DNA of 64,000 bases from Eubacteriales bacterium (lineage in GTDB: Bacteria; Bacillota; Clostridia; Lachnospirales; Lachnospiraceae), in the NCBI GenBank assembly GCA_030536555.1, contig JAUNPU010000006.1, positions 1 to 64,000 of the forward strand, read 5' to 3'. The notes beneath the pieces are model-generated. The model did no database searches. It was not told the DNA's origin and saw only the letters and a program-made list of their open reading frames with translations. This document shows positions 1 to 64,000 of the stretch, in pieces. Numbering within the stretch: the stretch's first letter is position 1; every line of letters starts with the position of its first letter. The position numbers and the translations under genes are program-made.

Positions 1-177
1 GATTTTATCAATGATCCTTCGCAATAGCAAGCAATGGACACTTGCATTGCGCAAGACATTACATGATTTTCCGAAACTTCCATCAAATACATCATCTGGT
101 TCCTTTTGAAAGATTTCCTCGACTTCTGCTTTCCTATGGGATAAACCATAAGAACTTTAAATAAATCAACTGCCAGA
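1..177. other. Intergenic edge, no gene seen
   Basis: No reading frame of convincing length or composition and no RNA motif I recognise. It lies downstream of the minus-strand hydrolase operon, so it may hold the end of that transcript or the far side of a gene outside the window. Confidence 0.5.
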
Positions 178-210
178 GCAGGGGGGAAGAATCAAATCTT
201 CACCCCCTGC
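178..210 (-). terminator. Hairpin at the end of the GtrA/GH3 operon
   Basis: GCAGGGGG and CCCCCTGC arms, extended by GAAGA/TCTTC, form a strong hairpin that encloses the stop codon of the GtrA-like gene. On the minus strand it is not followed by a clear T run, so it may be a 3'-end stabilising hairpin rather than a classical terminator. Confidence 0.45.
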
Positions 211-800
211 CCTTCTGGAAAGATAATCTTAAACACAAAGAAGAAAATCACCATCGATACTCCGCCGGTGATGACCGTGACCAGAATATTGTATACCGCC
301 GGTGCCACATAAGCGGATGCAATCGGCATCCACAGATTATTGAATCCGTTGCAGATCAGGGAAATCACCACCCACGCAATCAGATACCAGAACGCCTGAT
401 ATACCGGGTTGCCATGGCTTTTGAAAGTGATGTTCCGCTGCAGCGGAAAGTTGATGCACTGTGCCAGAAAGGAGCCGGTCTCATAGCTGATAAAGTATCC
501 CAGACCACCGCCGATCAGCACCTCTCCCGCACTGTCCCGCAGCACATTGTACCCCAGCAGGCTCCATGTGAATTCCACGCCCAACAGCTTCATCTGTACC
601 ACCGGCCACATGAATTCCGTTCCCGCCAGTTCCCTGCCCAGTATTCCCGGCATGACCGTAAACACCAGATACTGGAGTATGGTCACACCCATGCTGAACA
701 GGAGGAAATAAAAGATCTGATACAGCCATTTGGCTGCCGCCGGATGCTTCTCTTCCAGCAACTTCCAGCGATTCACCCACCATATTTTCAGAGCCTCCAT
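192..800 (-). CDS. GtrA-like multi-pass membrane protein
   Basis: A 202-residue membrane protein with about four hydrophobic segments (near residues 29-50, 70-105, 135-152 and 165-195). The segment CINFPLQRNITF matches the conserved loop of the GtrA family, whose members help move lipid-linked sugars or cell-surface glycans across the membrane. It is slightly longer than a typical GtrA protein (about 130-150 residues) because of an extended loop after the first helix. It lies 9 bases after the GH3 hydrolase gene and is the last gene of that operon. A role in handling surface glycans beside two glycosidases is plausible but inferred; the substrate cannot be told. Confidence 0.7.
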   Translation of the reverse strand: MEALKIWWVNRWKLLEEKHPAAAKWLYQIFYFLLFSMGVTILQYLVFTVMPGILGRELAGTEFMWPVVQMKLLGVEFTWSLLGYNVLRDSAGEVLIGGGLGYFISYETGSFLAQCINFPLQRNITFKSHGNPVYQAFWYLIAWVVISLICNGFNNLWMPIASAYVAPAVYNILVTVITGGVSMVIFFFVFKIIFPEGQGVKI

Positions 801-809
801 CGCTTTTCC

Positions 810-3230
810 TCACTTTCCGGTTATTTTCTTTAAATATGCCTTGTTTTCTCTCCCATTCCGCACATACCCACAGATAATCTGCTTCATGCCGCTCCAGAAT
901 CTCCCGTTTGCCGCATCCACCATGCCATGAACCATTTCCATGCTGACGGCCCCGTTTGTCATCTTCGCAATTCCACGAAACGGCATATTGTAAATAAACA
1001 GAATATTCAGATCCGGCTTTCCTTTTGCCTCGCTCTGCTCTTTTCGTCGGGTCAGAATCCGGTAGATCATCCTTGCCAGCCCGCTCTTTGCATAGTACAT
1101 CTGGCAGATGGCATCATTTTCTGTCAGTTCCCCGTTCCATGAATCCTCCGGAATGGGGGTGCCAAGCATAGACTCGTACTCCCGACGTCCTACCTTCTCA
1201 ATCCTTCCGGTGTCATAGGACGGAAGACATTTCCCTTCATATGGAAGCGCCGCACCTGTTCCCGCCTTACTCCACAGCGCCTGCAGACGGATATCTGCAC
1301 AGCTGGCGCCGATGCTAATCTGATAGGCACCGCCCTCTGTCTCCCAGCAGTCTGTCTTTACATTCCAATAGCGGAATGTCTTATCATCAAACGGAATCCG
1401 GATTCTGCGGCTCTCCCCTGCCTTAAGAAACACCTTGCAAAAGCCCTTCAGCTCCTTTGCCGGGCGGAATACCGCGCCGTCCGGAAGTCCCACATAAAGC
1501 TGTGCAGTCTCTGCTCCGTCCACGCTGCCTGTGTTCTGCAGCGTAAATTCTGCCCCCTGCTCATCTATGGTTAGGTCCCGGTATGCAAAGCTGGTGTAGG
1601 ACAGACCATATCCAAAGGGGTATCGGACCTCTTTTTTGCTGGTATCATAATAGCGATACCCCACAAAGATTCCTTCCCGGTATTCGGAATTTCTCTTTTC
1701 TGCCGGATAATACCAGAATGCCGGTGTATCCTCGTAACACATCGGATACGTCTCATTCAGCTTTCCCGACGGATTGACCCGCCCGGTCAGAATATCAAGC
1801 ATCGCTCCTGCCCCTGCCTGACCGCCTAAATATCCGTGAAGAATGGCCCTGCAGCAGTTCTCCCACGGCATCTCGATGGCAGAGCCTGCACTTAAAATGC
1901 CCACCACATTGCCGTTTGCCTTTGCCAGCTCTTCCAGCAGCAGAATCTGGTTCTGGGGAATCTGCATATGGCTGCGGTCCAATCCCTCCGATTCACTGAG
2001 TTCATCCAATCCAAAGCAGTACAGCACGACCTCCGCCTCCGCTGCCAGCTTCTTCGCCTCTTCTGCCAGCCGGACATCCTGCTCACCGCTGCGCTGATAC
2101 CCGCCGCTTATGCCGACCACCTCCAGCTCATACTCTCCCACCAGCTGTGCAATCGTCTCCAGCCGGATGGCATTGACCATGGAGGAGCCTGCCCCCTGAT
2201 ACCGGGGCTGCAGCGCAAAATCACCGATTACCGCAACCCTTGTGCCCTTCTTAAGCGGAAGCATCTGACCGGCATTTTTCAGGAGAACCGCACTCTCTGC
2301 CGCTGCTCTTCTCGCCAGCCGGTGATGGGCCTCCTCGTCAAAGGAAGGTGTTTCTTTTCCGGAGCTGCTCAGTGTCATGACCGCATCCAGCAGATCATCC
2401 ACTGCCGTATCCAGTTCCTCCATAGAAAGCTTCCCGGTCTCCACCGCTTTTACCAGCTCCCTTGCCGAATCCAGTCCCGGACACGGCATTTCCAGATTGG
2501 ATCTGGCTGCCACACCGGCCGTGTGACTGTTGGAGCCGCCCCAGTCGGTGATCACAATCCCGTCAAATCCCCACTCCTCCCGGAGAATATCCACCATCAG
2601 GTGGCGGTTCTCGTTCACGTAGGTTCCATTGACCTCGTTGTAGCTGGACATGATCGCCCTGGCGCCACCCTCTTTCACCGCAATCTCAAATCCGGTCAGA
2701 TAGATTTCCCGCAGGGTCCGCTCGTCGATGACCGCATTCATTGCCATCCGGCGAAGCTCCTGACTGTTCACTGCAAAATGCTTCGGACAGGCATAGACGC
2801 CCTGTGACTGGATTCCCCGGACATAGGCCGCCGCCATCTTGCCGGACAGATACGGATCCTCGGAAAAATACTCAAAATTCCTGCCGCACAGCGGACTCCG
2901 CTTGATATTCAGCCCCGGTCCCAGCAGCACATGCACCTGCTGTGCCGCTGCCTCTTCTCCCAGCGCCATGCCGATTTCCTCTGCCAGCGCCTCGTCCCAG
3001 CTGTTTGCCACGGTTGCCGCCGTGGGAAAGCAGGTGGCAGGCAGGGAGGCATTCAGCCCCAGATGGTCCCCTGCCCCTGCCTGTTTCCGGATTCCGTGAG
3101 GTCCGTCGGAGCAGAAGATGGACGGAATTCCAAGCCTCGGAAAATCCCATGTCTGCCATACCGTTTTTCCGCTTAAACATGCGGCTTTCTCTTCGATTGT
3201 CATCTGTCTGATCAGCTCTTCGCGTTTCAT
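810..3230 (-). CDS. Glycoside hydrolase family 3 protein (beta-glucosidase type)
   Basis: About 806 residues, canonical domain order. The N-terminal barrel carries SDGPHG near residue 44, the KH and NFEYFSEDP blocks, and the nucleophile aspartate in ITDWGG near residue 229. The second alpha/beta domain (about 310-520) has the SESEGLDR loop, followed by a fibronectin-III-like domain (about 560-640) with the VAE-type pattern DGAETAQLYV. An extra C-terminal part of about 120 residues (RREYESMLG onward) is found in a subset of clostridial GH3 enzymes. No signal peptide is seen, so it probably acts in the cytosol on imported beta-glucosides or related oligosaccharides. The ATG at 3230 is preferred because AAGGAG lies 8 bases upstream. 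Exact sugar specificity is unknown. Confidence 0.9.
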   Translation of the reverse strand: MKREELIRQMTIEEKAACLSGKTVWQTWDFPRLGIPSIFCSDGPHGIRKQAGAGDHLGLNASLPATCFPTAATVANSWDEALAEEIGMALGEEAAAQQVHVLLGPGLNIKRSPLCGRNFEYFSEDPYLSGKMAAAYVRGIQSQGVYACPKHFAVNSQELRRMAMNAVIDERTLREIYLTGFEIAVKEGGARAIMSSYNEVNGTYVNENRHLMVDILREEWGFDGIVITDWGGSNSHTAGVAARSNLEMPCPGLDSARELVKAVETGKLSMEELDTAVDDLLDAVMTLSSSGKETPSFDEEAHHRLARRAAAESAVLLKNAGQMLPLKKGTRVAVIGDFALQPRYQGAGSSMVNAIRLETIAQLVGEYELEVVGISGGYQRSGEQDVRLAEEAKKLAAEAEVVLYCFGLDELSESEGLDRSHMQIPQNQILLLEELAKANGNVVGILSAGSAIEMPWENCCRAILHGYLGGQAGAGAMLDILTGRVNPSGKLNETYPMCYEDTPAFWYYPAEKRNSEYREGIFVGYRYYDTSKKEVRYPFGYGLSYTSFAYRDLTIDEQGAEFTLQNTGSVDGAETAQLYVGLPDGAVFRPAKELKGFCKVFLKAGESRRIRIPFDDKTFRYWNVKTDCWETEGGAYQISIGASCADIRLQALWSKAGTGAALPYEGKCLPSYDTGRIEKVGRREYESMLGTPIPEDSWNGELTENDAICQMYYAKSGLARMIYRILTRRKEQSEAKGKPDLNILFIYNMPFRGIAKMTNGAVSMEMVHGMVDAANGRFWSGMKQIICGYVRNGRENKAYLKKITGK

Positions 3231-3252
3231 TCCGCCCACTCCTTTTTCCTGC

Positions 3253-6105
3253 TTACTTTATCTTTCCTGATTTCTTATATACCAGAACGGCTGCCGCCGC
3301 CAGCATCACACCGGCTGCCACATCCAGCGCTGCTGCCGCCTTTTCCCACGGAAGCATACCGCCCACGTTGGCGTCTCCATCGTAAGCCCAGCTGCTCACC
3401 ACCGTATACATGATGTTCCTGCATGCGTTGCGCATCTGGTTCACGGAGGTCGGGTGGGTCGGGTCTGCCACATTGTTCTGCGGTCCGTTGAAGGTGGACA
3501 GCATCGCATCCACACCGTTGGCAAGTGCCGCGTCCGCATTCATGAACCCGTGTCCGTTGTTCCGGAAAAAGTCCGTCAGTGCCATTCCCCGGAAGCCCCA
3601 CTCGCCGCGGAGAACCGTATTCATCAGCTCACTGTTCTCACCGGTCCATTTATGTCCCAGATAGCTCCAGGAAACCATCACTGCATTGGCACCGCCGTCC
3701 TTGACTGCAATCTCAAAGGGCTTCAGATAGATTTCGCGGATTGCCTGCTCATTGGACCAGATGCAGACCATCTTCCCATTTCCCTCATACATGGCATAAT
3801 GCTTGATGTAGGAATACACGCCATGATCCATGGCTCCTTTCACCGCAGCTGCCGCCATCTTGCCGGCCAGCACACCGTCCTCTGAGAAATATTCATAGTT
3901 TCGTGCACCAAATGCTGTGCGATGGGTATTCATGCCCGGTGCGTACCAGCCGTGCGCACCCATTTCCCGGCTCATCTTGCCCATGCTCTGACCCCATTTT
4001 TCTGCCAGTTTCTGGTTCCACGTAGATGCGATCACAACCTCGATGGGGAAGCCCATGGAGCCCACGCCGGTGAAGTTGTTATTGATGGCTGCAGGTCCGT
4101 CGAAATCAAGGGTTCCCACCTTGCCAACTGATTCCACAGCACTGGTCTGATATCCCGCCATGGCAATCAGTTCCCCCATCTCTTCTACGGTCATCTGGTC
4201 TAACAGCTTGTCCCACAGCGGATCGTCATAATCCTTATCCCGCAGGTCTGCCAGCTTTACACCGTTCTTTGCTCCGGTTACCGGCATCACATCGCTGTCA
4301 TTTAAGTAGGTGGTCAGATCAAAGTTGCTGTTTACATGATACTGGGATGCAAACGGCTCATCCATCACATCCGACTCAGGAGCTGCCGTCGCCTCTGCCA
4401 GATTGGCGAAATGGTCTGCTCTGGAAAGGTAGGTGACATTTCCTGCTGCCTCCTGAAATACATTGACTGCAGCCATCTCATCGGACTCTCTCTTATGATT
4501 TTCATCATAAATCACAGTTTCTGCCACCGTAACCGTCTTCTCATCCAGAATGTGGTGAGAGTCACGGTTGATGGAAATCACATAGTCGCCTGCTTCCAGC
4601 ACGTAAGCCTCTTCCTTCTGGTAATCATAGGATGCCATATCCTCTGCATCCAGCTCCACATGGATGGTCTGGGATGCTCCCGGCTCCAGAAGCTCCGTTT
4701 TCGCATACTCGATCAGATTCGCAGATGCTTTCTCAATGCCTCCATTGGTATAGGGCGGATTAAAATACACCTCCACCACATCCTTGCCTGCACAGTCACC
4801 TGTATTGGTTACGGTGACATCAAAGGCATAGGTTCCGTCCTCCCCGGTAATCTCACTCATTTCCTGCTGAAATGAGGTATAGCTCAGACCATGTCCAAAG
4901 GGATACTGAACCGTCCTGTCATAGTCGATGGTGCCTTCTGCCGCAGCCGTCTCATAATATTTGTAGCCCACATAGATTCCTTCCACATAGTTGGTAAAGG
5001 ACGGAGCATAGGATTGCGGCACTCCGGCATTCATTCCCTCCACGGCCAGCTCTGCCAGATTGGAATATGCCGTTTTTTCTCCATTATTCCACCATGGAGC
5101 CGCTGTCATATCATACAGAAAGGTATCCGGAGTTCTGCCGGAAGGATTCACCTCTCCCTTTAAGATTTTTCCCAGTGCATTAAAGCCCACATTTCCCGTT
5201 CCTGCACACCACACAACGGATTTGATCTGCTCATATTCCTCGGTAAATCCAAGTTCAAACTGGTTGGCTCCATTGTAAAGCACAATGACATTTTCAAAAT
5301 TGCTGCATACCAGCTCTACCATATCCCGTTCCGTCCGGGACAGCTGAAGGTAATGCTCTCCTGCCTCAAAATCCTGATATGCATCCGAATTGTTGTCATA
5401 AGATGCTTTGCTCACATCCATGGGAATGTCGTTGTGACCCTCACCCGCTTTTCTGGAAAGCACGATTACCGCCGTGTCAGAAAAGTCCTTTGCATTCTGA
5501 AGCAGGGCATCGCTGTATTCCGTCACCGGCGGCTCCGGAAGCGTCCAGCTCTGCTTCTGAATCGACATCTCCGGCTTGTCTGCACCATAGCTGTTGTAGA
5601 AGTCCACCAGCTCCTGATTCACAGAAAAGCCTGCATGCTCCAGCCCTTTTACCAGAGACACAATCTCATATAAATCATTGATTCCTCCGGAGCCGGCTCC
5701 GCCGTATGCCGGATTGATGGATTCCCAGCCAAACAGGTTCAGCTTCGTGGTATCCTCCAGAGGAAGCAGACCGTCATTGTCCAGAAGAACGATGCCTTCC
5801 TCCATAATCTCCTCTGCGGTCACCGCCGCCTCTGCATTGGTCTCATCACTCAGGGTACCGCTTCCGGTTGCCAGTCCAATCAGTGTGGACATGGGACCAA
5901 AGCAGATCAGATTGATGCCGGTCATGACAGCCAGCACCATCGCCACCAGCGCCTCTCCTCTTACAAGAAATTTTTTGTTCTTCGGCATCTTCCTGCATGC
6001 AATCATTACCACCGCTCCAATCACGATTGCCGCGATCATTCCGATGATGTACGGTTTACACAAAGCCAGAACCGCAAGGACATCTGCCATCTCGATTTGT
6101 AACAT
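3253..6105 (-). CDS. Membrane-anchored GH3 protein with permuted domain order
   Basis: A 950-residue protein in which the usual GH3 order is swapped. Two N-terminal membrane segments (about 13-35 and 48-72) are followed by the alpha/beta GH3 C-domain (EEGIVLLDNDGLLPL near 95), then a fibronectin-III-like domain (about 410-500), and only then the catalytic barrel (MTVEEMGELI near 630, ARNYEYFSEDG, KHYAMYEGN, nucleophile aspartate in ALTDFF near 845). A final membrane helix lies at about 925-943 before a basic tail. The catalytic region is therefore tethered at both ends, probably outside the cell. It is the first gene of an operon with the second GH3 and the GtrA-like gene. Permuted GH3 proteins with this layout are known from gut Firmicutes; the substrate is unknown. 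Confidence 0.85.
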   Translation of the reverse strand: MLQIEMADVLAVLALCKPYIIGMIAAIVIGAVVMIACRKMPKNKKFLVRGEALVAMVLAVMTGINLICFGPMSTLIGLATGSGTLSDETNAEAAVTAEEIMEEGIVLLDNDGLLPLEDTTKLNLFGWESINPAYGGAGSGGINDLYEIVSLVKGLEHAGFSVNQELVDFYNSYGADKPEMSIQKQSWTLPEPPVTEYSDALLQNAKDFSDTAVIVLSRKAGEGHNDIPMDVSKASYDNNSDAYQDFEAGEHYLQLSRTERDMVELVCSNFENVIVLYNGANQFELGFTEEYEQIKSVVWCAGTGNVGFNALGKILKGEVNPSGRTPDTFLYDMTAAPWWNNGEKTAYSNLAELAVEGMNAGVPQSYAPSFTNYVEGIYVGYKYYETAAAEGTIDYDRTVQYPFGHGLSYTSFQQEMSEITGEDGTYAFDVTVTNTGDCAGKDVVEVYFNPPYTNGGIEKASANLIEYAKTELLEPGASQTIHVELDAEDMASYDYQKEEAYVLEAGDYVISINRDSHHILDEKTVTVAETVIYDENHKRESDEMAAVNVFQEAAGNVTYLSRADHFANLAEATAAPESDVMDEPFASQYHVNSNFDLTTYLNDSDVMPVTGAKNGVKLADLRDKDYDDPLWDKLLDQMTVEEMGELIAMAGYQTSAVESVGKVGTLDFDGPAAINNNFTGVGSMGFPIEVVIASTWNQKLAEKWGQSMGKMSREMGAHGWYAPGMNTHRTAFGARNYEYFSEDGVLAGKMAAAAVKGAMDHGVYSYIKHYAMYEGNGKMVCIWSNEQAIREIYLKPFEIAVKDGGANAVMVSWSYLGHKWTGENSELMNTVLRGEWGFRGMALTDFFRNNGHGFMNADAALANGVDAMLSTFNGPQNNVADPTHPTSVNQMRNACRNIMYTVVSSWAYDGDANVGGMLPWEKAAAALDVAAGVMLAAAAVLVYKKSGKIK

Positions 6106-6167
6106 ACGTTTTCCCTCCTATATCTCATGGACAGGGGCTTTCGCTCCTGCGTCGTGTTGATAGGCTT

Positions 6168-6233
6168 ACTATACCAGAAACAGCCGCTCCTGCACGCCGC
6201 TGGCACAAACGGTTGTTTTTTGTCATAAACGGT
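6168..6233 (-). promoter_or_regulatory. Promoter with LytTR-type direct repeats before the GH3 operon
   Basis: On the minus strand a -10 box TATAGT (6173-6168) has no recognisable -35 box 17 bases upstream. Two imperfect direct repeats lie further upstream, ACCGTTTATG (6233-6224) and ACCGTTTGTG (6213-6204), with a period of 20 bases. Paired 9-10 base direct repeats about two helical turns apart beside a poor -35 box are typical of LytTR regulators such as AgrA and ComE. A LytTR response regulator is encoded next door, so activation of the GH3 operon by it is a reasonable inference. Confidence 0.55.
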
Positions 6234-6354
6234 ATGGCAGATTGAAAAAAGAGTCCCGCGGTCCGGAACTCCTCTTTCCTGTTTCAATTTTTATACGGAT
6301 TTTTTTGTGTTTCTGCGGTCCTGCCATGCTCCTTCTGCTGTCCTACGCCGCCTC

Positions 6355-7662
6355 TCACTGTCCCGGAATCAGAATCTTCAGCTCAAACCAGTGCTGTTCC
6401 ACACCGAAGTTCATGGTTCCCCCGTACTTTTCCACCGAATACCGGATGCTTTTCAGACCATAGCCGTGATTCTCCCTGTCCTTTTTGGAGGTCATCGGAT
6501 ACTTCTCCTTCAGCTTCAGCTCCTCCTGCTCGCAGTAATTGACCACATGGATGAACACAAAGCCCTTCTTCGCCGACACAGTCAGATGAATCAGCCGCTT
6601 CTCGCAGTCCTCCACCAGAATCACGCTCTCGATGGCATTGTCCAGCGCATTGCCAAATATGGTACAGATATCGATGACATGCAGAAAATTCAAAAGCTCT
6701 CCATCCACCACGCAGGTCAGCTCGATCTGGTGATTGCTGCAGTACAGCTTCTTGCCGGTCAGCACCGTGTCCAGCACAGCATTTCCCGTCTGGCTCTCCA
6801 GCTCCGGGATTGCCAGCCCCTGCTCCATGGTATTCAGCCATTCTTCCTTCTTCTGGGTATTGAGTTCCGCCCGGAACGCCGCAATCTGATGCTTCAGATC
6901 GTGGCATTTCACATGAATCATGTCAATGCTCTCCTGATAGTTCCGATAGCGCTCATACTGGCTTTTCAGCATGTTCTGAATGGAAATCAGCTCCCGCTCT
7001 GTGTGCAGCTCGTGGATCCGGCTCTGAAATGCAAACAGCACCGCCAGTCCTCCCAGATCCACCACCGTCCGGATATGGAAAATATCCTCCGTAAATCTGG
7101 CACTGAACGGCGTATTCCGATAAATAAAGCTGATATTGCTGAGCGCAAAGGCAGCCGCCGCAATCAGAATCGCAGAAAGCAGCTCCTTTCCGGATATCTG
7201 AAGCAAGAACTCCCCGCCCATCAGATTTCGCTCCAGTCTCCACGCTGCGCCAAAGGTCACTCCAAACACCAGCAGAAATACCGCCAGCCGGAAATACCAG
7301 CTTCCAAGGCCCAGATACGGCAGAAAATGCTCGATCTGCCACTCGAAGGATGCCGCAAACTCCGCCAGCAGAAATGCCTGCGCACAGCAATAGGCAGCGA
7401 TTGCCCATGCCACATCGCAGATCAGATAAATCATCAGCAGCATACTGCCCACCGCCGCCAGCATACAGGGAATCCAGAAGAAAATCGGCACATCCTCCGT
7501 CACCTCCAGAAACACACACAGCCAGATCAGAAATCCTCCGGCAATCAGAAGTTCCCGCTTCCCCGGCTTTTCTCTTCTCACCGCCATACAGCACACCATA
7601 CAGGCGCACCATTCCGCCAGCGCCGTGTAGATTCGCGGTATATTTGTGATCTCCCCACCCAC
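6355..7662 (-). CDS. AgrC/LytS-type sensor histidine kinase (GHKL ATPase)
   Basis: 435 residues. The N-terminal half has about six membrane helices. A coiled dimerisation segment follows, with the phospho-acceptor histidine in HDLKHQ near residue 250, then a GHKL ATPase domain with N box NALDNAIES and G box GYGLKSIRY. This is the quorum/peptide-sensing kinase architecture (HPK10) normally paired with LytTR regulators. Translation likely starts at a GTG that overlaps the stop of the response-regulator gene by one base (TAGTG), so the two are translationally coupled. It probably senses an extracellular signal at the membrane and phosphorylates the adjacent regulator. The ligand cannot be read from the sequence and no small peptide precursor gene was found nearby. 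Confidence 0.88.
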   Translation of the reverse strand: MGGEITNIPRIYTALAEWCACMVCCMAVRREKPGKRELLIAGGFLIWLCVFLEVTEDVPIFFWIPCMLAAVGSMLLMIYLICDVAWAIAAYCCAQAFLLAEFAASFEWQIEHFLPYLGLGSWYFRLAVFLLVFGVTFGAAWRLERNLMGGEFLLQISGKELLSAILIAAAAFALSNISFIYRNTPFSARFTEDIFHIRTVVDLGGLAVLFAFQSRIHELHTERELISIQNMLKSQYERYRNYQESIDMIHVKCHDLKHQIAAFRAELNTQKKEEWLNTMEQGLAIPELESQTGNAVLDTVLTGKKLYCSNHQIELTCVVDGELLNFLHVIDICTIFGNALDNAIESVILVEDCEKRLIHLTVSAKKGFVFIHVVNYCEQEELKLKEKYPMTSKKDRENHGYGLKSIRYSVEKYGGTMNFGVEQHWFELKILIPGQ

Positions 7663-8372
7663 TAGTTCATCACCTCGCTCATATAGTCAGACAGTGCCTC
7701 CAGAAATTCATTTTTCCTTGCCCTGCTGATCAGAAGCTTCTCCTGCCGGATCAGGCAGCAGCCATCCTGCACCCCGTCCACATATTTCAGATTGACCAGA
7801 TAGCCCTTGTTGCTCCGGAAAAAGCCATAGGGAACCAGTGTTTCCTCTATCTCCTTCATCTTTCCTCTGGAGCGGAACTCCCCTCTCCGGGTACGGAACA
7901 CCAGCGTATGTCCCTCACTTTCCACATAATAGATATCCGGTATCTCCAGCTTCTGAATTCCGGAAGGCACATTGATCGTAATGCTGTGCCGCTCCCGCCT
8001 CTTCACCCGCCCGATTGCCCGGTTCAGCTTCTGCGAAAATGCAAAATACGTGACCGGCTTCAGCACATAGTCCAGCGCATCCACCGCATACCCCCGAATC
8101 GCATAATTCGTCATATTGGTAATGAACATAATGACAACCTCTCCGTCCAATTCCCGGATCCTCTCCGCCGCTGTCATCCCGTCCATGAACCGCATCTGAA
8201 TGTCCATCAGGATGATATCAAGCTCCCCACGGTAATTCTCCAGAATATCCTCCCCGTCCCGAAAGACCTGCACCTGAATCTCATTGCCGCTCTCCTGCTG
8301 ATAGGTCTGAATATACTCCTGAAGCTGATTCACATAGATTTCTTCGTCCTCCACGATTGCAAGTCTGAACAC
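7662..8372 (-). CDS. LytTR-family response regulator
   Basis: A receiver domain comes first (FRLAIVEDEE, phospho-acceptor aspartate in ILMDIQM, conserved lysine in YVLKPV), followed by a C-terminal LytTR DNA-binding domain (about residues 130-236, with YYVESEGHTLVFRT and FRSNKGYLVNL). I place the start at a GTG at 8372: AGGGGG lies 7 bases upstream, the protein then begins exactly at the receiver fold, and it no longer overlaps the next gene as a longer reading would. It is the first gene of the regulator-kinase pair. The direct repeats upstream of the GH3 operon make that operon its best candidate target. Confidence 0.88.
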   Translation of the reverse strand: MFRLAIVEDEEIYVNQLQEYIQTYQQESGNEIQVQVFRDGEDILENYRGELDIILMDIQMRFMDGMTAAERIRELDGEVVIMFITNMTNYAIRGYAVDALDYVLKPVTYFAFSQKLNRAIGRVKRRERHSITINVPSGIQKLEIPDIYYVESEGHTLVFRTRRGEFRSRGKMKEIEETLVPYGFFRSNKGYLVNLKYVDGVQDGCCLIRQEKLLISRARKNEFLEALSDYMSEVMN

Positions 8373-8426
8373 CACTGCACCCCCTGCTGCCAGTTCTGTT
8401 TTCGATTCCATGAATTCTCTGTCTTT

Positions 8427-8455
8427 ACTATAAAGCCTGAGACTTCTTCCGTCAA
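8427..8455 (-). promoter_or_regulatory. Promoter of the two-component operon
   Basis: TTGACG (8455-8450), 17-base spacer, TATAGT (8432-8427) on the minus strand, about 55 bases before the GTG start of the response regulator. No LytTR-like repeats are visible here, so autoregulation is not indicated. Confidence 0.6.
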
Positions 8456-8508
8456 GATGAGGGCGGACCTTACATATTTTAATATTATCTGCCAGCAATT
8501 TATGGATG

Positions 8509-10452
8509 CTACAAAAGTTTGCCGACACGATTCACAATCATCTCCGTCGTCTTTTCAATGCCCACGGAGGAATCCAGAACAAGCTGATAGTTCTTCCCAT
8601 CCCCCCAGCGTTTGCCGGAAATATGATGATAGTAGGCGCCTCTGGCCTTATCGGAACGATTGATATTTCGCTTTGCCGCTGCCGGAGTGTCGCCGTATCG
8701 TTCCATGACCTGCTTCATGCGGTATTCCTTCGGTGCATGGATGAACACACGAATCACATTGTCGTAGTCCCGCAGCACATAGTCGGCAGCTCTGCCGACG
8801 ATCACGCAGCTGCCGTGGTCCGCAATCTTTTGAATGATTTTCCGCTGTGCGTCAATGGCATGATGCACTGCGCCGGTGCTGAGGTATAAATCACGAAGCA
8901 CATCTGGCGAATTCTTGTGGATATCAGAAATAAACTCCGCATCAAGCCCACTTTCGTGGGCCGCCAAAGCAATCATTTCCTTGTAGTAGAACGGAATATG
9001 AAGCTGCTGTGCTACCAGCTTTCCAATCTGCTTGCCGGCGGAACCGTGCTGTCTCGCTATGGTAATGATGACCCCCGGTCTGGATGGCTGCAGGGCGGGA
9101 ACAGAACCGGAAACAGGAAGCTCCGGCTTCCGGCTCTTCACATAGTCTGCCTCCAGAAACTGACAGTAGAACACAAATCCCACAATGCTTGTGATAATCT
9201 CCGTAACCGGGAAGGTCAGCCAGAACCAGTTAATCCCCCATCGGGAAAATGCATATCCCAGCGGCACAAACAGGACCATGGTGCGAAGCACCGTCAGCGC
9301 TGAACTTTTCAGGCTATGCCCCACCGCCTGAAAGAACACCGGAAAGGTCAGCGAAGTGACCAGCGGCAGGAAGCTGACCGCAATGATGCGAAACCCGACA
9401 CGCCCGATTGCAATGACCTGTGCATCCGAAGAGAACACGCGCAGCAGCGCTTCCGGGACGGACACAAAGCACAGGGTTCCCAGTGCCATAAACCCAAGTC
9501 CGCAGCCAATCGATGTTGCCAGCGTCTTTTTGCAGCGGTCAATATTTCTGGCCGCATAGTTAAAGCTGATCACAGGCACGATACAGGTCTGCATGGCATT
9601 CAGCGGAATAAAGAAAAACGTCTGCCACTTATAGTAAAGTCCCAGCACCGTGACGGCCTGATCCGAAAACCCTGCAAGAATCAGGTTCAACCCCAGTATG
9701 TAAAAGGTGTACGCCGACTGCATCAGGATATTGGGCATTCCCAGCCGGAAGATTCTTGCAATATAGCGGGGATATACCTCTTTTGCCGGAGAGGGATGAA
9801 ATCCTTTCTTCCGGACAATCAGCGCCGCAACCATCTGTCCCGCAACCGTGGCAACCGCAGCACCGGCAATCCCCATCCGCGGCAGCCCAAACATACCGAA
9901 GATTAACAGCGGGTCAATCACGATATTGGTCGCAGCTCCTGCAATCTGCGCCGCCATAGGCGTCTTCATATCGCCGCCTGCCTGCAAAATCTTCGTCCAG
10001 ATGCTCTCCAAAAACAGACCAAAGCTGAACACGCAGACGATTCTGCCGTATACGATGACATCCCGGACCACGGCTTCGGATTCCGTGGACATTCTCGCAT
10101 AGGCAGGCATGATCAGCCATGAAATCAGGGCAAACAGAAACCACAGCAGAACCGCAAGCGGCATTCCGACACCGGCATATTCATCGGCTTCTTTCTCCTG
10201 ACCTTCCCCCAGCTTCGCCGCAATGACCGTGTTGATTCCCACGCCGGTTCCCACCGCAAGGGCGATCATCAACAGCTGCAGCGGATAAATAATGGACAGT
10301 GCCGTCAATCCGCTGTCGGAAAATCTGCTGATGAACAGACTGTCGATAATGTTATAGAGCGCCTGAATCAGCTGTGCCAGCATCACAGGCGGCGCCAGCT
10401 TCAGAAGGATTCTGCTGATTTTTTCTTTTTTGTATAATTCGATTGTATCCAT
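8509..10452 (-). CDS. MATE-family exporter fused to a cytidylate-kinase-like domain
   Basis: 647 residues. Residues 1-435 are a complete MATE transporter with about twelve membrane helices and the family signatures near FISRFSDSGLTALS and GINTVIAAKLGEG. A short proline-rich linker (436-460) leads into a soluble cytidylate-kinase-like domain (461-647) that begins VIITIARQHGSAGKQIG, a nucleoside-kinase P-loop of the Cytidylate_kin2 type, with VGRAADYVL as a further family block. MATE proteins usually end near residue 450, so this is a real fusion and not a misread stop: the frame is open throughout. The MarR gene lies 6 bases upstream and probably controls it. Export of a toxic cation or drug is inferred from the family; why a kinase domain is attached is unknown. 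Confidence 0.85.
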   Translation of the reverse strand: MDTIELYKKEKISRILLKLAPPVMLAQLIQALYNIIDSLFISRFSDSGLTALSIIYPLQLLMIALAVGTGVGINTVIAAKLGEGQEKEADEYAGVGMPLAVLLWFLFALISWLIMPAYARMSTESEAVVRDVIVYGRIVCVFSFGLFLESIWTKILQAGGDMKTPMAAQIAGAATNIVIDPLLIFGMFGLPRMGIAGAAVATVAGQMVAALIVRKKGFHPSPAKEVYPRYIARIFRLGMPNILMQSAYTFYILGLNLILAGFSDQAVTVLGLYYKWQTFFFIPLNAMQTCIVPVISFNYAARNIDRCKKTLATSIGCGLGFMALGTLCFVSVPEALLRVFSSDAQVIAIGRVGFRIIAVSFLPLVTSLTFPVFFQAVGHSLKSSALTVLRTMVLFVPLGYAFSRWGINWFWLTFPVTEIITSIVGFVFYCQFLEADYVKSRKPELPVSGSVPALQPSRPGVIITIARQHGSAGKQIGKLVAQQLHIPFYYKEMIALAAHESGLDAEFISDIHKNSPDVLRDLYLSTGAVHHAIDAQRKIIQKIADHGSCVIVGRAADYVLRDYDNVIRVFIHAPKEYRMKQVMERYGDTPAAAKRNINRSDKARGAYYHHISGKRWGDGKNYQLVLDSSVGIEKTTEMIVNRVGKLL

Positions 10453-10458
10453 ATGTCA

Positions 10459-10902
10459 TCACTTCGTTTCATCCATAGTTTTGTATAGAGCCTTGTTGTA
10501 TTCCAGCAAAAGGTGTGTCAGGGCAGCCAGCTTTTCACTGCCGAACTGTGCTAAAGCACCGGATTCCATCGTATCCAGCGAAGCCAGTAACGGTGTCACA
10601 TATTCTTCTCCCTCTTCTGAAAGCACAAAGACCTTTTCTCGCCCGATTGAGTGTTCGCGGCTATATACCAGCACTCCTTTTTCTCGCAATCCGGTTATGA
10701 CGTTATTGATCGTCTGGCGAGGAATCAGATAACTGTCACATATTTGTTTTTGCGTGCAAAATCCAAATTCCCGAATCGTATATAGCACAAGCATTTCGTG
10801 ATAACTGATCCCATGCTCAGCAGACCATGTAGAATAAATACCACGGACCTGGACAATTGCCCTGTTAATATCATTGATAAGGTTTAGTGATTCCTTTTTC
10901 AT
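10459..10902 (-). CDS. MarR-family transcriptional regulator
   Basis: 147 residues with the MarR winged-helix fold: HEMLVLYTIREFG, the recognition part SYLIPRQTINNVITGLREKGVL (read with the wing around EHSIGREKVFVLS) and flanking dimerisation helices. The ATG at 10902 is preferred because AGGAGG lies 8 bases upstream. It lies directly before the MATE-kinase fusion gene and the two are probably cotranscribed. MarR proteins usually repress their own operon and are released by small aromatic compounds; the inverted repeat just upstream fits an operator. Confidence 0.87.
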   Translation of the reverse strand: MKKESLNLINDINRAIVQVRGIYSTWSAEHGISYHEMLVLYTIREFGFCTQKQICDSYLIPRQTINNVITGLREKGVLVYSREHSIGREKVFVLSEEGEEYVTPLLASLDTMESGALAQFGSEKLAALTHLLLEYNKALYKTMDETK

Positions 10903-10921
10903 GAACAATGCCTCCTGTATA

Positions 10922-10937
10922 AATCCCAAATGGGATT
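10922..10937. promoter_or_regulatory. Inverted repeat, likely MarR operator
   Basis: AATCCC-AAAT-GGGATT lies about 20 bases before the MarR start, between the likely promoter and the ribosome site. The 6-base arms are perfect. Position and symmetry suit binding by the MarR dimer; this is inference. Confidence 0.5.
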
Positions 10938-11008
10938 ATACTGCAAAATTATTTTGCTTTCAATAGATTTTTGTATCGAAAAGAAACATATCTTCTTTTT
11001 CTCCCATG

Positions 11009-11707
11009 TTATACTTCATCATCCATGATTCCCTTAATAATTTTTCCAACATTACAGGTTAGATTCCCCAGGGCATCTTCTACATTTTGGTTCAGATTTT
11101 CTTCCTGAACAATTGCAGTTTTTACATTTACCGCCAGTTCTCCGATGGTTGGGTTCTCTTTCGGATTCATACCACTCTTTTCTGTAAAAAGTATAGCCAT
11201 AAATCTTCGTTTACCAATCTTCTTATTCTCCAGAATTGCGCTGCTATTCGGTAATATAATTTCTTCGTAAGAGTCTTCATAATGCAGTAATAAAAACAAT
11301 TCGAAACTCGGATTGGTAACAGCTAAAATATTATTTTTCTGTCCTAATTCAAGAATTTCTTTAAATTTATCAGCTTTATTTTTATAAATATCAGCGTCAA
11401 AAACAACAACCATCTTATCATGTTCACAATCAAATTCATTCGCAGCAATTTGCTTTTGTTCCTCGGCAAATTCGATTAAAGCTTTTGGATTCGATAAACT
11501 TTCATCTTCTCCTGTTTTCTCCATCAATCTGATATCAATCATCGGATGAATTCCCAGCTGCTTTCTCATATCAATAAGTTTCCGAAAATACCAGACCTCT
11601 GTGTTTAATCCTTCACAAATAAAAAAATACTTTCTGAAAGGTTCTCTCTGATCTTCCGCATCAGACGATCGTTTATTCCAATCAGTATATGTACGGACAG
11701 GGGACAT
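11009..11707 (-). CDS. RloB-like protein, partner of the RloA-type ATPase
   Basis: 232 residues. Features of the RloB family: an early FFICEGLNTEVWYF block with a conserved glutamate, and a central KMVVVFDADIYKNK segment with two aspartates, resembling the acidic residues of TOPRIM-like nucleases. It follows the ATPase gene with a gap of two bases, so the two form an operon. RloA/RloB pairs were first noted inside type I restriction loci, and related ATPase plus RloB-domain pairs are reported as abortive-infection (AbiL-type) phage defence. The gene is clearly more AT-rich than the neighbouring trp genes, which suggests acquisition by transfer. Activity and target are inferred. Confidence 0.72.
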   Translation of the reverse strand: MSPVRTYTDWNKRSSDAEDQREPFRKYFFICEGLNTEVWYFRKLIDMRKQLGIHPMIDIRLMEKTGEDESLSNPKALIEFAEEQKQIAANEFDCEHDKMVVVFDADIYKNKADKFKEILELGQKNNILAVTNPSFELFLLLHYEDSYEEIILPNSSAILENKKIGKRRFMAILFTEKSGMNPKENPTIGELAVNVKTAIVQEENLNQNVEDALGNLTCNVGKIIKGIMDDEV

Positions 11708-11709
11708 CG

Positions 11710-13068
11710 TTATACCCCCTTCCCGAACTCAAATCTTCTAAATACCGGTATCGCTCCATACCTTCCTTCCAGATATGCCTTACTTAGTTTCTTATCATAG
11801 CGTTCCTTAAAACGATCCAGTGAATAAATCTTACTATTATTCTCTTCATCTCTTTCAATAAACCAGATTTCATCTCTGCGGAATAGTTCCTGATCCATAA
11901 TAGAGGATTCATGTGTCGTAAAAATCAACTGAATCTTATGATTCTTATGCCTTTCGCTAAACAGCTCAAGAAAATGTTCCGTAAGCTTCGGATGAAGACT
12001 TCTTTCCAGCTCATCAACAACATATACCATGTCATCATCTTTCATGAGCAACATATCCATCAAGTCAAACAGCCTTCTTGTTCCATCCGATTCTTCTTCA
12101 AAATCGAAGTCATACATGGACTTTCCATGCCGCAGTTTTATTGTTGTAACCTTTGGTTCTTCATTTCCATTAAATTCAATATTAAAAAAACTTGTATCAG
12201 ATCTGCCGGACATGCGGAAAGATTTCGTGCCCGTCTCCGATAGACTTTTTCTTACTTTCTCCATAACATCATCCAGGATAGGCTTAGGCAACATCTTCGA
12301 CAAATCATTTAAATCAATTTCTTCAATACGAACATTCGATACCCCCGTATCAAATGTAGAAATCAGATCATTAATCAACGCCAATGAATCATTTTCATAA
12401 TAATATTTGAAATCTGTCACGCGGGAATCCGGCGTAATAATCACAATATGATTCTTCAGCCAATTATAAACCTTCTTAAACACCTGAAGATTAGAATCCT
12501 CTGCAATATTTTTCCCGCGATTCATTTCCGTCAAAAACAATTCTGCAATATTCTTCTCAAAATCGGATGCATATATTTCAAATCGATTGTGTTCCTCTTT
12601 CGAAAGTGCAACCGAAGCATCAAGCTCAGGTTTTGACAATTCCTCTCTTTCAAAAATACATCTGGCACCTCCATTCTGATACAACTCATAAAGCCATTCA
12701 CCGGTCATCCAGCGATCAGCAAGAATTGCAGAAAAACCATATGCATAAAACTTTCCATCAATTTCCATTTGTATTTCAAACGTACTGTTTTTCTTTTCAT
12801 TCTCTTTACTATTACGACAAAAGCACCTGGTTCCCCATAATGGTAACCCGCCTTCCAGCGTCGATTTAAAGAATCGGGCAAAATCAACCAGGTTACTTTT
12901 GCCGGATGCATTCGCACCATAAATGACAGCATGCTTTAACAGTCTTGTATTGCTGCCAACCTGTACACGATGGTCAAGTTTTGCCCGTATTTTTGACGAT
13001 GAAACCATCGTCAGTTCTGTTTGCTTATCAAATGATTTAAAATTTTCAACAACCATTTTTGTCAGCAT
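11710..13068 (-). CDS. RloA-like AAA ATPase (ABC/SMC-type, defence-associated)
   Basis: 452 residues. The N-terminus reads as an SMC/ABC-type ATPase, with Walker A GANASGKSN near residue 60, the long insert typical of this AAA_21 group, Walker B MVYVVDELERSLHP near 365 and a following TTHESS switch histidine. The ATG at 13068 is preferred, with GGAG 10 bases upstream and a strong promoter about 35-60 bases further out. It is cotranscribed with the RloB-like gene. By analogy with OLD-, Abi- and Rlo-type pairs, ATP hydrolysis would gate the partner nuclease when phage is sensed. This is inferred; no other defence genes adjoin it. Confidence 0.78.
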   Translation of the reverse strand: MLTKMVVENFKSFDKQTELTMVSSSKIRAKLDHRVQVGSNTRLLKHAVIYGANASGKSNLVDFARFFKSTLEGGLPLWGTRCFCRNSKENEKKNSTFEIQMEIDGKFYAYGFSAILADRWMTGEWLYELYQNGGARCIFEREELSKPELDASVALSKEEHNRFEIYASDFEKNIAELFLTEMNRGKNIAEDSNLQVFKKVYNWLKNHIVIITPDSRVTDFKYYYENDSLALINDLISTFDTGVSNVRIEEIDLNDLSKMLPKPILDDVMEKVRKSLSETGTKSFRMSGRSDTSFFNIEFNGNEEPKVTTIKLRHGKSMYDFDFEEESDGTRRLFDLMDMLLMKDDDMVYVVDELERSLHPKLTEHFLELFSERHKNHKIQLIFTTHESSIMDQELFRRDEIWFIERDEENNSKIYSLDRFKERYDKKLSKAYLEGRYGAIPVFRRFEFGKGV

Positions 13069-13102
13069 AAGCGCCACACTCCTTTCGCTGATAGATATTA
13101 GT

Positions 13103-13131
13103 ATTATACCCATCTGTCACAAATTAGTCAA
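13103..13131 (-). promoter_or_regulatory. Promoter of the RloA/RloB pair
   Basis: TTGACT (13131-13126), 17-base spacer, TATAAT (13108-13103) on the minus strand. A near-consensus sigma-A promoter, suggesting steady expression of the pair. Confidence 0.75.
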
Positions 13132-13198
13132 TTGGAGGTGTTTTATTTTACGATATTTTCTCTAAATATATGTTTTTTATAATATATTTTTATATCAA

Positions 13199-13987
13199 TC
13201 ATGTTATTTGGAGATTTTTTCTCATAGAACTCTTCATCGCTTTCACATATTCCCCCACATATCCCGGCGCATCCTTCCCGTACTGTTCCAGCAGCTTTAC
13301 GATCGCCGAGCCCACGATTGCCCCGTCGGAAATATCCGCCATCTTCCTGGCCTGCTCCGGTGTGGAGATTCCAAAACCGATGGCGCAGGGAATATCCGAG
13401 TTTTCACGAATCACGCTCACAATACCTGCAAGATCCGTTGTGATCTCGCTTCGCATCCCGGTTACGCCGAGGCTTGACACCAGATAGAGAAAGCCCTCTG
13501 CCTGCTTCGCAATCATGGCAATGCGATGTTCCGAGGTTGGTGCAATGAGGGAAATCAGGTCTACCCCGTACTGTCTGCAAACCGGTTGAAATTCCTCTTT
13601 TTCCTCAAAGGGCAGATCAGGCAGAATAAGTCCGTCTATTTCGATCTCACGACAGGTAGAAATGAACCTTTCCGCGCCATAGGAGAACACCACGTTGGCA
13701 TAGGTCATAAACACCATAGGCACTTTCACATCACGGCGAAGCTCTTTCACAAATGCAAAAATTTTGTCTGTCGTGACACCCCCGTTCAGCGCTCTTACGT
13801 TTGCTCCCTGAATAACAGGCCCTTCTGCGGTCGGGTCGGAAAACGGGATGCCAAGTTCGATAAGGTCGGCGCCGTTTTGGACCGCAGCGCGGACAACGGC
13901 TGCCGTCGTCTCCAGATCCGGGTCGCCGCAGGTGACAAAGGCAATGAATGCCTTACCGTTTTCAAATGCCTGTTTGATGTTACTCAT
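13199..13987 (-). CDS. trpA: Tryptophan synthase alpha chain
   Basis: 262 residues, normal for TrpA. It cleaves indole-3-glycerol phosphate to indole and glyceraldehyde 3-phosphate and passes indole to TrpB. Visible signatures are [16 protein letters not shown] (the catalytic-loop region), the catalytic glutamate near [17 protein letters not shown], and the phosphate-binding GFGISTPEQ. The start at 13987 overlaps the end of trpB by 8 bases, so translation is coupled. It is the last gene of the operon; no strong terminator hairpin was seen after it. Confidence 0.96.
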
Positions 13988-15170
13988 AGAGATCCTCCCC
14001 TCTGTAGCGGGCAATGGCTGCACAGTCCTTGTCGCCTCTGCCGGATATGGTAATGACCATGATCTGATCCGGATCCATGGTCGGTGCAAGTTTCATTGCA
14101 TGGGCAACGGCGTGTGCGGATTCGATTGCCGGAATGATGCCTTCCGTTTTTGCCAGATATTCAAACGCAGTTACCGCTTCCTCATCGGTAACCGGCACAT
14201 ATTCTGCTCTGCCGATATCGTGAAGATGCGCGTGTTCGGGGCCGATCCCCGGATAGTCAAGTCCTGCGGAGATGGAATAAACGGGAGCAATCTGACCGTA
14301 TTGATCCTGGCAGAAATAGGATTTCATGCCGTGGAAGATGCCGACTTTTCCGGTAGCAATGGTTGCCGCCGTTTCAAAGGTATCAACGCCTCTTCCTGCA
14401 GCTTCGCAGCCGATCAGGCGAACCCCCTCATCACCGATGAAGTGGTAGAAGCTGCCGATGGCATTGGAGCCGCCGCCCACACAGGCAAGGACCGCATCGG
14501 GCAGTCTGCCTTCTTTCTGAAGCAGCTGTTCTCTGATCTCTTTGGAAATGACTGCCTGAAAATCCCGCACAATGGTCGGGAACGGATGAGGCCCCATCAC
14601 CGAGCCGAGGCAATAGTGGGTATCGCTGATCCGGGAAGTCCATTCACGCATTGCCTCGGATACCGCATCCTTGAGGGTCGCCGTACCCGATTTTACAGGG
14701 ACAACTTCCGCACCGAGCAGACGCATCCGGTAGACATTGAGTGCCTGACGGATGGTGTCCTCCTCCCCCATGAAGACAACACATTCCATCCCCATCAGTG
14801 CGGCGGCCGTGGCCGTGGCCACGCCGTGCTGACCGGCTCCTGTCTCGGCGATCAGTCTTGTTTTCCCCATCTTTTTGGCAAGCAGCGCCTGACCAAGCAC
14901 ATTGTTGATCTTATGGGCACCTGTGTGGTTAAGGTCCTCACGCTTGAGGTAGATTTTCGCTCCGCCAAGGTCCTTTGTCATCTTTTCAGCATAGTACAGC
15001 CGTGAAGGTCTTCCTGCGTATTCGTTAAAAAGCTCCGTAAGCTCACGGTTAAATTCCGGGTCATTTTTATAATGGTTATACGCTTCTTCCAGCTCCATGA
15101 CGGCGTTCATCAGTGTTTCGGGTATATATTGTCCGCCGTGAATGCCGAAGCGTCCGTTTGGATTGGTCAT
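13980..15170 (-). CDS. trpB: Tryptophan synthase beta chain
   Basis: 396 residues, the length of the standard TrpB1 form. It condenses indole with serine using pyridoxal phosphate. The cofactor lysine lies in HTGAHKINN and the phosphate-binding glycine loop in GGGSNAIG; the [14 protein letters not shown] start is typical. The ATG at 15170 overlaps the trpF stop as ATGA. Confidence 0.97.
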
Positions 15171-15775
15171 ATTCTGTCTTCCTTTCTGACAGCGGCAACA
15201 AATGCCGCCATTTTTGTCTGGTCTTTGTATCCATCTGTTTCGATACCGGAGCTGACATCCACTGCATAAGGATGCAATGCTGCCACAGCAGTTCCTGCAC
15301 ATTCTGCCGACAGTCCTCCGGCAAGAAAATAAGGTCTGTCGATGTTCCGGATCAGGTTCCAGTCAAATACCGTACCCGTACCTGCGCCGGAATCCAGCAG
15401 AACGAAATCGGCTGTGCTTTTTTCCGCGTTTCCGGTATCATCTGCATGAAAAATCTGAAATGCTTGGATGATCGGCTGCTCTGTGAGCCTCCGAAGCTGT
15501 CTGATATAAGCCTCATCTTCCTCTCCATGCAGCTGCGCCATATCGATGATTCCGCTGTTCAAAAGCCCGGCAATGGTTTCCGGCTTTTCGTTTACAAACA
15601 CACCCACCGCTTTGATATCCGGTGACAGCAGCTGTTTTAGTCCGGATGCTGTTTCGGGTGAAACGTAACGCCTGCTTCCTTTTGCGAATACAAAGCCAAT
15701 GTATTCGGGTTTCAGCTCATTTGCAGCTTCTATATCGCAGGGACGAGATAATCCACAGAGCTTGATCTTCGTCAT
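15167..15775 (-). CDS. trpF: Phosphoribosylanthranilate isomerase
   Basis: 202 residues, a small TIM barrel. It isomerises N-(5-phosphoribosyl)anthranilate to the CdRP ketose. The KLCGL start holds the catalytic cysteine, [11 protein letters not shown] is the family block, and [11 protein letters not shown] and VDVSSGIET form the phosphate-binding end. It shares an ATGA overlap with trpC upstream and with trpB downstream. Confidence 0.95.
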
Positions 15776-16554
15776 AGGACACCTCGCAGCTGCGCAAGCC
15801 TTGCCTTTTTGTCCACCGCCCTCATCAGCGTCTCTCCGATCAGCACCGCATCTGTACCGATGGCACGAAGCTTTGCCACATCCTCTGCACTGGTCACTCC
15901 GCTTTCAGAGACGAACAGGACATCCCCGGGAATGAGGCTGCGAAGCTTTGCACTCCTGTCCGTATCTACGGAAAAGTCCCTGAGATTGCGATTGTTGACA
16001 CCGATGATCCGTGCACCGGCTCTGACTGCCATACTCACTTCCCGCTCATCATGGGCCTCAACCAGAGCGGACAGCCCCAGTTCATCACAAAGATGTAAGG
16101 ATTCCCGTATCTCTTCTTCTGTCAGGATGGAGCAGATCAGCAGAACCGCTGATGCGCCGAGTACCTTTGCTTCATAAATCATGTATTCGTCCACGGTAAA
16201 ATCCTTGCGCAGGCACGGAATCCCCACACTGCCTGCAATTTCTCTCAAGATTTCGTCAGACCCCAAAAACCACTTGGGTTCGGTCAGGATGGATATACAG
16301 TCTGCCCCCGCCGTTTCATACGCTCTGGCAATGTCCAGATACGGAAAGTCCGGTGCGATCAAGCCTTTGGACGGTGACGCCCTCTTGCATTCACAGATAA
16401 AGGAGATGCCAGGTTTTTGAAGGGCATGTTCAAAGGCAAAATCTCCTTTTGGCAGGGACAGCGCCTGCCGTTTCAGCTCCTGAAAGGATTGTTTCTTTTT
16501 TGCCTCATCCACACGCTCACGGGCGTGTGCGGCAATCTGGTCAAGTATCGTCAT
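15772..16554 (-). CDS. trpC: Indole-3-glycerol phosphate synthase
   Basis: 260 residues. Catalyses ring closure and decarboxylation of CdRP to indole-3-glycerol phosphate. The motifs [13 protein letters not shown] (catalytic lysine), [26 protein letters not shown] and VSESGV are all present. It overlaps trpD (upstream) and trpF (downstream) by four bases each. It is a single-function enzyme, not fused to TrpF as in enterobacteria. Confidence 0.96.
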
Positions 16555-17582
16555 CTTTCCACCTCCGGACGGTTGCTGACTTCAATCAGGTGGTTCAGCG
16601 TTTCAAGCGCTTTGCCGGAATCGATCAGCTTCGCAGCAAGGGCAATCCCGGTCTTCATGCTGTCCGCCTTTCCCCCGATGTAAAGAGCCGCACCGGCATT
16701 CATCAGAACCGCATTCCGCTTCTGACTCTTTTCCCCCTTCAGAATCGCCAGGGTAATTCCGGCATTTTCCTCGGGAGTGCCGCCTTTTAAGTCATCCTTT
16801 GTGCATCGTTCCAAGCCATAATCCTCCGGGGTAATCACAGAAGTTTTGAACCAGCCGTCACGAATCTCACAGACCGTAGTGGGTGCGCTCATGGAGATTT
16901 CATCCAGCTTATCCTGACCGTAGACCACCATCCCGCGCTTCACGCCCAGATTGATGAGTACCTGCGCCAGCGGTTCCACAAGATAATCATCATATACGCC
17001 GAGAAGCTGCATGGACGGTGTTCCGGGATTGGTCAGCGGGCCCAGAATATTGAACACGGTGCGGAACCCCAGTTCCTTTCGTATGGCTCCCACATATTTC
17101 ATGGAGGTGTGGTACTTCTGTGCGAAGAAGAAGCACATCCCCACTTCTTTCAAAAGCTCCCTGCATTTTTCAGGACTCTGCTGAATATTGACTCCAAGGG
17201 CTTCCAGACAATCTGCCGTCCCGCACTGGGAGGATGCGGCACGGTTTCCGTGCTTTGCGACCTTCATCCCCCCTGCCGCCACAACAAGGGCAGAGGTCGT
17301 GGAAATGTTGAAGCTGTGCGCATTGTCTCCGCCTGTGCCGACAATCTCAAACAGCTCCATGCCGGTATCGACTCTGGTTGCGTGTGCCCGCATCGCTGCG
17401 GCACAGCCGGATATTTCATCGGTTGTTTCCGCTCTGGCGCTTTTTGTGGAAAGTGCGGCGAGAAAAGCAGCGTTCTGTGTCGGTGTGGTCTCTCCACCCA
17501 TGATCTCGCTCATCACGGTATAAGCCTCATCGTAGGTGAGGTCTTCCTTGTTTACAATTTTTACAATCGCTTCTTTAATCAT
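16551..17582 (-). CDS. trpD: Anthranilate phosphoribosyltransferase
   Basis: 343 residues. It transfers the phosphoribosyl group from PRPP to anthranilate. The PRPP-binding motif [14 protein letters not shown] and KHGNRAASS are intact, as is the anthranilate-side block [15 protein letters not shown]. The ATG at 17582 is used because GGAG lies 9 bases upstream; it overlaps the end of trpG by 8 bases. Not fused to TrpG. Confidence 0.95.
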
Positions 17583-18156
17583 GGTTCCTGTCTCCTTCAT
17601 TTACGAAATTTTCAAGCATCTGCCTGCCGGCTGGTGTCATAATGGATTCCGGGTGGAACTGCACCCCATAGATGGGATAATCCCTATGCCAGACCGCCAT
17701 TACCTCCCCATCTGTGGTGCGTGCGCTGATTCTTAATTCTTCGGGAATGGTGTCGGCATCTGCTGCAAGAGAGTGATATCTCGCAACAGGTGCGACTTCA
17801 GGGCAGTCTCGAAATAAAGGACAATCGCCATCAAATATCACATCCGATTGCTTGCCGTGCATCAGTTCTTTTGCATAGGTTACGGTTGCTCCAAATGCCG
17901 CACAGATTGCCTGATGCCCAAGGCAGACGCCCAATATCGGGATGTGGTGGATGCTCTTTACCACATCAACGATTATTCCTGCATCTTCAGGTCTTCCGGG
18001 GCCGGGTGAAAGAATGATGCGGTCAGGTTTTAATTCCCTGATTTCTTCCACCGTCATTTCATCATTGCGGATAACCTTGATGTCAGCATCCATCTCACCG
18101 ACAAGCTGAAACAGATTGTAGGAAAAGCTGTCGTAATTATCAATCAAAAAAATCAT
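17575..18156 (-). CDS. trpG: Anthranilate synthase glutaminase component
   Basis: 193 residues, a stand-alone class I glutamine amidotransferase that feeds ammonia to Trp[10 protein letters not shown] opens the domain; the nucleophile cysteine is in GVCLGHQAI and the histidine-glutamate pair in VQFHPESI. The same type of subunit can also serve PabB, but its position inside the trp operon, overlapping trpE by four bases, points to TrpG. Confidence 0.95.
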
Positions 18157-19619
18157 AATTCCACCTCCTGAGCAAGTTCCAGTGCTTTGAGAGAAGACTT
18201 TGCTTTATTCAGGCATTCCTCAAATTCCTTTTCAGGTACAGAATCTGCCACAATCCCTGCGCCGCTCCGCACAAAAACCTTACCATTTTTCTTATAAGCA
18301 ATGCGGATAGCAATGCAGGTGTCCATATTGCCTGTAAAGTCGATATATCCGATAGCACCGCCGTATATGCCGCGTTTATTGTTTTCAAGCTCATGGATAA
18401 GCTGGCAGGCTCTGATCTTCGGTGCGCCCGACAGCGTTCCTGCAGGCAATACCGCCTCAATCGCATCCAGCGCGTCTTTATCCTCCCGAATCTCGCCACA
18501 CACCGTTGAGCCAATGTGCATTACGTGGGAGAAATGTTCAACAGAGTGGAGTTTTTCGACCTGTACCGTGCCAAATTTGCTGATCTTACCAAGGTCATTT
18601 CTGCCGAGATCAACCAGCATATTGTGTTCGGCAAGCTCCTTTTCATCCGCAAGCAGCTCTGCTTCCAGCGCCCTGTCCTCCTCATCGGTTCTGCCTCTCG
18701 GTCTGGTCCCGGCCAGAGGAAACGTGTGAAGAACACCGTTTTCCAGCTTGACGAGGGTTTCCGGTGAGGCTCCTGCAACCTCAACATCGGTACCGGAGAA
18801 ATAGAACATATACGGTGACGGGTTAATGGTGCGAAGCATACGGTACGTGTTGAGCAAACTGCCCTCAAACGGAGCAGACAGGCGGTTTGACAGTACGATC
18901 TGGAAGATGTCACCTTCACGGATATGATGTTTTGCTTTTTCCACCATACTGCAGAACTGTTCTTTATCAAAAAGCGGTGTGACCTCACCCAGTAGCCTGC
19001 CGCCCGGCTCGTTTTTCTTGTTCCCCTTTTTAAGAAGCTCTTCCAGTTGCTTAAGCTCCATAACCGCCTTATTGTAGCCCACTTCCACATCGTCAAGCGA
19101 CATGTTGACAATGAGAATGATTTTCTGCTTTAAGTGGTCGAAGACGATCACTTTATCAAACAACATCAGGTCAACATCTTTGAACGTCTCGCTATCCTCC
19201 ACATCACATTTGACGGCGGGTTCACTGTACCCGATATAATCGTATGAGAAATATCCGACAAGTCCACCCGTGAAGGAGGGAAGATAATCAAAACGTGGAC
19301 TTTTGTAATCGGCAAGGATCTGGCGAAGATAGTCTGACGGATGATCCGTTTTCACCTTGAGATTGCCGATCTTCATCTCACCATCCATACAGGTAATCTC
19401 CATTTTCGGATCAAATCCGAGAAAGGTATATCGTCCCCACGTTTCATTTGCCTGTGCGGATTCAAGCAGATAGCAATGTGTCGATACATTTTTCAGTATC
19501 TTTAACGTTTCAATCGGGGTTATGAAGTCGGAAAGGATTTCACAGCTTACCGGCAGTACGTTATATTCTGACGCTGAAGCAATTTCTTTGACTTTGGCTA
19601 AAGCCGGCTGAACTTTCAT
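18153..19619 (-). CDS. trpE: Anthranilate synthase component I
   Basis: 488 residues. Converts chorismate plus ammonia to anthranilate. The N-terminal LLESAQ block is the tryptophan feedback-binding site; the chorismate-binding core has IVLSNRLSAPFEG, PSPYMFYF, PLAGTRPRGR and GAIGYIDF. The ATG at 19619 is chosen because GGAGG lies 8 bases upstream. First gene of trpEGDCFBA; expression is governed by the T-box leader just upstream and, at enzyme level, probably by tryptophan. Confidence 0.96.
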   Translation of the reverse strand: MKVQPALAKVKEIASASEYNVLPVSCEILSDFITPIETLKILKNVSTHCYLLESAQANETWGRYTFLGFDPKMEITCMDGEMKIGNLKVKTDHPSDYLRQILADYKSPRFDYLPSFTGGLVGYFSYDYIGYSEPAVKCDVEDSETFKDVDLMLFDKVIVFDHLKQKIILIVNMSLDDVEVGYNKAVMELKQLEELLKKGNKKNEPGGRLLGEVTPLFDKEQFCSMVEKAKHHIREGDIFQIVLSNRLSAPFEGSLLNTYRMLRTINPSPYMFYFSGTDVEVAGASPETLVKLENGVLHTFPLAGTRPRGRTDEEDRALEAELLADEKELAEHNMLVDLGRNDLGKISKFGTVQVEKLHSVEHFSHVMHIGSTVCGEIREDKDALDAIEAVLPAGTLSGAPKIRACQLIHELENNKRGIYGGAIGYIDFTGNMDTCIAIRIAYKKNGKVFVRSGAGIVADSVPEKEFEECLNKAKSSLKALELAQEVEL

Positions 19620-19639
19620 GCAATACACCTCCAAATAAA

Positions 19640-20004
19640 GAAAATTAGGAAAAACTCCTGTGACTTTTATTGCAGTCAAAGGAGTTTTTCCTAACAAAAA
19701 ACGCCCTTGACAGAAATAACCTCTCTGTCAAGGACGAATATAGAACATTGCTTCGCAAGTTCGACACTATCCGCGGTGCCACCTTGATTCACGGCATGAC
19801 CCGTGCACTTAGCAGGATACTAACATATCCCCGGCAAGTTACGCCTGCCTGCAGCGTCGCAGAATACTTTGAGAAACTCTCATTTGACTGCGCCCTCAGC
19901 GGTCCATTTGACAACTTGTTTCTTGCCTGACTCTCAGCATCGCAGGCTCTCTGTAAAGGCATCATTGCCGTTATCTCCGCTTCAACGGTTTGAAGAATTA
20001 AATT
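19640..20004 (-). ncRNA. Tryptophan T-box riboswitch (trp operon leader)
   Basis: The leader carries the universal T-box antiterminator sequence AAGGTGGCACCGCGGA (19785-19770, minus strand), which pairs with the NCCA end of uncharged tRNA. Upstream, the specifier loop reads AAATGGACCGCTGAGGG, with the TGG tryptophan codon at 19906-19904 followed by the usual ACC. The terminator hairpin lies at the 3' end. Uncharged tRNA-Trp should stabilise the antiterminator and allow transcription of trpEGDCFBA. Exact 5' and 3' limits are approximate. Confidence 0.92.
19647..19692 (-). terminator. T-box-controlled terminator before trpE
   Basis: AGGAAAAACTCC and GGAGTTTTTCCT arms (12 bases, perfect) around a 22-base loop. 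The hairpin lies between the antiterminator motif and the trpE ribosome site. Confidence 0.85.
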
Positions 20005-20010
20005 TCCCAT

Positions 20011-20039
20011 ATCATATTACAAATTTATCTTGGTGTCAA
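20011..20039 (-). promoter_or_regulatory. Promoter of the trp operon
   Basis: TTGACA (20039-20034), 17-base spacer, TATGAT (20016-20011) on the minus strand; transcription would begin near 20004, at the 5' end of the T-box leader. Confidence 0.85.
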
Positions 20040-20081
20040 TAGAAAGTTGAAAATAATTTTCACAATAATTTCCACAAAAAA

Positions 20082-20119
20082 AGCAGGCGAATCCTGCTCC
20101 GTAGCATGACTCGCCTGCT
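20082..20119 (-). terminator. Terminator of hsp20 copy 1
   Basis: AGCAGGCGA / TCGCCTGCT hairpin followed on the minus strand by seven T residues, just after the hsp20 stop codon. A nearly identical hairpin follows hsp20 copy 2 at 22363-22402. Confidence 0.85.
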
Positions 20120-20131
20120 CATATTCTTCCA

Positions 20132-20557
20132 TTATCCCTCAATGGCAATGTATTTCTTGTTTTCCACTGCCGGTTTCTCTTCCTTCTTAGGAACCAGCAG
20201 CTTCAAGGTACCGTCTTCAAACTTCGCCTTGATATCCGCTTCGGTAACTCCATCGCCTACATAAAAGCTTCTGCTGCAGGAACCGCTGTAACGTTCACGG
20301 CGGATGTACTGACCTTTCTCATCCTTCTCGTCCTTGCTGGAATTCGAGACTGCGCTGATGGTCATGTAACCATCCTTCAGTTCTGCCTTTACATCCTCTT
20401 TCTTAACGCCCGGCAGGTTCATGGTGATCTCATATCCGTTATCGGTATCTTTAATATCGGTCTTCATCAGTCCGCTGGTATCTGCCGCCTGACTTCTGAA
20501 TGGGTAATCAAAAAAGTTATCAAATAAGTTTTCTCCAAAAATACTAGGCATTAACAT
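20132..20557 (-). CDS. Small heat-shock protein, Hsp20/alpha-crystallin family (copy 1)
   Basis: 141 residues. An ATP-independent chaperone that binds unfolding proteins in large oligomers. The alpha-crystallin domain spans about residues 30-125 (MNLPGVKKEDVKAELKDGYMTISA, RRERYSGSCSRSFYVG, KFEDGTLKLLVPKKE). The N-terminal start MLMPSIFGE and the C-terminal end KKYIAIEG are shared with copy 2. AGGAG lies 9 bases before the ATG. Its promoter overlaps a CIRCE element, so it should be repressed by HrcA and induced by heat. Confidence 0.93.
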   Translation of the reverse strand: MLMPSIFGENLFDNFFDYPFRSQAADTSGLMKTDIKDTDNGYEITMNLPGVKKEDVKAELKDGYMTISAVSNSSKDEKDEKGQYIRRERYSGSCSRSFYVGDGVTEADIKAKFEDGTLKLLVPKKEEKPAVENKKYIAIEG

Positions 20558-20680
20558 AAGTCATCTCTCCTTTTTTAATCCATATGCTTGTTTACCTTGT
20601 TTCTTTGGACGGAGGATTCGAGATTCACAGGATCTGTCTTGCTTGTTATCCTTTTTTCTCTCTTCCTTTGTTCTAGCTAC

Positions 20681-20723
20681 GTTATAACACCAGTCGTTAG
20701 CACTGTCAATAGTTGAGTGCTAA
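20681..20723 (-). promoter_or_regulatory. CIRCE operator and promoter of hsp20 copy 1
   Basis: The HrcA operator TTAGCACTg-N9-GAGTGCTAA occupies 20697-20723 with one mismatch to the consensus. On the minus strand the -35 box TTGACA (20709-20704) lies inside the CIRCE spacer and the -10 box TATAAC is at 20686-20681, with a 17-base spacer. HrcA binding would therefore block RNA polymerase directly. Confidence 0.9.
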
Positions 20724-20792
20724 TATTCACAGATTTTTCACATTTTCTTTATTTTATCTGATTATAACCGGTTTCTCTTTAAAACTATCCCA

Positions 20793-22286
20793 TCATGGGC
20801 AGAGATAGCCGTCTACCAAAACGACATCAGACAAATCCATATGATCAACTGCCCGACAAACTTCATCGTAGCATGCCCGCACATATCCGTTGGCACAGAT
20901 AGAATCGCCTGCTGACATAGGCAAACCGTCTTTCTCCATAATAATAGAACTATCACTCATATTGACGATGACAGCAATTTCCGGATTCTCTTTGGGGTGT
21001 GCAACTAGCTGAATGTTGGATTCTTCCTCATAAATAAAAATTTGCTCAAAACAACCGGCATCCTGCAAAATATTTTTTAGTTTTTCAGCCCTTGCCTCCT
21101 GCTCATCTGTGACTCTGCCGGCAGTATCATCTTCCCACGCTCTCTCTTCTGGAATTTCAGGAATAAAGACATCTTTTGTTTGAAGTTTTTCTTTGCTTAA
21201 TAAAGCATCCAATTGTCTGCCCATGATGGACTCTAACTGCTTTACCCGTTCTTCCGGGAACCGCTCATCTCCACGGAACGAGAACTCATAACCTTTCAAG
21301 GAAACCAGGTCAGACCTTATCTGCGGAGTGAGCGCCGCTTGTCCGATTTCTGTAAAATCATTTCCGATTCTTGGTCCGTAGTCCTTCAGTTTCAAGCCTA
21401 AATGTGAAAAATCCACCCGTTCCAGATATGGCAGCATCGACATATTCAGATCAAAAATCGGAGCCATTCGAATTATATCCTGTGTCTCATTATTGACCAG
21501 GGCTCCATGATTTCCGGCATGCCGGTCCACATTGAAGGTAAGCGCATCCAAAACGAGCATACGCCGGAATTCGTCTTCTGATCCAATTTCGTGATAGAAT
21601 CGCAACATTGCATCTGCATCCATTGACTGCCCTAACCGGCTGTACGGTACATATCCGTATGTTTCATCTGTAAAAAGCTGACATTTCGACGCAAGCTGAC
21701 CATGAATGTGGGCTAACCGGTATTGTACTGGGTCATTGCAGAGTTTTTCAGCAATCTCAGATGCCAGAATCTCGGAATATGGCTCTAACCCGGAGTTCCT
21801 TGCTCCATCGCTTCCGGCTTTATAGAGAAAGATTCCATCTTTTTCTCGTTTCCAGCATTTTCGGAAACTGCCTTCCGTGGACAGCTCCGGAGATGTACTC
21901 GACAGCTGGAGTCCATATAGACCAATTCCCTCAAAAGCAAGCTTTGATATGACCTCATTATATTCATTTTGATAGAGGGAAACGTCTTCCCATTTGACCT
22001 GCTCACGTTCTGCTTTTATCCAAAAAGTGTCATTAATTGAAGCAGCATGCGTTACTTTTATGAATCCCTCTGCTGTGCGGCAACCGCATTGTTCCATCAA
22101 TTGATGAAGGGAACGGTTATGCTTGGATGCTTTGCGATTTTCTATCCATTCGCCGATTGAGCGAAATCCTATCGGCAGATGATGATCTCCTGTTTGTTCT
22201 ATATCAGACAGAGACTCTCCAAGGAGTCCTTCCGTAATTTGAAATTTCGCAATTACGGCATTTTTATTCATCAAATAGTAATGCAT
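20793..22286 (-). CDS. HipA-like kinase-domain protein
   Basis: 497 residues. The central part (about 140-370) resembles the HipA C-terminal kinase fold: FLYKAGSDGARNSG as the nucleotide loop, NVDRHAGNHG as the catalytic loop and APIFDLNMSM as the metal-binding aspartate block. It lacks the usual N-terminal HipA domain and carries a C-terminal acidic extension of about 120 residues of unknown role. No HipB-type antitoxin gene adjoins it. The ATG at 22286 has a GAGAGGGGG purine run about 8 bases upstream. The gene is placed between two nearly identical hsp20 units. Whether it acts as a toxin or persister factor, or as another kind of protein kinase, cannot be told. Confidence 0.7.
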   Translation of the reverse strand: MHYYLMNKNAVIAKFQITEGLLGESLSDIEQTGDHHLPIGFRSIGEWIENRKASKHNRSLHQLMEQCGCRTAEGFIKVTHAASINDTFWIKAEREQVKWEDVSLYQNEYNEVISKLAFEGIGLYGLQLSSTSPELSTEGSFRKCWKREKDGIFLYKAGSDGARNSGLEPYSEILASEIAEKLCNDPVQYRLAHIHGQLASKCQLFTDETYGYVPYSRLGQSMDADAMLRFYHEIGSEDEFRRMLVLDALTFNVDRHAGNHGALVNNETQDIIRMAPIFDLNMSMLPYLERVDFSHLGLKLKDYGPRIGNDFTEIGQAALTPQIRSDLVSLKGYEFSFRGDERFPEERVKQLESIMGRQLDALLSKEKLQTKDVFIPEIPEERAWEDDTAGRVTDEQEARAEKLKNILQDAGCFEQIFIYEEESNIQLVAHPKENPEIAVIVNMSDSSIIMEKDGLPMSAGDSICANGYVRACYDEVCRAVDHMDLSDVVLVDGYLCP

Positions 22287-22362
22287 ATGGTTGTCCCCCT
22301 CTCTTACGAATATAATAACATACGATGGAACGGGCTGCAATGATTGTTCTGACACAAAAAAA

Positions 22363-22402
22363 GAGCAGGCGAATCCTGCACCGTAGCATGACTCGCCTGC
22401 TC
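22363..22402 (-). terminator. Terminator of hsp20 copy 2
   Basis: GAGCAGGCGA / TCGCCTGCTC hairpin followed by a T run on the minus strand; near-identical to the terminator of copy 1. Confidence 0.85.
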
Positions 22403-22413
22403 ATATTCTTCCA

Positions 22414-22878
22414 TTATCCCTCAATGGCAATATATTTCTTCTCTTCCACTGCCGGTTTTGCTTCCTTCTTCGGGACGAAGAGTTTCAGAATACCATGCTT
22501 AAACTCACCCTTGATGTCGGCTTCCGTAACTTCCTCGCCAACATAGAAGGAACGCTCGCAAGCGCCTGCATAACGCTCACGACGGATGTACCTGCCGGTT
22601 TTCTTCTCCTGCTCGTCCTGATCCAGTCCCTTTGCGGCGCTGACGGTCAGCGTACCATTTTCCAGTGAACCGGAAATCTCATCCTTCGTAAATCCCGGCA
22701 GATCCATCTCCAACTCGTAGCCTTCCTCAGTCTCCTTAATATCGGTCTTCATCAGGTTCCGGCTGTGATGTCCATACAGTTTTCTTTCTGCCTTCTTCAT
22801 ATCTCTGTCATCAAAGAACGGAAAATCTCTCATAAAATCATCAAACATATCCTCACCAAAAATACTAGGCATTAACAT
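22414..22878 (-). CDS. Small heat-shock protein, Hsp20/alpha-crystallin family (copy 2)
   Basis: 154 residues, the paralogue of copy 1, with the same start (MLMPSIFGE) and end (KKYIAIEG) and the same crystallin core (MDLPGFTKDEISGSLENGTL, RRERYAGACERSFYVG). It is longer by a charged stretch near residues 22-36 (DDRDMKKAERKLYGHH). The leader, ribosome site, CIRCE promoter and terminator are nearly the same as those of copy 1, so the whole transcription unit was duplicated. Confidence 0.93.
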   Translation of the reverse strand: MLMPSIFGEDMFDDFMRDFPFFDDRDMKKAERKLYGHHSRNLMKTDIKETEEGYELEMDLPGFTKDEISGSLENGTLTVSAAKGLDQDEQEKKTGRYIRRERYAGACERSFYVGEEVTEADIKGEFKHGILKLFVPKKEAKPAVEEKKYIAIEG

Positions 22879-23000
22879 AAGTCATCTCTCCTTTTTTAAT
22901 CCATATGCTTGTTTACCTTGTTTCTTGGGACTGGGGATTTGAGATTCACAGGATCTGTACTGCTGTTGTCCTTTTTTCTCTCTTCCTTTGTTCTAGCTAC

Positions 23001-23043
23001 GTTATAGCACTAGTTGTTAGCACTGTCAATAGTTGAGTGCTAA
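23001..23043 (-). promoter_or_regulatory. CIRCE operator and promoter of hsp20 copy 2
   Basis: CIRCE at 23017-23043 (TTAGCACTg-N9-GAGTGCTAA, same single mismatch as copy 1). On the minus strand TTGACA (23029-23024) and TATAAC (23006-23001) are 17 bases apart. Predicted HrcA control. Confidence 0.9.
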
Positions 23044-23113
23044 TATTCACAGTTTTTTCACACTTTCTTTGATTTGTCTGATTATAGCTGAGTTTCCCGC
23101 CGCTTTCGTCTCT

Positions 23114-23719
23114 TTATTCCTGCATCGTCTCCTCCAGAATATGCAGACATTTCTTCATGGACCGCTCAAATTCCTTCTCGTTGTTGTTATGGAACACAAT
23201 CAAATCATCCTTGACATGGGGATCGTCCAGATTCTCCGGCACCTCAAAATCGCAGCTCTTCAAATATTCATCCCAGTGCTCCAGCTTCCAGGTATCCCGG
23301 TCTGAGTTGCGCTCGATCATGCGCTTATGGACAATCTCCGGCGATGTCTCCACCCAGATCACAACCAGCGTGGCATGCTTTTCAGCCAGCTTCGCTTTCA
23401 GCCGGTGAATATAGTCCATATCCCGGATTTCTCTGGTAAACGGCGCATTGATCAGCACAATATCATCATAGTTCAATGCCTCCAGCGCCAGTTCCACCAC
23501 GCAGTCATATTCATAATCCCGGATGTTTTTCTCAAAGAACTGGCTGCTCCTGTCATAAGGCTGGTTCGCAACCACAAAAATCTGCTTCGACAAGGTAATC
23601 AGGGTATCCTTGTCCAGATAGACCACATGCTGCAGTCTTGCTGCAAGAGCTTTGGAAATATAGGTTTTTCCGCAGGCCGGCGGAGAAGTGACCAGTATCA
23701 GTTTTTTAACCATAATCAT
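23114..23719 (-). CDS. P-loop kinase-like protein (AAA_33/zeta-like)
   Basis: About 201 residues. LILVTSPPACGKTYISKALA at the N-terminus is a P-loop of the small nucleoside/zeta-type kinase group, followed by VYLDKDTLIT, VLINAPFTREIRD and VVIWVETSPEIVHKRMIERN, where lid arginines would lie. It ends with an acidic DDLIVFHNNNEKEFERSM region. The ATG at 23719 is chosen, with AAGGA 7 bases upstream. It has its own promoter and a leader with a long hairpin. The substrate is not identifiable from sequence. Confidence 0.65.
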   Translation of the reverse strand: MIMVKKLILVTSPPACGKTYISKALAARLQHVVYLDKDTLITLSKQIFVVANQPYDRSSQFFEKNIRDYEYDCVVELALEALNYDDIVLINAPFTREIRDMDYIHRLKAKLAEKHATLVVIWVETSPEIVHKRMIERNSDRDTWKLEHWDEYLKSCDFEVPENLDDPHVKDDLIVFHNNNEKEFERSMKKCLHILEETMQE

Positions 23720-23744
23720 CACACTTTCCTTAAATCATGAAATA

Positions 23745-23792
23745 GACAACGGAGTCTCCATGCGTCAATCGCACAGCTGAGACTCCGTTGTC
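23745..23792 (-). promoter_or_regulatory. Leader hairpin before the P-loop kinase gene
   Basis: GACAACGGAGTCTC and GAGACTCCGTTGTC form 14 perfect pairs around a 20-base loop, inside the 5' leader of the kinase transcript and about 25 bases before its start codon. It is not followed by a T run, so it could be an RNA control element, or it could block transcripts arriving from phnX. Which is not clear. Confidence 0.5.
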
Positions 23793-23815
23793 CTCTTGTT
23801 CTGTATGTTGTATGG

Positions 23816-23844
23816 ATTATATCACCATAATTTTCGAAATACAA
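23816..23844 (-). promoter_or_regulatory. Promoter of the P-loop kinase gene
   Basis: TTGTAT (23844-23839), 17-base spacer, TATAAT (23821-23816) on the minus strand, upstream of the leader hairpin. Confidence 0.65.
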
Positions 23845-23959
23845 CCCGTAATTTTGACCGTTTTCGGGAAGATTTTTTTGTACGTTTTCCAATACTATTT
23901 TATGCCAATTTTGACACTTTTCCATAGGAAGTTTAAAGGCAGCAAGCCAAAAACTCAAG

Positions 23960-24733
23960 TTACTTCTTCAGCACATCCAGCAATTCTCCCATATTCATAA
24001 TCACCGCATCTGCTCCGGCATTCAGGAAGCTCTGTTTTACCTTCTCGGTTCTCTCAGCTTTTTCCTGCGCATCCATCGCTTCGTATTCTTCCTTCGTCAC
24101 ACCCATTTCCGAGCTGCCTTCCACCACGCCGATCGTGAAGATGCCTGCATTCTTTCCTTCTTTGATATCGGAAATGGTATCTCCGACCTTCACCACCTGG
24201 TCTGCGGAATGTACGCCGAGCACTTCCATGTTCCTGTATATCATATACGGGTATGGTCTTCCCGCATTTCCTACGGCATTGGGAGTGAACCAGGCATCCG
24301 GTGCATATCCGTTCTCTGCTGCCTTCGGAACAACAACTGCCATCATCTCATCGGTATATCCTGTTGTGGAGCCAATCTTGATTCCCATTTCTCTCAGAGC
24401 CGCAACAGTCTCCAGAACCCCCGGCTTTACGTCGGCGAACCGGTCCAGAATGCTCATCAGCTTTTCCTCAAAGATGGAATACAGGGCATCAATATCCGTT
24501 TCTTCCGGATTTCTTCCATAAGTCTCTGCCCAGAGATCATGGATTCTCGGCATGGCAAGCATCGTCTTGATATGGTCTCTTTTCAGCATGCCCATGGGTT
24601 TTCTGACTTCATCCATCGTCGGTTCGATTCCATAGTGACGAAATACCTCCAGGAATGCCTGCACCGGTGCAAAGCACCCGTAATCAATGGTTGTTCCTGC
24701 CCAGTCAAAAATTACTGCCTCAATATTCTTCAT
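23960..24733 (-). CDS. phnX: Phosphonoacetaldehyde hydrolase
   Basis: 257 residues, HAD superfamily. It splits phosphonoacetaldehyde into acetaldehyde and phosphate. The nucleophile aspartate is D10 in IFDWAGTTID, with the PhnX-specific alanine two residues later. The Schiff-base lysine is K51 in MGMLKRDH, and KVGDTISDIKEGKNAG is HAD motif III. The start overlaps the phnW stop as ATGA. Last gene of the phosphonate operon; with PhnW it lets the cell use 2-aminoethylphosphonate as a phosphorus source. Confidence 0.95.
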   Translation of the reverse strand: MKNIEAVIFDWAGTTIDYGCFAPVQAFLEVFRHYGIEPTMDEVRKPMGMLKRDHIKTMLAMPRIHDLWAETYGRNPEETDIDALYSIFEEKLMSILDRFADVKPGVLETVAALREMGIKIGSTTGYTDEMMAVVVPKAAENGYAPDAWFTPNAVGNAGRPYPYMIYRNMEVLGVHSADQVVKVGDTISDIKEGKNAGIFTIGVVEGSSEMGVTKEEYEAMDAQEKAERTEKVKQSFLNAGADAVIMNMGELLDVLKK

Positions 24734-25815
24734 TTGATATACTCTCCTATCAGCTCAACTACTTTTAAAATGTCTTCCTCATAGATTTCTCCGATATTGC
24801 CAATCCGGAATGTATCTGCCTCCGTCACCTTGCCCGGATAGATTGCGTATCCCCGGTCCTTGATATACTGATACATCTCCGGGAACGAAAATGTATGATT
24901 CTCCGGATAGAAGAATGTGGTAATAATCGGTCCCTGATGCTCTGCATCGATGTATGGTTTCACCCCAAGCTCTGCAAGCTTTTTGATCAAAAGGCGGTTG
25001 TTGTCCGTATATCTCTTGTTTCTCGCCGGAATTCCCCCCTCTTCCTCCAGCTCTTTGAGCGCCTGCTCAAAGGCAAGCACAACGTGAGTCGGGGAGGTGA
25101 ATCTCCACTTTCCATCCTTTTCCATGGTCTTCCACTGATCGTACAGATCCAGTGACAGGCTCCGTGCCTTTCCCTCACATTCCATCAGTTTATCACGCTT
25201 TGCAATGATAAATGAAAATCCCGGAACCCCCTGGATGCATTTGTTTGCACTGCTGATGATAAAATCGATTCCCCATGCTCCCACAGGAATATCCACGCCG
25301 CCGAAGCTGCTCATGGCATCTACGATCATCGTGCATCCATGCTCCTTCACCACGCGGGCAACCGACTGGATGTCATTTAAAATACCGGAGGTTGTCTCGC
25401 TGTGCACCATGGATACGTGGGTGATATCCGGGTTGGAATCCAGAATATCCGCCACCTTCTTCGCATCCGGTACTTTGTCGTATACCTCATTGTAAATCAT
25501 GTAGTTGAGTTTTGCATGCTTCGCAATGTCTTCCATGCGCTCGCCGTATGCACCGTTGGCCGCAATCAACAGCCTGTCCTTCTCTCCCACTGCACTTGTA
25601 AGCACAGCTTCCACGCCGAACGTTCCGCTTCCCTGCATCAGTATGACAGTATAATCCTCCTCAGATACATGCGCAAGCTCCAGCAGCTTCCTGCGGATGT
25701 CCTGTGTGATCGCCTTGTAGTCATCATCCCAGGTGCAGTGGTCAAACATCATTTCTCTCTTTACCGTCTCCGTTGTCGTAAGCGGCCCCGGGGTAAGCAG
25801 TTTATAATTTTTCAT
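24730..25815 (-). CDS. phnW: 2-aminoethylphosphonate-pyruvate transaminase
   Basis: 361 residues, class V aminotransferase. Converts 2-aminoethylphosphonate and pyruvate to phosphonoacetaldehyde and alanine. LLTPGPLTTTETVK is the family N-terminus, MQGSGTFGVEAV the cofactor-phosphate region, DAMSSFGG the aspartate that contacts the ring, and K192 in SSANKCIQG the pyridoxal-phosphate lysine. It follows the binding-protein part of the transporter by about 20 bases and overlaps phnX. Confidence 0.95.
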   Translation of the reverse strand: MKNYKLLTPGPLTTTETVKREMMFDHCTWDDDYKAITQDIRRKLLELAHVSEEDYTVILMQGSGTFGVEAVLTSAVGEKDRLLIAANGAYGERMEDIAKHAKLNYMIYNEVYDKVPDAKKVADILDSNPDITHVSMVHSETTSGILNDIQSVARVVKEHGCTMIVDAMSSFGGVDIPVGAWGIDFIISSANKCIQGVPGFSFIIAKRDKLMECEGKARSLSLDLYDQWKTMEKDGKWRFTSPTHVVLAFEQALKELEEEGGIPARNKRYTDNNRLLIKKLAELGVKPYIDAEHQGPIITTFFYPENHTFSFPEMYQYIKDRGYAIYPGKVTEADTFRIGNIGEIYEEDILKVVELIGEYIK

Positions 25816-25836
25816 CTCATTTCTCCTCTTTCACTT

Positions 25837-28476
25837 TTATTTACATTCCTCAGACAGCTCCTGATGCTTTTTCAGCAGGTCAACCGTCAGCTTCTCGGCA
25901 AATACCCGCGGATTTCCGGATACCGCATTTTCGTCAGCCTTCTCGCCTTCATACAGCGGAATCGGATAATGCTTCAGCAGGTCCGCACGCCCGTTCTTAA
26001 TGATACATTCTGCCATCTCCATGGCTTTCGGATTGGCATTTTCTTTGTCAACAACCGCCACGGATTCTGTCAGCGTAAAGTTGCCTTCTGTCGGGTCCAC
26101 ATAATCAATCGGAAGTCCCTCCGCTTTATCCGCTACCGCCTGCTGCCTCAGACCGAAGCCGATGGCAATCTCGCCTGCGCGAACCAGCTTTAAAGGACCG
26201 GAGCCGGACTCTTCAATATGGTCACCGGCATTTGCATAAATGTCCTTCAGCACATCCTTCGCTCCATCTTCGCCGTACTCGGAGACAAGGGCCTGAATCA
26301 GCAGCCATGCCGTGGAGGAGGAAGTAATATCCGTAACGGAGATCATGTCTTTATATTCCGGTTTTGCCAGATCTTTGATCGATGCAGGCATCTCCAGATT
26401 GTTCTCTTTCATCATCTCGGTATTTACGATGATCGTTCCCTCCTGGGCTGTGATTGGTGCACAGTAAGCCGGAAATTCATCCAGGGTGCCCGGTTCAAAG
26501 GTCAGATCCTTGAACATCTGGTTCTCCTCCTGGGCGCTCTCCACATAAAATGTGCTCATGGTCACAAGGTCCGCCTCGATATTTTTTCCCTCTGCCAGCA
26601 GCTTTCCGCCAAGCTCGGAGGTTCCGAATGTCTGGAAAATGTACTGTCCTTCATATCCGTTTTCATCCAATGCCGCCTTCATAGCTTCGATTGCTTCGTC
26701 ATCTGCATTGGAGCAGATCACAACCTCTTTTGCCGCAGCCCCTTTTCCGGAGCAGCCGGTCGCTGCCAGCACCATCGACATTCCCAGCACTCCGGCTATT
26801 CCTGCTGTCACAACCTTTTTTGCCTTCTTTCTGTTCATTTTGTTTTTCTCCTTATTCGTGTGATAATTCCTATTTGCAAGCAGCTGAAACATCGCTTTTG
26901 CACCTGTATTTGTGAACAATATTAATAGTGATAATACAAATACCTCGTTGAATTTGTTGTAATACTGCAGTTCCTTAATCTTCGTTGTCAGAACCATCGT
27001 CCGCGCCCCGGCGATAAAGATGACCGCGCTGACCGTTACCATGGCATTTACGAAATAGTAGCTGAATACTTCAAGGATCGTGGCTGATGCATTCGGTGTC
27101 ACCACCCGGATGATGGTTTTCAGCCAGTTATCCCCCATCAGCATTGCTGTGGTCTCCCAGGATGCATTCATTTTTGACAATGAATTTTTCATCATCAGGT
27201 ACGGTGTCGAGAAGAAGTGGACAACGTTACAGATGATCAGGATGAGAAAGGTACTCTGCAGACCGGTTCCTGAAAAGCAGAATAAGAAGGAAAGACCAAG
27301 TACCATTCCCGGAATCGTATTTGTCACAAGTGCGATTCCCTCGATGATCTGCTTCAATGTTCCGCTTACCTGACTTCTTGCCGTGACAATCGCCGCACCG
27401 TAAGCAGTAAGCGTACCCGCCAGCGCCGTGGCAGCCGCCACAAAGACGGAATTCTGGTACACGCTTCTCAGCCCGGAATCCCGGAACACATCCTTCACAT
27501 GCCGCAGGGAAAATGTCAGGTTATAAGGCCAGTCTCCCACAAACGGTATGACGAAGATGACAGCAAATATGGACAGTACACAGATACAGCATGCGATGCT
27601 CATGATGCCGCAGAACAGATCTCTTCCCGGACCTTTCCGGTTCTCCATAAGCGAAATCCTGTTGTACCGCATATTGTATTTTTCCAGAATATGAAGTACA
27701 AGAATACTTGCAACAGATGGAATGAGCATCATCATTGCCACGACGCTTCCCCTGTTAAAGTCCGGGACGCTTCCAAGCATCTGGCTGTACAGCAGGCTTG
27801 CAATCACCTCGTATTTTCCTCCCACAGACGCCGGGATACCGAAGTCCGTAAAGCAGAGGAAAAAGGACTGGATAAATGACGCTGCCAGGGTTCCCACAAG
27901 CGGACGGAGAATGGTCATCACAAAGGTAGACCAGGGGTTATCTCCCATGATTCTGGACACGACCATGAATTTCTTGTCGATGTATCCCATGGTGTTGTAC
28001 ACCAGCATAAAGGAAATCGGCAGCGTGTAAATCATGTAGCCCAGCAGCAGTCCGTTGAATCCGTAGATTTCAAACAACTGTCTTCCGAAGATCCTTGTCA
28101 GCAGCCCCTGCTTTCCAAAGGAATAGATAATGGCAAATCCATAGGTCAGTGTGGGCAGAAGCATCGGCAGACAGGCCACTGCACGAATGAATTTCTTCAC
28201 AGCCCCGGGCACGTTGGTATAATGGATCGTATATGCCATGAAAAACGCAATAACCGTTGTAATCAGGGCGCTTGCTCCCGCAACCAGAAAGCTGTTGCCA
28301 AGTGCCCTCAGAAATCCTTTCCCCGTCAGCACCGAGCTGTAGTATTCCATCGTGATGCCGTGATCACCGATTACCGACTTCGCCAGCAGACGGATGACCG
28401 GGAAAGCGAGAAATGCGAGAAATATCAGTACAATCAGAACAAAAACGGTTTTGATTTCTCTGTTTTTTGTTTCCAT
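25837..28476 (-). CDS. Phosphonate ABC permease joined in frame to its substrate-binding lipoprotein
   Basis: One open frame of 879 codons holds two proteins. Codons 1 to about 530 are a double-length ABC permease of the iron/2-aminoethylphosphonate type: two repeats of about six helices, each with its own EAA-type loop (SRIMGDNPWSTFVM and AMLMGDNWLKTIIR). Codon 547 is a methionine that begins a complete binding lipoprotein: NRKKAKK, a hydrophobic stretch, lipobox LAATGC, then an extracytoplasmic domain (VVICSNADDEAIEAM onward). A good ribosome site, AAGGAG, lies in frame 9 bases before codon 547. So either the permease stop codon was lost and the binding protein is still made from its own start, or a real fusion is made. 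Between the ATPase gene and phnW, this is the uptake system for the operon's substrate. Confidence 0.82.
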   Translation of the reverse strand: METKNREIKTVFVLIVLIFLAFLAFPVIRLLAKSVIGDHGITMEYYSSVLTGKGFLRALGNSFLVAGASALITTVIAFFMAYTIHYTNVPGAVKKFIRAVACLPMLLPTLTYGFAIIYSFGKQGLLTRIFGRQLFEIYGFNGLLLGYMIYTLPISFMLVYNTMGYIDKKFMVVSRIMGDNPWSTFVMTILRPLVGTLAASFIQSFFLCFTDFGIPASVGGKYEVIASLLYSQMLGSVPDFNRGSVVAMMMLIPSVASILVLHILEKYNMRYNRISLMENRKGPGRDLFCGIMSIACCICVLSIFAVIFVIPFVGDWPYNLTFSLRHVKDVFRDSGLRSVYQNSVFVAAATALAGTLTAYGAAIVTARSQVSGTLKQIIEGIALVTNTIPGMVLGLSFLFCFSGTGLQSTFLILIICNVVHFFSTPYLMMKNSLSKMNASWETTAMLMGDNWLKTIIRVVTPNASATILEVFSYYFVNAMVTVSAVIFIAGARTMVLTTKIKELQYYNKFNEVFVLSLLILFTNTGAKAMFQLLANRNYHTNKEKNKMNRKKAKKVVTAGIAGVLGMSMVLAATGCSGKGAAAKEVVICSNADDEAIEAMKAALDENGYEGQYIFQTFGTSELGGKLLAEGKNIEADLVTMSTFYVESAQEENQMFKDLTFEPGTLDEFPAYCAPITAQEGTIIVNTEMMKENNLEMPASIKDLAKPEYKDMISVTDITSSSTAWLLIQALVSEYGEDGAKDVLKDIYANAGDHIEESGSGPLKLVRAGEIAIGFGLRQQAVADKAEGLPIDYVDPTEGNFTLTESVAVVDKENANPKAMEMAECIIKNGRADLLKHYPIPLYEGEKADENAVSGNPRVFAEKLTVDLLKKHQELSEECK
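26836..26853 (-). promoter_or_regulatory. Internal ribosome site and start of the phosphonate-binding lipoprotein
   Basis: AAGGAG (26853-26848) with a 9-base gap to ATG (26838-26836), inside the long permease frame. Translation from here gives a 333-residue lipoprotein ending at 25837, the normal size for a 2-aminoethylphosphonate-binding protein. This supports separate synthesis of the binding protein. Confidence 0.7.
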
Positions 28477-28491
28477 TGTTCTTCCGCCTTC

Positions 28492-29283
28492 CTACAACGC
28501 CATGGTCTGCACCGGTGTTCCCTGCATCCGGAGTATGTCCGGCATGGAAAACAGTGTGTAGATATTATTCTTCTTGATTTCAAGCTGCCGCAGGATGAAC
28601 TCCTGGACAAATTCATTTTCCGGTGCTTTTACGATTTCCTCCGGTTTTCCGTACTGGGAAATCTGTCCTTTATTGATAATCAGTACGTGGTCGGAAAGGG
28701 TCAGCGCCTCTTCCGGATCGTGTGTAACAATAATGGTTGTCAGATGGAACTCCTTTGCAATGGTCTTGATTTTTTCTTTGATAGACTCCTTGATGACACC
28801 GTCCAGCGCGCTCAGCGGCTCATCCAGCAGTAGAATCCTGGGCTTCATCACCAGGGTTCTGGCAAGTGCCACTCTCTGCTTCTGTCCGCCGGAAAGCTGG
28901 TCTATCTTCTTATCTAAGTGCTCCCTCAGTCCCAGCAGATCAATCAGCTCCTCCACTTCCTTTTCGGAAGAGATTCCCGGCTTGTTGCGAAGTCCGTAGA
29001 CAATGTTCTTATACACATTCAGGTTCGGAAACAGCGCGTAATCCTGAAATACGATGTTGAACCCCCGCTTTTCCATCGCTACCTTTGTAATATCCTCCCC
29101 GTCAAACCGGATGGAACCGCTGTCTGCATCCGTCAGTCCGAGAATGAGATTCAGCAGAGTTGTCTTTCCGCATCCGGATGGTCCTAATATTGAAACGATC
29201 TCTCCATCGTTGATTTCCAGATTGATGTTATCCAGAATCGTTACACCGTCATATGATTTTTTGATATGTTCCAGCTTTAGCAT
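28492..29283 (-). CDS. ABC transporter ATP-binding protein, phosphonate uptake
   Basis: 263 residues. Walker A GPSGCGKTTLLN near residue 34, Q loop in NIVFQDYALFPN, signature LSGGQKQRVALAR, Walker B ILLLDEPLSALD and switch histidine in IIVTHDPEEAL. The short tail after about residue 235 lacks a full TOBE domain. It lies 15 bases before the permease gene and is the first gene of the operon, driven by the promoter at 29336-29364. It energises import; the substrate is inferred from phnW and phnX downstream. Confidence 0.9.
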   Translation of the reverse strand: MLKLEHIKKSYDGVTILDNINLEINDGEIVSILGPSGCGKTTLLNLILGLTDADSGSIRFDGEDITKVAMEKRGFNIVFQDYALFPNLNVYKNIVYGLRNKPGISSEKEVEELIDLLGLREHLDKKIDQLSGGQKQRVALARTLVMKPRILLLDEPLSALDGVIKESIKEKIKTIAKEFHLTTIIVTHDPEEALTLSDHVLIINKGQISQYGKPEEIVKAPENEFVQEFILRQLEIKKNNIYTLFSMPDILRMQGTPVQTMAL

Positions 29284-29335
29284 TTGAACGTCCTTTCTTC
29301 GTTGATAGTCTTGTTGATTTCCTCACTGCACCCCC

Positions 29336-29364
29336 ATCATAGCAATCCGTTTTTTTCACAGCAA
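29336..29364 (-). promoter_or_regulatory. Promoter of the phosphonate operon
   Basis: TTGCTG (29364-29359), 17-base spacer, TATGAT (29341-29336) on the minus strand, about 50 bases before the ATPase start. A small inverted repeat, TCTGT-GTA-ACAGA at 29381-29393, lies just upstream of the -35 box and could be a regulator site. Confidence 0.65.
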
Positions 29365-29416
29365 CCACGCTTTTCTAAAATCTGTGTAACAGAAATGTGA
29401 ACTTCCACGCAAAAAA

Positions 29417-29460
29417 ACAGGGTGGATCTGATGTAGTTTTTCTACACAAATCCACCCTGT
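29417..29460 (-). terminator. Terminator of the RpiR gene, tipped by an operator-like palindrome
   Basis: ACAGGGTGGAT / ATCCACCCTGT arms, followed on the minus strand by seven T residues, make a strong terminator after the regulator gene. The tip of the hairpin is TGTAG-TTTTT-CTACA (29432-29446), which matches a 15-base palindrome upstream of the regulator gene (30414-30428) in all but one base. Confidence 0.8.
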
Positions 29461-29481
29461 TTCCTGCTGCGCTTTCGCGCT

Positions 29482-30366
29482 TTATTCCTCATAAGCCTTA
29501 TCTCTGACAATCTGGCTGTTCTGATCCAGATTCTCTGTATATGCATCATATCTGCTGATTATGAGTCCCATATAGATCATATCGACAACTGCTATCTGTG
29601 TGGTTCTGGAAAAAATCGCATCCCCGTACAGCAGCTGCTCCTGGGAACAGCAGAGCACCCGGTCACTCCATCTCACAATCCTCGTATGGTCAAAATTCGT
29701 GATTGCAATCGTCTGCGCCCCTGCTTTCTTGGCGCATTTCATCACATCCACCACATCTTTGGACTGTCCCGAATAGGAAATGCCGATTGCAACGTCCTGC
29801 TCATCCAGTCCGGCTGCCTGAATCCGCTGAATGTAATAGTCCTCCTCATAGCGGCAGTCAATTCCGAGATACATCAGCTTTGTCAGAAGATCCCTGGCCG
29901 TCGCCGCAGAGTTCTCGACACCAAACAGCACCACCCTGCGCGCATTGGCGATCATCCCCACTGTCTGCTCAAACTCCTCAACAGAAATACTTTTGAGTAC
30001 ATTTTCCAGCATCCGGACCGTCGTGGCAACCACCCTGGCCGGTACCATAGCGATATCATCCGCCTTTTTCACCGAATAACCGTACATGGCCCAGACATCG
30101 CTCTCCCGATTCGCTGCCCCCTCTCCGCCTGCCGCCTCCTCGATCAACCGGTAGCGAAATGCCTTGTAGCTGTCATATCCAAGGGCTTTTACAAACCGTA
30201 CCACCGTCGGCTGACTGACCCTGCTCTGCTTTGCCAGCTCCTCCAGTGTCAGCTTCCTGCACCGCCACTCATTCATCAGGATAAAATCCGCCACCTTCTT
30301 CTCCGAACTGCGAAGCGACGCATATTTACTCCGTATCTGAAATCCCATCGTCTCTTCTATCTGCAT
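29482..30366 (-). CDS. RpiR/MurR-family transcriptional regulator
   Basis: 294 residues. An N-terminal HTH_6 domain (RSSEKKVADFILMNE, SRVSQPTVVRFVKALGYDSYKAFR) is followed by a SIS sugar-phosphate-binding domain (about 125-265, GVENSAATARDLLTKL and ISYSGQSKDVVDVMKCAKKAGA). AGGAGG lies 6 bases before the second of two adjacent ATG codons. Such regulators usually bind TGTAG-like palindromes and respond to a phosphorylated ligand. It is upstream of, and in line with, the phosphonate operon, with related palindromes in front of both, so control by a phosphonate or phosphoaldehyde ligand is a fair inference. Confidence 0.88.
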   Translation of the reverse strand: MQIEETMGFQIRSKYASLRSSEKKVADFILMNEWRCRKLTLEELAKQSRVSQPTVVRFVKALGYDSYKAFRYRLIEEAAGGEGAANRESDVWAMYGYSVKKADDIAMVPARVVATTVRMLENVLKSISVEEFEQTVGMIANARRVVLFGVENSAATARDLLTKLMYLGIDCRYEEDYYIQRIQAAGLDEQDVAIGISYSGQSKDVVDVMKCAKKAGAQTIAITNFDHTRIVRWSDRVLCCSQEQLLYGDAIFSRTTQIAVVDMIYMGLIISRYDAYTENLDQNSQIVRDKAYEE

Positions 30367-30379
30367 CATAGACCTCCTG

Positions 30380-30428
30380 TTGTAGTGCCACTACAAAAAA
30401 TCACCATTCTCTTTGTAGCTTTTCTACA
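30380..30428. promoter_or_regulatory. Two palindromes upstream of the RpiR gene
   Basis: TTGTAGTG-C-CACTACAA (30380-30396) and TGTAG-CTTTT-CTACA (30414-30428). Both share TGTAG/CTACA half-sites, the second has a near-copy at 29432-29446, and they lie in the regulator's promoter region. Likely operators for autoregulation. Confidence 0.6.
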
Positions 30429-30500
30429 CATTCTCCGGTTTCTATTCTACACGAAATCAGCTGGGGAGATGGTAAAATCTTTGTAAAATCCTTATCTTTT

Positions 30501-32105
30501 CTACGGTTGCCATTCAACCTGTTCAATCCTGCATTGGTGTTCTCTTGTCTTTTTATCGTAATTGATTCCGACAAGAAGAAGATTTCCCGTATACTCTTCC
30601 AAAGCAGCCAGATATTTTCTGTCTTTGATCTGATTCAGCGCCCCTTCTGCTGTTTTATTCCATTTCAGCTCAATAAGCAGAGCGGGTTTTGAAGACTTGC
30701 GCTTAGGAAGAAATACCATATCTGCAAATCCGTTTCCGGCAGGCAATTCTCGAATCAACGTATAATCTTTACACGCACTGTAGTATGCCAATGTGATTAC
30801 ACTGCCCAAAGACACTTCATTATTATAAATCAGGCTGGATGTGTTCTGGGTATGGACATCCTGTATCATTTCTGCCACTCGCTCCTCATCCATCGCCCAC
30901 GTTGCCCTGAGCAATGCCTCCGATGCCTGAATCGCCCTATACACTTCGTTCCATCCATCATTTTTGACAGCACGCACAAAAGAACTTCTCACTTCTTCAT
31001 TTGGAATAAACACCTCATGTGCATCATCGTCATAAGCCAGATAGCCAAGATGAACCAGCAACGTAAGTACATCATCAGCAGAATTAAATGTCGTCATATC
31101 GTTCTGAAACGATTCCACATCGATGGTACAGCTCTGCCCGCCAAGCATATCAACGATTTTCTGCTTCAAACCGTCAAAATCCATCGCAATGTATGTCATC
31201 AGAGATTCATAAGTCTCTGTCCTTGTCCAGTAGTTCCCATATTCACCACTGTCAAGCGCTGCAATCACAGAATTTGGACTGTATACATGCCCGACTCTTT
31301 TGAAAAAGTAGCCGTCATACCAGCGCTTCATCTCCTTAAACGGCATCTTATGCTCCTTGCAGAGCATACGAACCTCTTTTTCTGTAAAGCCCACATACTC
31401 AGCCATCTGTACCGGGCTGATCATGGTATGCTCCCAGAAGTTATTCAGCGCAGACTGGGTTCCGTATTTTTTGATTGGAAGAATACCGGTAATATAAGCC
31501 AGTTTTAAAAATCCAGCCGACGGAGTCCCCTTAAACAGCCCTCTCAGAAGATTAATATACTCCCGTTGAAGCGCTTCATTATTCTTATCTTCACGAAACA
31601 GGCAGTCCCATTCATCAATAAGAATCACGAACTGCTGCTTTGTCAGTATATTGATGTTTGCAAGAACCGCCGGAAGTGATACATCATCCTCCTGTACGAT
31701 ATCCGGATATGCTTCTCGAAGTTCACCGATTACCTGCGTTTGCAGATAGCTGACCACTCCCGCTGCCTTGTTTTGCCCGATCTCTTCCAGTGCGTTTCCA
31801 TACATCCATTGAATATCCATCAAAATTACATTGTACTGATTCAAATGCTTCTGGAATGAAGTACATTTTCCTATCTTCAATCCCTCAAACAACGTTGTGG
31901 AATCACAGCCCTTGCTATAGTATGCCGCCAGCATCTTCACCGCCATTGTCTTGCCAAAGCGCCTTGGACGGCTTGAGCAGACAAGTGGTCGTTCATTTCC
32001 AATACGGCTGTTGGTATACTCTATCAGCCCTGTTTTATCTACATAAATATCAGAACCAACCGCTGCCGCGAACAATTCCTTCCCCGGATTCAGATATAAC
32101 CCCAT
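30501..32105 (-). CDS. AAA-ATPase-like protein with PD-(D/E)XK-type C-terminus
   Basis: About 534 residues. The N-terminal AAA-ATPase_like domain (PF09820 type) begins LNPGKELFAAAVGSDIYVDKTGLI and has the P-loop RPRRFGKTMAVKM and the Walker B region FVILIDEWDCLFRE. The C-terminus (about 430-534) resembles the DUF1703 nuclease-like domain: FADMVFLPK followed by ALLIELKWNK, giving the D and ExK residues. These genes are common in multiple copies in gut anaerobes and are of unknown function; links to mobile elements or toxin-like activity have been suggested. The ATG at 32105 has AGGA 10 bases upstream. Single-gene unit. Confidence 0.8.
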   Translation of the reverse strand: MGLYLNPGKELFAAAVGSDIYVDKTGLIEYTNSRIGNERPLVCSSRPRRFGKTMAVKMLAAYYSKGCDSTTLFEGLKIGKCTSFQKHLNQYNVILMDIQWMYGNALEEIGQNKAAGVVSYLQTQVIGELREAYPDIVQEDDVSLPAVLANINILTKQQFVILIDEWDCLFREDKNNEALQREYINLLRGLFKGTPSAGFLKLAYITGILPIKKYGTQSALNNFWEHTMISPVQMAEYVGFTEKEVRMLCKEHKMPFKEMKRWYDGYFFKRVGHVYSPNSVIAALDSGEYGNYWTRTETYESLMTYIAMDFDGLKQKIVDMLGGQSCTIDVESFQNDMTTFNSADDVLTLLVHLGYLAYDDDAHEVFIPNEEVRSSFVRAVKNDGWNEVYRAIQASEALLRATWAMDEERVAEMIQDVHTQNTSSLIYNNEVSLGSVITLAYYSACKDYTLIRELPAGNGFADMVFLPKRKSSKPALLIELKWNKTAEGALNQIKDRKYLAALEEYTGNLLLVGINYDKKTREHQCRIEQVEWQP

Positions 32106-32261
32106 ATCATCACATTCCTTTCCATTCCACTGCATAACTCGATTATATCATGAAAACGTGGGTTTCTCCACTTATTTCCCTCTCCTCTTCTCATAATCCG
32201 CATCAATCTGATGCTTTCTGGCACGATTTATTCCGCATATCAGCTTCCCCAAAATATATGT

Positions 32262-32289
32262 TTGCATTTTCTGATTTTTATGCTATACT
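32262..32289 (+). promoter_or_regulatory. Promoter of the thiamin-transport operon
   Basis: TTGCAT (32262-32267), 16-base spacer, TATACT (32284-32289), about 20 bases before the TPP aptamer. Confidence 0.7.
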
Positions 32290-32310
32290 CAAGACCGAAT
32301 ACGCACCAAC

Positions 32311-32398
32311 TGAACAACGGGGAGCTTGTAATACAGGCTGAGAGGAAATTGGAGAATTTCGACCCATTACCTGATTTGGATAATGCCAACGTAGGAAA
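32311..32398 (+). ncRNA. TPP riboswitch (THI element)
   Basis: The aptamer core is intact: CGGGGAGC, GGCTGAGAGG (pyrimidine-sensing arm), GACCCATTACCTGATTTGGATAAT-type core with the pyrophosphate arm, and CCAACGTAGGAA closing the helix. It should sense thiamin pyrophosphate and turn off the downstream transporter operon through the terminator at 32428-32458. Confidence 0.95.
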
Positions 32399-32427
32399 AT
32401 ATACGATACTTTTTGTACGCATATGCA

Positions 32428-32458
32428 GACCGCCGGGCAATGATCCGACGGTCTTTTT
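32428..32458 (+). terminator. Riboswitch expression-platform terminator
   Basis: GACCGCCGG and CCGACGGTC arms with an 8-base loop, then TTTTTCT. It lies between the TPP aptamer and the first gene of the operon. Confidence 0.85.
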
Positions 32459-32533
32459 CTCTCATGGAGAACCGTGTCTGATGATGCCGCACGCTTTATT
32501 TTAATTGCAGGACTCTGTTTGCAGGAGGTTTTT

Positions 32534-33292
32534 ATGAAGAAATACCGTCAGGATCTGATACCGGCAGGCTTTATGCTTGCCCTGCTTTTCATCTGGGAAT
32601 GCGCGGTCCGCGTAGCCCGGATCCCGCTGTATGTGCTGCCGTCCCCACTCCGGGTTTTGCAGACACTGTCAGCGGAACTGGACGTGCTCGCCGGACATGC
32701 CTGCATCACGCTTCTGGAAGCCGGAGCCGGCATCCTGCTTTCTCTTGCGCTGGCACTGTTTCTCGGAATCATCATGGACTGCTTTCCTGTGATTCGCCAG
32801 GGAATTTATCCGATTCTTGTGGTGACACAGACTGTGCCGATGATCGTGCTTGCTCCGATTCTCATTATCTATATGGGATTCGGCGTTGCGCCAAAGATTC
32901 TGACTGTGGTGCTCATGTGCTTTTTCCCCATTGCAGTCAGCTTCTCCGACGGACTGGCGCAGGTGGACGAGGAATATGTCCATCTCATCCGTTCCTACGG
33001 TGCCGGACGCTGGAAGGCTTACGGTCTTGTGAAAATTCCGGCAGCCACCCCTTCTCTCCTCTCCGGTCTGAAGGTCGCTGCCACCTACAGCATCAGCGGC
33101 GCCGTAGTCGGTGAATGGATCGGTTCCCAGCAGGGTCTTGGCTACTACCTTCTTCGCGTGAAAAACGGCTATATGCTGGATAAAGTATTTGCCTGCGTGC
33201 TGGTCATTATTATTCTGAGCCTGTGCATGAACGGACTGATTCGGCTCTACCAGTATTTTGCACTGCCATATCTGAACCGGAAACAGAACTAA
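32534..33292 (+). CDS. ABC transporter permease, thiamin-precursor type (ThiX-like)
   Basis: 252 residues with about six membrane helices and the BPD_transp_1 EAA loop SYGAGRWKAYGLVKIPAATPSLLSGLK (in two parts around residues 158-180). The family is shared by nitrate, taurine and thiamin-precursor (ThiXYZ) systems; the TPP riboswitch upstream and the NMT1-type binding protein downstream make a pyrimidine precursor of thiamin the likely substrate. The ATG at 32534 is chosen, with AGGAGG 5 bases upstream. Confidence 0.88.
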   Translation: MKKYRQDLIPAGFMLALLFIWECAVRVARIPLYVLPSPLRVLQTLSAELDVLAGHACITLLEAGAGILLSLALALFLGIIMDCFPVIRQGIYPILVVTQTVPMIVLAPILIIYMGFGVAPKILTVVLMCFFPIAVSFSDGLAQVDEEYVHLIRSYGAGRWKAYGLVKIPAATPSLLSGLKVAATYSISGAVVGEWIGSQQGLGYYLLRVKNGYMLDKVFACVLVIIILSLCMNGLIRLYQYFALPYLNRKQN

Positions 33293-33330
33293 ACAATCAA
33301 ACATAATTACATTATTAAAAGGAGACTATT

Positions 33331-34413
33331 ATGAAAAAGAAAGCAATTACCGCACTGTACACCGCCGTCATTCTGGCATCCATGACTGCACTCTCCGGCT
33401 GCGCACCGGCTGAACCCCAGAGCGGCTCCGATGCTGCAAGGGAGACAGCCGAAGCCTCAAAAGCCACGGAAGCAGGCGAAACCACCGAAGCCAAAGACAC
33501 TGCCACCTCCGAACCGGAAGATGTCACCGTCATTCTGGACTATGTAGCCAACACCAACCACACCGGTATGTATGTGGCACTGGATCAGGGATATTATGAG
33601 GAAGCCGGCTTAAATGTCAACATCATCGAGCCGACCGAGGGTGCCACTGCCACCCTGATTGCAGTCGGAAAAGGCGACTTCGGCATCAGCTATCAGGAGG
33701 ATGTCACCGTTGCCCTGACCTCAGCCGATCCGCTTCCGGTGAAGGCGATCGCCGCCATTATCCAGCACAATACGTCCGGTTTTGCGGCCTATGCAGACAA
33801 AGCCATCTCCTCCCCCAAAGATTTTGAAGGCAAAACCTATGCCGGCTGGGGCGGCCCCGGGGAAGAAGCCGTGCTGAACGCAGTCATGACACAGGCAGGC
33901 GCTGATTTCTCCAGCCTGAACATGGTCATTTCCGACGGCTCCGGCTTTGAAGCTCTGAAGAATACCGTGGATCTTATGTGGTTCTATGAAGCCTGGGACA
34001 ATGTAAAATGTAAGCTCAATGACTTCCCGATCACCTATATGCAGCTTCGCGATCTGGATGAACGCCTCGATTACTACACGCCGGTCATCATCGCCAATGA
34101 CAATACCCTGTCCCAGCGCCCCGAGATGGTAAAGAAGTTCCTCTCAGCCACCGCAAAAGGCTACGAATATGCGATAGAGCATCCGGCAGAAAGCGCTTCT
34201 ATTCTCCAGAAATTCGCACCGGACTATTCTCTTGAGATGCTTACCATGTCTCAGGAATATCTTGCAGAAAAATACATGGAAGATGCCGACCGCTGGGGTG
34301 AGATGAAGGACCAGGTATGGGACAACTACACGGATTTCATGGTGGAATACGGCGTCATTGACAAGGCAATTCCCGCAAATCAGTGCTACACCAACGAATT
34401 TCTCCCGGAATAA
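33331..34413 (+). CDS. NMT1/THI5-like substrate-binding lipoprotein (ThiY-like)
   Basis: 360 residues. A signal sequence ends with the lipobox LSGCA near residue 24, followed by a Ser/Thr/Glu-rich linker (about 27-60) and the NMT1/THI5-like fold (VTVILDYVANTNHTGMYVAL, GKGDFGISYQEDV, PEMVKKFLSATAKGYEYA). Binds a thiamin precursor such as a hydroxymethyl- or formylamino-pyrimidine outside the membrane; exact ligand inferred. It lies 38 bases after the permease gene. Confidence 0.9.
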   Translation: MKKKAITALYTAVILASMTALSGCAPAEPQSGSDAARETAEASKATEAGETTEAKDTATSEPEDVTVILDYVANTNHTGMYVALDQGYYEEAGLNVNIIEPTEGATATLIAVGKGDFGISYQEDVTVALTSADPLPVKAIAAIIQHNTSGFAAYADKAISSPKDFEGKTYAGWGGPGEEAVLNAVMTQAGADFSSLNMVISDGSGFEALKNTVDLMWFYEAWDNVKCKLNDFPITYMQLRDLDERLDYYTPVIIANDNTLSQRPEMVKKFLSATAKGYEYAIEHPAESASILQKFAPDYSLEMLTMSQEYLAEKYMEDADRWGEMKDQVWDNYTDFMVEYGVIDKAIPANQCYTNEFLPE

Positions 34414-34425
34414 AGAGGTGCTGTG

Positions 34426-35166
34426 ATGAAGCTGAATGTCAGGGATCTTTCCTTCTCATTTGAAGACAAAACCATACTGGACTCCTTAAGCTTTTCCGTA
34501 AAAGAAGGCGAATTCGTCAGCCTTCTCGGTCCATCCGGCTGCGGAAAATCTACGATTCTGAAGCTGCTGACCGGTGTTCTGACACCGGATCGCGGTGAGA
34601 TTGCCGTAGACGGAAATGCCATCCATGGAATCAGCGATCATTTTGCCTATATGCCGCAGAATGATCTGCTCTTCCCCTGGAAAACCATTCTGGACAATGT
34701 CTGTCTCTATGGTCAGGTACATGGTTCCGTGAAAGAAATGCGCCGGAAGGCACTGGAGTATTTTCCTGCTTTCGGGCTGAAAGGCTATGAGTCCAGCTAT
34801 CCGTCCGCCCTCTCCGGCGGAATGCGCCAGCGGGCTGCCTTTCTGCGCACCACCCTCTGCCACGCGGACATTCTGCTCCTGGACGAACCATTTGGGGCAC
34901 TGGATGTCATTACCCGCGGAGAGATGCAGGACTGGCTGCTCCATATGAGACAGCAGCTTGGTCGGACGGTTCTCCTTGTAACCCACGATATGGATGAGGC
35001 AATCTATCTCTCCGACCGCATTCTCATCCTGAACCCTTATCCCGCCGGAATCACCAGCCAGCTTACCATTCCCGACACGGACCGGAACCGGGACTGGCTC
35101 TACCGCCAGGGAGAGCTTCGCAGCGAAATCTACCGGAATATTATGGGAGGAAATCATCATGCGTAA
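34426..35166 (+). CDS. ABC transporter ATP-binding protein (ThiZ-like)
   Basis: 246 residues. Walker A GPSGCGKSTILK, Q loop YMPQNDLLFPWKT (the PWKT form is usual in the nitrate/taurine/thiamin-precursor group), signature LSGGMRQRAAFLR, Walker B ILLLDEPFGALD and switch THDMDEAIYL. Start taken at the ATG rather than the GTG three bases earlier. It overlaps the next gene by 8 bases. Confidence 0.9.
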   Translation: MKLNVRDLSFSFEDKTILDSLSFSVKEGEFVSLLGPSGCGKSTILKLLTGVLTPDRGEIAVDGNAIHGISDHFAYMPQNDLLFPWKTILDNVCLYGQVHGSVKEMRRKALEYFPAFGLKGYESSYPSALSGGMRQRAAFLRTTLCHADILLLDEPFGALDVITRGEMQDWLLHMRQQLGRTVLLVTHDMDEAIYLSDRILILNPYPAGITSQLTIPDTDRNRDWLYRQGELRSEIYRNIMGGNHHA

Positions 35167-35992
35167 TCTGCTGCTTTCCGATGCACACACACACATGGGA
35201 ACCAAGAAAGAGCTGCAGGAGCGCAGGGAAAATGGGATTTTCTCCCTTCTCTGCGCCACCACTCCCCCGGAGGCAGAAATGCTCCTGAACAAAACCGGAT
35301 GGATGGATCATTTATCTTCTGACGATTCCGTTTCCGGCTTCTCCTGCTCTAACCAGACTCTCATCCCCACCTGCGGACTCCACCCCTGGTATGCAGACCG
35401 CCACACAGTTGCCGACATGAAGCCTTATCTGGAAGCTGTTCCCGTCATCGGCGAAATCGGCATGGACAGCGTCTGGTGCAGCGTTCCAACAGAGCTTCAG
35501 AAAACTATCTTCTGCCAGCAGCTTGAGCTTGCCTGCGAGATGAATAAACCGGTGATTCTTCACACCAAAGGTCAGGAAAAAGAAATTGCAGCTATCATCC
35601 GCAATTACCCCAACCGCTATCTGGTGCACTGGTACTCCTGCGAAAACCATCTGGAGGAATATCTTGCACTGGACTGCTACTTTTCCATCGGTCCGGATGT
35701 CTGGTGGAATCCGACGGTTCAGCAGGCAGCAAAAAAAGTCCCCCTGAATTGGCTTCTTGTGGAAACAGACGGATTTTCTGCTGTCAAATGGGCCTGGGAT
35801 GAAGCTCCGGTACAGGAAAAGCCGGAACCCGCCAGGACGATTTCGGATTCCTTGCAGAATACAATCAGAACCGTGGCAAAGCTTCGAAATCTCCCGCCGG
35901 AAACAACTGCTCAGATTACCCGGGATAACCTGATCTTCGGGTTTGCTTTTCCTGAATGTACTCCTGTTTCAACTCATTTTTCCCGGACATAA
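35159..35992 (+). CDS. TatD-like metal-dependent hydrolase
   Basis: 277 residues. TatD-type TIM-barrel metal ligands are visible: the HTH pair in SDAHTHMG, the glutamate in VIGEIGMDSVW, histidines in VILHTKGQE and LVHWYSC, and the aspartate in LLVETDGF. TatD proteins are usually DNases or unassigned amidohydrolases of about 255-265 residues. Here it is translationally coupled to a thiamin-precursor transporter under a TPP riboswitch, which suggests a role in processing the imported compound, for example removing a formyl or other acyl group. That role is inferred. Confidence 0.78.
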   Translation: MRNLLLSDAHTHMGTKKELQERRENGIFSLLCATTPPEAEMLLNKTGWMDHLSSDDSVSGFSCSNQTLIPTCGLHPWYADRHTVADMKPYLEAVPVIGEIGMDSVWCSVPTELQKTIFCQQLELACEMNKPVILHTKGQEKEIAAIIRNYPNRYLVHWYSCENHLEEYLALDCYFSIGPDVWWNPTVQQAAKKVPLNWLLVETDGFSAVKWAWDEAPVQEKPEPARTISDSLQNTIRTVAKLRNLPPETTAQITRDNLIFGFAFPECTPVSTHFSRT

Positions 35993-36022
35993 AGGCGGAG
36001 GAGCAAGCGCTCTTCCGCCTTT
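35991..36022 (+). terminator. Terminator of the thiamin-transport operon
   Basis: AAAGGCGGA / TCCGCCTTT hairpin beginning at the stop codon of the TatD-like gene; symmetrical enough to work from both sides. Confidence 0.75.
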
Positions 36023-36077
36023 CTTGTATCCTGGTCGCCAAAGAACAGGGGGGGCCATGTCTATCTTCTTTTGCTCT

Positions 36078-37043
36078 TTAATTCAACGTAATTTTCTCCA
36101 TTCTGGCTAATATTTTTTCTTTTACATTCTTGCTTAAATATGCATGGTTCATTTTTCGTTTTGAGTATGTCAGATAAGTGTCTCTTGACCGAGCTACCAA
36201 CAATGCCGTAAAAAAGCGCTCCCAGCTGAAATATTCTTTGCTTTCAACATAATCGGATGGTTCATTTAATATATCCTCCAGATCCTTGTCACCAAAAATC
36301 CCGGATGATAAAATCAACCACTCGAAAGATTCCGGGAGATACACCGCCACATTGTCTCTGCCTTTCATCATCCATAAGACTCTGTCGATTTCCGAACCAA
36401 ATGCTGCTCCATCCGCGATAATCAACATGTTCTTTCCTGTATCTCCCTTCAAATAGCGGAAAATATTGGACTTTCCTTCTGCTGAATAACATTCCATACG
36501 ATTTTCATCACTCACCTGCTTGAAGAACTGATATCCCGAATTGCTGTCTTCCGTTATGATAATATCCGGCTTCACCATTGACTTGGCAACATCTGTACCA
36601 TATATTCTGTAAAATTCATGATAACTCTGCTTCAATGTTCCAAACTTACCCGAAGTCCGAATTCCATAGATTTCCTCAACACTATAAGGCAGAGCCGAAA
36701 GTCCTTCCCGTGTCACAATCACATAATAGTTGTCTGTCCCCTGAATCGTTCTGGAAAATTCATCTGTTTTTACAAATTCATTTCCTTCATCAATAAATAC
36801 AATACCATCAGACACTCCCGACAGCTGTTCCTTCCACAGTGCCCCTGCCAGTACATAACATGGCTTATCACAAATCACCTCTACAGGGCTTCCCGACGGA
36901 TTATTGATATGTTCCTGCACCATATCAATCAGCGTTGTCTTTCCCGTTGCGCTGTCACCACGAATCACTGTTATATTGCGCCGTAATTCAAAGTCGTAGC
37001 GCACACGCTTTGTATAAACAATAACCCTATGCTTTCCTCTCAT
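36078..37043 (-). CDS. P-loop ATPase of unknown function
   Basis: 321 residues. The Walker A motif GDSATGKTT lies near residue 30 after a beta-rich start (VIVYTKRVRYDFELRRNITVIRG), and Walker B-like GIVFIDEGNEF near 90; the region ILSSGIFGDKDLEDIL and a C-terminal KEYFSWERFFTALLVARSRDTYLTYSK follow. I do not recognise a named family beyond the ATPase core. The start at 37043 has AGGGG nearby and lies 10 bases after the DUF4869-like gene, so the two form an operon. It is AT-rich compared with the thiamin genes. Proteins of this sort occur as a two-gene unit in gut Firmicutes; function unknown. Confidence 0.65.
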   Translation of the reverse strand: MRGKHRVIVYTKRVRYDFELRRNITVIRGDSATGKTTLIDMVQEHINNPSGSPVEVICDKPCYVLAGALWKEQLSGVSDGIVFIDEGNEFVKTDEFSRTIQGTDNYYVIVTREGLSALPYSVEEIYGIRTSGKFGTLKQSYHEFYRIYGTDVAKSMVKPDIIITEDSNSGYQFFKQVSDENRMECYSAEGKSNIFRYLKGDTGKNMLIIADGAAFGSEIDRVLWMMKGRDNVAVYLPESFEWLILSSGIFGDKDLEDILNEPSDYVESKEYFSWERFFTALLVARSRDTYLTYSKRKMNHAYLSKNVKEKILARMEKITLN

Positions 37044-37053
37044 GCTGTCCCCT

Positions 37054-37491
37054 CTACACATACTCTCCGGCAATCGGTACCAGTTCTTTCATGGAATGCA
37101 CGATTTCCCCGGTATTCATAATCCGAATGGTAAATGGTTCGTCTCCGAAGTCCATCAGATGCCGCAGATTCACTGTTCGTTCTTCCTGTCTGGTCATATC
37201 CAGCAGCCACTTTGCGCAGTTGTCACCGCAGGTAGAGACATTAAATACCTTTTCTTTCTCAAACCTGACAAGAATCAGAGTCTTAACCCCACCTGAAAGC
37301 CCTGTCGGTGGAATTTTCCCCAGCACCGGACTGTCAATCACTCCGCTGTCCAGCACAACCGACTTATCCACATCCAAAATCATGTTCTTTACATAGGGAT
37401 CAATGATCCATTCGTCCTCATAGTCGAATTTAAAATATGACGCTGTATTGTATACAGCCTCCGGCATATCGCCATAAAATATGTTCAGCAT
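37054..37491 (-). CDS. DUF4869-like small protein
   Basis: 145 residues, beginning MLNIFYGDMPEAVYNT, which resembles the DUF4869 family of uncharacterised Firmicutes proteins (recalled, not searched). No signal peptide or membrane segment. It has an internal FEKEKVFNVSTCGDNCAKWLLD segment with two cysteines. AAGGAACGG lies just before the ATG. It directly precedes the P-loop ATPase gene. No function can be given. Confidence 0.6.
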   Translation of the reverse strand: MLNIFYGDMPEAVYNTASYFKFDYEDEWIIDPYVKNMILDVDKSVVLDSGVIDSPVLGKIPPTGLSGGVKTLILVRFEKEKVFNVSTCGDNCAKWLLDMTRQEERTVNLRHLMDFGDEPFTIRIMNTGEIVHSMKELVPIAGEYV

Positions 37492-37707
37492 TTCCGTTCC
37501 TTTCCAAAATCAACCGACTCTGTTAATTTTTTATAGTTCAAAACTACTGCCCGTCTCAATCCAATCGTTTTATATTATACAACAGATTTTATTTTAATAA
37601 AAGCAACAACCATCCATTTATTCCTGCATAATTCATCTTCAGTTTCTCTCCCCTCCTCTCGTCCCCCTGCATACATCTAAACTATAGTAATCTGGAAGGG
37701 GAATCCT

Positions 37708-39195
37708 ATGTTGGAATTAACAACTACGCTGACAGCACTCCATCTGGTCTATCTGCTGGGCGTAATCTTCATACTTACAGTCATGATCCTGCGGCGGGAT
37801 ACGCCAATGGTCTGCATTATCTTCCTGTTTCTGCTGGGGCTCACTGCCACCGGAACCCTGGTGGGCGGCATCCAGACTGTGTTCAATGCAGCGCTGTTTG
37901 CTGCGAAGGAATTCATGGAAATCATCGCCGTCATCGCGCTGGTCACGGCGCTTTCCAGGACACTGTCTGATCTGGGAAGTGACTATCTGATGATGAAACC
38001 GCTGTCGAAAATCATGTGGTCGCCGTCTGCCGCCTGGTGGATTCTCGGTCTGATCATGATGATCTTCTCATTCTTCCTGTGGCCGTCCCCGTCGGTGGCG
38101 TTGGTAGGTGCCATCATGCTTCCACTGGCAATCCGTAAGGGACTGCATCCTCTGGCGGCAGCCATGGCCATGAACCTGTTCGGTCACGGCATTGCTCTCA
38201 GCTATGACCTGGTGATTCAGGGCGCACCTGCCATCTCGGCGGCTGCGGCAGGAATCGATACCTCTGAGGTAGTGTACGGCGGATCGCCGTTGTTTCTTAT
38301 GATGGGCGCATCCACCGTACTGGCGGCATTTCTGCTGAACCGGAAACGGCTGCGGACCATGGGTGGAAGTGTCCAGGTCACAATGCGGACCTCAGGCGCA
38401 GACGCAAACCGTGTCTCTGACTGCCCGGAGACTGTATCCGGAGTTTCCGGTTCTGACCAGTCTGCAGAGCCATCGGGTTCTGAGTCCTCTGCAAAGTCAA
38501 CGGGTTCTGGCCGCCGGATCCGCCGCAAAACCGCTCTCTTCATCGCCATCCTCACCCCCGCTGCCTTCCTCGCCGACATCCTTCTGATGTTCGTCTATGA
38601 CTTAAAAGGCGGCGACGCCACCAGCCTGGTATCCGGAACTGCGGCACTTCTGATGGTTCTCGGCAGTCTGCTGGGCTTTGGCAGACAGGCGCCGGAGAAG
38701 GTGACCGACTATCTGATTCACGGATTTACCTTCGCTATTAAGATCTTCGCCCCGGTCATCCTGATCGGCGCCTTCTTCTTCATGGGCGGCGAGGGAATCC
38801 GCACTATTCTGGGCGATACCACCCAGAACGGTCTGTTAAATGACTGGGCCATCTGGCTTGCGGGAAAGACTCCCATCAACCGGTACCTGGCAGCCCTGCT
38901 GCAGATGGTCATCGGTGCCCTGACCGGTCTGGACGGCTCGGGCTTTTCCGGTCTCCCCCTGACCGGCGCCCTGTCCCGCACCTTCTCCCTGATGACCGGC
39001 GGTTCGGTTCCGATCTTCGCAGCTCTTGGACAGATTACAGCCATCTTTGTAGGCGGCGGTACCGTGGTGCCATGGGGCCTGATTCCTGTGGCTGCTATCT
39101 GCAACGTAGATCCTGTGGAAATGACGCGCAGGAATCTGCCTCCGGTTCTGATTGGATTTGCCTGCACCTTTGTGCTGGCCTGCCTGCTGCTGTAG
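37708..39195 (+). CDS. Uncharacterised transporter-like membrane protein
   Basis: 495 residues with about twelve hydrophobic helices. Residues 1-215 hold six helices and end near a central cytoplasmic-type linker (about 225-275) rich in Ser, Gly and Glu (SGSDQSAEPSGSESSAKSTGSG), after which a second membrane half follows, with GALTGLDGSGFSGLPLTGAL and GGGTVVPWGLIPVA. The two-half layout and small-residue loops resemble the ion-transporter superfamily (GntP, CitMHS and relatives), but no specific family is recognised. A good ribosome site (GGAAGGGG) precedes the ATG. It lies 84 bases before asnB and may be cotranscribed with it. Confidence 0.6.
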   Translation: MLELTTTLTALHLVYLLGVIFILTVMILRRDTPMVCIIFLFLLGLTATGTLVGGIQTVFNAALFAAKEFMEIIAVIALVTALSRTLSDLGSDYLMMKPLSKIMWSPSAAWWILGLIMMIFSFFLWPSPSVALVGAIMLPLAIRKGLHPLAAAMAMNLFGHGIALSYDLVIQGAPAISAAAAGIDTSEVVYGGSPLFLMMGASTVLAAFLLNRKRLRTMGGSVQVTMRTSGADANRVSDCPETVSGVSGSDQSAEPSGSESSAKSTGSGRRIRRKTALFIAILTPAAFLADILLMFVYDLKGGDATSLVSGTAALLMVLGSLLGFGRQAPEKVTDYLIHGFTFAIKIFAPVILIGAFFFMGGEGIRTILGDTTQNGLLNDWAIWLAGKTPINRYLAALLQMVIGALTGLDGSGFSGLPLTGALSRTFSLMTGGSVPIFAALGQITAIFVGGGTVVPWGLIPVAAICNVDPVEMTRRNLPPVLIGFACTFVLACLLL

Positions 39196-39279
39196 CTCCC
39201 GGCACACTGGTCTCTGTCCCGGCTTCCCGCCCGGTCAGCACCTTGAATTTTGCCATTTTCCTCGAAAGGAGTCTTCATC

Positions 39280-41214
39280 ATGTGCGGTATCAGCGGTTTT
39301 TGCAGCTTTGAACAGGATTTTACGGAACGCTTCGCATATTATTCCGAAATTCTGGAAACCATGCGCCAGGTCCAGTCCCACCGGGGGCCCGACGACCACG
39401 GTCGATACCTGGCGCCCCATATCGGACTTTCCCACGCCCGACTCTCCATCGTGGACCCGGAAAGCGGCGCCCAGCCCCTTCTTCGCACCATTGGGGGCAA
39501 AACATGGGCGCTCGTCCACAACGGAGAGCTTTACAATACCAAAGAGCTGCGGGACGATCTGACCTCCCGCGGCTGGAGCTTTGAGACCCGGACCGATACG
39601 GAAGTCATTCTGACCGGGTTTCTGGAATACGGAGAGGACTTTGTGACCAGGTTAAACGGTATATTTGCCTTCGCCATCTGGGACCCCCATCGTGAGCGGC
39701 TGCTGCTCTACCGGGACCGCAGCGGTGTCAAACCACTCTTCTATTCCATCCAGCCCGGGGGGTCCGGACAGCCCGGACATTCCACACTGCCCGGACCGTC
39801 CACATTCCCCGGATATTCCACACTTTCCGGGCATTCCAGAACACTTGTATTCGCCTCGGAGATCAAGGGAATCCTGTCCTTTCCCGGCGTGAAAGCCCGG
39901 GTGGACCGTCAAGGCCTCAACGAGATTTTCTCCATGGGACCTGCCCGCACCAGCGGCTGCGGCGTCTTTCAGGATATCCGTGAAGTGCTACCCGGGCACT
40001 ATGTCACCATGGACCGGGACGGCATCCGCCAGACCTGCTACTGGAAGCTGGAAAGCCATCCCCACGAAGATGACTACGAGGCCACCGTAGAACACACCAC
40101 CCGGCTGGTTCTCGATGCCATCCGACGGCAGATGATATCCGACGTTCCCGTCTGCACGTTCCTGTCCGGCGGCATTGACTCCAGCCTGGTATCCGCCGTC
40201 TGCGCCGCGGAGCAAAAGAAAAAAGGAGAACGGCTCACCACCTTCTCCTTCGACTTTACAGATAATGATAAAAATTTTAAATCCAACGCCTTTCAGCCAT
40301 CCCGTGACCGCCCGTTTGTGGAACAGATGGTGTCCTGGCTGGACTCCGACCACCATGAGCTGGAATGCAGCACCGCCCGGCAGGCTGATCTGCTGAAGCA
40401 GTCCGTGGACGCCCATGACCTGCCTGCCATGGCGGATGTGGATTCCTCCCTGCTGTACTTCTGCTCTCAGGTGGCAAAGACCCACAAGGTCGCGCTGACC
40501 GGTGAATGCGCCGATGAAATATTTGGCGGCTACCCCTGGTTCCACAAAGAGTCCTGCTTCAATGCCCGCACCTTCCCCTGGACCATGGACTTAAGCGCCC
40601 GGAAGGTCCTGCTGCGGGATGATTTTCTGGATGCACTGGATATGGATTCCTATGTGGCAATGCGCTATGAGGAATCCGTGAGCGAAACGCCCCGCCTCGC
40701 CTCCGACTCTCCGGAAGAGGCCCGCTGCCGGGAAATCGCATATTTGAACCTGCGCTGGTTCATGCAAACGCTGTTAAACCGCATGGACCGGACCAGTATG
40801 GCCTGCGGTCTGGAAGCGCGGGTGCCATTTGCGGACCACCGTATCATCGAGTACCTGTGGAACGTTCCCTGGGATATGAAGGCAAAAAACGGCGTCGCCA
40901 AGTCCCTGCTGCGGGAATGCGGCAGAGATTTCCTGCCAGAGGCCATCCGCCTGCGCCGCAAATCCCCCTATCCCAAGACCTATGACACGGGATATGAGGC
41001 GCTGCTGGCTGACAAAGTCCGCGGAATATTAGACGATTCCACCTCCCCGGTCCTGCAGTTCCTGGACCGGGAAAAGACCGAAGCCTTCCTCTCCGCCCCT
41101 TCCGACTACGGCCGTCCCTGGTACGGGCAGCTGATGGCGGGACCGCAGATGCTGGCCTATATCTGGCAGGTGAACTACTGGCTGAAAAAATACCGGGTAG
41201 AAGTCAGACTGTAA
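39280..41214 (+). CDS. asnB: Asparagine synthase (glutamine-hydrolysing)
   Basis: 644 residues. Makes asparagine from aspartate, ATP and glutamine. The start at 39280 places the glutaminase nucleophile cysteine at position 2 (MCGISGF), as required, with AAAGGAG upstream. The glutaminase domain continues with HRGPDDHG, LSHARLSIVD and NGELYN; the synthetase domain has the pyrophosphate loop FLSGGIDSSLVSA and the GECADEIFGGY block. An unusual insert near residues 160-190 contains short repeats with the pattern GxST-x-PG, encoded by 18-base near-repeats; it lies at the surface hairpin before VFASEIKGIL. A C-terminal extension makes it longer than the E. coli enzyme (about 554). Confidence 0.93.
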   Translation: MCGISGFCSFEQDFTERFAYYSEILETMRQVQSHRGPDDHGRYLAPHIGLSHARLSIVDPESGAQPLLRTIGGKTWALVHNGELYNTKELRDDLTSRGWSFETRTDTEVILTGFLEYGEDFVTRLNGIFAFAIWDPHRERLLLYRDRSGVKPLFYSIQPGGSGQPGHSTLPGPSTFPGYSTLSGHSRTLVFASEIKGILSFPGVKARVDRQGLNEIFSMGPARTSGCGVFQDIREVLPGHYVTMDRDGIRQTCYWKLESHPHEDDYEATVEHTTRLVLDAIRRQMISDVPVCTFLSGGIDSSLVSAVCAAEQKKKGERLTTFSFDFTDNDKNFKSNAFQPSRDRPFVEQMVSWLDSDHHELECSTARQADLLKQSVDAHDLPAMADVDSSLLYFCSQVAKTHKVALTGECADEIFGGYPWFHKESCFNARTFPWTMDLSARKVLLRDDFLDALDMDSYVAMRYEESVSETPRLASDSPEEARCREIAYLNLRWFMQTLLNRMDRTSMACGLEARVPFADHRIIEYLWNVPWDMKAKNGVAKSLLRECGRDFLPEAIRLRRKSPYPKTYDTGYEALLADKVRGILDDSTSPVLQFLDREKTEAFLSAPSDYGRPWYGQLMAGPQMLAYIWQVNYWLKKYRVEVRL

Positions 41215-41249
41215 CAGCTCCGGGTCACGGACCGCAAAGCGCTGCTCCC

Positions 41250-42182
41250 TTACTCTGCAAATAATGACGTGGACAGATACCGATCTCCCGTATCCGGAAG
41301 CAGCACCACAATATTCTTCCCTTTATTCTCCGGCCGCTTCGCAGCCTGGACTGCCGCCCACAGCGCAGCGCCGGAGGAAATACCAACCAGCACCCCTTCC
41401 ATCCTGCCCAGCTGGCGTGCCGCCTCATAGGCCGCCTCGACCGTAACCGGAATCACCTCATCATACACTTTCGTATTCAGCACCTCCGGCACAAATCCCG
41501 CGCCGATGCCCTGCAGCCCATGAGGTCCCGGTGCGCCGCCGCTTAAGACCGCCGAGGTCGCCGGTTCCACCGCGATCACCTGCACATCCTTCTTCTGCGC
41601 CTTCAGATACTCACCGGTTCCCGTGATCGTACCGCCGGTACCGACGCCTGCCACGAATACATCCACGGTCCCGTCCGTATCCGCCCAGATCTCCGGTCCT
41701 GTGGTGGTCCGGTGCGCCGCCGCATTGGCAGGATTCACGAACTGCCCCGGAATAAAGCTTCCCGGAATCTCCGCAGCCAGCTCCTCCGCTTTGGCGATTG
41801 CCCCCGTCATGCCTTTGGCACCGTCAGACAGCACCAGCTCCGCTCCGTAAGCCTTCATCAGCTGGCGGCGCTCCATGCTCATGGTATCCGGCATCACGAT
41901 AATAAGCCGGTAACCTCTGGCCGCCGCCACCAGCGCCAGCCCGATTCCCGTATTGCCAGAGGTAGGCTCAATAATCACAGAACCTTCCTTTAAAATGCCC
42001 CGCGCCTCCGCGTCATCAATCATCGCCTTCGCCACACGGTCCTTGGCAGAACCGGCGGGATTCAGATACTCCAGCTTCGCAAGGACCTTCGCCCCCAGCC
42101 CCAGCTTCTTCTCCATATTGGTCAATTCCAGAAGAGGGGTTCTTCCGATCAGCTGCTCCGCGGATGTATAAATATTGCTCAT
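41250..42182 (-). CDS. cysK: Cysteine synthase A (O-acetylserine sulfhydrylase)
   Basis: 310 residues. Converts O-acetylserine and sulfide to cysteine. The pyridoxal-phosphate lysine is in [12 protein letters not shown], the substrate loop is [12 protein letters not shown] and the phosphate-binding loop is [12 protein letters not shown]. The start at 42182 is preferred, with GGAGG about 10 bases upstream. A convincing TATAAT box lies about 35 bases further up but the -35 box is weak. It faces asnB and is divergent from the Na+/amino-acid symporter gene. Confidence 0.95.
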
Positions 42183-42391
42183 AGATTTTTCCTCCATTTC
42201 TCGCTCATATACCCTATTATACACCGAATGCTCCCCTTTACGCTATTTAAAATTAAAGTATTAAAGCACTTTCCCTATACTTTTTCCCGCAATTATGCTA
42301 TGATTTTTATAATTTCATGTTATTGAAAGGTTAAAAATATGTAAACGACAGCTGTTTCTTACCAATCCCGGCTGTCAGAAAGGTTATCTGT

Positions 42392-43783
42392 ATGTTACAT
42401 ACCATAGAATCCATCAACAGTGCAGTCAACAACTTCATCTGGGGCGTTCCCGCCATGGTCTGCATCATCGGTGTGGGGCTCTACTTAAGCATCCGCACCA
42501 ATTTCCTGCAGATTCGCAAGCTGCCCTACGCCATTCGCGTCACATTAGGTCGTATATTCAAAAAGCGCGATGCCTCCGACGGCGCAATCACTCCGTTCCA
42601 GGCTGTCTGCACCGCTCTCGCCGCTACGGTGGGAACGGGAAATATCGCCGGAGTCGCCGGCGCCATCGCCATCGGCGGTCCCGGTGCCGTGTTCTGGATG
42701 TGGGTTTCCGCACTTCTGGGCATGTGTACCAAGTTTTCCGAGGTAACCCTTGCCGTACATTTCCGCGAGACCAACGAGGACGGAGATCTGGTAGGCGGTC
42801 CCATGTACTACATTAAGAATGGTCTCGACAAGAAGTGGCACTGGCTGGCAGTCCTGTTCTCCACCTTCGGTATTTTCACCGTATTCGGAACCGGCAATGC
42901 CACCCAGGTCAATACCATCACCACCGCAGTCAACTCTGCGCTGCTCAATTACAACCTGATCAGCGAAGAGTACACCGGCACCATCAGCCTGATCCTTGGC
43001 ATCGCACTGGCTGTCATGGTAGCCCTGGTGCTTCTGGGCGGAATCAAGCGAATCGGCAATGTGACCGAGAAACTGGTTCCGTTTATGGCACTGCTCTATA
43101 TCGTGCTGGCACTGGGCGTCGTAATTCTCAATATCAACCGGATCCCGGCGGTATTTTCTTCCATCATTTACGGTGCATTTAATCCGACCGCTGTCACCGG
43201 CGGTGTTGTTGGAAGCTTCTTTATGAGCATGAAAAAGGGCGTGTCCCGGGGTATTTTCTCCAATGAAGCAGGTCTTGGTACCGGCTCCATCGCCCATGCC
43301 TGTGCAGATACCAGAAAGCCTGTCAAGCAGGGTCTGCTGGGCATCTTCGAGGTATTTGCAGACACCATTGTCATCTGTACCCTGACTGCTCTGGTCATCC
43401 TCTGCAGCGGTGTTTCCATCGAGTACGGTCAGGCCGCAGGCGCTGAACTGACCATCCTGGGCTTCACCTCCACCTACGGAAGCTGGGTATCCGTCTTCAC
43501 CGCGGTTGCCCTGTGCTGCTTCGCATTCTCCACCATCATCGGCTGGGGACTGTACGGCGCAAGATGTATCGAATTCCTGTTCTCCGCAAAGGTCATCAAG
43601 CCCTTTATGATTGCCTATTCTCTGGTTGCCATCCTTGGCGCAACCATGGATCTGGGGCTGCTCTGGAGCATTGCAGACACCTTCAACGGTCTGATGGCAA
43701 TCCCGAACCTGATTGCCGTATTCCTGCTGGCTGACGTTGTGGTGAAGCTGACAAAAGAATATTTTAACACGGAAGGTAAATAG
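42392..43783 (+). CDS. alsT: Sodium:alanine/glycine symporter (AGCS family)
   Basis: 463 residues, about ten to twelve helices. The AGCS motifs are evident: GVPAMVCIIGVGLYLSIRTNF near the start, the unwound substrate site FQAVCTALAATVGTGNIAGVAGAIA, and GIFSNEAGLGTGSIAHA. Imports a small neutral amino acid with Na+; alanine, glycine or, in some members, glutamine. It is followed by an NhaC-type gene after 4 bases, which would expel the Na+ brought in. Confidence 0.92.
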   Translation: MLHTIESINSAVNNFIWGVPAMVCIIGVGLYLSIRTNFLQIRKLPYAIRVTLGRIFKKRDASDGAITPFQAVCTALAATVGTGNIAGVAGAIAIGGPGAVFWMWVSALLGMCTKFSEVTLAVHFRETNEDGDLVGGPMYYIKNGLDKKWHWLAVLFSTFGIFTVFGTGNATQVNTITTAVNSALLNYNLISEEYTGTISLILGIALAVMVALVLLGGIKRIGNVTEKLVPFMALLYIVLALGVVILNINRIPAVFSSIIYGAFNPTAVTGGVVGSFFMSMKKGVSRGIFSNEAGLGTGSIAHACADTRKPVKQGLLGIFEVFADTIVICTLTALVILCSGVSIEYGQAAGAELTILGFTSTYGSWVSVFTAVALCCFAFSTIIGWGLYGARCIEFLFSAKVIKPFMIAYSLVAILGATMDLGLLWSIADTFNGLMAIPNLIAVFLLADVVVKLTKEYFNTEGK

Positions 43784-43787
43784 TATT

Positions 43788-45101
43788 ATGCAAAAAGGAA
43801 ACTGGAAGGCACTGCTTCCAATCGCTGTATTTTTAGTCATGTATCTCGGTCTGGGCATCCTCTTCGAGTACGTGCTGATGATTCCCATGGGATTCTACAA
43901 TATCCCCATCGTGGTTTCATTTTTAACCGCCCTGCTGGTAGCCTGCCTGCAGAACCGCAGCTTAAGCTTCGATCAGAAGCTGCAGCTGATGGCACGGGGT
44001 GTCGGTGACAAAAATATCATCACCATGATCCTGATTTTCATGACCGCCGGCATTTTCGTCGGCGTGGTCGGCCGCAGCAGCGCCGAGAGCGTGGCATACT
44101 TCCTGCTCTCCCTCATCCCTGCCCGCTACGCGGTCATCGTGCTGTTCCTGGTCAGCTGCTTCGTGTCCATCGCCATGGGTACCTCCGTGGGAACCATCAC
44201 TCTGATCACTCCCATCGGCATCGCCGTAGCCAATGGCTCCGGCTTCGACGTGGCGCTCTGCATCGGCGCAGTCATGAGCGGCGCCATGTTCGGCGATAAC
44301 CTGTCCTTCATCTCCGACACCACCATCGCCGCCTGCAACGGTCAGGGCTGTCAGATGAAAGACAAGTTCCGCGCCAACTTTGGCATTGCACTGCCCGCCG
44401 CTCTGGTAACACTGGTAATCCTGTTCCTCCGGACCGCTCAGACTGACGCTGCATCCGTCATCATGAAGGAGTACAACCTGATTCAGATCATCCCGTATCT
44501 CCTGGTTCTGACCGGCGGAATCATCGGCATCAACGTCTTCGTTGTCCTGCTGATCGGCATCCTCTCCGGCTCCCTCATCATGCTGGCAACCGGCAGTGTG
44601 GAAGCCACCGCCCTTCTCGGCAACATGGGCTCCGGCGCCGCAGGCATGTACGAGACCACCATGGTAGCCATTCTTGTCTCCGCCATCTGTGCCCTGATTC
44701 AGGAATACGGCGGCTTCACCGCCCTCCTGAACCTGACCCGCCAGGTGTTCAAGACCCGCAACAGCGGCAAGCTTGGCATGGGACTGCTGGTGGGAGCCAT
44801 GGATATCGCCACGGCAAACAACACCGTCGCTATCGTCATGGCAAACCCGATTGCACGGGAGATGGCTGAGGAATATGATATATCTCCAAAGAATGCCGCT
44901 TCCATCCTGGATACCTTCTCCTGCATCTTCCAGGGCGTGATTCCATACGGCGCCCAGATGCTGGTGGCGATCTCAGCAGCGGCAGAACTGGGTCATGAGG
45001 TGTCGGCGTTTGATGTTATGCCGAATCTGTATTATCCGTATATGCTGCTGGTTAGTTCTCTGGTATTTATATTCTTTGTGCCGGAGAAGAAACGGGCTTG
45101 A
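43788..45101 (+). CDS. Na+/H+ antiporter, NhaC-like
   Basis: 437 residues, about eleven helices. The segments AMGTSVGTITLITPIG and SGAMFGDNLSFISDTTIAA are the conserved core of the NhaC group of the ion-transporter superfamily; the second half repeats the pattern (MGAGAAGMYETTMVAILVS-like, LVGAMDIATANNTVAIVMANPIA). Some relatives exchange malate or tyrosine, so Na+/H+ exchange is the default reading and not certain. Cotranscribed with the AGCS symporter. Confidence 0.85.
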   Translation: MQKGNWKALLPIAVFLVMYLGLGILFEYVLMIPMGFYNIPIVVSFLTALLVACLQNRSLSFDQKLQLMARGVGDKNIITMILIFMTAGIFVGVVGRSSAESVAYFLLSLIPARYAVIVLFLVSCFVSIAMGTSVGTITLITPIGIAVANGSGFDVALCIGAVMSGAMFGDNLSFISDTTIAACNGQGCQMKDKFRANFGIALPAALVTLVILFLRTAQTDAASVIMKEYNLIQIIPYLLVLTGGIIGINVFVVLLIGILSGSLIMLATGSVEATALLGNMGSGAAGMYETTMVAILVSAICALIQEYGGFTALLNLTRQVFKTRNSGKLGMGLLVGAMDIATANNTVAIVMANPIAREMAEEYDISPKNAASILDTFSCIFQGVIPYGAQMLVAISAAAELGHEVSAFDVMPNLYYPYMLLVSSLVFIFFVPEKKRA

Positions 45102-45106
45102 CAGAA

Positions 45107-45193
45107 ACAATAGAAAGTACGCTGCGCGAACTTTCTATTGTCATGAATAAATGTGAGCAGCGCCGGCGAGGTTGGTCGTGGCGCTGCTCTTTT
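45107..45193. terminator. Two hairpins ending the symporter operon and facing mazG
   Basis: First, ACAATAGAAAGT / ACTTTCTATTGT, 12 perfect pairs at 45107-45141, symmetrical and without a T run. Second, GAGCAGCGCC / GGCGCTGCTC at 45155-45189, followed by TTTT on the plus strand. Together they separate the plus-strand transport operon from the minus-strand accessory island. Confidence 0.7.
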
Positions 45194-45206
45194 CCATGAT
45201 TGCTCT

Positions 45207-45566
45207 TTAAAGTTCTGTGTATTTTCCGTTATTTCCTTTTGCCTTTTCTACCGGATATTTTTCAGCATTCTTTTCCAGTTTCCTGTCAAGCGCCTCAGCA
45301 AGATCTATATCGTTCATCTGAGCAAATCGCAAAACGAAGAATAACGTATCGGCAATCTCTTCCTCAACATGCTCCCTTTTCTCCCTGTCGGCAAATAGTT
45401 CTCTCATTTGACTGCCTGATTTAAAACGAAAAATGTCCAAAAGCTCATTTGCCTCCGTCGATATCCCAATTGCAAGATCTTTCGGATTATGAAACTGATC
45501 CCAGTCCCGTTCTTCACAAAATTTCTGAACTTTTCCTGTCATAGTTGTCAGCATCTCGTCACGCAT
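45207..45566 (-). CDS. MazG-like nucleotide pyrophosphohydrolase
   Basis: 119 residues. The all-alpha NTP-PPase fold is shown by the metal-binding pattern EANELLD ... EEEIADTLFF, i.e. the paired E-x-x-E and E-x-x-D helices of the MazG/dCTPase group. The family hydrolyses non-canonical or excess nucleoside triphosphates to monophosphates. It overlaps the GIY-YIG/DUF2075 gene by 8 bases and is the last gene of the accessory operon. Nucleotide-depleting enzymes of this class occur in several phage-defence settings; here that role is inferred from neighbours. Confidence 0.85.
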   Translation of the reverse strand: MRDEMLTTMTGKVQKFCEERDWDQFHNPKDLAIGISTEANELLDIFRFKSGSQMRELFADREKREHVEEEIADTLFFVLRFAQMNDIDLAEALDRKLEKNAEKYPVEKAKGNNGKYTEL

Positions 45567-47157
45567 TATTCTTATCCTCCAGCAACGCTATATAATTGCT
45601 AAAATACTTCCGCAGTTCTTCATCACAAACATATAAATATGTTCCACGAATCCCTCTTGTCAAAAGTACATAATAAATATTTTTTACATATCCAAGCAAC
45701 TCATCATCTCCTGCTGTATTCTTTCCATTTCTATCAAAATAGTTTTCCCGTCGAACAATAAATGATCCTGTACTCCAATCATACCCCAATTCATTTCCTA
45801 TGATTACAAATGTATAATTCAAATCATATCCCTGTACAGAATGAATACAGCCAACCTCATCAATTGCCTCATTTGAATGGACCCAGCCTTCGGTACAATG
45901 ATTCCATTGCTTCTTTATACCTTCAATTTCTATATCATATCTTAACTTATCTTTTTTGCTTACCCACTCCCACGCATATCCTGCCACCATTCGTGTCAGC
46001 TTGTACTCGCATTCTTTCTGATACATTAACTGATTAAATTCAGCAAAATTCTGCACCATATAAAAGTCATAGTTTGATATCTTTTTTCTTGTCACATTCC
46101 CGGAGAACAAAGCCTCAACATAAGACATATAATTATTTCCGCCTTTTACTCTCATCTGCGTCCATAATGTATAATAACTAATCAGGCGTTTGCTTTTCTC
46201 AGCACCCAGCTTACGCTCAAACCGCACCATGTCAATTCCAGATGGTCCCACCACCTGTTGTTTATCATAAAACAATACCGGGCAATCACATTGATGAAAA
46301 ATCCAATCAAGCTCATCACTTTCCATCGGCAGTCCGATTCGTTCACATGCCTTTTTAAAAGGTCCCCTATACGAAATATTTCTGTATTGGTGAAGTCTGT
46401 GTGCCTCATCCACCAGCAAAATATCATAATGCTGTTTTGTAACATCAGAGGGTTTTATCACATCTGCAGGACAAAGACCATAAATACTTTTAAAAATAGT
46501 TTTTAGTGTCTTCCGGAGAGATGTTTGCGGTATCACAATCGCAATTTTCTTATCTCTGAACTCATCACTGTCCCGTAAATACTTCAGCAGATAGATAGCT
46601 ACAATCGTTTTTCCTGATCCCGGCATTCCATTTACAACAATATTCTGTTTGGGATTTTCCTGTATTTTCTGAAGTATTTCATCAACAGCCAGCCTTTGAT
46701 CGTCATTCAATTCCTTAAATGGAGAGTACTTAAATAAATCTGTATTTTCAATCTCTTCCAGGGAGTGTTTGACAAGCTTTTCTCTTTGTAACCTTCTCCA
46801 TAATACAGGAAACGTTTCATCATATTCGCTTTTACCAAAATATGCTTTATCAGCCATTCCAGCATTCTTATTTCGAACCTCAAAAACACCGTCTGCCGCA
46901 ATATACTGAATCAGTTTCGATTCATAATCCAACGTCACAGACAAATTGAATTTTGAAGAATATATGAAATGTACGTTTACAAAAATATCTTTATCTTTTG
47001 ATTTTTGATGTTCTGCCATACGGGTTTTTATATGATTCGACTGACCTATATATGCCTGTTTCCCATTCTCCAGAATATATAGCATCGGCCAATTCTCAAG
47101 GTAGCTCTCATCCCCGTATTGCTGGTTTACAAAGTCCCCAACTGTTACCTTAAACAT
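45559..47157 (-). CDS. GIY-YIG nuclease domain fused to a DUF2075-type helicase
   Basis: 532 residues. An N-terminal GIY-YIG domain (about 22-105) reads LYILENGKQAYIGQS with the conserved arginine in IKTRMAEH and a likely catalytic glutamate in YESKLIQY. A DUF2075/Schlafen-type P-loop helicase domain follows: NGMPGSGKTIVAIYLL near residue 175, DILLVDEAHRLHQY, and the DUF2075-typical C-terminal GCIHSVQGYDLNYTFVIIG and YVLLTRGIRGTYLYV. AT-rich. It lies 15 bases after the Gp88-like gene and overlaps the MazG-like gene. The layout suggests an ATP-driven nucleic-acid translocase carrying a nuclease. Confidence 0.85.
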   Translation of the reverse strand: MFKVTVGDFVNQQYGDESYLENWPMLYILENGKQAYIGQSNHIKTRMAEHQKSKDKDIFVNVHFIYSSKFNLSVTLDYESKLIQYIAADGVFEVRNKNAGMADKAYFGKSEYDETFPVLWRRLQREKLVKHSLEEIENTDLFKYSPFKELNDDQRLAVDEILQKIQENPKQNIVVNGMPGSGKTIVAIYLLKYLRDSDEFRDKKIAIVIPQTSLRKTLKTIFKSIYGLCPADVIKPSDVTKQHYDILLVDEAHRLHQYRNISYRGPFKKACERIGLPMESDELDWIFHQCDCPVLFYDKQQVVGPSGIDMVRFERKLGAEKSKRLISYYTLWTQMRVKGGNNYMSYVEALFSGNVTRKKISNYDFYMVQNFAEFNQLMYQKECEYKLTRMVAGYAWEWVSKKDKLRYDIEIEGIKKQWNHCTEGWVHSNEAIDEVGCIHSVQGYDLNYTFVIIGNELGYDWSTGSFIVRRENYFDRNGKNTAGDDELLGYVKNIYYVLLTRGIRGTYLYVCDEELRKYFSNYIALLEDKNNA

Positions 47158-47172
47158 CCTTTTCTCCTTTGT

Positions 47173-48009
47173 TCATCTCAATTCAGAACACACATTTTTC
47201 ATCGGAAAAGTATAACATCGTTTGCACTCTGCACAGGTTATTCTGCTGCAATCCATGTTAACCTTTTCCATTTGATCCGTTGCAATATATTTCGGCAAAG
47301 AATATTTGTCAATAATACTGATTTTGTTCTGTTCCTTCTCTGAATCATCCATCAGGCTTCCAATAATGTGCAGATTAAAATCCTCTAACCTGTATGGTTC
47401 ACGCTTCATTGGCGGCGCTTCATTCATTATCTCTTCATAGGCTTCTGCATACAGCTCTGCAAGCTTCTTTTGATCAGACAGAACATGATCTAATATTATC
47501 AGTGACTTTGTATAAGCCGAAAACACATAATCCTTTCCCTTCAATCTCAGCCTCAACGCTATTTTCATCCACTTGCGCAAGTATTCTTCCGAATAAAAAT
47601 CCCCGCTTGCATGTAAGCGAACATATATCTGCTGCCCTGGTTTTGGACGAAGTCTTTCCAGTTTTCTTACCATTTTATCAACAAAGTCATCCTGAAGCGA
47701 AAGAAACCAATTCATCTTTCTGTGTATCACAATTGCGGAATCTCTTCCCTCCCCTTTATGCATCTTTTCAACACTGATTTCATAACAGGACTTCTCACAA
47801 ATATCCGTTCTTTCAGGACATGTAAGCAGGCAGGGAAGATCAAATATTTCAAAACGTACATCATCTGCTTTTCCCAGAAAAGAATTTTTCGTACTTAACA
47901 TCTTCCCGTTTTCTTCTTTCAACAATTCTGTTCTTTCATCTGGAGAAAGCCTCATGAATGCCTCTATGGTCATACACTTCTCCAGTATTTTTCTGGTATT
48001 TTCATTCAT
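47173..48009 (-). CDS. Gp88-like cysteine-rich protein
   Basis: 278 residues. Resembles the phage 'gene product 88' family: KNSFLGK, then a CxxxC-x6-CxxxCY cluster (C60, C64, C71, C75), RLHASGDFYSEEYLRKW and VFSAYTKS. A second cluster lies at the C-terminus (C254, C259, C262, C265), giving eight cysteines that could bind zinc or an iron-sulfur centre. The biochemical role of the family is unknown. The ATG overlaps the end of the primase-helicase gene by 8 bases. Family assignment is from memory of motif pattern. Confidence 0.65.
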   Translation of the reverse strand: MNENTRKILEKCMTIEAFMRLSPDERTELLKEENGKMLSTKNSFLGKADDVRFEIFDLPCLLTCPERTDICEKSCYEISVEKMHKGEGRDSAIVIHRKMNWFLSLQDDFVDKMVRKLERLRPKPGQQIYVRLHASGDFYSEEYLRKWMKIALRLRLKGKDYVFSAYTKSLIILDHVLSDQKKLAELYAEAYEEIMNEAPPMKREPYRLEDFNLHIIGSLMDDSEKEQNKISIIDKYSLPKYIATDQMEKVNMDCSRITCAECKRCYTFPMKNVCSELR

Positions 48010-51000
48010 GTTCTTTATTCTCCTTTACGTTCTCCGTATTTCCAAACGTCAACTCCATAAGCTCCGCCGCAATCTCCCTGCTGCATACCCGCATCAGATT
48101 ATCCTCCGCATCCTCTTTCGCCAGAAAGTTCATGCTTCCATACCAGACAATCTCGTGGTCCACAATCACATAATGCTCACAGAACTCTTCTGCCAGATTC
48201 ATTTCAAATCCGGCATTTCTCATTCTTTCATGCAATTCCATCCAGTAATCGGTTCTGCCATATCCATAAGAATCCGGCTGCCAGGTAACAACCACAATAC
48301 GCAATCCCGCTTCCTGTTTCTCCTTCAGCAGACGCATCATCTCATCCACTTTATCCGCGCTGATTGCCGGGCTTGAAATGATGATTTCCTTATCTGCTTC
48401 CAGCAGATCACGCTCATATACACTCCGATATCTGTCCATATCGTAAATGGCATTTGCTTCCTGTTTTGCATTCTCGTTGCCTGAATATATTTCATATCCA
48501 ATCTGCCTGTATGCGTGCAGCCGCTTACTGTACATCCTGTCAAAAAACGGTATGTGGCTGTCCACATAATCATACACGATGACGCTGTCTTTCCCCTCGT
48601 AGTCCCGGTTCAGGCGGCCTGCATACTGCTCCACCACACCCTTTCCTGCAACCGGAGTCGCCATGATTAAGGTATCCAGTCTCGGATAATCAAATCCCTC
48701 TCCAATCAACTGTCCAGTCGCAACCAGAATCATACTTTGCTCTGGTAAAACCTGTTCCATCTGTCGTATTACTTCTCTGTGCTCCTTCCTGGAATTATCA
48801 CCGGAAAGCAAAAACACGCAGTCTGCATGTGCAAGCAATCGGTCATACAAACGCTTGGAATGGTCCTTGTACCTGGATAATACAACCGGTGTTCTGCCAT
48901 CTTTCACGCATTGAATCACGTCCCCGAGAATCATTTCATCTCTCATCTCATTGTCCCTGAGAATTGCATATGCCTCATTCGGATGCATTCGTTCCTGCTG
49001 AAATCTCGGTGCTACAGCTCTTGTAAACCTGGGATATACCAGATGCGGAATGCCCTGCTCCTCTGCCCGTTCCTTTGCTGAAAAGCGATATCGAATGGGT
49101 CCGAGAAGCATATCATTCACTTTCTCCAATCCATCCCCACGAAACGGTGTTGCGGTCACTCCATACACATATTTTGCCCGTACTTCCTGAAGCACCTGGA
49201 CAATCGTATCCGACGCAGCATGATGGCATTCATCCAGAATAACCATCCCGTATTCCTTTAATTTCGGATGAAATTCTCCTTTTTTACATAGAGAACCAAC
49301 CATCGCAATATCGATGATACCTGTAGAGGAATCATACGCCCCCTGAATCTTTCCGATCACACTTTTTCTTCTTCGGATGCGGCCGGTCGCTGTCTCATAT
49401 TCCGGCGGTTCTTCCTCAATCGCAAGGAATTCCTGCAATGCTTTCTCCCATTGCTCCATCAGAGAAGATGCCTGCAGCAGAATCAAGGTGCTCACCTTTC
49501 TCTGAGCGATCAGGTTACTTCCGACTACCGTTTTTCCAAATGCAGTAGCTGCGCTGAGTATCCCTGTATCGTGTTCCAGCATCTTTTCTACCGCCGGTAT
49601 CTGGGAAGTCCGAAGCCTTCCTGTAAATTCAACCCGTATTTCTTTCCCGGCACTTCTCTTATCCTCAATACAATATTCAATGCCCGCTTCAGCACATTTT
49701 CTGGACAATTCTTCCTGCAATCCTCGCGGAATCTCTATATAACCATTCTCATCTTTGCCAAGATATATGTATCTTGAATATGCAAAATTCGACAGCCCGA
49801 TAGCCTGATTCCTATAAAATACCGGGTTGGAACATGCCGCCAGCTCCCGTATCTGATTTTGCAGCCGCGGCTTCAGATTGGCAGTTTCAATATAAATCAC
49901 ATTCGCCAGCGTCATCTTCAGCAAGCCTTCCACATCTTCTTTATGAAACTGCCTGCTCTTCTCCCACGGTTTTTCCGTCTGACCGCTCTCTTCCTCAAGC
50001 GGATTTCTCGCTGTCCATTCCTTCACACATTGATTCAGAAATTCTTCCGTCAGTTTTTTCCTGTTTAATAATATCTCCCACTGATTTGCGTATGCATTCC
50101 AGTTTTCATCAACAAACGCACTGTTTCCCTGTTTCAATGCCTGCCCCTGCAAAGGAAGTGCAATCAGATTGCCAAGTCCTCCATCCGGAACATGATCCTG
50201 CAATGGAATCATCCGGTCATAGTAGCGAAAAGATTTCAGATTTACCGCTTCTGCACCTTTTCTCAAAAGCACCATTCCAAACTTTCTTGCCAGTGCAGCA
50301 CTCACAGGCTTCCGGAAGAAGATCCAGACATGTGCGCCCCTACCGGAACGCGAACGCTCCACCAGCGCATCGATTCCATTTAACCGGCAGATTTCTCTTA
50401 ATGCATCTACCTCTTCTTTCCAAGTATCATCTGCATTTGCAAAATCCTGTTTTTCTGCCCCTTTCTCATGGTTATCAAAATCATATACAAGGAATCGGCA
50501 GGTTCCATCCGGCAGCAGCGGATACACGCCAATCACATCCGTCCCATCTGGTTCTCTGCCCATCAGATGCCCTTTGATATCATCCTTTTCCAGCTTCGTC
50601 CACCTGCGATTTGTACAGTCAGAACATTTTATTTTCTGCCCGCTCTTCCTCGGACATCTGTACGTCCAGAAGTTATCACACTGCGGATAGTAGTTCGCTT
50701 CGCCTGTACTTTTCTTCACGGTACGCTTGCTGTAAACATCCTCCCGCCCCCAGAACATGGCAAAAAATCGCACTGCCAGATCATCAGTTATCGGAACCCT
50801 CTGAATGCGGTTGCCCTGATTGGAATCGTCATAATTCCGTTCTTCTTTCCCTGATTCAGAAGTATCATAAGAAATCCCTGCCTGATTCAGCAGATTCTGG
50901 AGATAGTTCACTCTGCTTTGCAGTCTGCTTATGGTTTGCTGTAATTCATAAATCTGCTGCTCGCTTTTGTCCATGTTATTCTTCTGTACCATCGTCTGAA

Positions 51001-51016
51001 ACTTGGCATATTTCAT
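48002..51016 (-). CDS. TOTE-type primase / SF2 helicase / PLD-like protein
   Basis: 1004 residues. A short coiled coil (about 14-46) is followed by an archaeo-eukaryotic primase domain (about 75-320): cysteine-rich zinc knuckle C113/C121/C131/C134, metal-binding DFD at 179-181 in RFLVYDFDNH and SGRGAHVW near 224-230. A linker leads to an SF2 helicase (about 465-830) with Walker A-like ATAFGKT near 491, DECH at 595-598, GVTATPFRGDG and a C-lobe with GEGFDYPRLD and QYAGRLNRD. The C-terminus (about 885-990) resembles a phospholipase-D-type nuclease, ending in VIVDHEIVWYGSMNFL, but the usual HxK of the HKD motif reads CEH. This matches the primase-helicase core of TOTE conflict systems. Four bases separate it from the UvrD-type gene. 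Confidence 0.85.
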   Translation of the reverse strand: MKYAKFQTMVQKNNMDKSEQQIYELQQTISRLQSRVNYLQNLLNQAGISYDTSESGKEERNYDDSNQGNRIQRVPITDDLAVRFFAMFWGREDVYSKRTVKKSTGEANYYPQCDNFWTYRCPRKSGQKIKCSDCTNRRWTKLEKDDIKGHLMGREPDGTDVIGVYPLLPDGTCRFLVYDFDNHEKGAEKQDFANADDTWKEEVDALREICRLNGIDALVERSRSGRGAHVWIFFRKPVSAALARKFGMVLLRKGAEAVNLKSFRYYDRMIPLQDHVPDGGLGNLIALPLQGQALKQGNSAFVDENWNAYANQWEILLNRKKLTEEFLNQCVKEWTARNPLEEESGQTEKPWEKSRQFHKEDVEGLLKMTLANVIYIETANLKPRLQNQIRELAACSNPVFYRNQAIGLSNFAYSRYIYLGKDENGYIEIPRGLQEELSRKCAEAGIEYCIEDKRSAGKEIRVEFTGRLRTSQIPAVEKMLEHDTGILSAATAFGKTVVGSNLIAQRKVSTLILLQASSLMEQWEKALQEFLAIEEEPPEYETATGRIRRRKSVIGKIQGAYDSSTGIIDIAMVGSLCKKGEFHPKLKEYGMVILDECHHAASDTIVQVLQEVRAKYVYGVTATPFRGDGLEKVNDMLLGPIRYRFSAKERAEEQGIPHLVYPRFTRAVAPRFQQERMHPNEAYAILRDNEMRDEMILGDVIQCVKDGRTPVVLSRYKDHSKRLYDRLLAHADCVFLLSGDNSRKEHREVIRQMEQVLPEQSMILVATGQLIGEGFDYPRLDTLIMATPVAGKGVVEQYAGRLNRDYEGKDSVIVYDYVDSHIPFFDRMYSKRLHAYRQIGYEIYSGNENAKQEANAIYDMDRYRSVYERDLLEADKEIIISSPAISADKVDEMMRLLKEKQEAGLRIVVVTWQPDSYGYGRTDYWMELHERMRNAGFEMNLAEEFCEHYVIVDHEIVWYGSMNFLAKEDAEDNLMRVCSREIAAELMELTFGNTENVKENKEHE

Positions 51017-51019
51017 AGG

Positions 51020-54000
51020 TTACTCTTCCTCAAAGACTTCTCTGTCAGGGTGTTCAAGATATACTTTTAACTTCTTCAATTCTGCCACTGTTATCATTTC
51101 TTCATAATGATTTCCTTTATATGTCTGATGAAGCACCGGGTAATTTCCTTTTGTCTTCAATATGTAGTGATTCGCAATCAGCCATTCGATGATTGCCCGT
51201 ACATCAGCTTTGGCAAGATGTTTTAAACCACCATATTCCCCGCACAGATTCAAAGCATTATCACTGATTTTTTTATTCTCGTACCCGCAAAGTACCCCTA
51301 CAAGAACCGTTATTCCAAAATATTTACTGGCACTCACTTGTTCTAAACCATTTAAAATTTTGAATACTGTAATATAAAGATCCTGTTCTTTATAGTATAC
51401 TTTCTCATCCTGATTTGCTTTTCCAACAGGCTCCGTTTTAGCTGTTTTCCTATCCGAAGCAACGTTGAATCTTTCCACACTGTTTGCATTTTGGGGTGCC
51501 TCTGGATTTGGACTGTCATTCAGAGAATTGCTCTTCGGAGGAATATCTCTTCCACTAAGCATTTTAACCGGCTCTGCCTTATCTGGTGTCAGGTTTAATA
51601 GCTTATAATAGTCTTTACTCCAAATAATTTTATCACATCCGGTTTTATCCTTTTTATAATTGGTACATCCAAGAAAATACTGACCATCCTTAGTCGGTTT
51701 TACAATCAGATATCCATCCCTGCATTTGTCACACTTCATAATCGACAGTTTTCCTGCTGTGTATTCATTCGACATATAACCACACACTTCTGGCTCATTT
51801 GTACAGATATAAAGCCGTAATCCATAGGCTTTTTTATACTTAAACTGAAGCGGATATCCACAAATAGGGCAGGATTTCCTTAATATTTTCTGACTGCTTT
51901 CGTCTTCGTTCCAGTTACCTTTCAAAACTACATTTTTATAATCTTTTTTTATTTCAAGCAAAAATTCCGATGGATTTTGCTCTGGCGCAATGAAGTAGAC
52001 CCTGTTCTTTGTTCTTGTCATTGCAACATAAAACAATCGACGCTCCTCAGCATAATCAATCGACCGATTACCTTTTATCACAAAAGCAAGTACCGGATCA
52101 TCTTCGATTTTGGATGGAAATCCATATGTTTCATTACGTCCATTGACTACAATAACATTGTCATATCCAAGTCCTTTTGACATATGAACTGTCATAAATG
52201 TAATGTCCAATTTCGGATATTTTACGGACTTAATCTTATTTCCACGGTTAATGTATTCAAACAATCCCGACTTTTCAAGCATATCCCCGTCAAACCCGTA
52301 TCTTCCAAGTAATAATATCGTTCCATCCTCGGGTTTGCCTGCTGTCCGATTCATTTCAACAATGTGATTTAACGCCGTCTCCACTGCATATGCCGTAGCA
52401 TAATTCACACCACTTCGTCGATCGCCATTTGGAGATTTATAAGTGCTGTCATACGTATATATGATAACCGGATCCTGAATTTTCTTTGGAGAAACAAGTG
52501 TTTTTGTAATCTGATGCGGATTCTTCTGAATAAAGTTTCCGGCTATATCAATTACTTCCTGTGAGTTACGATATGTCTTAACAATTTTCAAAAGTTTTGC
52601 ATACCCCATCCTCTCCTCAAATTTTGTAAATAAGGAGATATCAGAACCACTGAACGCATAAATAGACTGCCAGTCATCACCAACTGCAATAATCTTTGCA
52701 TCCGTCACTTCCGCAAGTGCCGTTGTCAGATCAAAGCGTTGTTTTGAAATATCCTGATATTCATCCACAATAATATACTTAAAATTCAACTTTTGCTTCA
52801 TTTCCTTTACTTCACGAAGCACTCTTGCCGATTCATTAATCATGTCTTCAAAATCCACTGCATGATTCTTCTTCAAATATCTTTCATATTCCAAATAACA
52901 ATCCTGACAGATATCCAGGAATAGACGGGAACGTACATTTTGAGTAGAATGATACATCCTGTTGAACTCATCCGCAGTATATCCATTAGTTTTAAAATTA
53001 GCAATAAATCTGCAAATCAGATTCACAAGCTTTCGGATATACTTGGTTTCCTCAGAGGAAATCAGCTTTTTCATAATTTCCTGATTGGAGCGTGGCACCA
53101 AAACAAACCCGGCATCTTCCAACTTTTCTTTCAAATGCTCGGTTAATGGTCTGCCATCATTGTATTCAGAAAATGTATATAACATCTGTGTTCCATGCTT
53201 TTTATGCAGCAGAACTTTATCATTAATAGCATCTTTATAAGCTGCTAATTGCTCCAGCGTATATCGATCATTCTGACCATCTTCCGTAATTCCAAAATGC
53301 TCGATATATGCAACTTTTTCTCCCTGTCTAATAATAAAATCCGGTGTATAAGGTTTACGTGCATATTCAATATTATATTGATAGATTGGCTCATACTCAT
53401 ACTCAATACTGTTAAGATACAGATAATTGGCAATCTCAACTTCCTGATGCGAACGCAGAATCTCATTCTGTATTGTGACTTTCTTCTTCGTTCTTGTATC
53501 AACCACCTGACATTTAAATTCATCCAAATCGCTCCGCATAGTAGCAAAATTTGACTTTGCTATTTTATTAAAAAACGCATTAAGCTCATTGCCCTCATAT
53601 GGTGCATCAAAATATACTGCAAAAAACCGGATAAGATTATTAACCAGTGTCTCATTTGTCAAAATTGAATTTTTAAAATAATACTGCAGTACAAAATACA
53701 GCTTTGAGCCATCTACAATATTCAAATTTTCCGGATCATTCATATGAAGCACTGCGTTTCCCGTAGCATGGAATGTCGCTATTGGACAGTCAATCTTTAA
53801 GTCCTTCTGTATCTTCTCTTTCAGTTCTCCGACAGCTTTATTCGTAAACGAGATAACAAGAATATCTCTGGGATTGATATTCTTCTTCTCTACAAGATAT
53901 TTCACCTTTGCAGCTACCGTCGTTGTCTTTCCAGCACCCGCACCGGCAATCACAAGGCAATAATCCTCATCGGTTAATACTACGCGGCGCTGATCTTCAT

Positions 54001-54400
54001 CTAAAACTATTTTTGAATCTACGTCCTTTAATATTTCATCCAGATAGTCCTTATCCATGATTAAATGTCGCCGAATAAACTCCTCATTGTAAAGTTCCAC
54101 CAGATTATCTATGGTATTATATTTTTTAAGGATATCAGAGGCTCGTTCTGGTGCAATTCCGCTTTTTTTACAATATGCCCCCATCTGCCCACTGCTTTCC
54201 AATACCTCAAAATATTGAATAATCTCTTTATATTCCTCACATTTTCCCTTGTATGTCTTTCTGGCAACATAGATATCTTCTAAAAAAAGATCATCAAAAA
54301 AAACACCAAGTTCAAGCAGCCGCCTGCATTCTTCCGGCATACCTGACTTTGATGTATTCGTTGTTTTCCCTCTGCTGAACAATCTTGATAAAAATCTCAT
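51020..54400 (-). CDS. UvrD/Rep-type helicase with nuclease-like insert, zinc ribbons and RQC-like end
   Basis: 1126 residues. SF1A helicase motifs: Walker A GAGAGKTT at about 153-160, DEYQD at 546-550, GDDWQSIYAFSGSD, VHMSKGLGYDNVIV and FYVAMTRTKNRVYF. An insert at about 315-415 has the look of a PD-(D/E)XK fold (YTPDF with D354, then YIEHFG with E367), without the usual lysine; similar inserts occur in helicase-IV-like proteins. After the motor come two topoisomerase-type C4 zinc ribbons (about 885-975: CPICGYPLQ, CDKCRDGYL, GCTNYKKDKTGC) and a RecQ-C-terminal/winged-helix region (about 1030-1115). First gene of a five-gene series with minimal gaps. Probably unwinds damaged or foreign DNA; role inferred. 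Confidence 0.86.
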   Translation of the reverse strand: MRFLSRLFSRGKTTNTSKSGMPEECRRLLELGVFFDDLFLEDIYVARKTYKGKCEEYKEIIQYFEVLESSGQMGAYCKKSGIAPERASDILKKYNTIDNLVELYNEEFIRRHLIMDKDYLDEILKDVDSKIVLDEDQRRVVLTDEDYCLVIAGAGAGKTTTVAAKVKYLVEKKNINPRDILVISFTNKAVGELKEKIQKDLKIDCPIATFHATGNAVLHMNDPENLNIVDGSKLYFVLQYYFKNSILTNETLVNNLIRFFAVYFDAPYEGNELNAFFNKIAKSNFATMRSDLDEFKCQVVDTRTKKKVTIQNEILRSHQEVEIANYLYLNSIEYEYEPIYQYNIEYARKPYTPDFIIRQGEKVAYIEHFGITEDGQNDRYTLEQLAAYKDAINDKVLLHKKHGTQMLYTFSEYNDGRPLTEHLKEKLEDAGFVLVPRSNQEIMKKLISSEETKYIRKLVNLICRFIANFKTNGYTADEFNRMYHSTQNVRSRLFLDICQDCYLEYERYLKKNHAVDFEDMINESARVLREVKEMKQKLNFKYIIVDEYQDISKQRFDLTTALAEVTDAKIIAVGDDWQSIYAFSGSDISLFTKFEERMGYAKLLKIVKTYRNSQEVIDIAGNFIQKNPHQITKTLVSPKKIQDPVIIYTYDSTYKSPNGDRRSGVNYATAYAVETALNHIVEMNRTAGKPEDGTILLLGRYGFDGDMLEKSGLFEYINRGNKIKSVKYPKLDITFMTVHMSKGLGYDNVIVVNGRNETYGFPSKIEDDPVLAFVIKGNRSIDYAEERRLFYVAMTRTKNRVYFIAPEQNPSEFLLEIKKDYKNVVLKGNWNEDESSQKILRKSCPICGYPLQFKYKKAYGLRLYICTNEPEVCGYMSNEYTAGKLSIMKCDKCRDGYLIVKPTKDGQYFLGCTNYKKDKTGCDKIIWSKDYYKLLNLTPDKAEPVKMLSGRDIPPKSNSLNDSPNPEAPQNANSVERFNVASDRKTAKTEPVGKANQDEKVYYKEQDLYITVFKILNGLEQVSASKYFGITVLVGVLCGYENKKISDNALNLCGEYGGLKHLAKADVRAIIEWLIANHYILKTKGNYPVLHQTYKGNHYEEMITVAELKKLKVYLEHPDREVFEEE

Positions 54401-54572
54401 GGTACTTCCCGCCTTCTACATTATAACCGTTTGTCACAATGCTGATATCATTCTTCAAAAAACTGCTTTGTGCGATATTACCTGTACATATGGTTTAGTA
54501 TATCATATAAGCATTAAAATTGGGAAGAAATTCTTTTTATTCACTTTTTCAGTTTTATGTTTATCGTCTCAA

Positions 54573-54953
54573 CTACCCTTTTGTCTCAGGGACACTGTTC
54601 TTCTCAAATTCCCGGGCAAACTCCAAAGCTTCTTCCATCGTATTCTTCCAGCCATATTTCTTCAAATCCACGCGCCAGCCGTCCTCTGTCCACATCACCT
54701 CTACCCCCTCTTCCTGAAGCAGAAGCTTCTGCAAATCCCATGTTTCAAAAGATGCCGCACCACTTAAAATGCCTTTTGAATTGACAACACGGTGCGCCGG
54801 AGCCTGGTCGCCGGCAAGTCCTTCACGAAGGGCATAGCCTACCTGGCGGGCGTTCTTAGGTTTGCCACAGAGGAGAGCGAGCTGACCGTAGGTGGCTACT
54901 GCTCCATAGGGAATATGGCGGCAGACGATGGTTAGTTTTTCGTAAAAGGTCAT
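54573..54953 (-). CDS. Alkyltransferase-like (ATL) DNA-binding protein
   Basis: 126 residues. It has the methylguanine-DNA methyltransferase fold (IPYGAVATYGQLA, NARQVGYALREG, VVNSKGIL), but the acceptor motif PCHR reads PAHR, so the reactive cysteine is replaced by alanine. ATL proteins cannot remove alkyl groups; they bind O6-alkylguanine, flip the base and hand the lesion to nucleotide-excision repair. A C-terminal acidic tail follows. It lies 7 bases after the methyltransferase gene and upstream of the helicase series, in the same direction. Confidence 0.9.
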   Translation of the reverse strand: MTFYEKLTIVCRHIPYGAVATYGQLALLCGKPKNARQVGYALREGLAGDQAPAHRVVNSKGILSGAASFETWDLQKLLLQEEGVEVMWTEDGWRVDLKKYGWKNTMEEALEFAREFEKNSVPETKG

Positions 54954-54960
54954 CTATGCA

Positions 54961-55557
54961 TCACACTTTCTTCTTATTCACCAATACATTAATCCAACTC
55001 TCATGAGTCCGTTCCTGCCTCACATCTGATGTAATAAAGCACTTCAAATCGCCCCATCCAAAATCCTTGGAAAATAAAGTTTTCATATCCTCTTCCATAT
55101 AATTATTGAACAGGCGACCATTTCGTTCTATTTCCCCACTCCCATATTTGAATGAGACATATAGAGTTCCACCCGATATCAACGCAATATGAATCCTCTT
55201 TATGACATCTTCTATCTTAGTTTTCTCAACATGCAACAGCGAAGCGCAGGCCCACACCCCATCGAATTCCTCAACGTAATCCAGTTTCTCAAATGACAGA
55301 CATCTCACCTTCTGTCCTGTATATTCCGTTGCGAATCTGCAGATAGTTTCCGCTCCATCCACTGCGGTAACTCTGTAACCTTTATTCAGAAACTCCTTTG
55401 TGTCCCTGCCGCTGCCACAACCCAGATCCAGAATCCTGGCATTCTCTGGCAATCTTTCTAAAAACGGACGATACAAACTGTTCATATCACACTGAACTGT
55501 GCTTTTGCAAAATTCATTTGCATTTTCATTATAATACTCAAGCGTTTGATTTTTCAT
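54961..55557 (-). CDS. Class I SAM-dependent methyltransferase
   Basis: 198 residues. The SAM-binding motif is RILDLGCGSGRDTKEF near residue 45, with the acidic motif II VTAVDGAE and the post-motif VWACASLLHV. No NPPY/DPPY or PC motif of DNA methyltransferases is present, so it more likely acts on a small molecule or protein. The ATG at 55557 lies inside the end of the HNH gene (20-base overlap), so the two are coupled. Substrate unknown. Confidence 0.82.
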   Translation of the reverse strand: MKNQTLEYYNENANEFCKSTVQCDMNSLYRPFLERLPENARILDLGCGSGRDTKEFLNKGYRVTAVDGAETICRFATEYTGQKVRCLSFEKLDYVEEFDGVWACASLLHVEKTKIEDVIKRIHIALISGGTLYVSFKYGSGEIERNGRLFNNYMEEDMKTLFSKDFGWGDLKCFITSDVRQERTHESWINVLVNKKKV

Positions 55558-56668
55558 ATATCCACTCTTTGAATCCCAGATTATGCGCTGACTGATAAAT
55601 CGGATGAATAATTTCTTCCAGATAACCAGAAAAAGTATCCCTGTCCAGCCCATCCCGATAAAGCCGCCCCATCACTTCACTGCTGTTTACATGCTCTCTG
55701 CTGCACTGCTCAAATGCTTTCTTTATCTGCCCGTACTTCTGACCTGCTTCATAAGAAAGATATTCAATTTCACACAATCTTGGAAAATAAATTGCCCAAG
55801 TCGGCAAGCTATTGCTTTTACTGCTGTTAATGCTTTTGGTCGTCGGACTCAGATTCCACAGTTCATCATGCGCCACATAGGACCATGGCACAAAATGATC
55901 GATGGAAATATCCTTTCTATCCAATATACCCTCTGCATAAATATCCCGAACCGGCATAACTTCCGCAATCATCTTCCAATATTTCTGTACCTTTTCCAGT
56001 TTACGCTCCTGTGGTGGATTCAGCTTCTTGATGATACCCGGTACATCAGGATTTCTTCGCTGTAAATATGCTACCATGTGATAACATATCCACCCGCGAA
56101 GAACCGCCTGATTCTTCACAATATAATCCTGCCATTCGGGTGTGATTCTAATCTCCGTCTGCAAACCATTAAGCGCAGAGAAGTAATAAATCAGCCGTTT
56201 TTCCTGATTGATTTTCTGTGCCAGTTTCTTCTCAGATACTTTCCACTCGTCCTTCTTAACGAAATCCATAAACGGAGCCTGCAGACGATATGGAACTTGA
56301 TACGTCAATGTCCGCTTCTTACTCCTCAAAATTGAATCATCACAATCTCTTAAATAATCCAGAATCTTCTCTTTCTTCTCACTGGTTTTCAATCTACTGA
56401 CATTATGAACATGATGTACCAATGCTTCCAGCGTATCGGCTGGTCCAAGATTCAGATTGTACTCAGAAACCATGTACCAGGAATCAGCAATCATTTCGTT
56501 GATTAACTCATCATAGCTGAGTTCTGTTTTTCCATCACTTACCAGATTGACGATTGCCTGAAACCAGAATAGCTTGTAACACTCGCTCATGTTGTCAAAG
56601 AGGCGGGACAGACAACCGATTTGCAGGTTGTCTGTTTGAGGTAATAATAGTGCTTTAGTATCTAACAT
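55538..56668 (-). CDS. HNH-endonuclease-domain protein
   Basis: 376 residues. An all-helical N-terminal region of about 245 residues of unknown family is followed by an HNH domain (about 252-300): DRKDISIDHFVPWSYV, then DELWNLSPTTKSINSSKSN, i.e. the DH, N and N/H positions of an HNH_4-like site. A C-terminal helical region closes the protein. Such proteins are found beside restriction and other defence genes. It lies 73 bases after the Mrr-type gene and overlaps the methyltransferase gene. Confidence 0.8.
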   Translation of the reverse strand: MLDTKALLLPQTDNLQIGCLSRLFDNMSECYKLFWFQAIVNLVSDGKTELSYDELINEMIADSWYMVSEYNLNLGPADTLEALVHHVHNVSRLKTSEKKEKILDYLRDCDDSILRSKKRTLTYQVPYRLQAPFMDFVKKDEWKVSEKKLAQKINQEKRLIYYFSALNGLQTEIRITPEWQDYIVKNQAVLRGWICYHMVAYLQRRNPDVPGIIKKLNPPQERKLEKVQKYWKMIAEVMPVRDIYAEGILDRKDISIDHFVPWSYVAHDELWNLSPTTKSINSSKSNSLPTWAIYFPRLCEIEYLSYEAGQKYGQIKKAFEQCSREHVNSSEVMGRLYRDGLDRDTFSGYLEEIIHPIYQSAHNLGFKEWIYEKSNA

Positions 56669-56741
56669 ATCTCTGCTCCATTTAAGTATTTACACACACC
56701 AGAGCTATATTGTGTGTACAAATACTTTCATATTGACATTA

Positions 56742-57635
56742 CTAAAATTCAAAATAATCACGGTCTATTCTCTTCACCGATACTTCTCTTTCAACGGAAA
56801 CTCCCAAATTATACTGTATCATCAACTCTGTTAATTTTTTTCCATCGATAAGTACAATATCTGAATGCGGATAACTCTTAGCAAACTCTTTCGCTCCTGT
56901 AGAAAAATACGATGTTGTAATAAAAGCACCTCTTGTCACAGCACCTAAAGCACCTGCGAAACTCTGTATTTCCGGTCTTCCTACAGAGTGATTTACTGCA
57001 TATCGTTTTGCCTGAATAAATATTGGATTAAAGCCCAATGGATCTGTTTTTATAATTCCATCGATTCCGCCATCATTCGAGGCCGGCGTTACCGCACCTT
57101 CCCCATATCCCATTTTCTCCAGTAAATCTGTCACCAGTTTTTCAAAGAACGTATCCCCGGTTCGCCCTTCAATCGACATAATTGCATCCATAAGTTCATG
57201 CGCCAATTGTTCTTGTATTTCTTTAAGCGTGGAATCCAGCAATTCTATTGGACTTCTATCACTCATCTGAGCTTCTGCCAGTTCTCCATCGTCTTCTTCA
57301 CCATGCATACTTGCATCTCTGGCAATATGAAGTTCCCTGATAAATTCCCTCAGTTCAAGCCTTCTCGCCAAAATATCTTTTCCTGCCTCAGAAATCGTAT
57401 AGGTCCCTCGTCTTACTCGATTAACAAATCCCGCTGCACACAACCATGAAACCGCCCATCCTGTACGGCTCTCATATACAGGTGCTCCGCTGCTCGTTTT
57501 TTGCTTCTGCTCTTCTTCTGTTAGATGTAACGTTCTGCAGACCGCATCTTTAGCCTGACTTCTGGAAAATTCCGGATAGCCCGCCATTGTTTCCAATACA
57601 TATTGAAACATCTCTGTCTGTGATGGTATTGCCAT
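56742..57635 (-). CDS. Mrr-type restriction endonuclease
   Basis: About 297 residues. An N-terminal winged-helix Mrr_N region (QTEMFQYVLETMAGYPEF ... WLCAAGFVNRVRRGTYTIS) is joined by an acidic linker to the Mrr catalytic domain (about 160-285). The PD-(D/E)XK residues are visible as GGIDGII followed by IFIQAKRY (the QxK form), with GRPEIQSFAGAL and GAFITTSYFS after. Mrr enzymes cut DNA carrying methylated bases. The ATG at 57635 is used, with a GGGGAG purine run just before it. First gene of the minus-strand island. Confidence 0.9.
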   Translation of the reverse strand: MAIPSQTEMFQYVLETMAGYPEFSRSQAKDAVCRTLHLTEEEQKQKTSSGAPVYESRTGWAVSWLCAAGFVNRVRRGTYTISEAGKDILARRLELREFIRELHIARDASMHGEEDDGELAEAQMSDRSPIELLDSTLKEIQEQLAHELMDAIMSIEGRTGDTFFEKLVTDLLEKMGYGEGAVTPASNDGGIDGIIKTDPLGFNPIFIQAKRYAVNHSVGRPEIQSFAGALGAVTRGAFITTSYFSTGAKEFAKSYPHSDIVLIDGKKLTELMIQYNLGVSVEREVSVKRIDRDYFEF

Positions 57636-57908
57636 AAACTCTCCCCACTTCTTCACGTTTTCTAATTGTTACTTTAAAAGCCATATAAAATTATTTTAAC
57701 ATAAAACCAGTTCATTCTCTACTAAAATAATGTGGGCAATTCAGCACATACACTGGGATTCTATACTTAAAACTTAAAATTTCATTTTTCATCTAATTAT
57801 CAGCACTATTGTACAGAGCGTCAAGCATTTTCTTTAATATTTATACACAAAAGTGTCCTTATGTGATAGTATATAAATGTGAACCAATAAAACATAGAAG
57901 ATAGTGAC

Positions 57909-58193
57909 ATGACCACTGGCGAAATAATAAAATATTTTAGGAATATCGTAAGTAATGCTGGGGCAACTTTCTGGTATCAACTCTGCACAATCCCAAAAAT
58001 AAGCATATGACATCCATAATCCAAAACCAGACCACTTACTTAAGGTAGCAAACGCGCTTGGTATCCGCATTAATCTTTTTTTGATTTTGATATAAAAACA
58101 GTATCTGATGTGCTGTTTTTACTGTTTAAGCTGGATGAACAGATAGATATGAGCTTTGGAGCAGATAAAGATGAAGATTTAAAAATCATCTGA
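57909..58193 (+). pseudogene. Decayed XRE-type HTH regulator
   Basis: Reading three frames in turn gives a typical small XRE regulator. It starts MTTGEIIKYFRN (57909), continues in a second frame as LGQLSGINSAQSQK, an in-frame TAA (58000-58002), then AYDIHNPKPDHLLKVANAL, and finally, after a shift in a run of seven T near 58075-58082, FDFDIKTVSDVLFLLFKLDE to a stop at 58193. At least two frameshifts and one stop separate the pieces, so the gene is broken. A remnant of its tail may continue to about 58255. The 57636-58284 stretch holds no intact gene. Confidence 0.7.
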
Positions 58194-58284
58194 TGGCTGA
58201 CAATATGACAGTGAAAAAGGGACAGAAAGAATTACTATCAAGGTATTTCCACAATAAAATAATTTATTATATGAGGTACATGCC

Positions 58285-59433
58285 ATGAAAATATGTGATA
58301 TGAAAGCTGGACAGCCAATTATCTTTACCAAACCCAAACAATACGAATTCGTTAAATCTTTAGGTGCTGGTGGTACGGGAAAAACTATTCTTATGCAAGA
58401 TGCAACAATTAACCAATATTTTGTATGCAAAAAATATGATCCTGAACAGAAAGAATATGAGGATGAATTCTTTAGCAGATTTGTTGACGAGATAAAAATT
58501 ATGTATTCTCTCTTTGACCGTAACATCGTTAGAATTTTTGATTATTATCTATATCCAGAAGAAAAAACTGGTTATATCATTATGGAATATATCAAAGGCT
58601 GTAATATTGATGAATATTTTCAGTTTAATCAATTTGAACAAATTAATTCTATATTTGTCCAAATGATAAATGCTTTTGCGTATCTCGAACAAAACAATAT
58701 TCTACACCGAGACATCCGTGCTGCAAACATTATTATTGACAGTTCTGGTTCTGTCAAGGTAATTGATTTTGGATTTGGGAAATGTCTGAATGCAGGAAAC
58801 AATAATGAACAAGCAAGCATTATCCTTAATTGGCCTGCTTCAAAAATACCAAATGAGATATATAAAGAAGTATACAATGAAGGAACTGAAATATTTTATG
58901 TAGGGTATCTAATAAAAAATATAATTGATAAATACTCTATTGATTGTTTTAAATACAAAATTTTACTAGATCAAATGATATCCGTTAATCCATCAGAACG
59001 ATTTTCTTCATTTGAAATAGTGAAACAAAAAATTGCTGAACAAACCTTTGAAAATATTAGTTTTTCTGATTCTCAAAAGAAGATATATCAAGAATTTGCG
59101 TCTGCTATTTGTAATGTATTGTCCAGCATAAATGATACTTTAACATTAGAATGGGATACATCTGTAATTATTGAAAATTTAAGAATAATTCTTAGAGATA
59201 ACAGTTTAGAAAAATATATTTCAAAACCTGAGAAACTGATTCAATGTTTTGTTAAGTCTGGCTTTAAATATTACCGTAAAGGTATTTTAGTATCTGATGT
59301 AAAATTGTTTTATGACTTTTTTGTAAGTCAAACCAGCCCATATCAAGAAATTATTCTGAATAATTTATATGGACGAATAAACAATATCCCCATTATTGAT
59401 AGCACATCTGATATGGATTTACCTTTCAACTAA
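58285..59433 (+). CDS. Ser/Thr protein-kinase-like protein
   Basis: 382 residues. A eukaryotic-type kinase fold fills about residues 20-260: glycine-rich SLGAGGTGKT, lysine in YFVCKKYD, catalytic loop HRDIRAANII, DFGFGK as the metal motif, and PSERFSSFEIV near the domain end. The C-terminal 120 residues match nothing I recognise. There is no membrane helix or PASTA domain, unlike PrkC-type kinases, so it is cytosolic. Strikingly AT-rich relative to guaA and the trp genes. It lies next to the Mrr-headed island but on the other strand. Stand-alone kinases of this kind have been found in phage-defence regions; a role here is inferred. Confidence 0.78.
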   Translation: MKICDMKAGQPIIFTKPKQYEFVKSLGAGGTGKTILMQDATINQYFVCKKYDPEQKEYEDEFFSRFVDEIKIMYSLFDRNIVRIFDYYLYPEEKTGYIIMEYIKGCNIDEYFQFNQFEQINSIFVQMINAFAYLEQNNILHRDIRAANIIIDSSGSVKVIDFGFGKCLNAGNNNEQASIILNWPASKIPNEIYKEVYNEGTEIFYVGYLIKNIIDKYSIDCFKYKILLDQMISVNPSERFSSFEIVKQKIAEQTFENISFSDSQKKIYQEFASAICNVLSSINDTLTLEWDTSVIIENLRIILRDNSLEKYISKPEKLIQCFVKSGFKYYRKGILVSDVKLFYDFFVSQTSPYQEIILNNLYGRINNIPIIDSTSDMDLPFN

Positions 59434-59501
59434 TAGAAAGAAAGTATTACGCCTTTACAATCATAACAAGTAGATTCAAACTAGAGCCAACAGGCATAAA
59501 G

Positions 59502-59542
59502 AAACCCCGGAAGCCCTTATAAAATGGGCATCCGAGGTTTTT
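59502..59542. terminator. Terminator between the kinase gene and guaA
   Basis: AAACCCCGGA-GCCC and GGGC-TCCGAGGTTT form a hairpin with A and T runs on its two sides, so it can end transcripts from both the plus-strand kinase gene and the minus-strand guaA. Confidence 0.75.
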
Positions 59543-59548
59543 CATCCG

Positions 59549-60841
59549 TTACTCAAACTCAATCGTAGCAATCGGCTTCTTCGTCAACTCATAACAAACT
59601 CTGTTCACGCTCGGAACCTCTGCCGTAATTCTGTCAGCAATTCTGTCCAGAATATCATAATTAATCCGCTCAATGGTTGCCGTCATGGCATCAACCGTAT
59701 TCACCGCACGGATAACAACCATATATCCCATGCTTCTCGCATTGTTTCTGACACCAACTGCCTTGAAGTCCGGAACAACAGTAAAGTACTGCCATACCTT
59801 CTTATCCAGTCCAGCCTTAGCGAACTCCTCGCGCAGAATCGCATCGGACTCTCTCACTGCTTCCAGTCTGTCTCTGGTGATTGCACCTAAGCATCTTACG
59901 CCGAGACCCGGGCCCGGGAATGGCTGACGGTATACCATGTCGTGGGGGAGACCCAGCTCCACGCCGCAGGCACGCACCTCATCCTTGAAGAGCTGCTTAA
60001 GGGGCTCTACTAGTTCGAACTGCAGGTCCTCCGGAAGTCCGCCTACGTTGTGGTGAGACTTCACGCATTTTGCAGTCTTGGTACCGCTCTCGATGATATC
60101 CGGGTAGATGGTTCCCTGTCCCAGGAAATCGATGCCTTCCAGCTTTCTTGCCTCTTCCTCGAATACGCGGATGAACTCGCCGCCGATGATCTTACGCTTC
60201 TGCTCCGGATCTGCTACGTTCTCCAGCTTGCCAAGGAAACGCTCGGAAGCATCGACGTATACCAGATTTGCATGGAGCTCGTCACGGAAGATCCTGACTA
60301 CGCTCTCAGACTCATTCTTGCGCATCAGGCCGTGGTTTACGTGAACGCATACAAGCTGCTGGCCGATGGCCTTGATCAGCATGGCTGCTACTACGGAGGA
60401 ATCTACGCCACCGGACAGTGCCAGCAGGACCTTTCTGTCGCCAACCTGCTTGCGGATCAGCTCCACCTGGTCCTCGATGAAGTTCTTCATGTTCCAGTTC
60501 GGCTCTGCCTTACACTCGTCAAATACGAAGGATTTCAGTGTCTCCATATCCGGAAGCTTGTCGTACTGCTTCTCACATCTGGAAGACGGATAGTCTACGG
60601 AAATCATCGGGTAGCCCAGATCATACAGCTCCGGTCTGATCTCTACGGCTGCGCCGTCCACGACACGGTTTTCTCCGCCATTTAAAATAATACCTTTTAC
60701 ATTGTCCAGAGCTTTCAGTTCTTCTACGGTGATATCATGGGGATGAATCTCACTGTAAACGCCAAGGTCACGAATTTCGCGGGCTGCGACGGTATTCTCG
60801 GTGCTGCCCAGGTCCAAAATTACGATCATATCCTGTTTCAT
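59549..60841 (-). CDS. guaA: GMP synthase with degenerate glutaminase domain
   Basis: 430 residues against about 515 for standard GuaA. The ATP-pyrophosphatase half (LLALSGGVDSSVVAAML) and the dimerisation half (QPFPGPGLGVRCLGA, VNRVCYELTKKPIATIEFE) are complete, so XMP to GMP conversion should work. The glutaminase half is shortened to about 115 residues: it keeps VILDLGSTENTVAAREI and GIILNGGEN, but the nucleophile site reads MISVDYPSS in place of the normal GxCxGxQ, and the His-Glu pair is missing. It must therefore use free ammonia or a separate glutaminase. The ATG at 60841 follows AAAGGAG. Confidence 0.92.
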   Translation of the reverse strand: MKQDMIVILDLGSTENTVAAREIRDLGVYSEIHPHDITVEELKALDNVKGIILNGGENRVVDGAAVEIRPELYDLGYPMISVDYPSSRCEKQYDKLPDMETLKSFVFDECKAEPNWNMKNFIEDQVELIRKQVGDRKVLLALSGGVDSSVVAAMLIKAIGQQLVCVHVNHGLMRKNESESVVRIFRDELHANLVYVDASERFLGKLENVADPEQKRKIIGGEFIRVFEEEARKLEGIDFLGQGTIYPDIIESGTKTAKCVKSHHNVGGLPEDLQFELVEPLKQLFKDEVRACGVELGLPHDMVYRQPFPGPGLGVRCLGAITRDRLEAVRESDAILREEFAKAGLDKKVWQYFTVVPDFKAVGVRNNARSMGYMVVIRAVNTVDAMTATIERINYDILDRIADRITAEVPSVNRVCYELTKKPIATIEFE

Positions 60842-60986
60842 GGTAAGCTTTTCTCCTTTGCCATTAAAAATATCGCTGTCTGTTAAAAATACAGATATAT
60901 TATACCGCATGGTACAACAAAAATCATTAAAAATCGTCCGTTTTTGTCAACTTTTTATTGAAAATATCACAGTTTCCTGCCCGTAA

Positions 60987-61271
60987 TCAATGTGTGCAGT
61001 AATTCTTCTTCAGCACATACATCACTTCTTCGATCCGATGGTCCTGAATCGAGTAGGTGATGGTCTGTCCACGTTTTTCCGATGTCAGGATTCCTGCTGC
61101 CTTCAGCATCGCAAGATGCTGGGACAGGGCCGGCGGTGTGATGCCGGTTACCCGTTCTGCGATTTTCCCCACAGACATGGGTTCTTCCATCAGCGTACAC
61201 AGAATCATCAGCCGGTTTTCATTGGCCAGCACCTTCAAAAGCTCTGCCAGCTGCCTTGCCTGTTCTTCCAT
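60987..61271 (-). CDS. ArsR-family transcriptional regulator
   Basis: 94 residues. Winged-helix ArsR fold: LKVLANENRLMILCTLMEEP, MSVGKIAERVTGITPPALSQHLAMLKAAG and the wing SEKRGQTITYSIQD. The usual CxCxxC metal site of ArsR/SmtB is absent, though a cysteine lies at the end (KNYCTH) and one in ILCTL. The ATG at 61271 is chosen, with AAGGGG 8 bases upstream. It is the last gene behind the ferredoxin and membrane Fe-S genes and probably represses that operon in response to a redox or sulfur signal. Confidence 0.85.
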   Translation of the reverse strand: MEEQARQLAELLKVLANENRLMILCTLMEEPMSVGKIAERVTGITPPALSQHLAMLKAAGILTSEKRGQTITYSIQDHRIEEVMYVLKKNYCTH

Positions 61272-61353
61272 AACCTGTTCCCCTTCTTTCATACAGCCTG
61301 GTTGCATTCCTGCAATTCCAGTTCCGCTGCATCTCAACTGCTCACAAATCCCT

Positions 61354-61929
61354 TTATTCCCTGCTTCTGTTCTTCAACGTGCAGATTCCCTGAGTCATGG
61401 TTCCCATCGGGCAGTACACACACCAGGAACGGGGCTTGAACAGCATCATTGTGATCATGCCCAGCACGGTGGAGGTCAGCATCACGCTGTAGAAGCCAAA
61501 TGCAAACTGCGCCACCCACGGCGGGACAAAGGAGGTATTCGTCCAGTTCCACGGCAGCTTGAACACCCACAGAAGCTTCACCACTTCTCTCAAATCTGCC
61601 GCACCGGCAAATACCTGATACGTGCTGACCAGCATCAGCACGAACATCGTCATGAAAAATGTCAGGAATCCATAGCGGAACCATTTGGAATACAGGAACC
61701 GCGGCGGATTCTTCTTTCGGGACAATCCCAGATTTCCGCCGATTACCTGAAACAGCTGTCCGCGCCCGCAGTACCGGTTGCAGTAGCTCTTATTTCCAAC
61801 AAAGACAGCGATACAGAGCGGAATCATGAAGCAGAGCAGTCCCAGCCACGCAAACAGGATATTAAAAAATCCCAGTGTCAGATAAGTAGCGGACACGATC
61901 CACATATAATCATACCAGTGTTTTTTCAT
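61354..61929 (-). CDS. Membrane 4Fe-4S-binding-site protein (NapH/CcoG-like)
   Basis: 191 residues with about four membrane helices. Two CxxxC-type cysteine groups face the cytoplasm: YCNRYCGRGQ near residue 52 and WCVYCPMGTMTQGIC near 170, in the pattern of NapH/NosR-type electron-transfer proteins (usually C-x3-CP pairs). It would take electrons from the ferredoxin encoded just upstream and pass them through or along the membrane; partner unknown. The start overlaps the ferredoxin stop as ATGA. Confidence 0.75.
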   Translation of the reverse strand: MKKHWYDYMWIVSATYLTLGFFNILFAWLGLLCFMIPLCIAVFVGNKSYCNRYCGRGQLFQVIGGNLGLSRKKNPPRFLYSKWFRYGFLTFFMTMFVLMLVSTYQVFAGAADLREVVKLLWVFKLPWNWTNTSFVPPWVAQFAFGFYSVMLTSTVLGMITMMLFKPRSWCVYCPMGTMTQGICTLKNRSRE

Positions 61930-62177
61930 CGCTGCGCACCTCCTCCGGATTTCTGTGCGCCGGATGCTCTATCCTGCGCACCTCCAGACACATCCACCAG
62001 TTCAATGATCCCCGCCGGGCATGCTTTGGCACATTTGCCGCAGCCCACACAGGTCTCGTTTACAACTGCATACATTCCCCTGTGAATATGGATTGCCTGC
62101 TTCGGACATTCTTTGGCACACTGCCCGCAGGCTACACACAGGTTGGACGGAACCAACGCTTTTCGTTTACCAGCCAT
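61926..62177 (-). CDS. Ferredoxin with two 4Fe-4S clusters
   Basis: 83 residues. Two complete cluster motifs: CVACGQCAKECPKQAI near residue 18 and CVGCGKCAKACPAGII near 46. A glycine/alanine/glutamine-rich tail of about 20 residues follows (SGGAQDRASGAQ-type repeats). First gene of an operon with the membrane Fe-S protein and the ArsR regulator. Confidence 0.92.
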   Translation of the reverse strand: MAGKRKALVPSNLCVACGQCAKECPKQAIHIHRGMYAVVNETCVGCGKCAKACPAGIIELVDVSGGAQDRASGAQKSGGGAQR

Positions 62178-62197
62178 ATCTAACCTCTCACCTCTAT

Positions 62198-62249
62198 AAT
62201 TAAGTATTTAAGTAATTACTAATATACTTAATTATCAGATGTTTGTCAA
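62198..62249 (-). promoter_or_regulatory. Promoter and ArsR-type operator of the ferredoxin operon
   Basis: On the minus strand TTGACA (62249-62244) and TATATT (62226-62221) are separated by 17 bases. AT-rich inverted repeats cover the -10 region and transcription start: ATTAAGTAT and ATACTTAAT arms, with inner AAGTAATTACTT-like symmetry, over 62199-62235. Dyads of this kind are typical ArsR-family operators, so the operon's own ArsR protein is the likely ligand. Confidence 0.7.
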
Positions 62250-62392
62250 GCACTTCCATCTCTGAAATGCAGCCTGAAATACAGCCAAAATACAGCCAAA
62301 ATACAACTTTTCCCATCTTACGCGCAAAGGACTTCGGAATTTCGGTAAGTATCAGCAAATATACTCCCGCCCCGCAGGACGCACGACAACGC

Positions 62393-62416
62393 AAAAAGGA
62401 GCGCCGCAGCGCCCCT
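62393..62416 (-). terminator. Terminator of glyQS
   Basis: GGGGCGC-TGCG-GCGCTCC hairpin followed by TTTTT on the minus strand, 70 bases after the synthetase stop. The remainder of 62178-62486 holds only this and the ferredoxin promoter. Confidence 0.75.
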
Positions 62417-62486
62417 CTATCCTGCCATACCGGTCAGGAAGCATGCCGACAGCACGCTCCCTGATTCCTGTAGCATCTTATCCACA

Positions 62487-63875
62487 TTAGAAACGGAACT
62501 TATCCTCGAAGTAAGCCTTCAGCTCAGCAATCGGCACGCGAACCTGCTCCATGGTATCGCGGTCACGAACGGTAACTGCATGGTCTTCCTCGGAATCGAA
62601 GTCATAGGTGATGCAGAACGGAGTACCGATCTCATCCTGTCTTCTGTAACGCTTACCGATGTTGCCTCTGTCATCAAACTCGCAGTTGTAGTATTTTGCA
62701 AGCTCTGCATATACCTTCTCTGCGCCCTCATTCAACTTCTTGGACAGCGGCAGCACGCCGATCTTCACCGGTGCCAGTGCCGGATGGAAGTGGAGAACGG
62801 TACGGACATCGCCCTCACCAATCTCTTCCTCGTCGTAAGCTGCGCACAGGAATGCCAGGGTTACACGGTCAGCACCCAGAGACGGCTCAACCACATAGGG
62901 AACGTACTTCTCCTTCGCCTCATCGTCGAAGTAGCTCATATCCTCACCAGATACGTTCTGATGCTGGGTCAGATCGTAGTCGGTACGGTCTGCGATACCC
63001 CACAGCTCGCCCCATCCGAACGGGAACAGGAACTCGATGTCGGTGGTACCCTTGCTGTAGAAGCACAGCTCCTCCGGAGAATGGTCGCGGAGACGGATCT
63101 CGTCCTCCTTCAGTCCCAGAGTCAGCAGCCAGTCGCGGCAGAAGCCTCTCCAGTACTGGAACCACTCCATGTCAGTGCCCGGCTTGCAGAAGAACTCCAG
63201 CTCCATCTGCTCGAACTCACGGGTACGGAAGGTGAAGTTACCCGGGGTAATCTCGTTACGGAAGGACTTACCGATCTGACCAATACCGAACGGAACCTTC
63301 TTTCTGGAGGTACGCTGTACGTTCTTGAAGTTCACGAAGATACCCTGTGCGGTCTCCGGTCTTAAGTATACGGTGTTCTTGGCATCCTCGGTAACACCCT
63401 GGAAGGTCTTGAACATCAGGTTGAACTGACGGATGTCGGTAAAATCATGCTTGCCGCAGCTCGGGCAGCAGATATTCTTGTCCTCGATGAACTGCTTCAT
63501 CTCCTCCTGAGACCAGCCATCCACGGAACCCTCAATGGTGATATTGTTCTCAGCCAGATAATCCTCGATCAGCTTGTCGGCACGGAAACGCTCCTTACAT
63601 GCCTTACAGTCCATCAGCGGATCGGAGAAGCCGCCCAAATGTCCGGAAGCCACCCAGGTCTGGGAGTTCATCAGAATCGCACAGTCCACACCTACGTTGT
63701 ACGGGCTCTCCTGTACGAACTTCTGCCACCATGCCTTCTTTACATTGTTCTTCAGCTCAACACCCAGATTGCCGTAATCCCAGGTATTTGCCAGACCGCC
63801 GTAGATCTCGGAACCCGGATATACGAAGCCTCTGCTCTTTGCCAGTGCTACAATCTTTTCCATCGTCTTTTCCAT
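62487..63875 (-). CDS. glyQS: Glycyl-tRNA synthetase, single-chain class II type
   Basis: 462 residues, the homodimeric form found in Firmicutes and related phyla, not the alpha2beta2 form. Class II motif 2 appears around [24 protein letters not shown] and motif 3 near [18 protein letters not shown] zinc-knuckle-like [11 protein letters not shown] and [10 protein letters not shown] pair is inserted near residues 90-150. The C-terminal anticodon-binding domain starts at [17 protein letters not shown]. The ATG at 63875 is preferred over the TTG two codons earlier, with AGAGG 9 bases upstream. No T-box motif is seen in the part of the leader inside the window. Confidence 0.95.
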
Positions 63876-63881
63876 AGTCAA

Positions 63882-64000
63882 TAACCTCTTTCTGATTTCT
63901 TATGAATATGAATCTATGTTCACAGGTTCCCCTGTTTACTACCTGTTTCCAGGCACCAGCTCACGCTGATTCCGTTATTTGAAAATGATTACGTGGCTTC
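63882..64000 (-). promoter_or_regulatory. glyQS leader with two small hairpins
   Basis: On the minus strand CCTG-GAAA-CAGG (63953-63942) and ACAGG-GGAA-CCTGT (63935-63922) form two tandem hairpins with GNRA-type loops, 50-80 bases before the start. The GGTGG-ACCGCG signature of a T-box is absent. The leader runs off the window, so its nature is open. Confidence 0.4.

What the first reader, a model, noticed from the sequence alone, without database searches (positions are those of the whole stretch)
47173..48009. Phage-type Gp88-like protein with two four-cysteine clusters in a bacterial operon
A family best known from phage genomes sits inside a five-gene bacterial series, overlapping the primase-helicase gene by 8 bases. 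The clusters C60/C64/C71/C75 and C254/C259/C262/C265 could hold Fe-S or zinc. No other phage genes are near, so it is not a prophage leftover. It may be an unrecognised enzyme of the system.
Basis: partly seen in the sequence, partly recalled or inferred. Interest (0 to 1): 0.6.

Follow-up and report, generated by a model that had tools for sequence, protein, structure and literature searches.

The report
Gp88-like three-cysteine enzyme in defence operon
A gene of a family known mainly from phages sits inside a bacterial anti-phage-type operon and is probably an iron-sulphur enzyme built like the radical-SAM enzymes, but this pairing was found in only this one genome and the function is untested.

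Summary
The ORF (47173-48009, minus strand, 278 aa) is real. It matches Pfam GP88 (PF17338) at E 5e-23, 82.6 bits against a cut-off of 24.4. It has its own Shine-Dalgarno site, overlaps the primase-helicase gene by 8 bases and lies 15 bases before the next gene. The cysteine claim needs correcting. Across 158 family sequences C64, C71 and C75 are invariant, but C60 occurs only here, so the first cluster is a three-cysteine motif (CX6CX3CY). The C-terminal four-cysteine cluster recurs in about a third of the family. A confident AlphaFold model of a phage member (pLDDT 95) places the cysteine loop after strand 1 and the invariant GD after strand 2. Its best structural matches are radical-SAM enzymes (spore photoproduct lyase, SuiB, QueE, viperin), but only at Z about 7. 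I infer a non-canonical radical-SAM-like Fe-S enzyme acting on nucleic acid or nucleotides. The operon combines a recurrent cluster (GIY-YIG/Schlafen helicase + MazG, sometimes HNH and methyltransferase) with UvrD, a TOTE primase-helicase and GP88. No other GP88 gene was found beside these partners (60 TOTE-primase, 10 Schlafen-helicase and 80 other prokaryotic GP88 loci), so membership of a fixed system is not shown.

The parts
47173..48009 (-). GP88-family gene, 278 aa: predicted radical-SAM-like Fe-S protein
   Evidence: Pfam PF17338 E 5e-23; PHROG 1392 E 5.5e-15
48020..48025 (-). Shine-Dalgarno site AAGGAG, 10 nt before the ATG of the GP88 gene, inside the end of the primase-helicase gene
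   Evidence: read directly
47782..47820 (-). codons for C64-Y76: invariant three-cysteine motif C-X6-C-X3-C-Y
   Evidence: 158/158 for the three Cys; spacing survey
47596..47619 (-). codons for R131-F138 (RLHASGDF): R, G, D invariant; ends strand 2, where radical-SAM enzymes carry GGE
47356..47376 (-). codons for N212-S218 (N-x5-S on strand 4), after an insertion of about 23 aa special to this protein
   Evidence: E-INS-i alignment
47215..47250 (-). codons for C254, C259, C262, C265: C-terminal C-X4-CxxCxxC cluster (auxiliary Fe-S or zinc)
   Evidence: same kind of arrangement in 55 of 158 family sequences
45207..45566 (-). MazG-like nucleotide pyrophosphohydrolase
   Evidence: Pfam PF12643 7e-13; adjacent to the Schlafen helicase in 8 of 9 near-relative loci
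45559..47157 (-). GIY-YIG nuclease + Schlafen-group-3/DUF2075 helicase
   Evidence: Pfam PF09848 4e-58, GIY-YIG 5e-4
48002..51016 (-). TOTE archaeo-eukaryotic primase + SF2 helicase + PLD-like domain
   Evidence: Pfam PF22548 2e-78, ResIII, Helicase_C, PLDc_2
51020..54400 (-). UvrD/HelD-type helicase with a possible nuclease insert, zinc ribbon and RQC domain
   Evidence: Pfam, PHROG resolvase/endonuclease hits at residues 304-405
54573..54953 (-). alkyltransferase-like protein (PAHRV in place of PCHRV)
   Evidence: Pfam PF01035, NCBIfam ogt below cut-off, sequence read
54961..55653 (-). class I methyltransferase; homologue beside Schlafen-MazG-HNH in L346
55538..56668 (-). HNH endonuclease; homologues beside Schlafen-MazG in L346, L347, L350
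   Evidence: Pfam PF13395

Best explanation
The protein is a divergent GP88-family enzyme, probably taken from the phage gene pool into a defence operon. Inferred mechanism: C64, C71 and C75 bind a [4Fe-4S] cluster whose open iron binds S-adenosylmethionine, with the GD after strand 2 in the role of the GGE motif. One-electron reduction makes a 5'-deoxyadenosyl radical that modifies a nucleic acid or nucleotide. The C-terminal C4 cluster is a second Fe-S or zinc site. Shown: family, three invariant Cys, conserved RxHxxGDF, predicted fold order, operon position. Inferred: cluster type, SAM use, substrate, and cooperation with the neighbouring helicases, nucleases and MazG.
For: PF17338 match. 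C64/C71/C75, R131, G136, D137 in 158/158 and H133 in 157/158. AlphaFold model of family member L195, pLDDT 95.2, pTM 0.91: strand 1, Cys loop, helix; strand 2 ends in GD. Structural second look: 12 of the top 13 rows are radical-SAM enzymes (spore photoproduct lyase Z 7.3, 3.5 A over 166 residues; SuiB 7.3; QueE 7.2; viperin 6.9), with TYW1, MiaB and NifB just below. Profile kinship to DUF5131, hhalign probability 88%, E 3e-6; a DUF5131-type protein matches NCBIfam 'radical SAM mobile pair protein A' at 5e-26, though under its cut-off. The query's own model shows the same element order. Tight spacing and Shine-Dalgarno sites make co-transcription likely. The other operon genes act on nucleic acid or nucleotides.
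Against: The cysteine spacing is not the canonical CX3CX2C, and no member scanned matches the Pfam radical-SAM profile. Foldseek alone gives no hit better than E 0.02, and Z about 7 is within the range the tool calls common; non-SAM TIM barrels follow within 1 Z. The query's own model is weak (pLDDT 67) with a disordered C-terminus. The GP88-defence pairing was not found again.
Confidence: 0.55

Rival explanations
1. The conserved cysteines bind zinc or a structural Fe-S cluster in a non-catalytic, nucleic-acid-binding accessory protein of the operon.
For: Non-canonical spacing; no radical-SAM profile match; C-terminal C4 cluster looks zinc-ribbon-like; fold matches are of middling Z.
Against: Three invariant Cys plus invariant R and GD and strongly conserved H, N and S at the ends of barrel strands look like an active site; radical-SAM enzymes top the structural list.
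Confidence: 0.25
2. Hitchhiker: a phage GP88 gene captured in a mobile defence island, with no functional tie to its neighbours (this can be true together with the radical-SAM-like chemistry).
For: Only this genome shows the pairing; family mostly viral or actinobacterial in the scans; island has 30-47% GC against mostly 49-60% in the flanks.
Against: Intact ORF with all core residues, Shine-Dalgarno site, 8-base overlap upstream and 15-base gap downstream; a long branch of 3.5 with an intact core suggests long retention under constraint.
Confidence: 0.35
3. Viperin-like role: the enzyme makes a chain-terminating or modified nucleotide and the MazG protein tunes the nucleotide pool.
For: Viperin among the structural matches (Z 6.9); MazG in the same operon.
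Against: Matches to spore photoproduct lyase, QueE and peptide-modifying enzymes are equally good; MazG goes with the Schlafen helicase in loci that lack GP88.
Confidence: 0.08

Closest known systems
GP88 family, Pfam PF17338 / PHROG 1392 (mycobacterial, streptomycete and many environmental phages)
   Same: Three invariant Cys with CY, RxHxxGDF, N-x5-S, C-terminal C...CxxCxxC in a subset
   Different: At most about 30-40% identity in the best segment; about 30 aa N-terminal extension and an insertion of about 23 aa before strand 4; lies in a bacterial defence-type operon
DUF5131 (Pfam PF07505, phage Gp37/Gp68) and NCBIfam rSAM_mob_pairA
   Same: Cys motif with CY followed by S/T-D-F after strand 2; hhalign probability 83-88%
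   Different: Cys spacing GCX6CX2CY; the query itself has no DUF5131 match
Radical-SAM enzymes: spore photoproduct lyase, QueE, viperin
   Same: Predicted barrel order, Cys loop after strand 1, acidic motif after strand 2
   Different: CX6CX3C instead of CX3CX2C; no sequence similarity detected
DUF1848 proteins (PADLOC RTasDUF1848 of defence reverse transcriptases)
   Same: From background knowledge a radical-SAM-like cysteine protein; one lies directly before a TOTE primase in L063
   Different: No relation found by the searches made here; different cysteine layout
Schlafen-helicase/MazG/HNH cluster with PLD-DUF3427 helicase and NUDIX (L346, L347, L350)
   Same: Schlafen helicase, MazG and HNH shared with the window island (in L346 the methyltransferase too)
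   Different: No GP88, UvrD or TOTE primase; L346 carries Nmad3 and L347 and L350 a small pyrophosphohydrolase-like gene instead

Membership tests
GP88 (PF17338) | profile score above the curated cut-off | tested here: met
   82.6 bits against 24.4
GP88 (PF17338) | invariant C-X5/6-C-X3-C-Y and RxHxxGDF | tested here: met
GP88 (PF17338) | match over the C-terminal third of the profile | tested here: inconclusive
   HMMER stops at position 164 of 230; E-INS-i recovers N-x5-S and CxxCxxC
Radical SAM superfamily | canonical CX3CX2C motif | tested here: not met
   spacing is CX6CX3C; variant spacings are known in the superfamily from background knowledge
Radical SAM superfamily | Pfam radical-SAM profile match | tested here: not met
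   no match at E 0.1 for the query or 36 relatives
Radical SAM superfamily | partial TIM barrel with cluster loop after strand 1 and SAM-binding motif after strand 2 | tested here: inconclusive
   order agrees; best structural matches are radical-SAM enzymes but Z only 7.3
Radical SAM superfamily | reductive SAM cleavage | not testable with these tools
   needs biochemistry
DUF5131 (PF07505) | profile match above cut-off | tested here: not met
   no match for the query; 3 of 37 members weakly, best E 0.003
TOTE-primase system | TOTE primase-helicase gene in the operon | tested here: met
   PF22548 E 2e-78
TOTE-primase system | GP88 as recurrent partner | tested here: not met
   0 of 60 TOTE loci; none of 80 other prokaryotic GP88 loci

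The most novel reading that the evidence does not exclude
GP88 proteins are a new class of radical-SAM enzyme with a CX5-6CX3CY cluster motif that edits nucleic acids or nucleotides in phages, and here a bacterium has turned one into a radical-chemistry component of a primase-helicase defence operon.
Probability: 0.25. Interest if true: 0.75.

Novelty: new variant of a known kind. Interest (0 to 1): 0.48.

Why it matters
GP88 relatives were found in more than 400 viral contig stretches here and in many actinobacteria, and the Pfam and PHROGs entries give no function. A testable enzyme class for it would explain a common phage gene. If the gene works in this operon, it would add a radical enzyme to primase-helicase defence systems.

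Tried and rejected
Four-cysteine first cluster: rejected, C60 is unique to this protein. Conserved GP88-TOTE or GP88-Schlafen association: not found. A general link between TOTE primases and radical-SAM-like neighbours: only two of 60 loci (DUF5131 in L055, DUF1848 in L063), too few to claim. Query model alone in fold search: pLDDT 67, no useful hits, so a family member was modelled. Foldseek without the second look gave mostly generic TIM barrels. Sequence profiles against solved structures: nothing significant. First viral scan with the single protein found nothing. A second, query-centred viral scan found nothing closer than 40% identity in the best segment. Papers: no text in the held library on TOTE systems, GP88 function or DUF5131; the 2013 nucleotide-modification paper looked up by DOI is not held. 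Neighbours of phage GP88 genes: DUF932, ERF recombinase, terminase; no modification theme. Apparent loss of the conserved N and S in the query was an alignment artefact.

Full report
What is there. The ORF at 47173-48009 on the minus strand codes for 278 residues. Pfam GP88 matches at E 5e-23 and 82.6 bits, far over the 24.4 cut-off, on residues 29-196. PHROG 1392 also matches; PADLOC and NCBIfam give nothing. The gene has an AAGGAG site 10 nt before its ATG, overlaps the primase-helicase gene by 8 bases and is followed after 15 bases by the next gene, which has its own AAAGGAG.

Cysteines. Scans with a seed alignment fetched 160 relatives; with the query and known members they give 158 distinct sequences. 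C64, C71, C75, R131, G136 and D137 are in all 158; H133 in 157; C60 only in the query. Spacing is mostly CX5CX3CY or CX6CX3CY. The C-terminal C...CxxCxxC is found in 55 members, including phages of Mycobacterium, and is absent from most actinobacterial chromosomal or plasmid members.

Fold. With a 104-row alignment a viral member (L195) folds at pLDDT 95.2 and pTM 0.91: strand 1 (27-29), the Cys loop (38-49), a helix from 50, strand 2 (103-109) running into G110-D111, strand 3 with YT, strand 4 with N-x5-S, strand 5. This is the order of radical-SAM enzymes (background knowledge: cluster loop after strand 1, GGE after strand 2). The VIA second look ranks spore photoproduct lyase, SuiB, QueE and viperin first at Z 6.5-7.3, followed by TYW1, MiaB, NifB, LIAS and others. 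The tool warns that Z under 8 may be a common arrangement, and Foldseek itself reported no E under 0.02, so this is support and not proof. A separate line: GP88 aligns with DUF5131 by hhalign (83% and 88%). Of the 14 clostridial genomes in which the GP88 profile rings, 12 owe it to DUF5131-type proteins, and one of these matches the NCBIfam model named radical SAM mobile pair protein A. The query's own model is poorer (pLDDT 67) but has the same order, and an E-INS-i alignment shows it keeps N-x5-S after an insertion of about 23 residues.

Neighbourhood. The minus-strand series reads HNH, methyltransferase, alkyltransferase-like protein, UvrD-type helicase, TOTE primase-SF2 helicase-PLD, GP88, GIY-YIG/Schlafen helicase, MazG. 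An Mrr-type restriction enzyme and a protein kinase lie beside it. GC is 30-47% here against mostly 49-60% in the flanks, which suggests an acquired island. Near relatives of the Schlafen helicase (57-71% identity) are adjacent to MazG in 8 of 9 loci; HNH homologues follow in three and a methyltransferase homologue in one, with PLD-DUF3427 helicases and NUDIX genes. Four of the window's genes thus belong to a recurrent cluster.

How unusual is GP88 here. TOTE primases are common in the family (53 of 397 genomes), and in many of the loci studied the gene has no tightly spaced neighbour; none of 60 loci studied has GP88. None of 80 other prokaryotic GP88 loci has the primase, Schlafen-helicase or MazG. 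A close relative was found in none of the other 199 family genomes, and the family profile found none in the 308 other Bacillota genomes searched. In a tree the query is a long unplaced branch with viral rows nearest and at most 29% identity over the aligned columns. A jump from the phage pool is the simplest reading, but the tree does not prove it.

Judgement. Probable radical-SAM-like Fe-S enzyme (I put the chemistry class near 0.65-0.7, and its working within the operon near 0.5). It is a member of GP88; it may work like a radical-SAM enzyme but is not filed as one, because the canonical motif and profile were tested and not met.

Noticed in passing
54573-54953: O6-methylguanine-DNA methyltransferase-like protein with PAHRV in place of the active PCHRV: an alkyltransferase-like (ATL) protein next to a UvrD-type helicase.
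   Followed up: partly
L063:1-12008: A TOTE primase gene ends an operon with a DruE-like (Druantia) helicase, UvrD, a TPR-like protein, a methyltransferase-like protein and a DUF1848 protein of the kind PADLOC ties to defence reverse transcriptases.
   Followed up: partly
L346:9245-17686: Schlafen helicase, MazG, HNH, methyltransferase, Nmad3 (nucleotide modification associated), PLD-helicase-DUF3427 and NUDIX on one strand: looks like a system aimed at modified DNA or nucleotides.
   Followed up: partly
56742-57656 and 58285-59433: Mrr-type restriction endonuclease and a serine/threonine protein kinase gene at the edge of the same low-GC island, which ends near guaA (59549-60910), a known integration site from background knowledge; no integrase seen.
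   Followed up: no
51020-54400, residues 304-405: The UvrD-type helicase seems to carry an inserted PD-(D/E)XK-like nuclease (PHROG resolvase and endonuclease hits).
   Followed up: no
48002-51016, C-terminus: The PLD domain reads H-Y-V instead of H-x-K at its catalytic motif, so it may be inactive in this protein.
   Followed up: no
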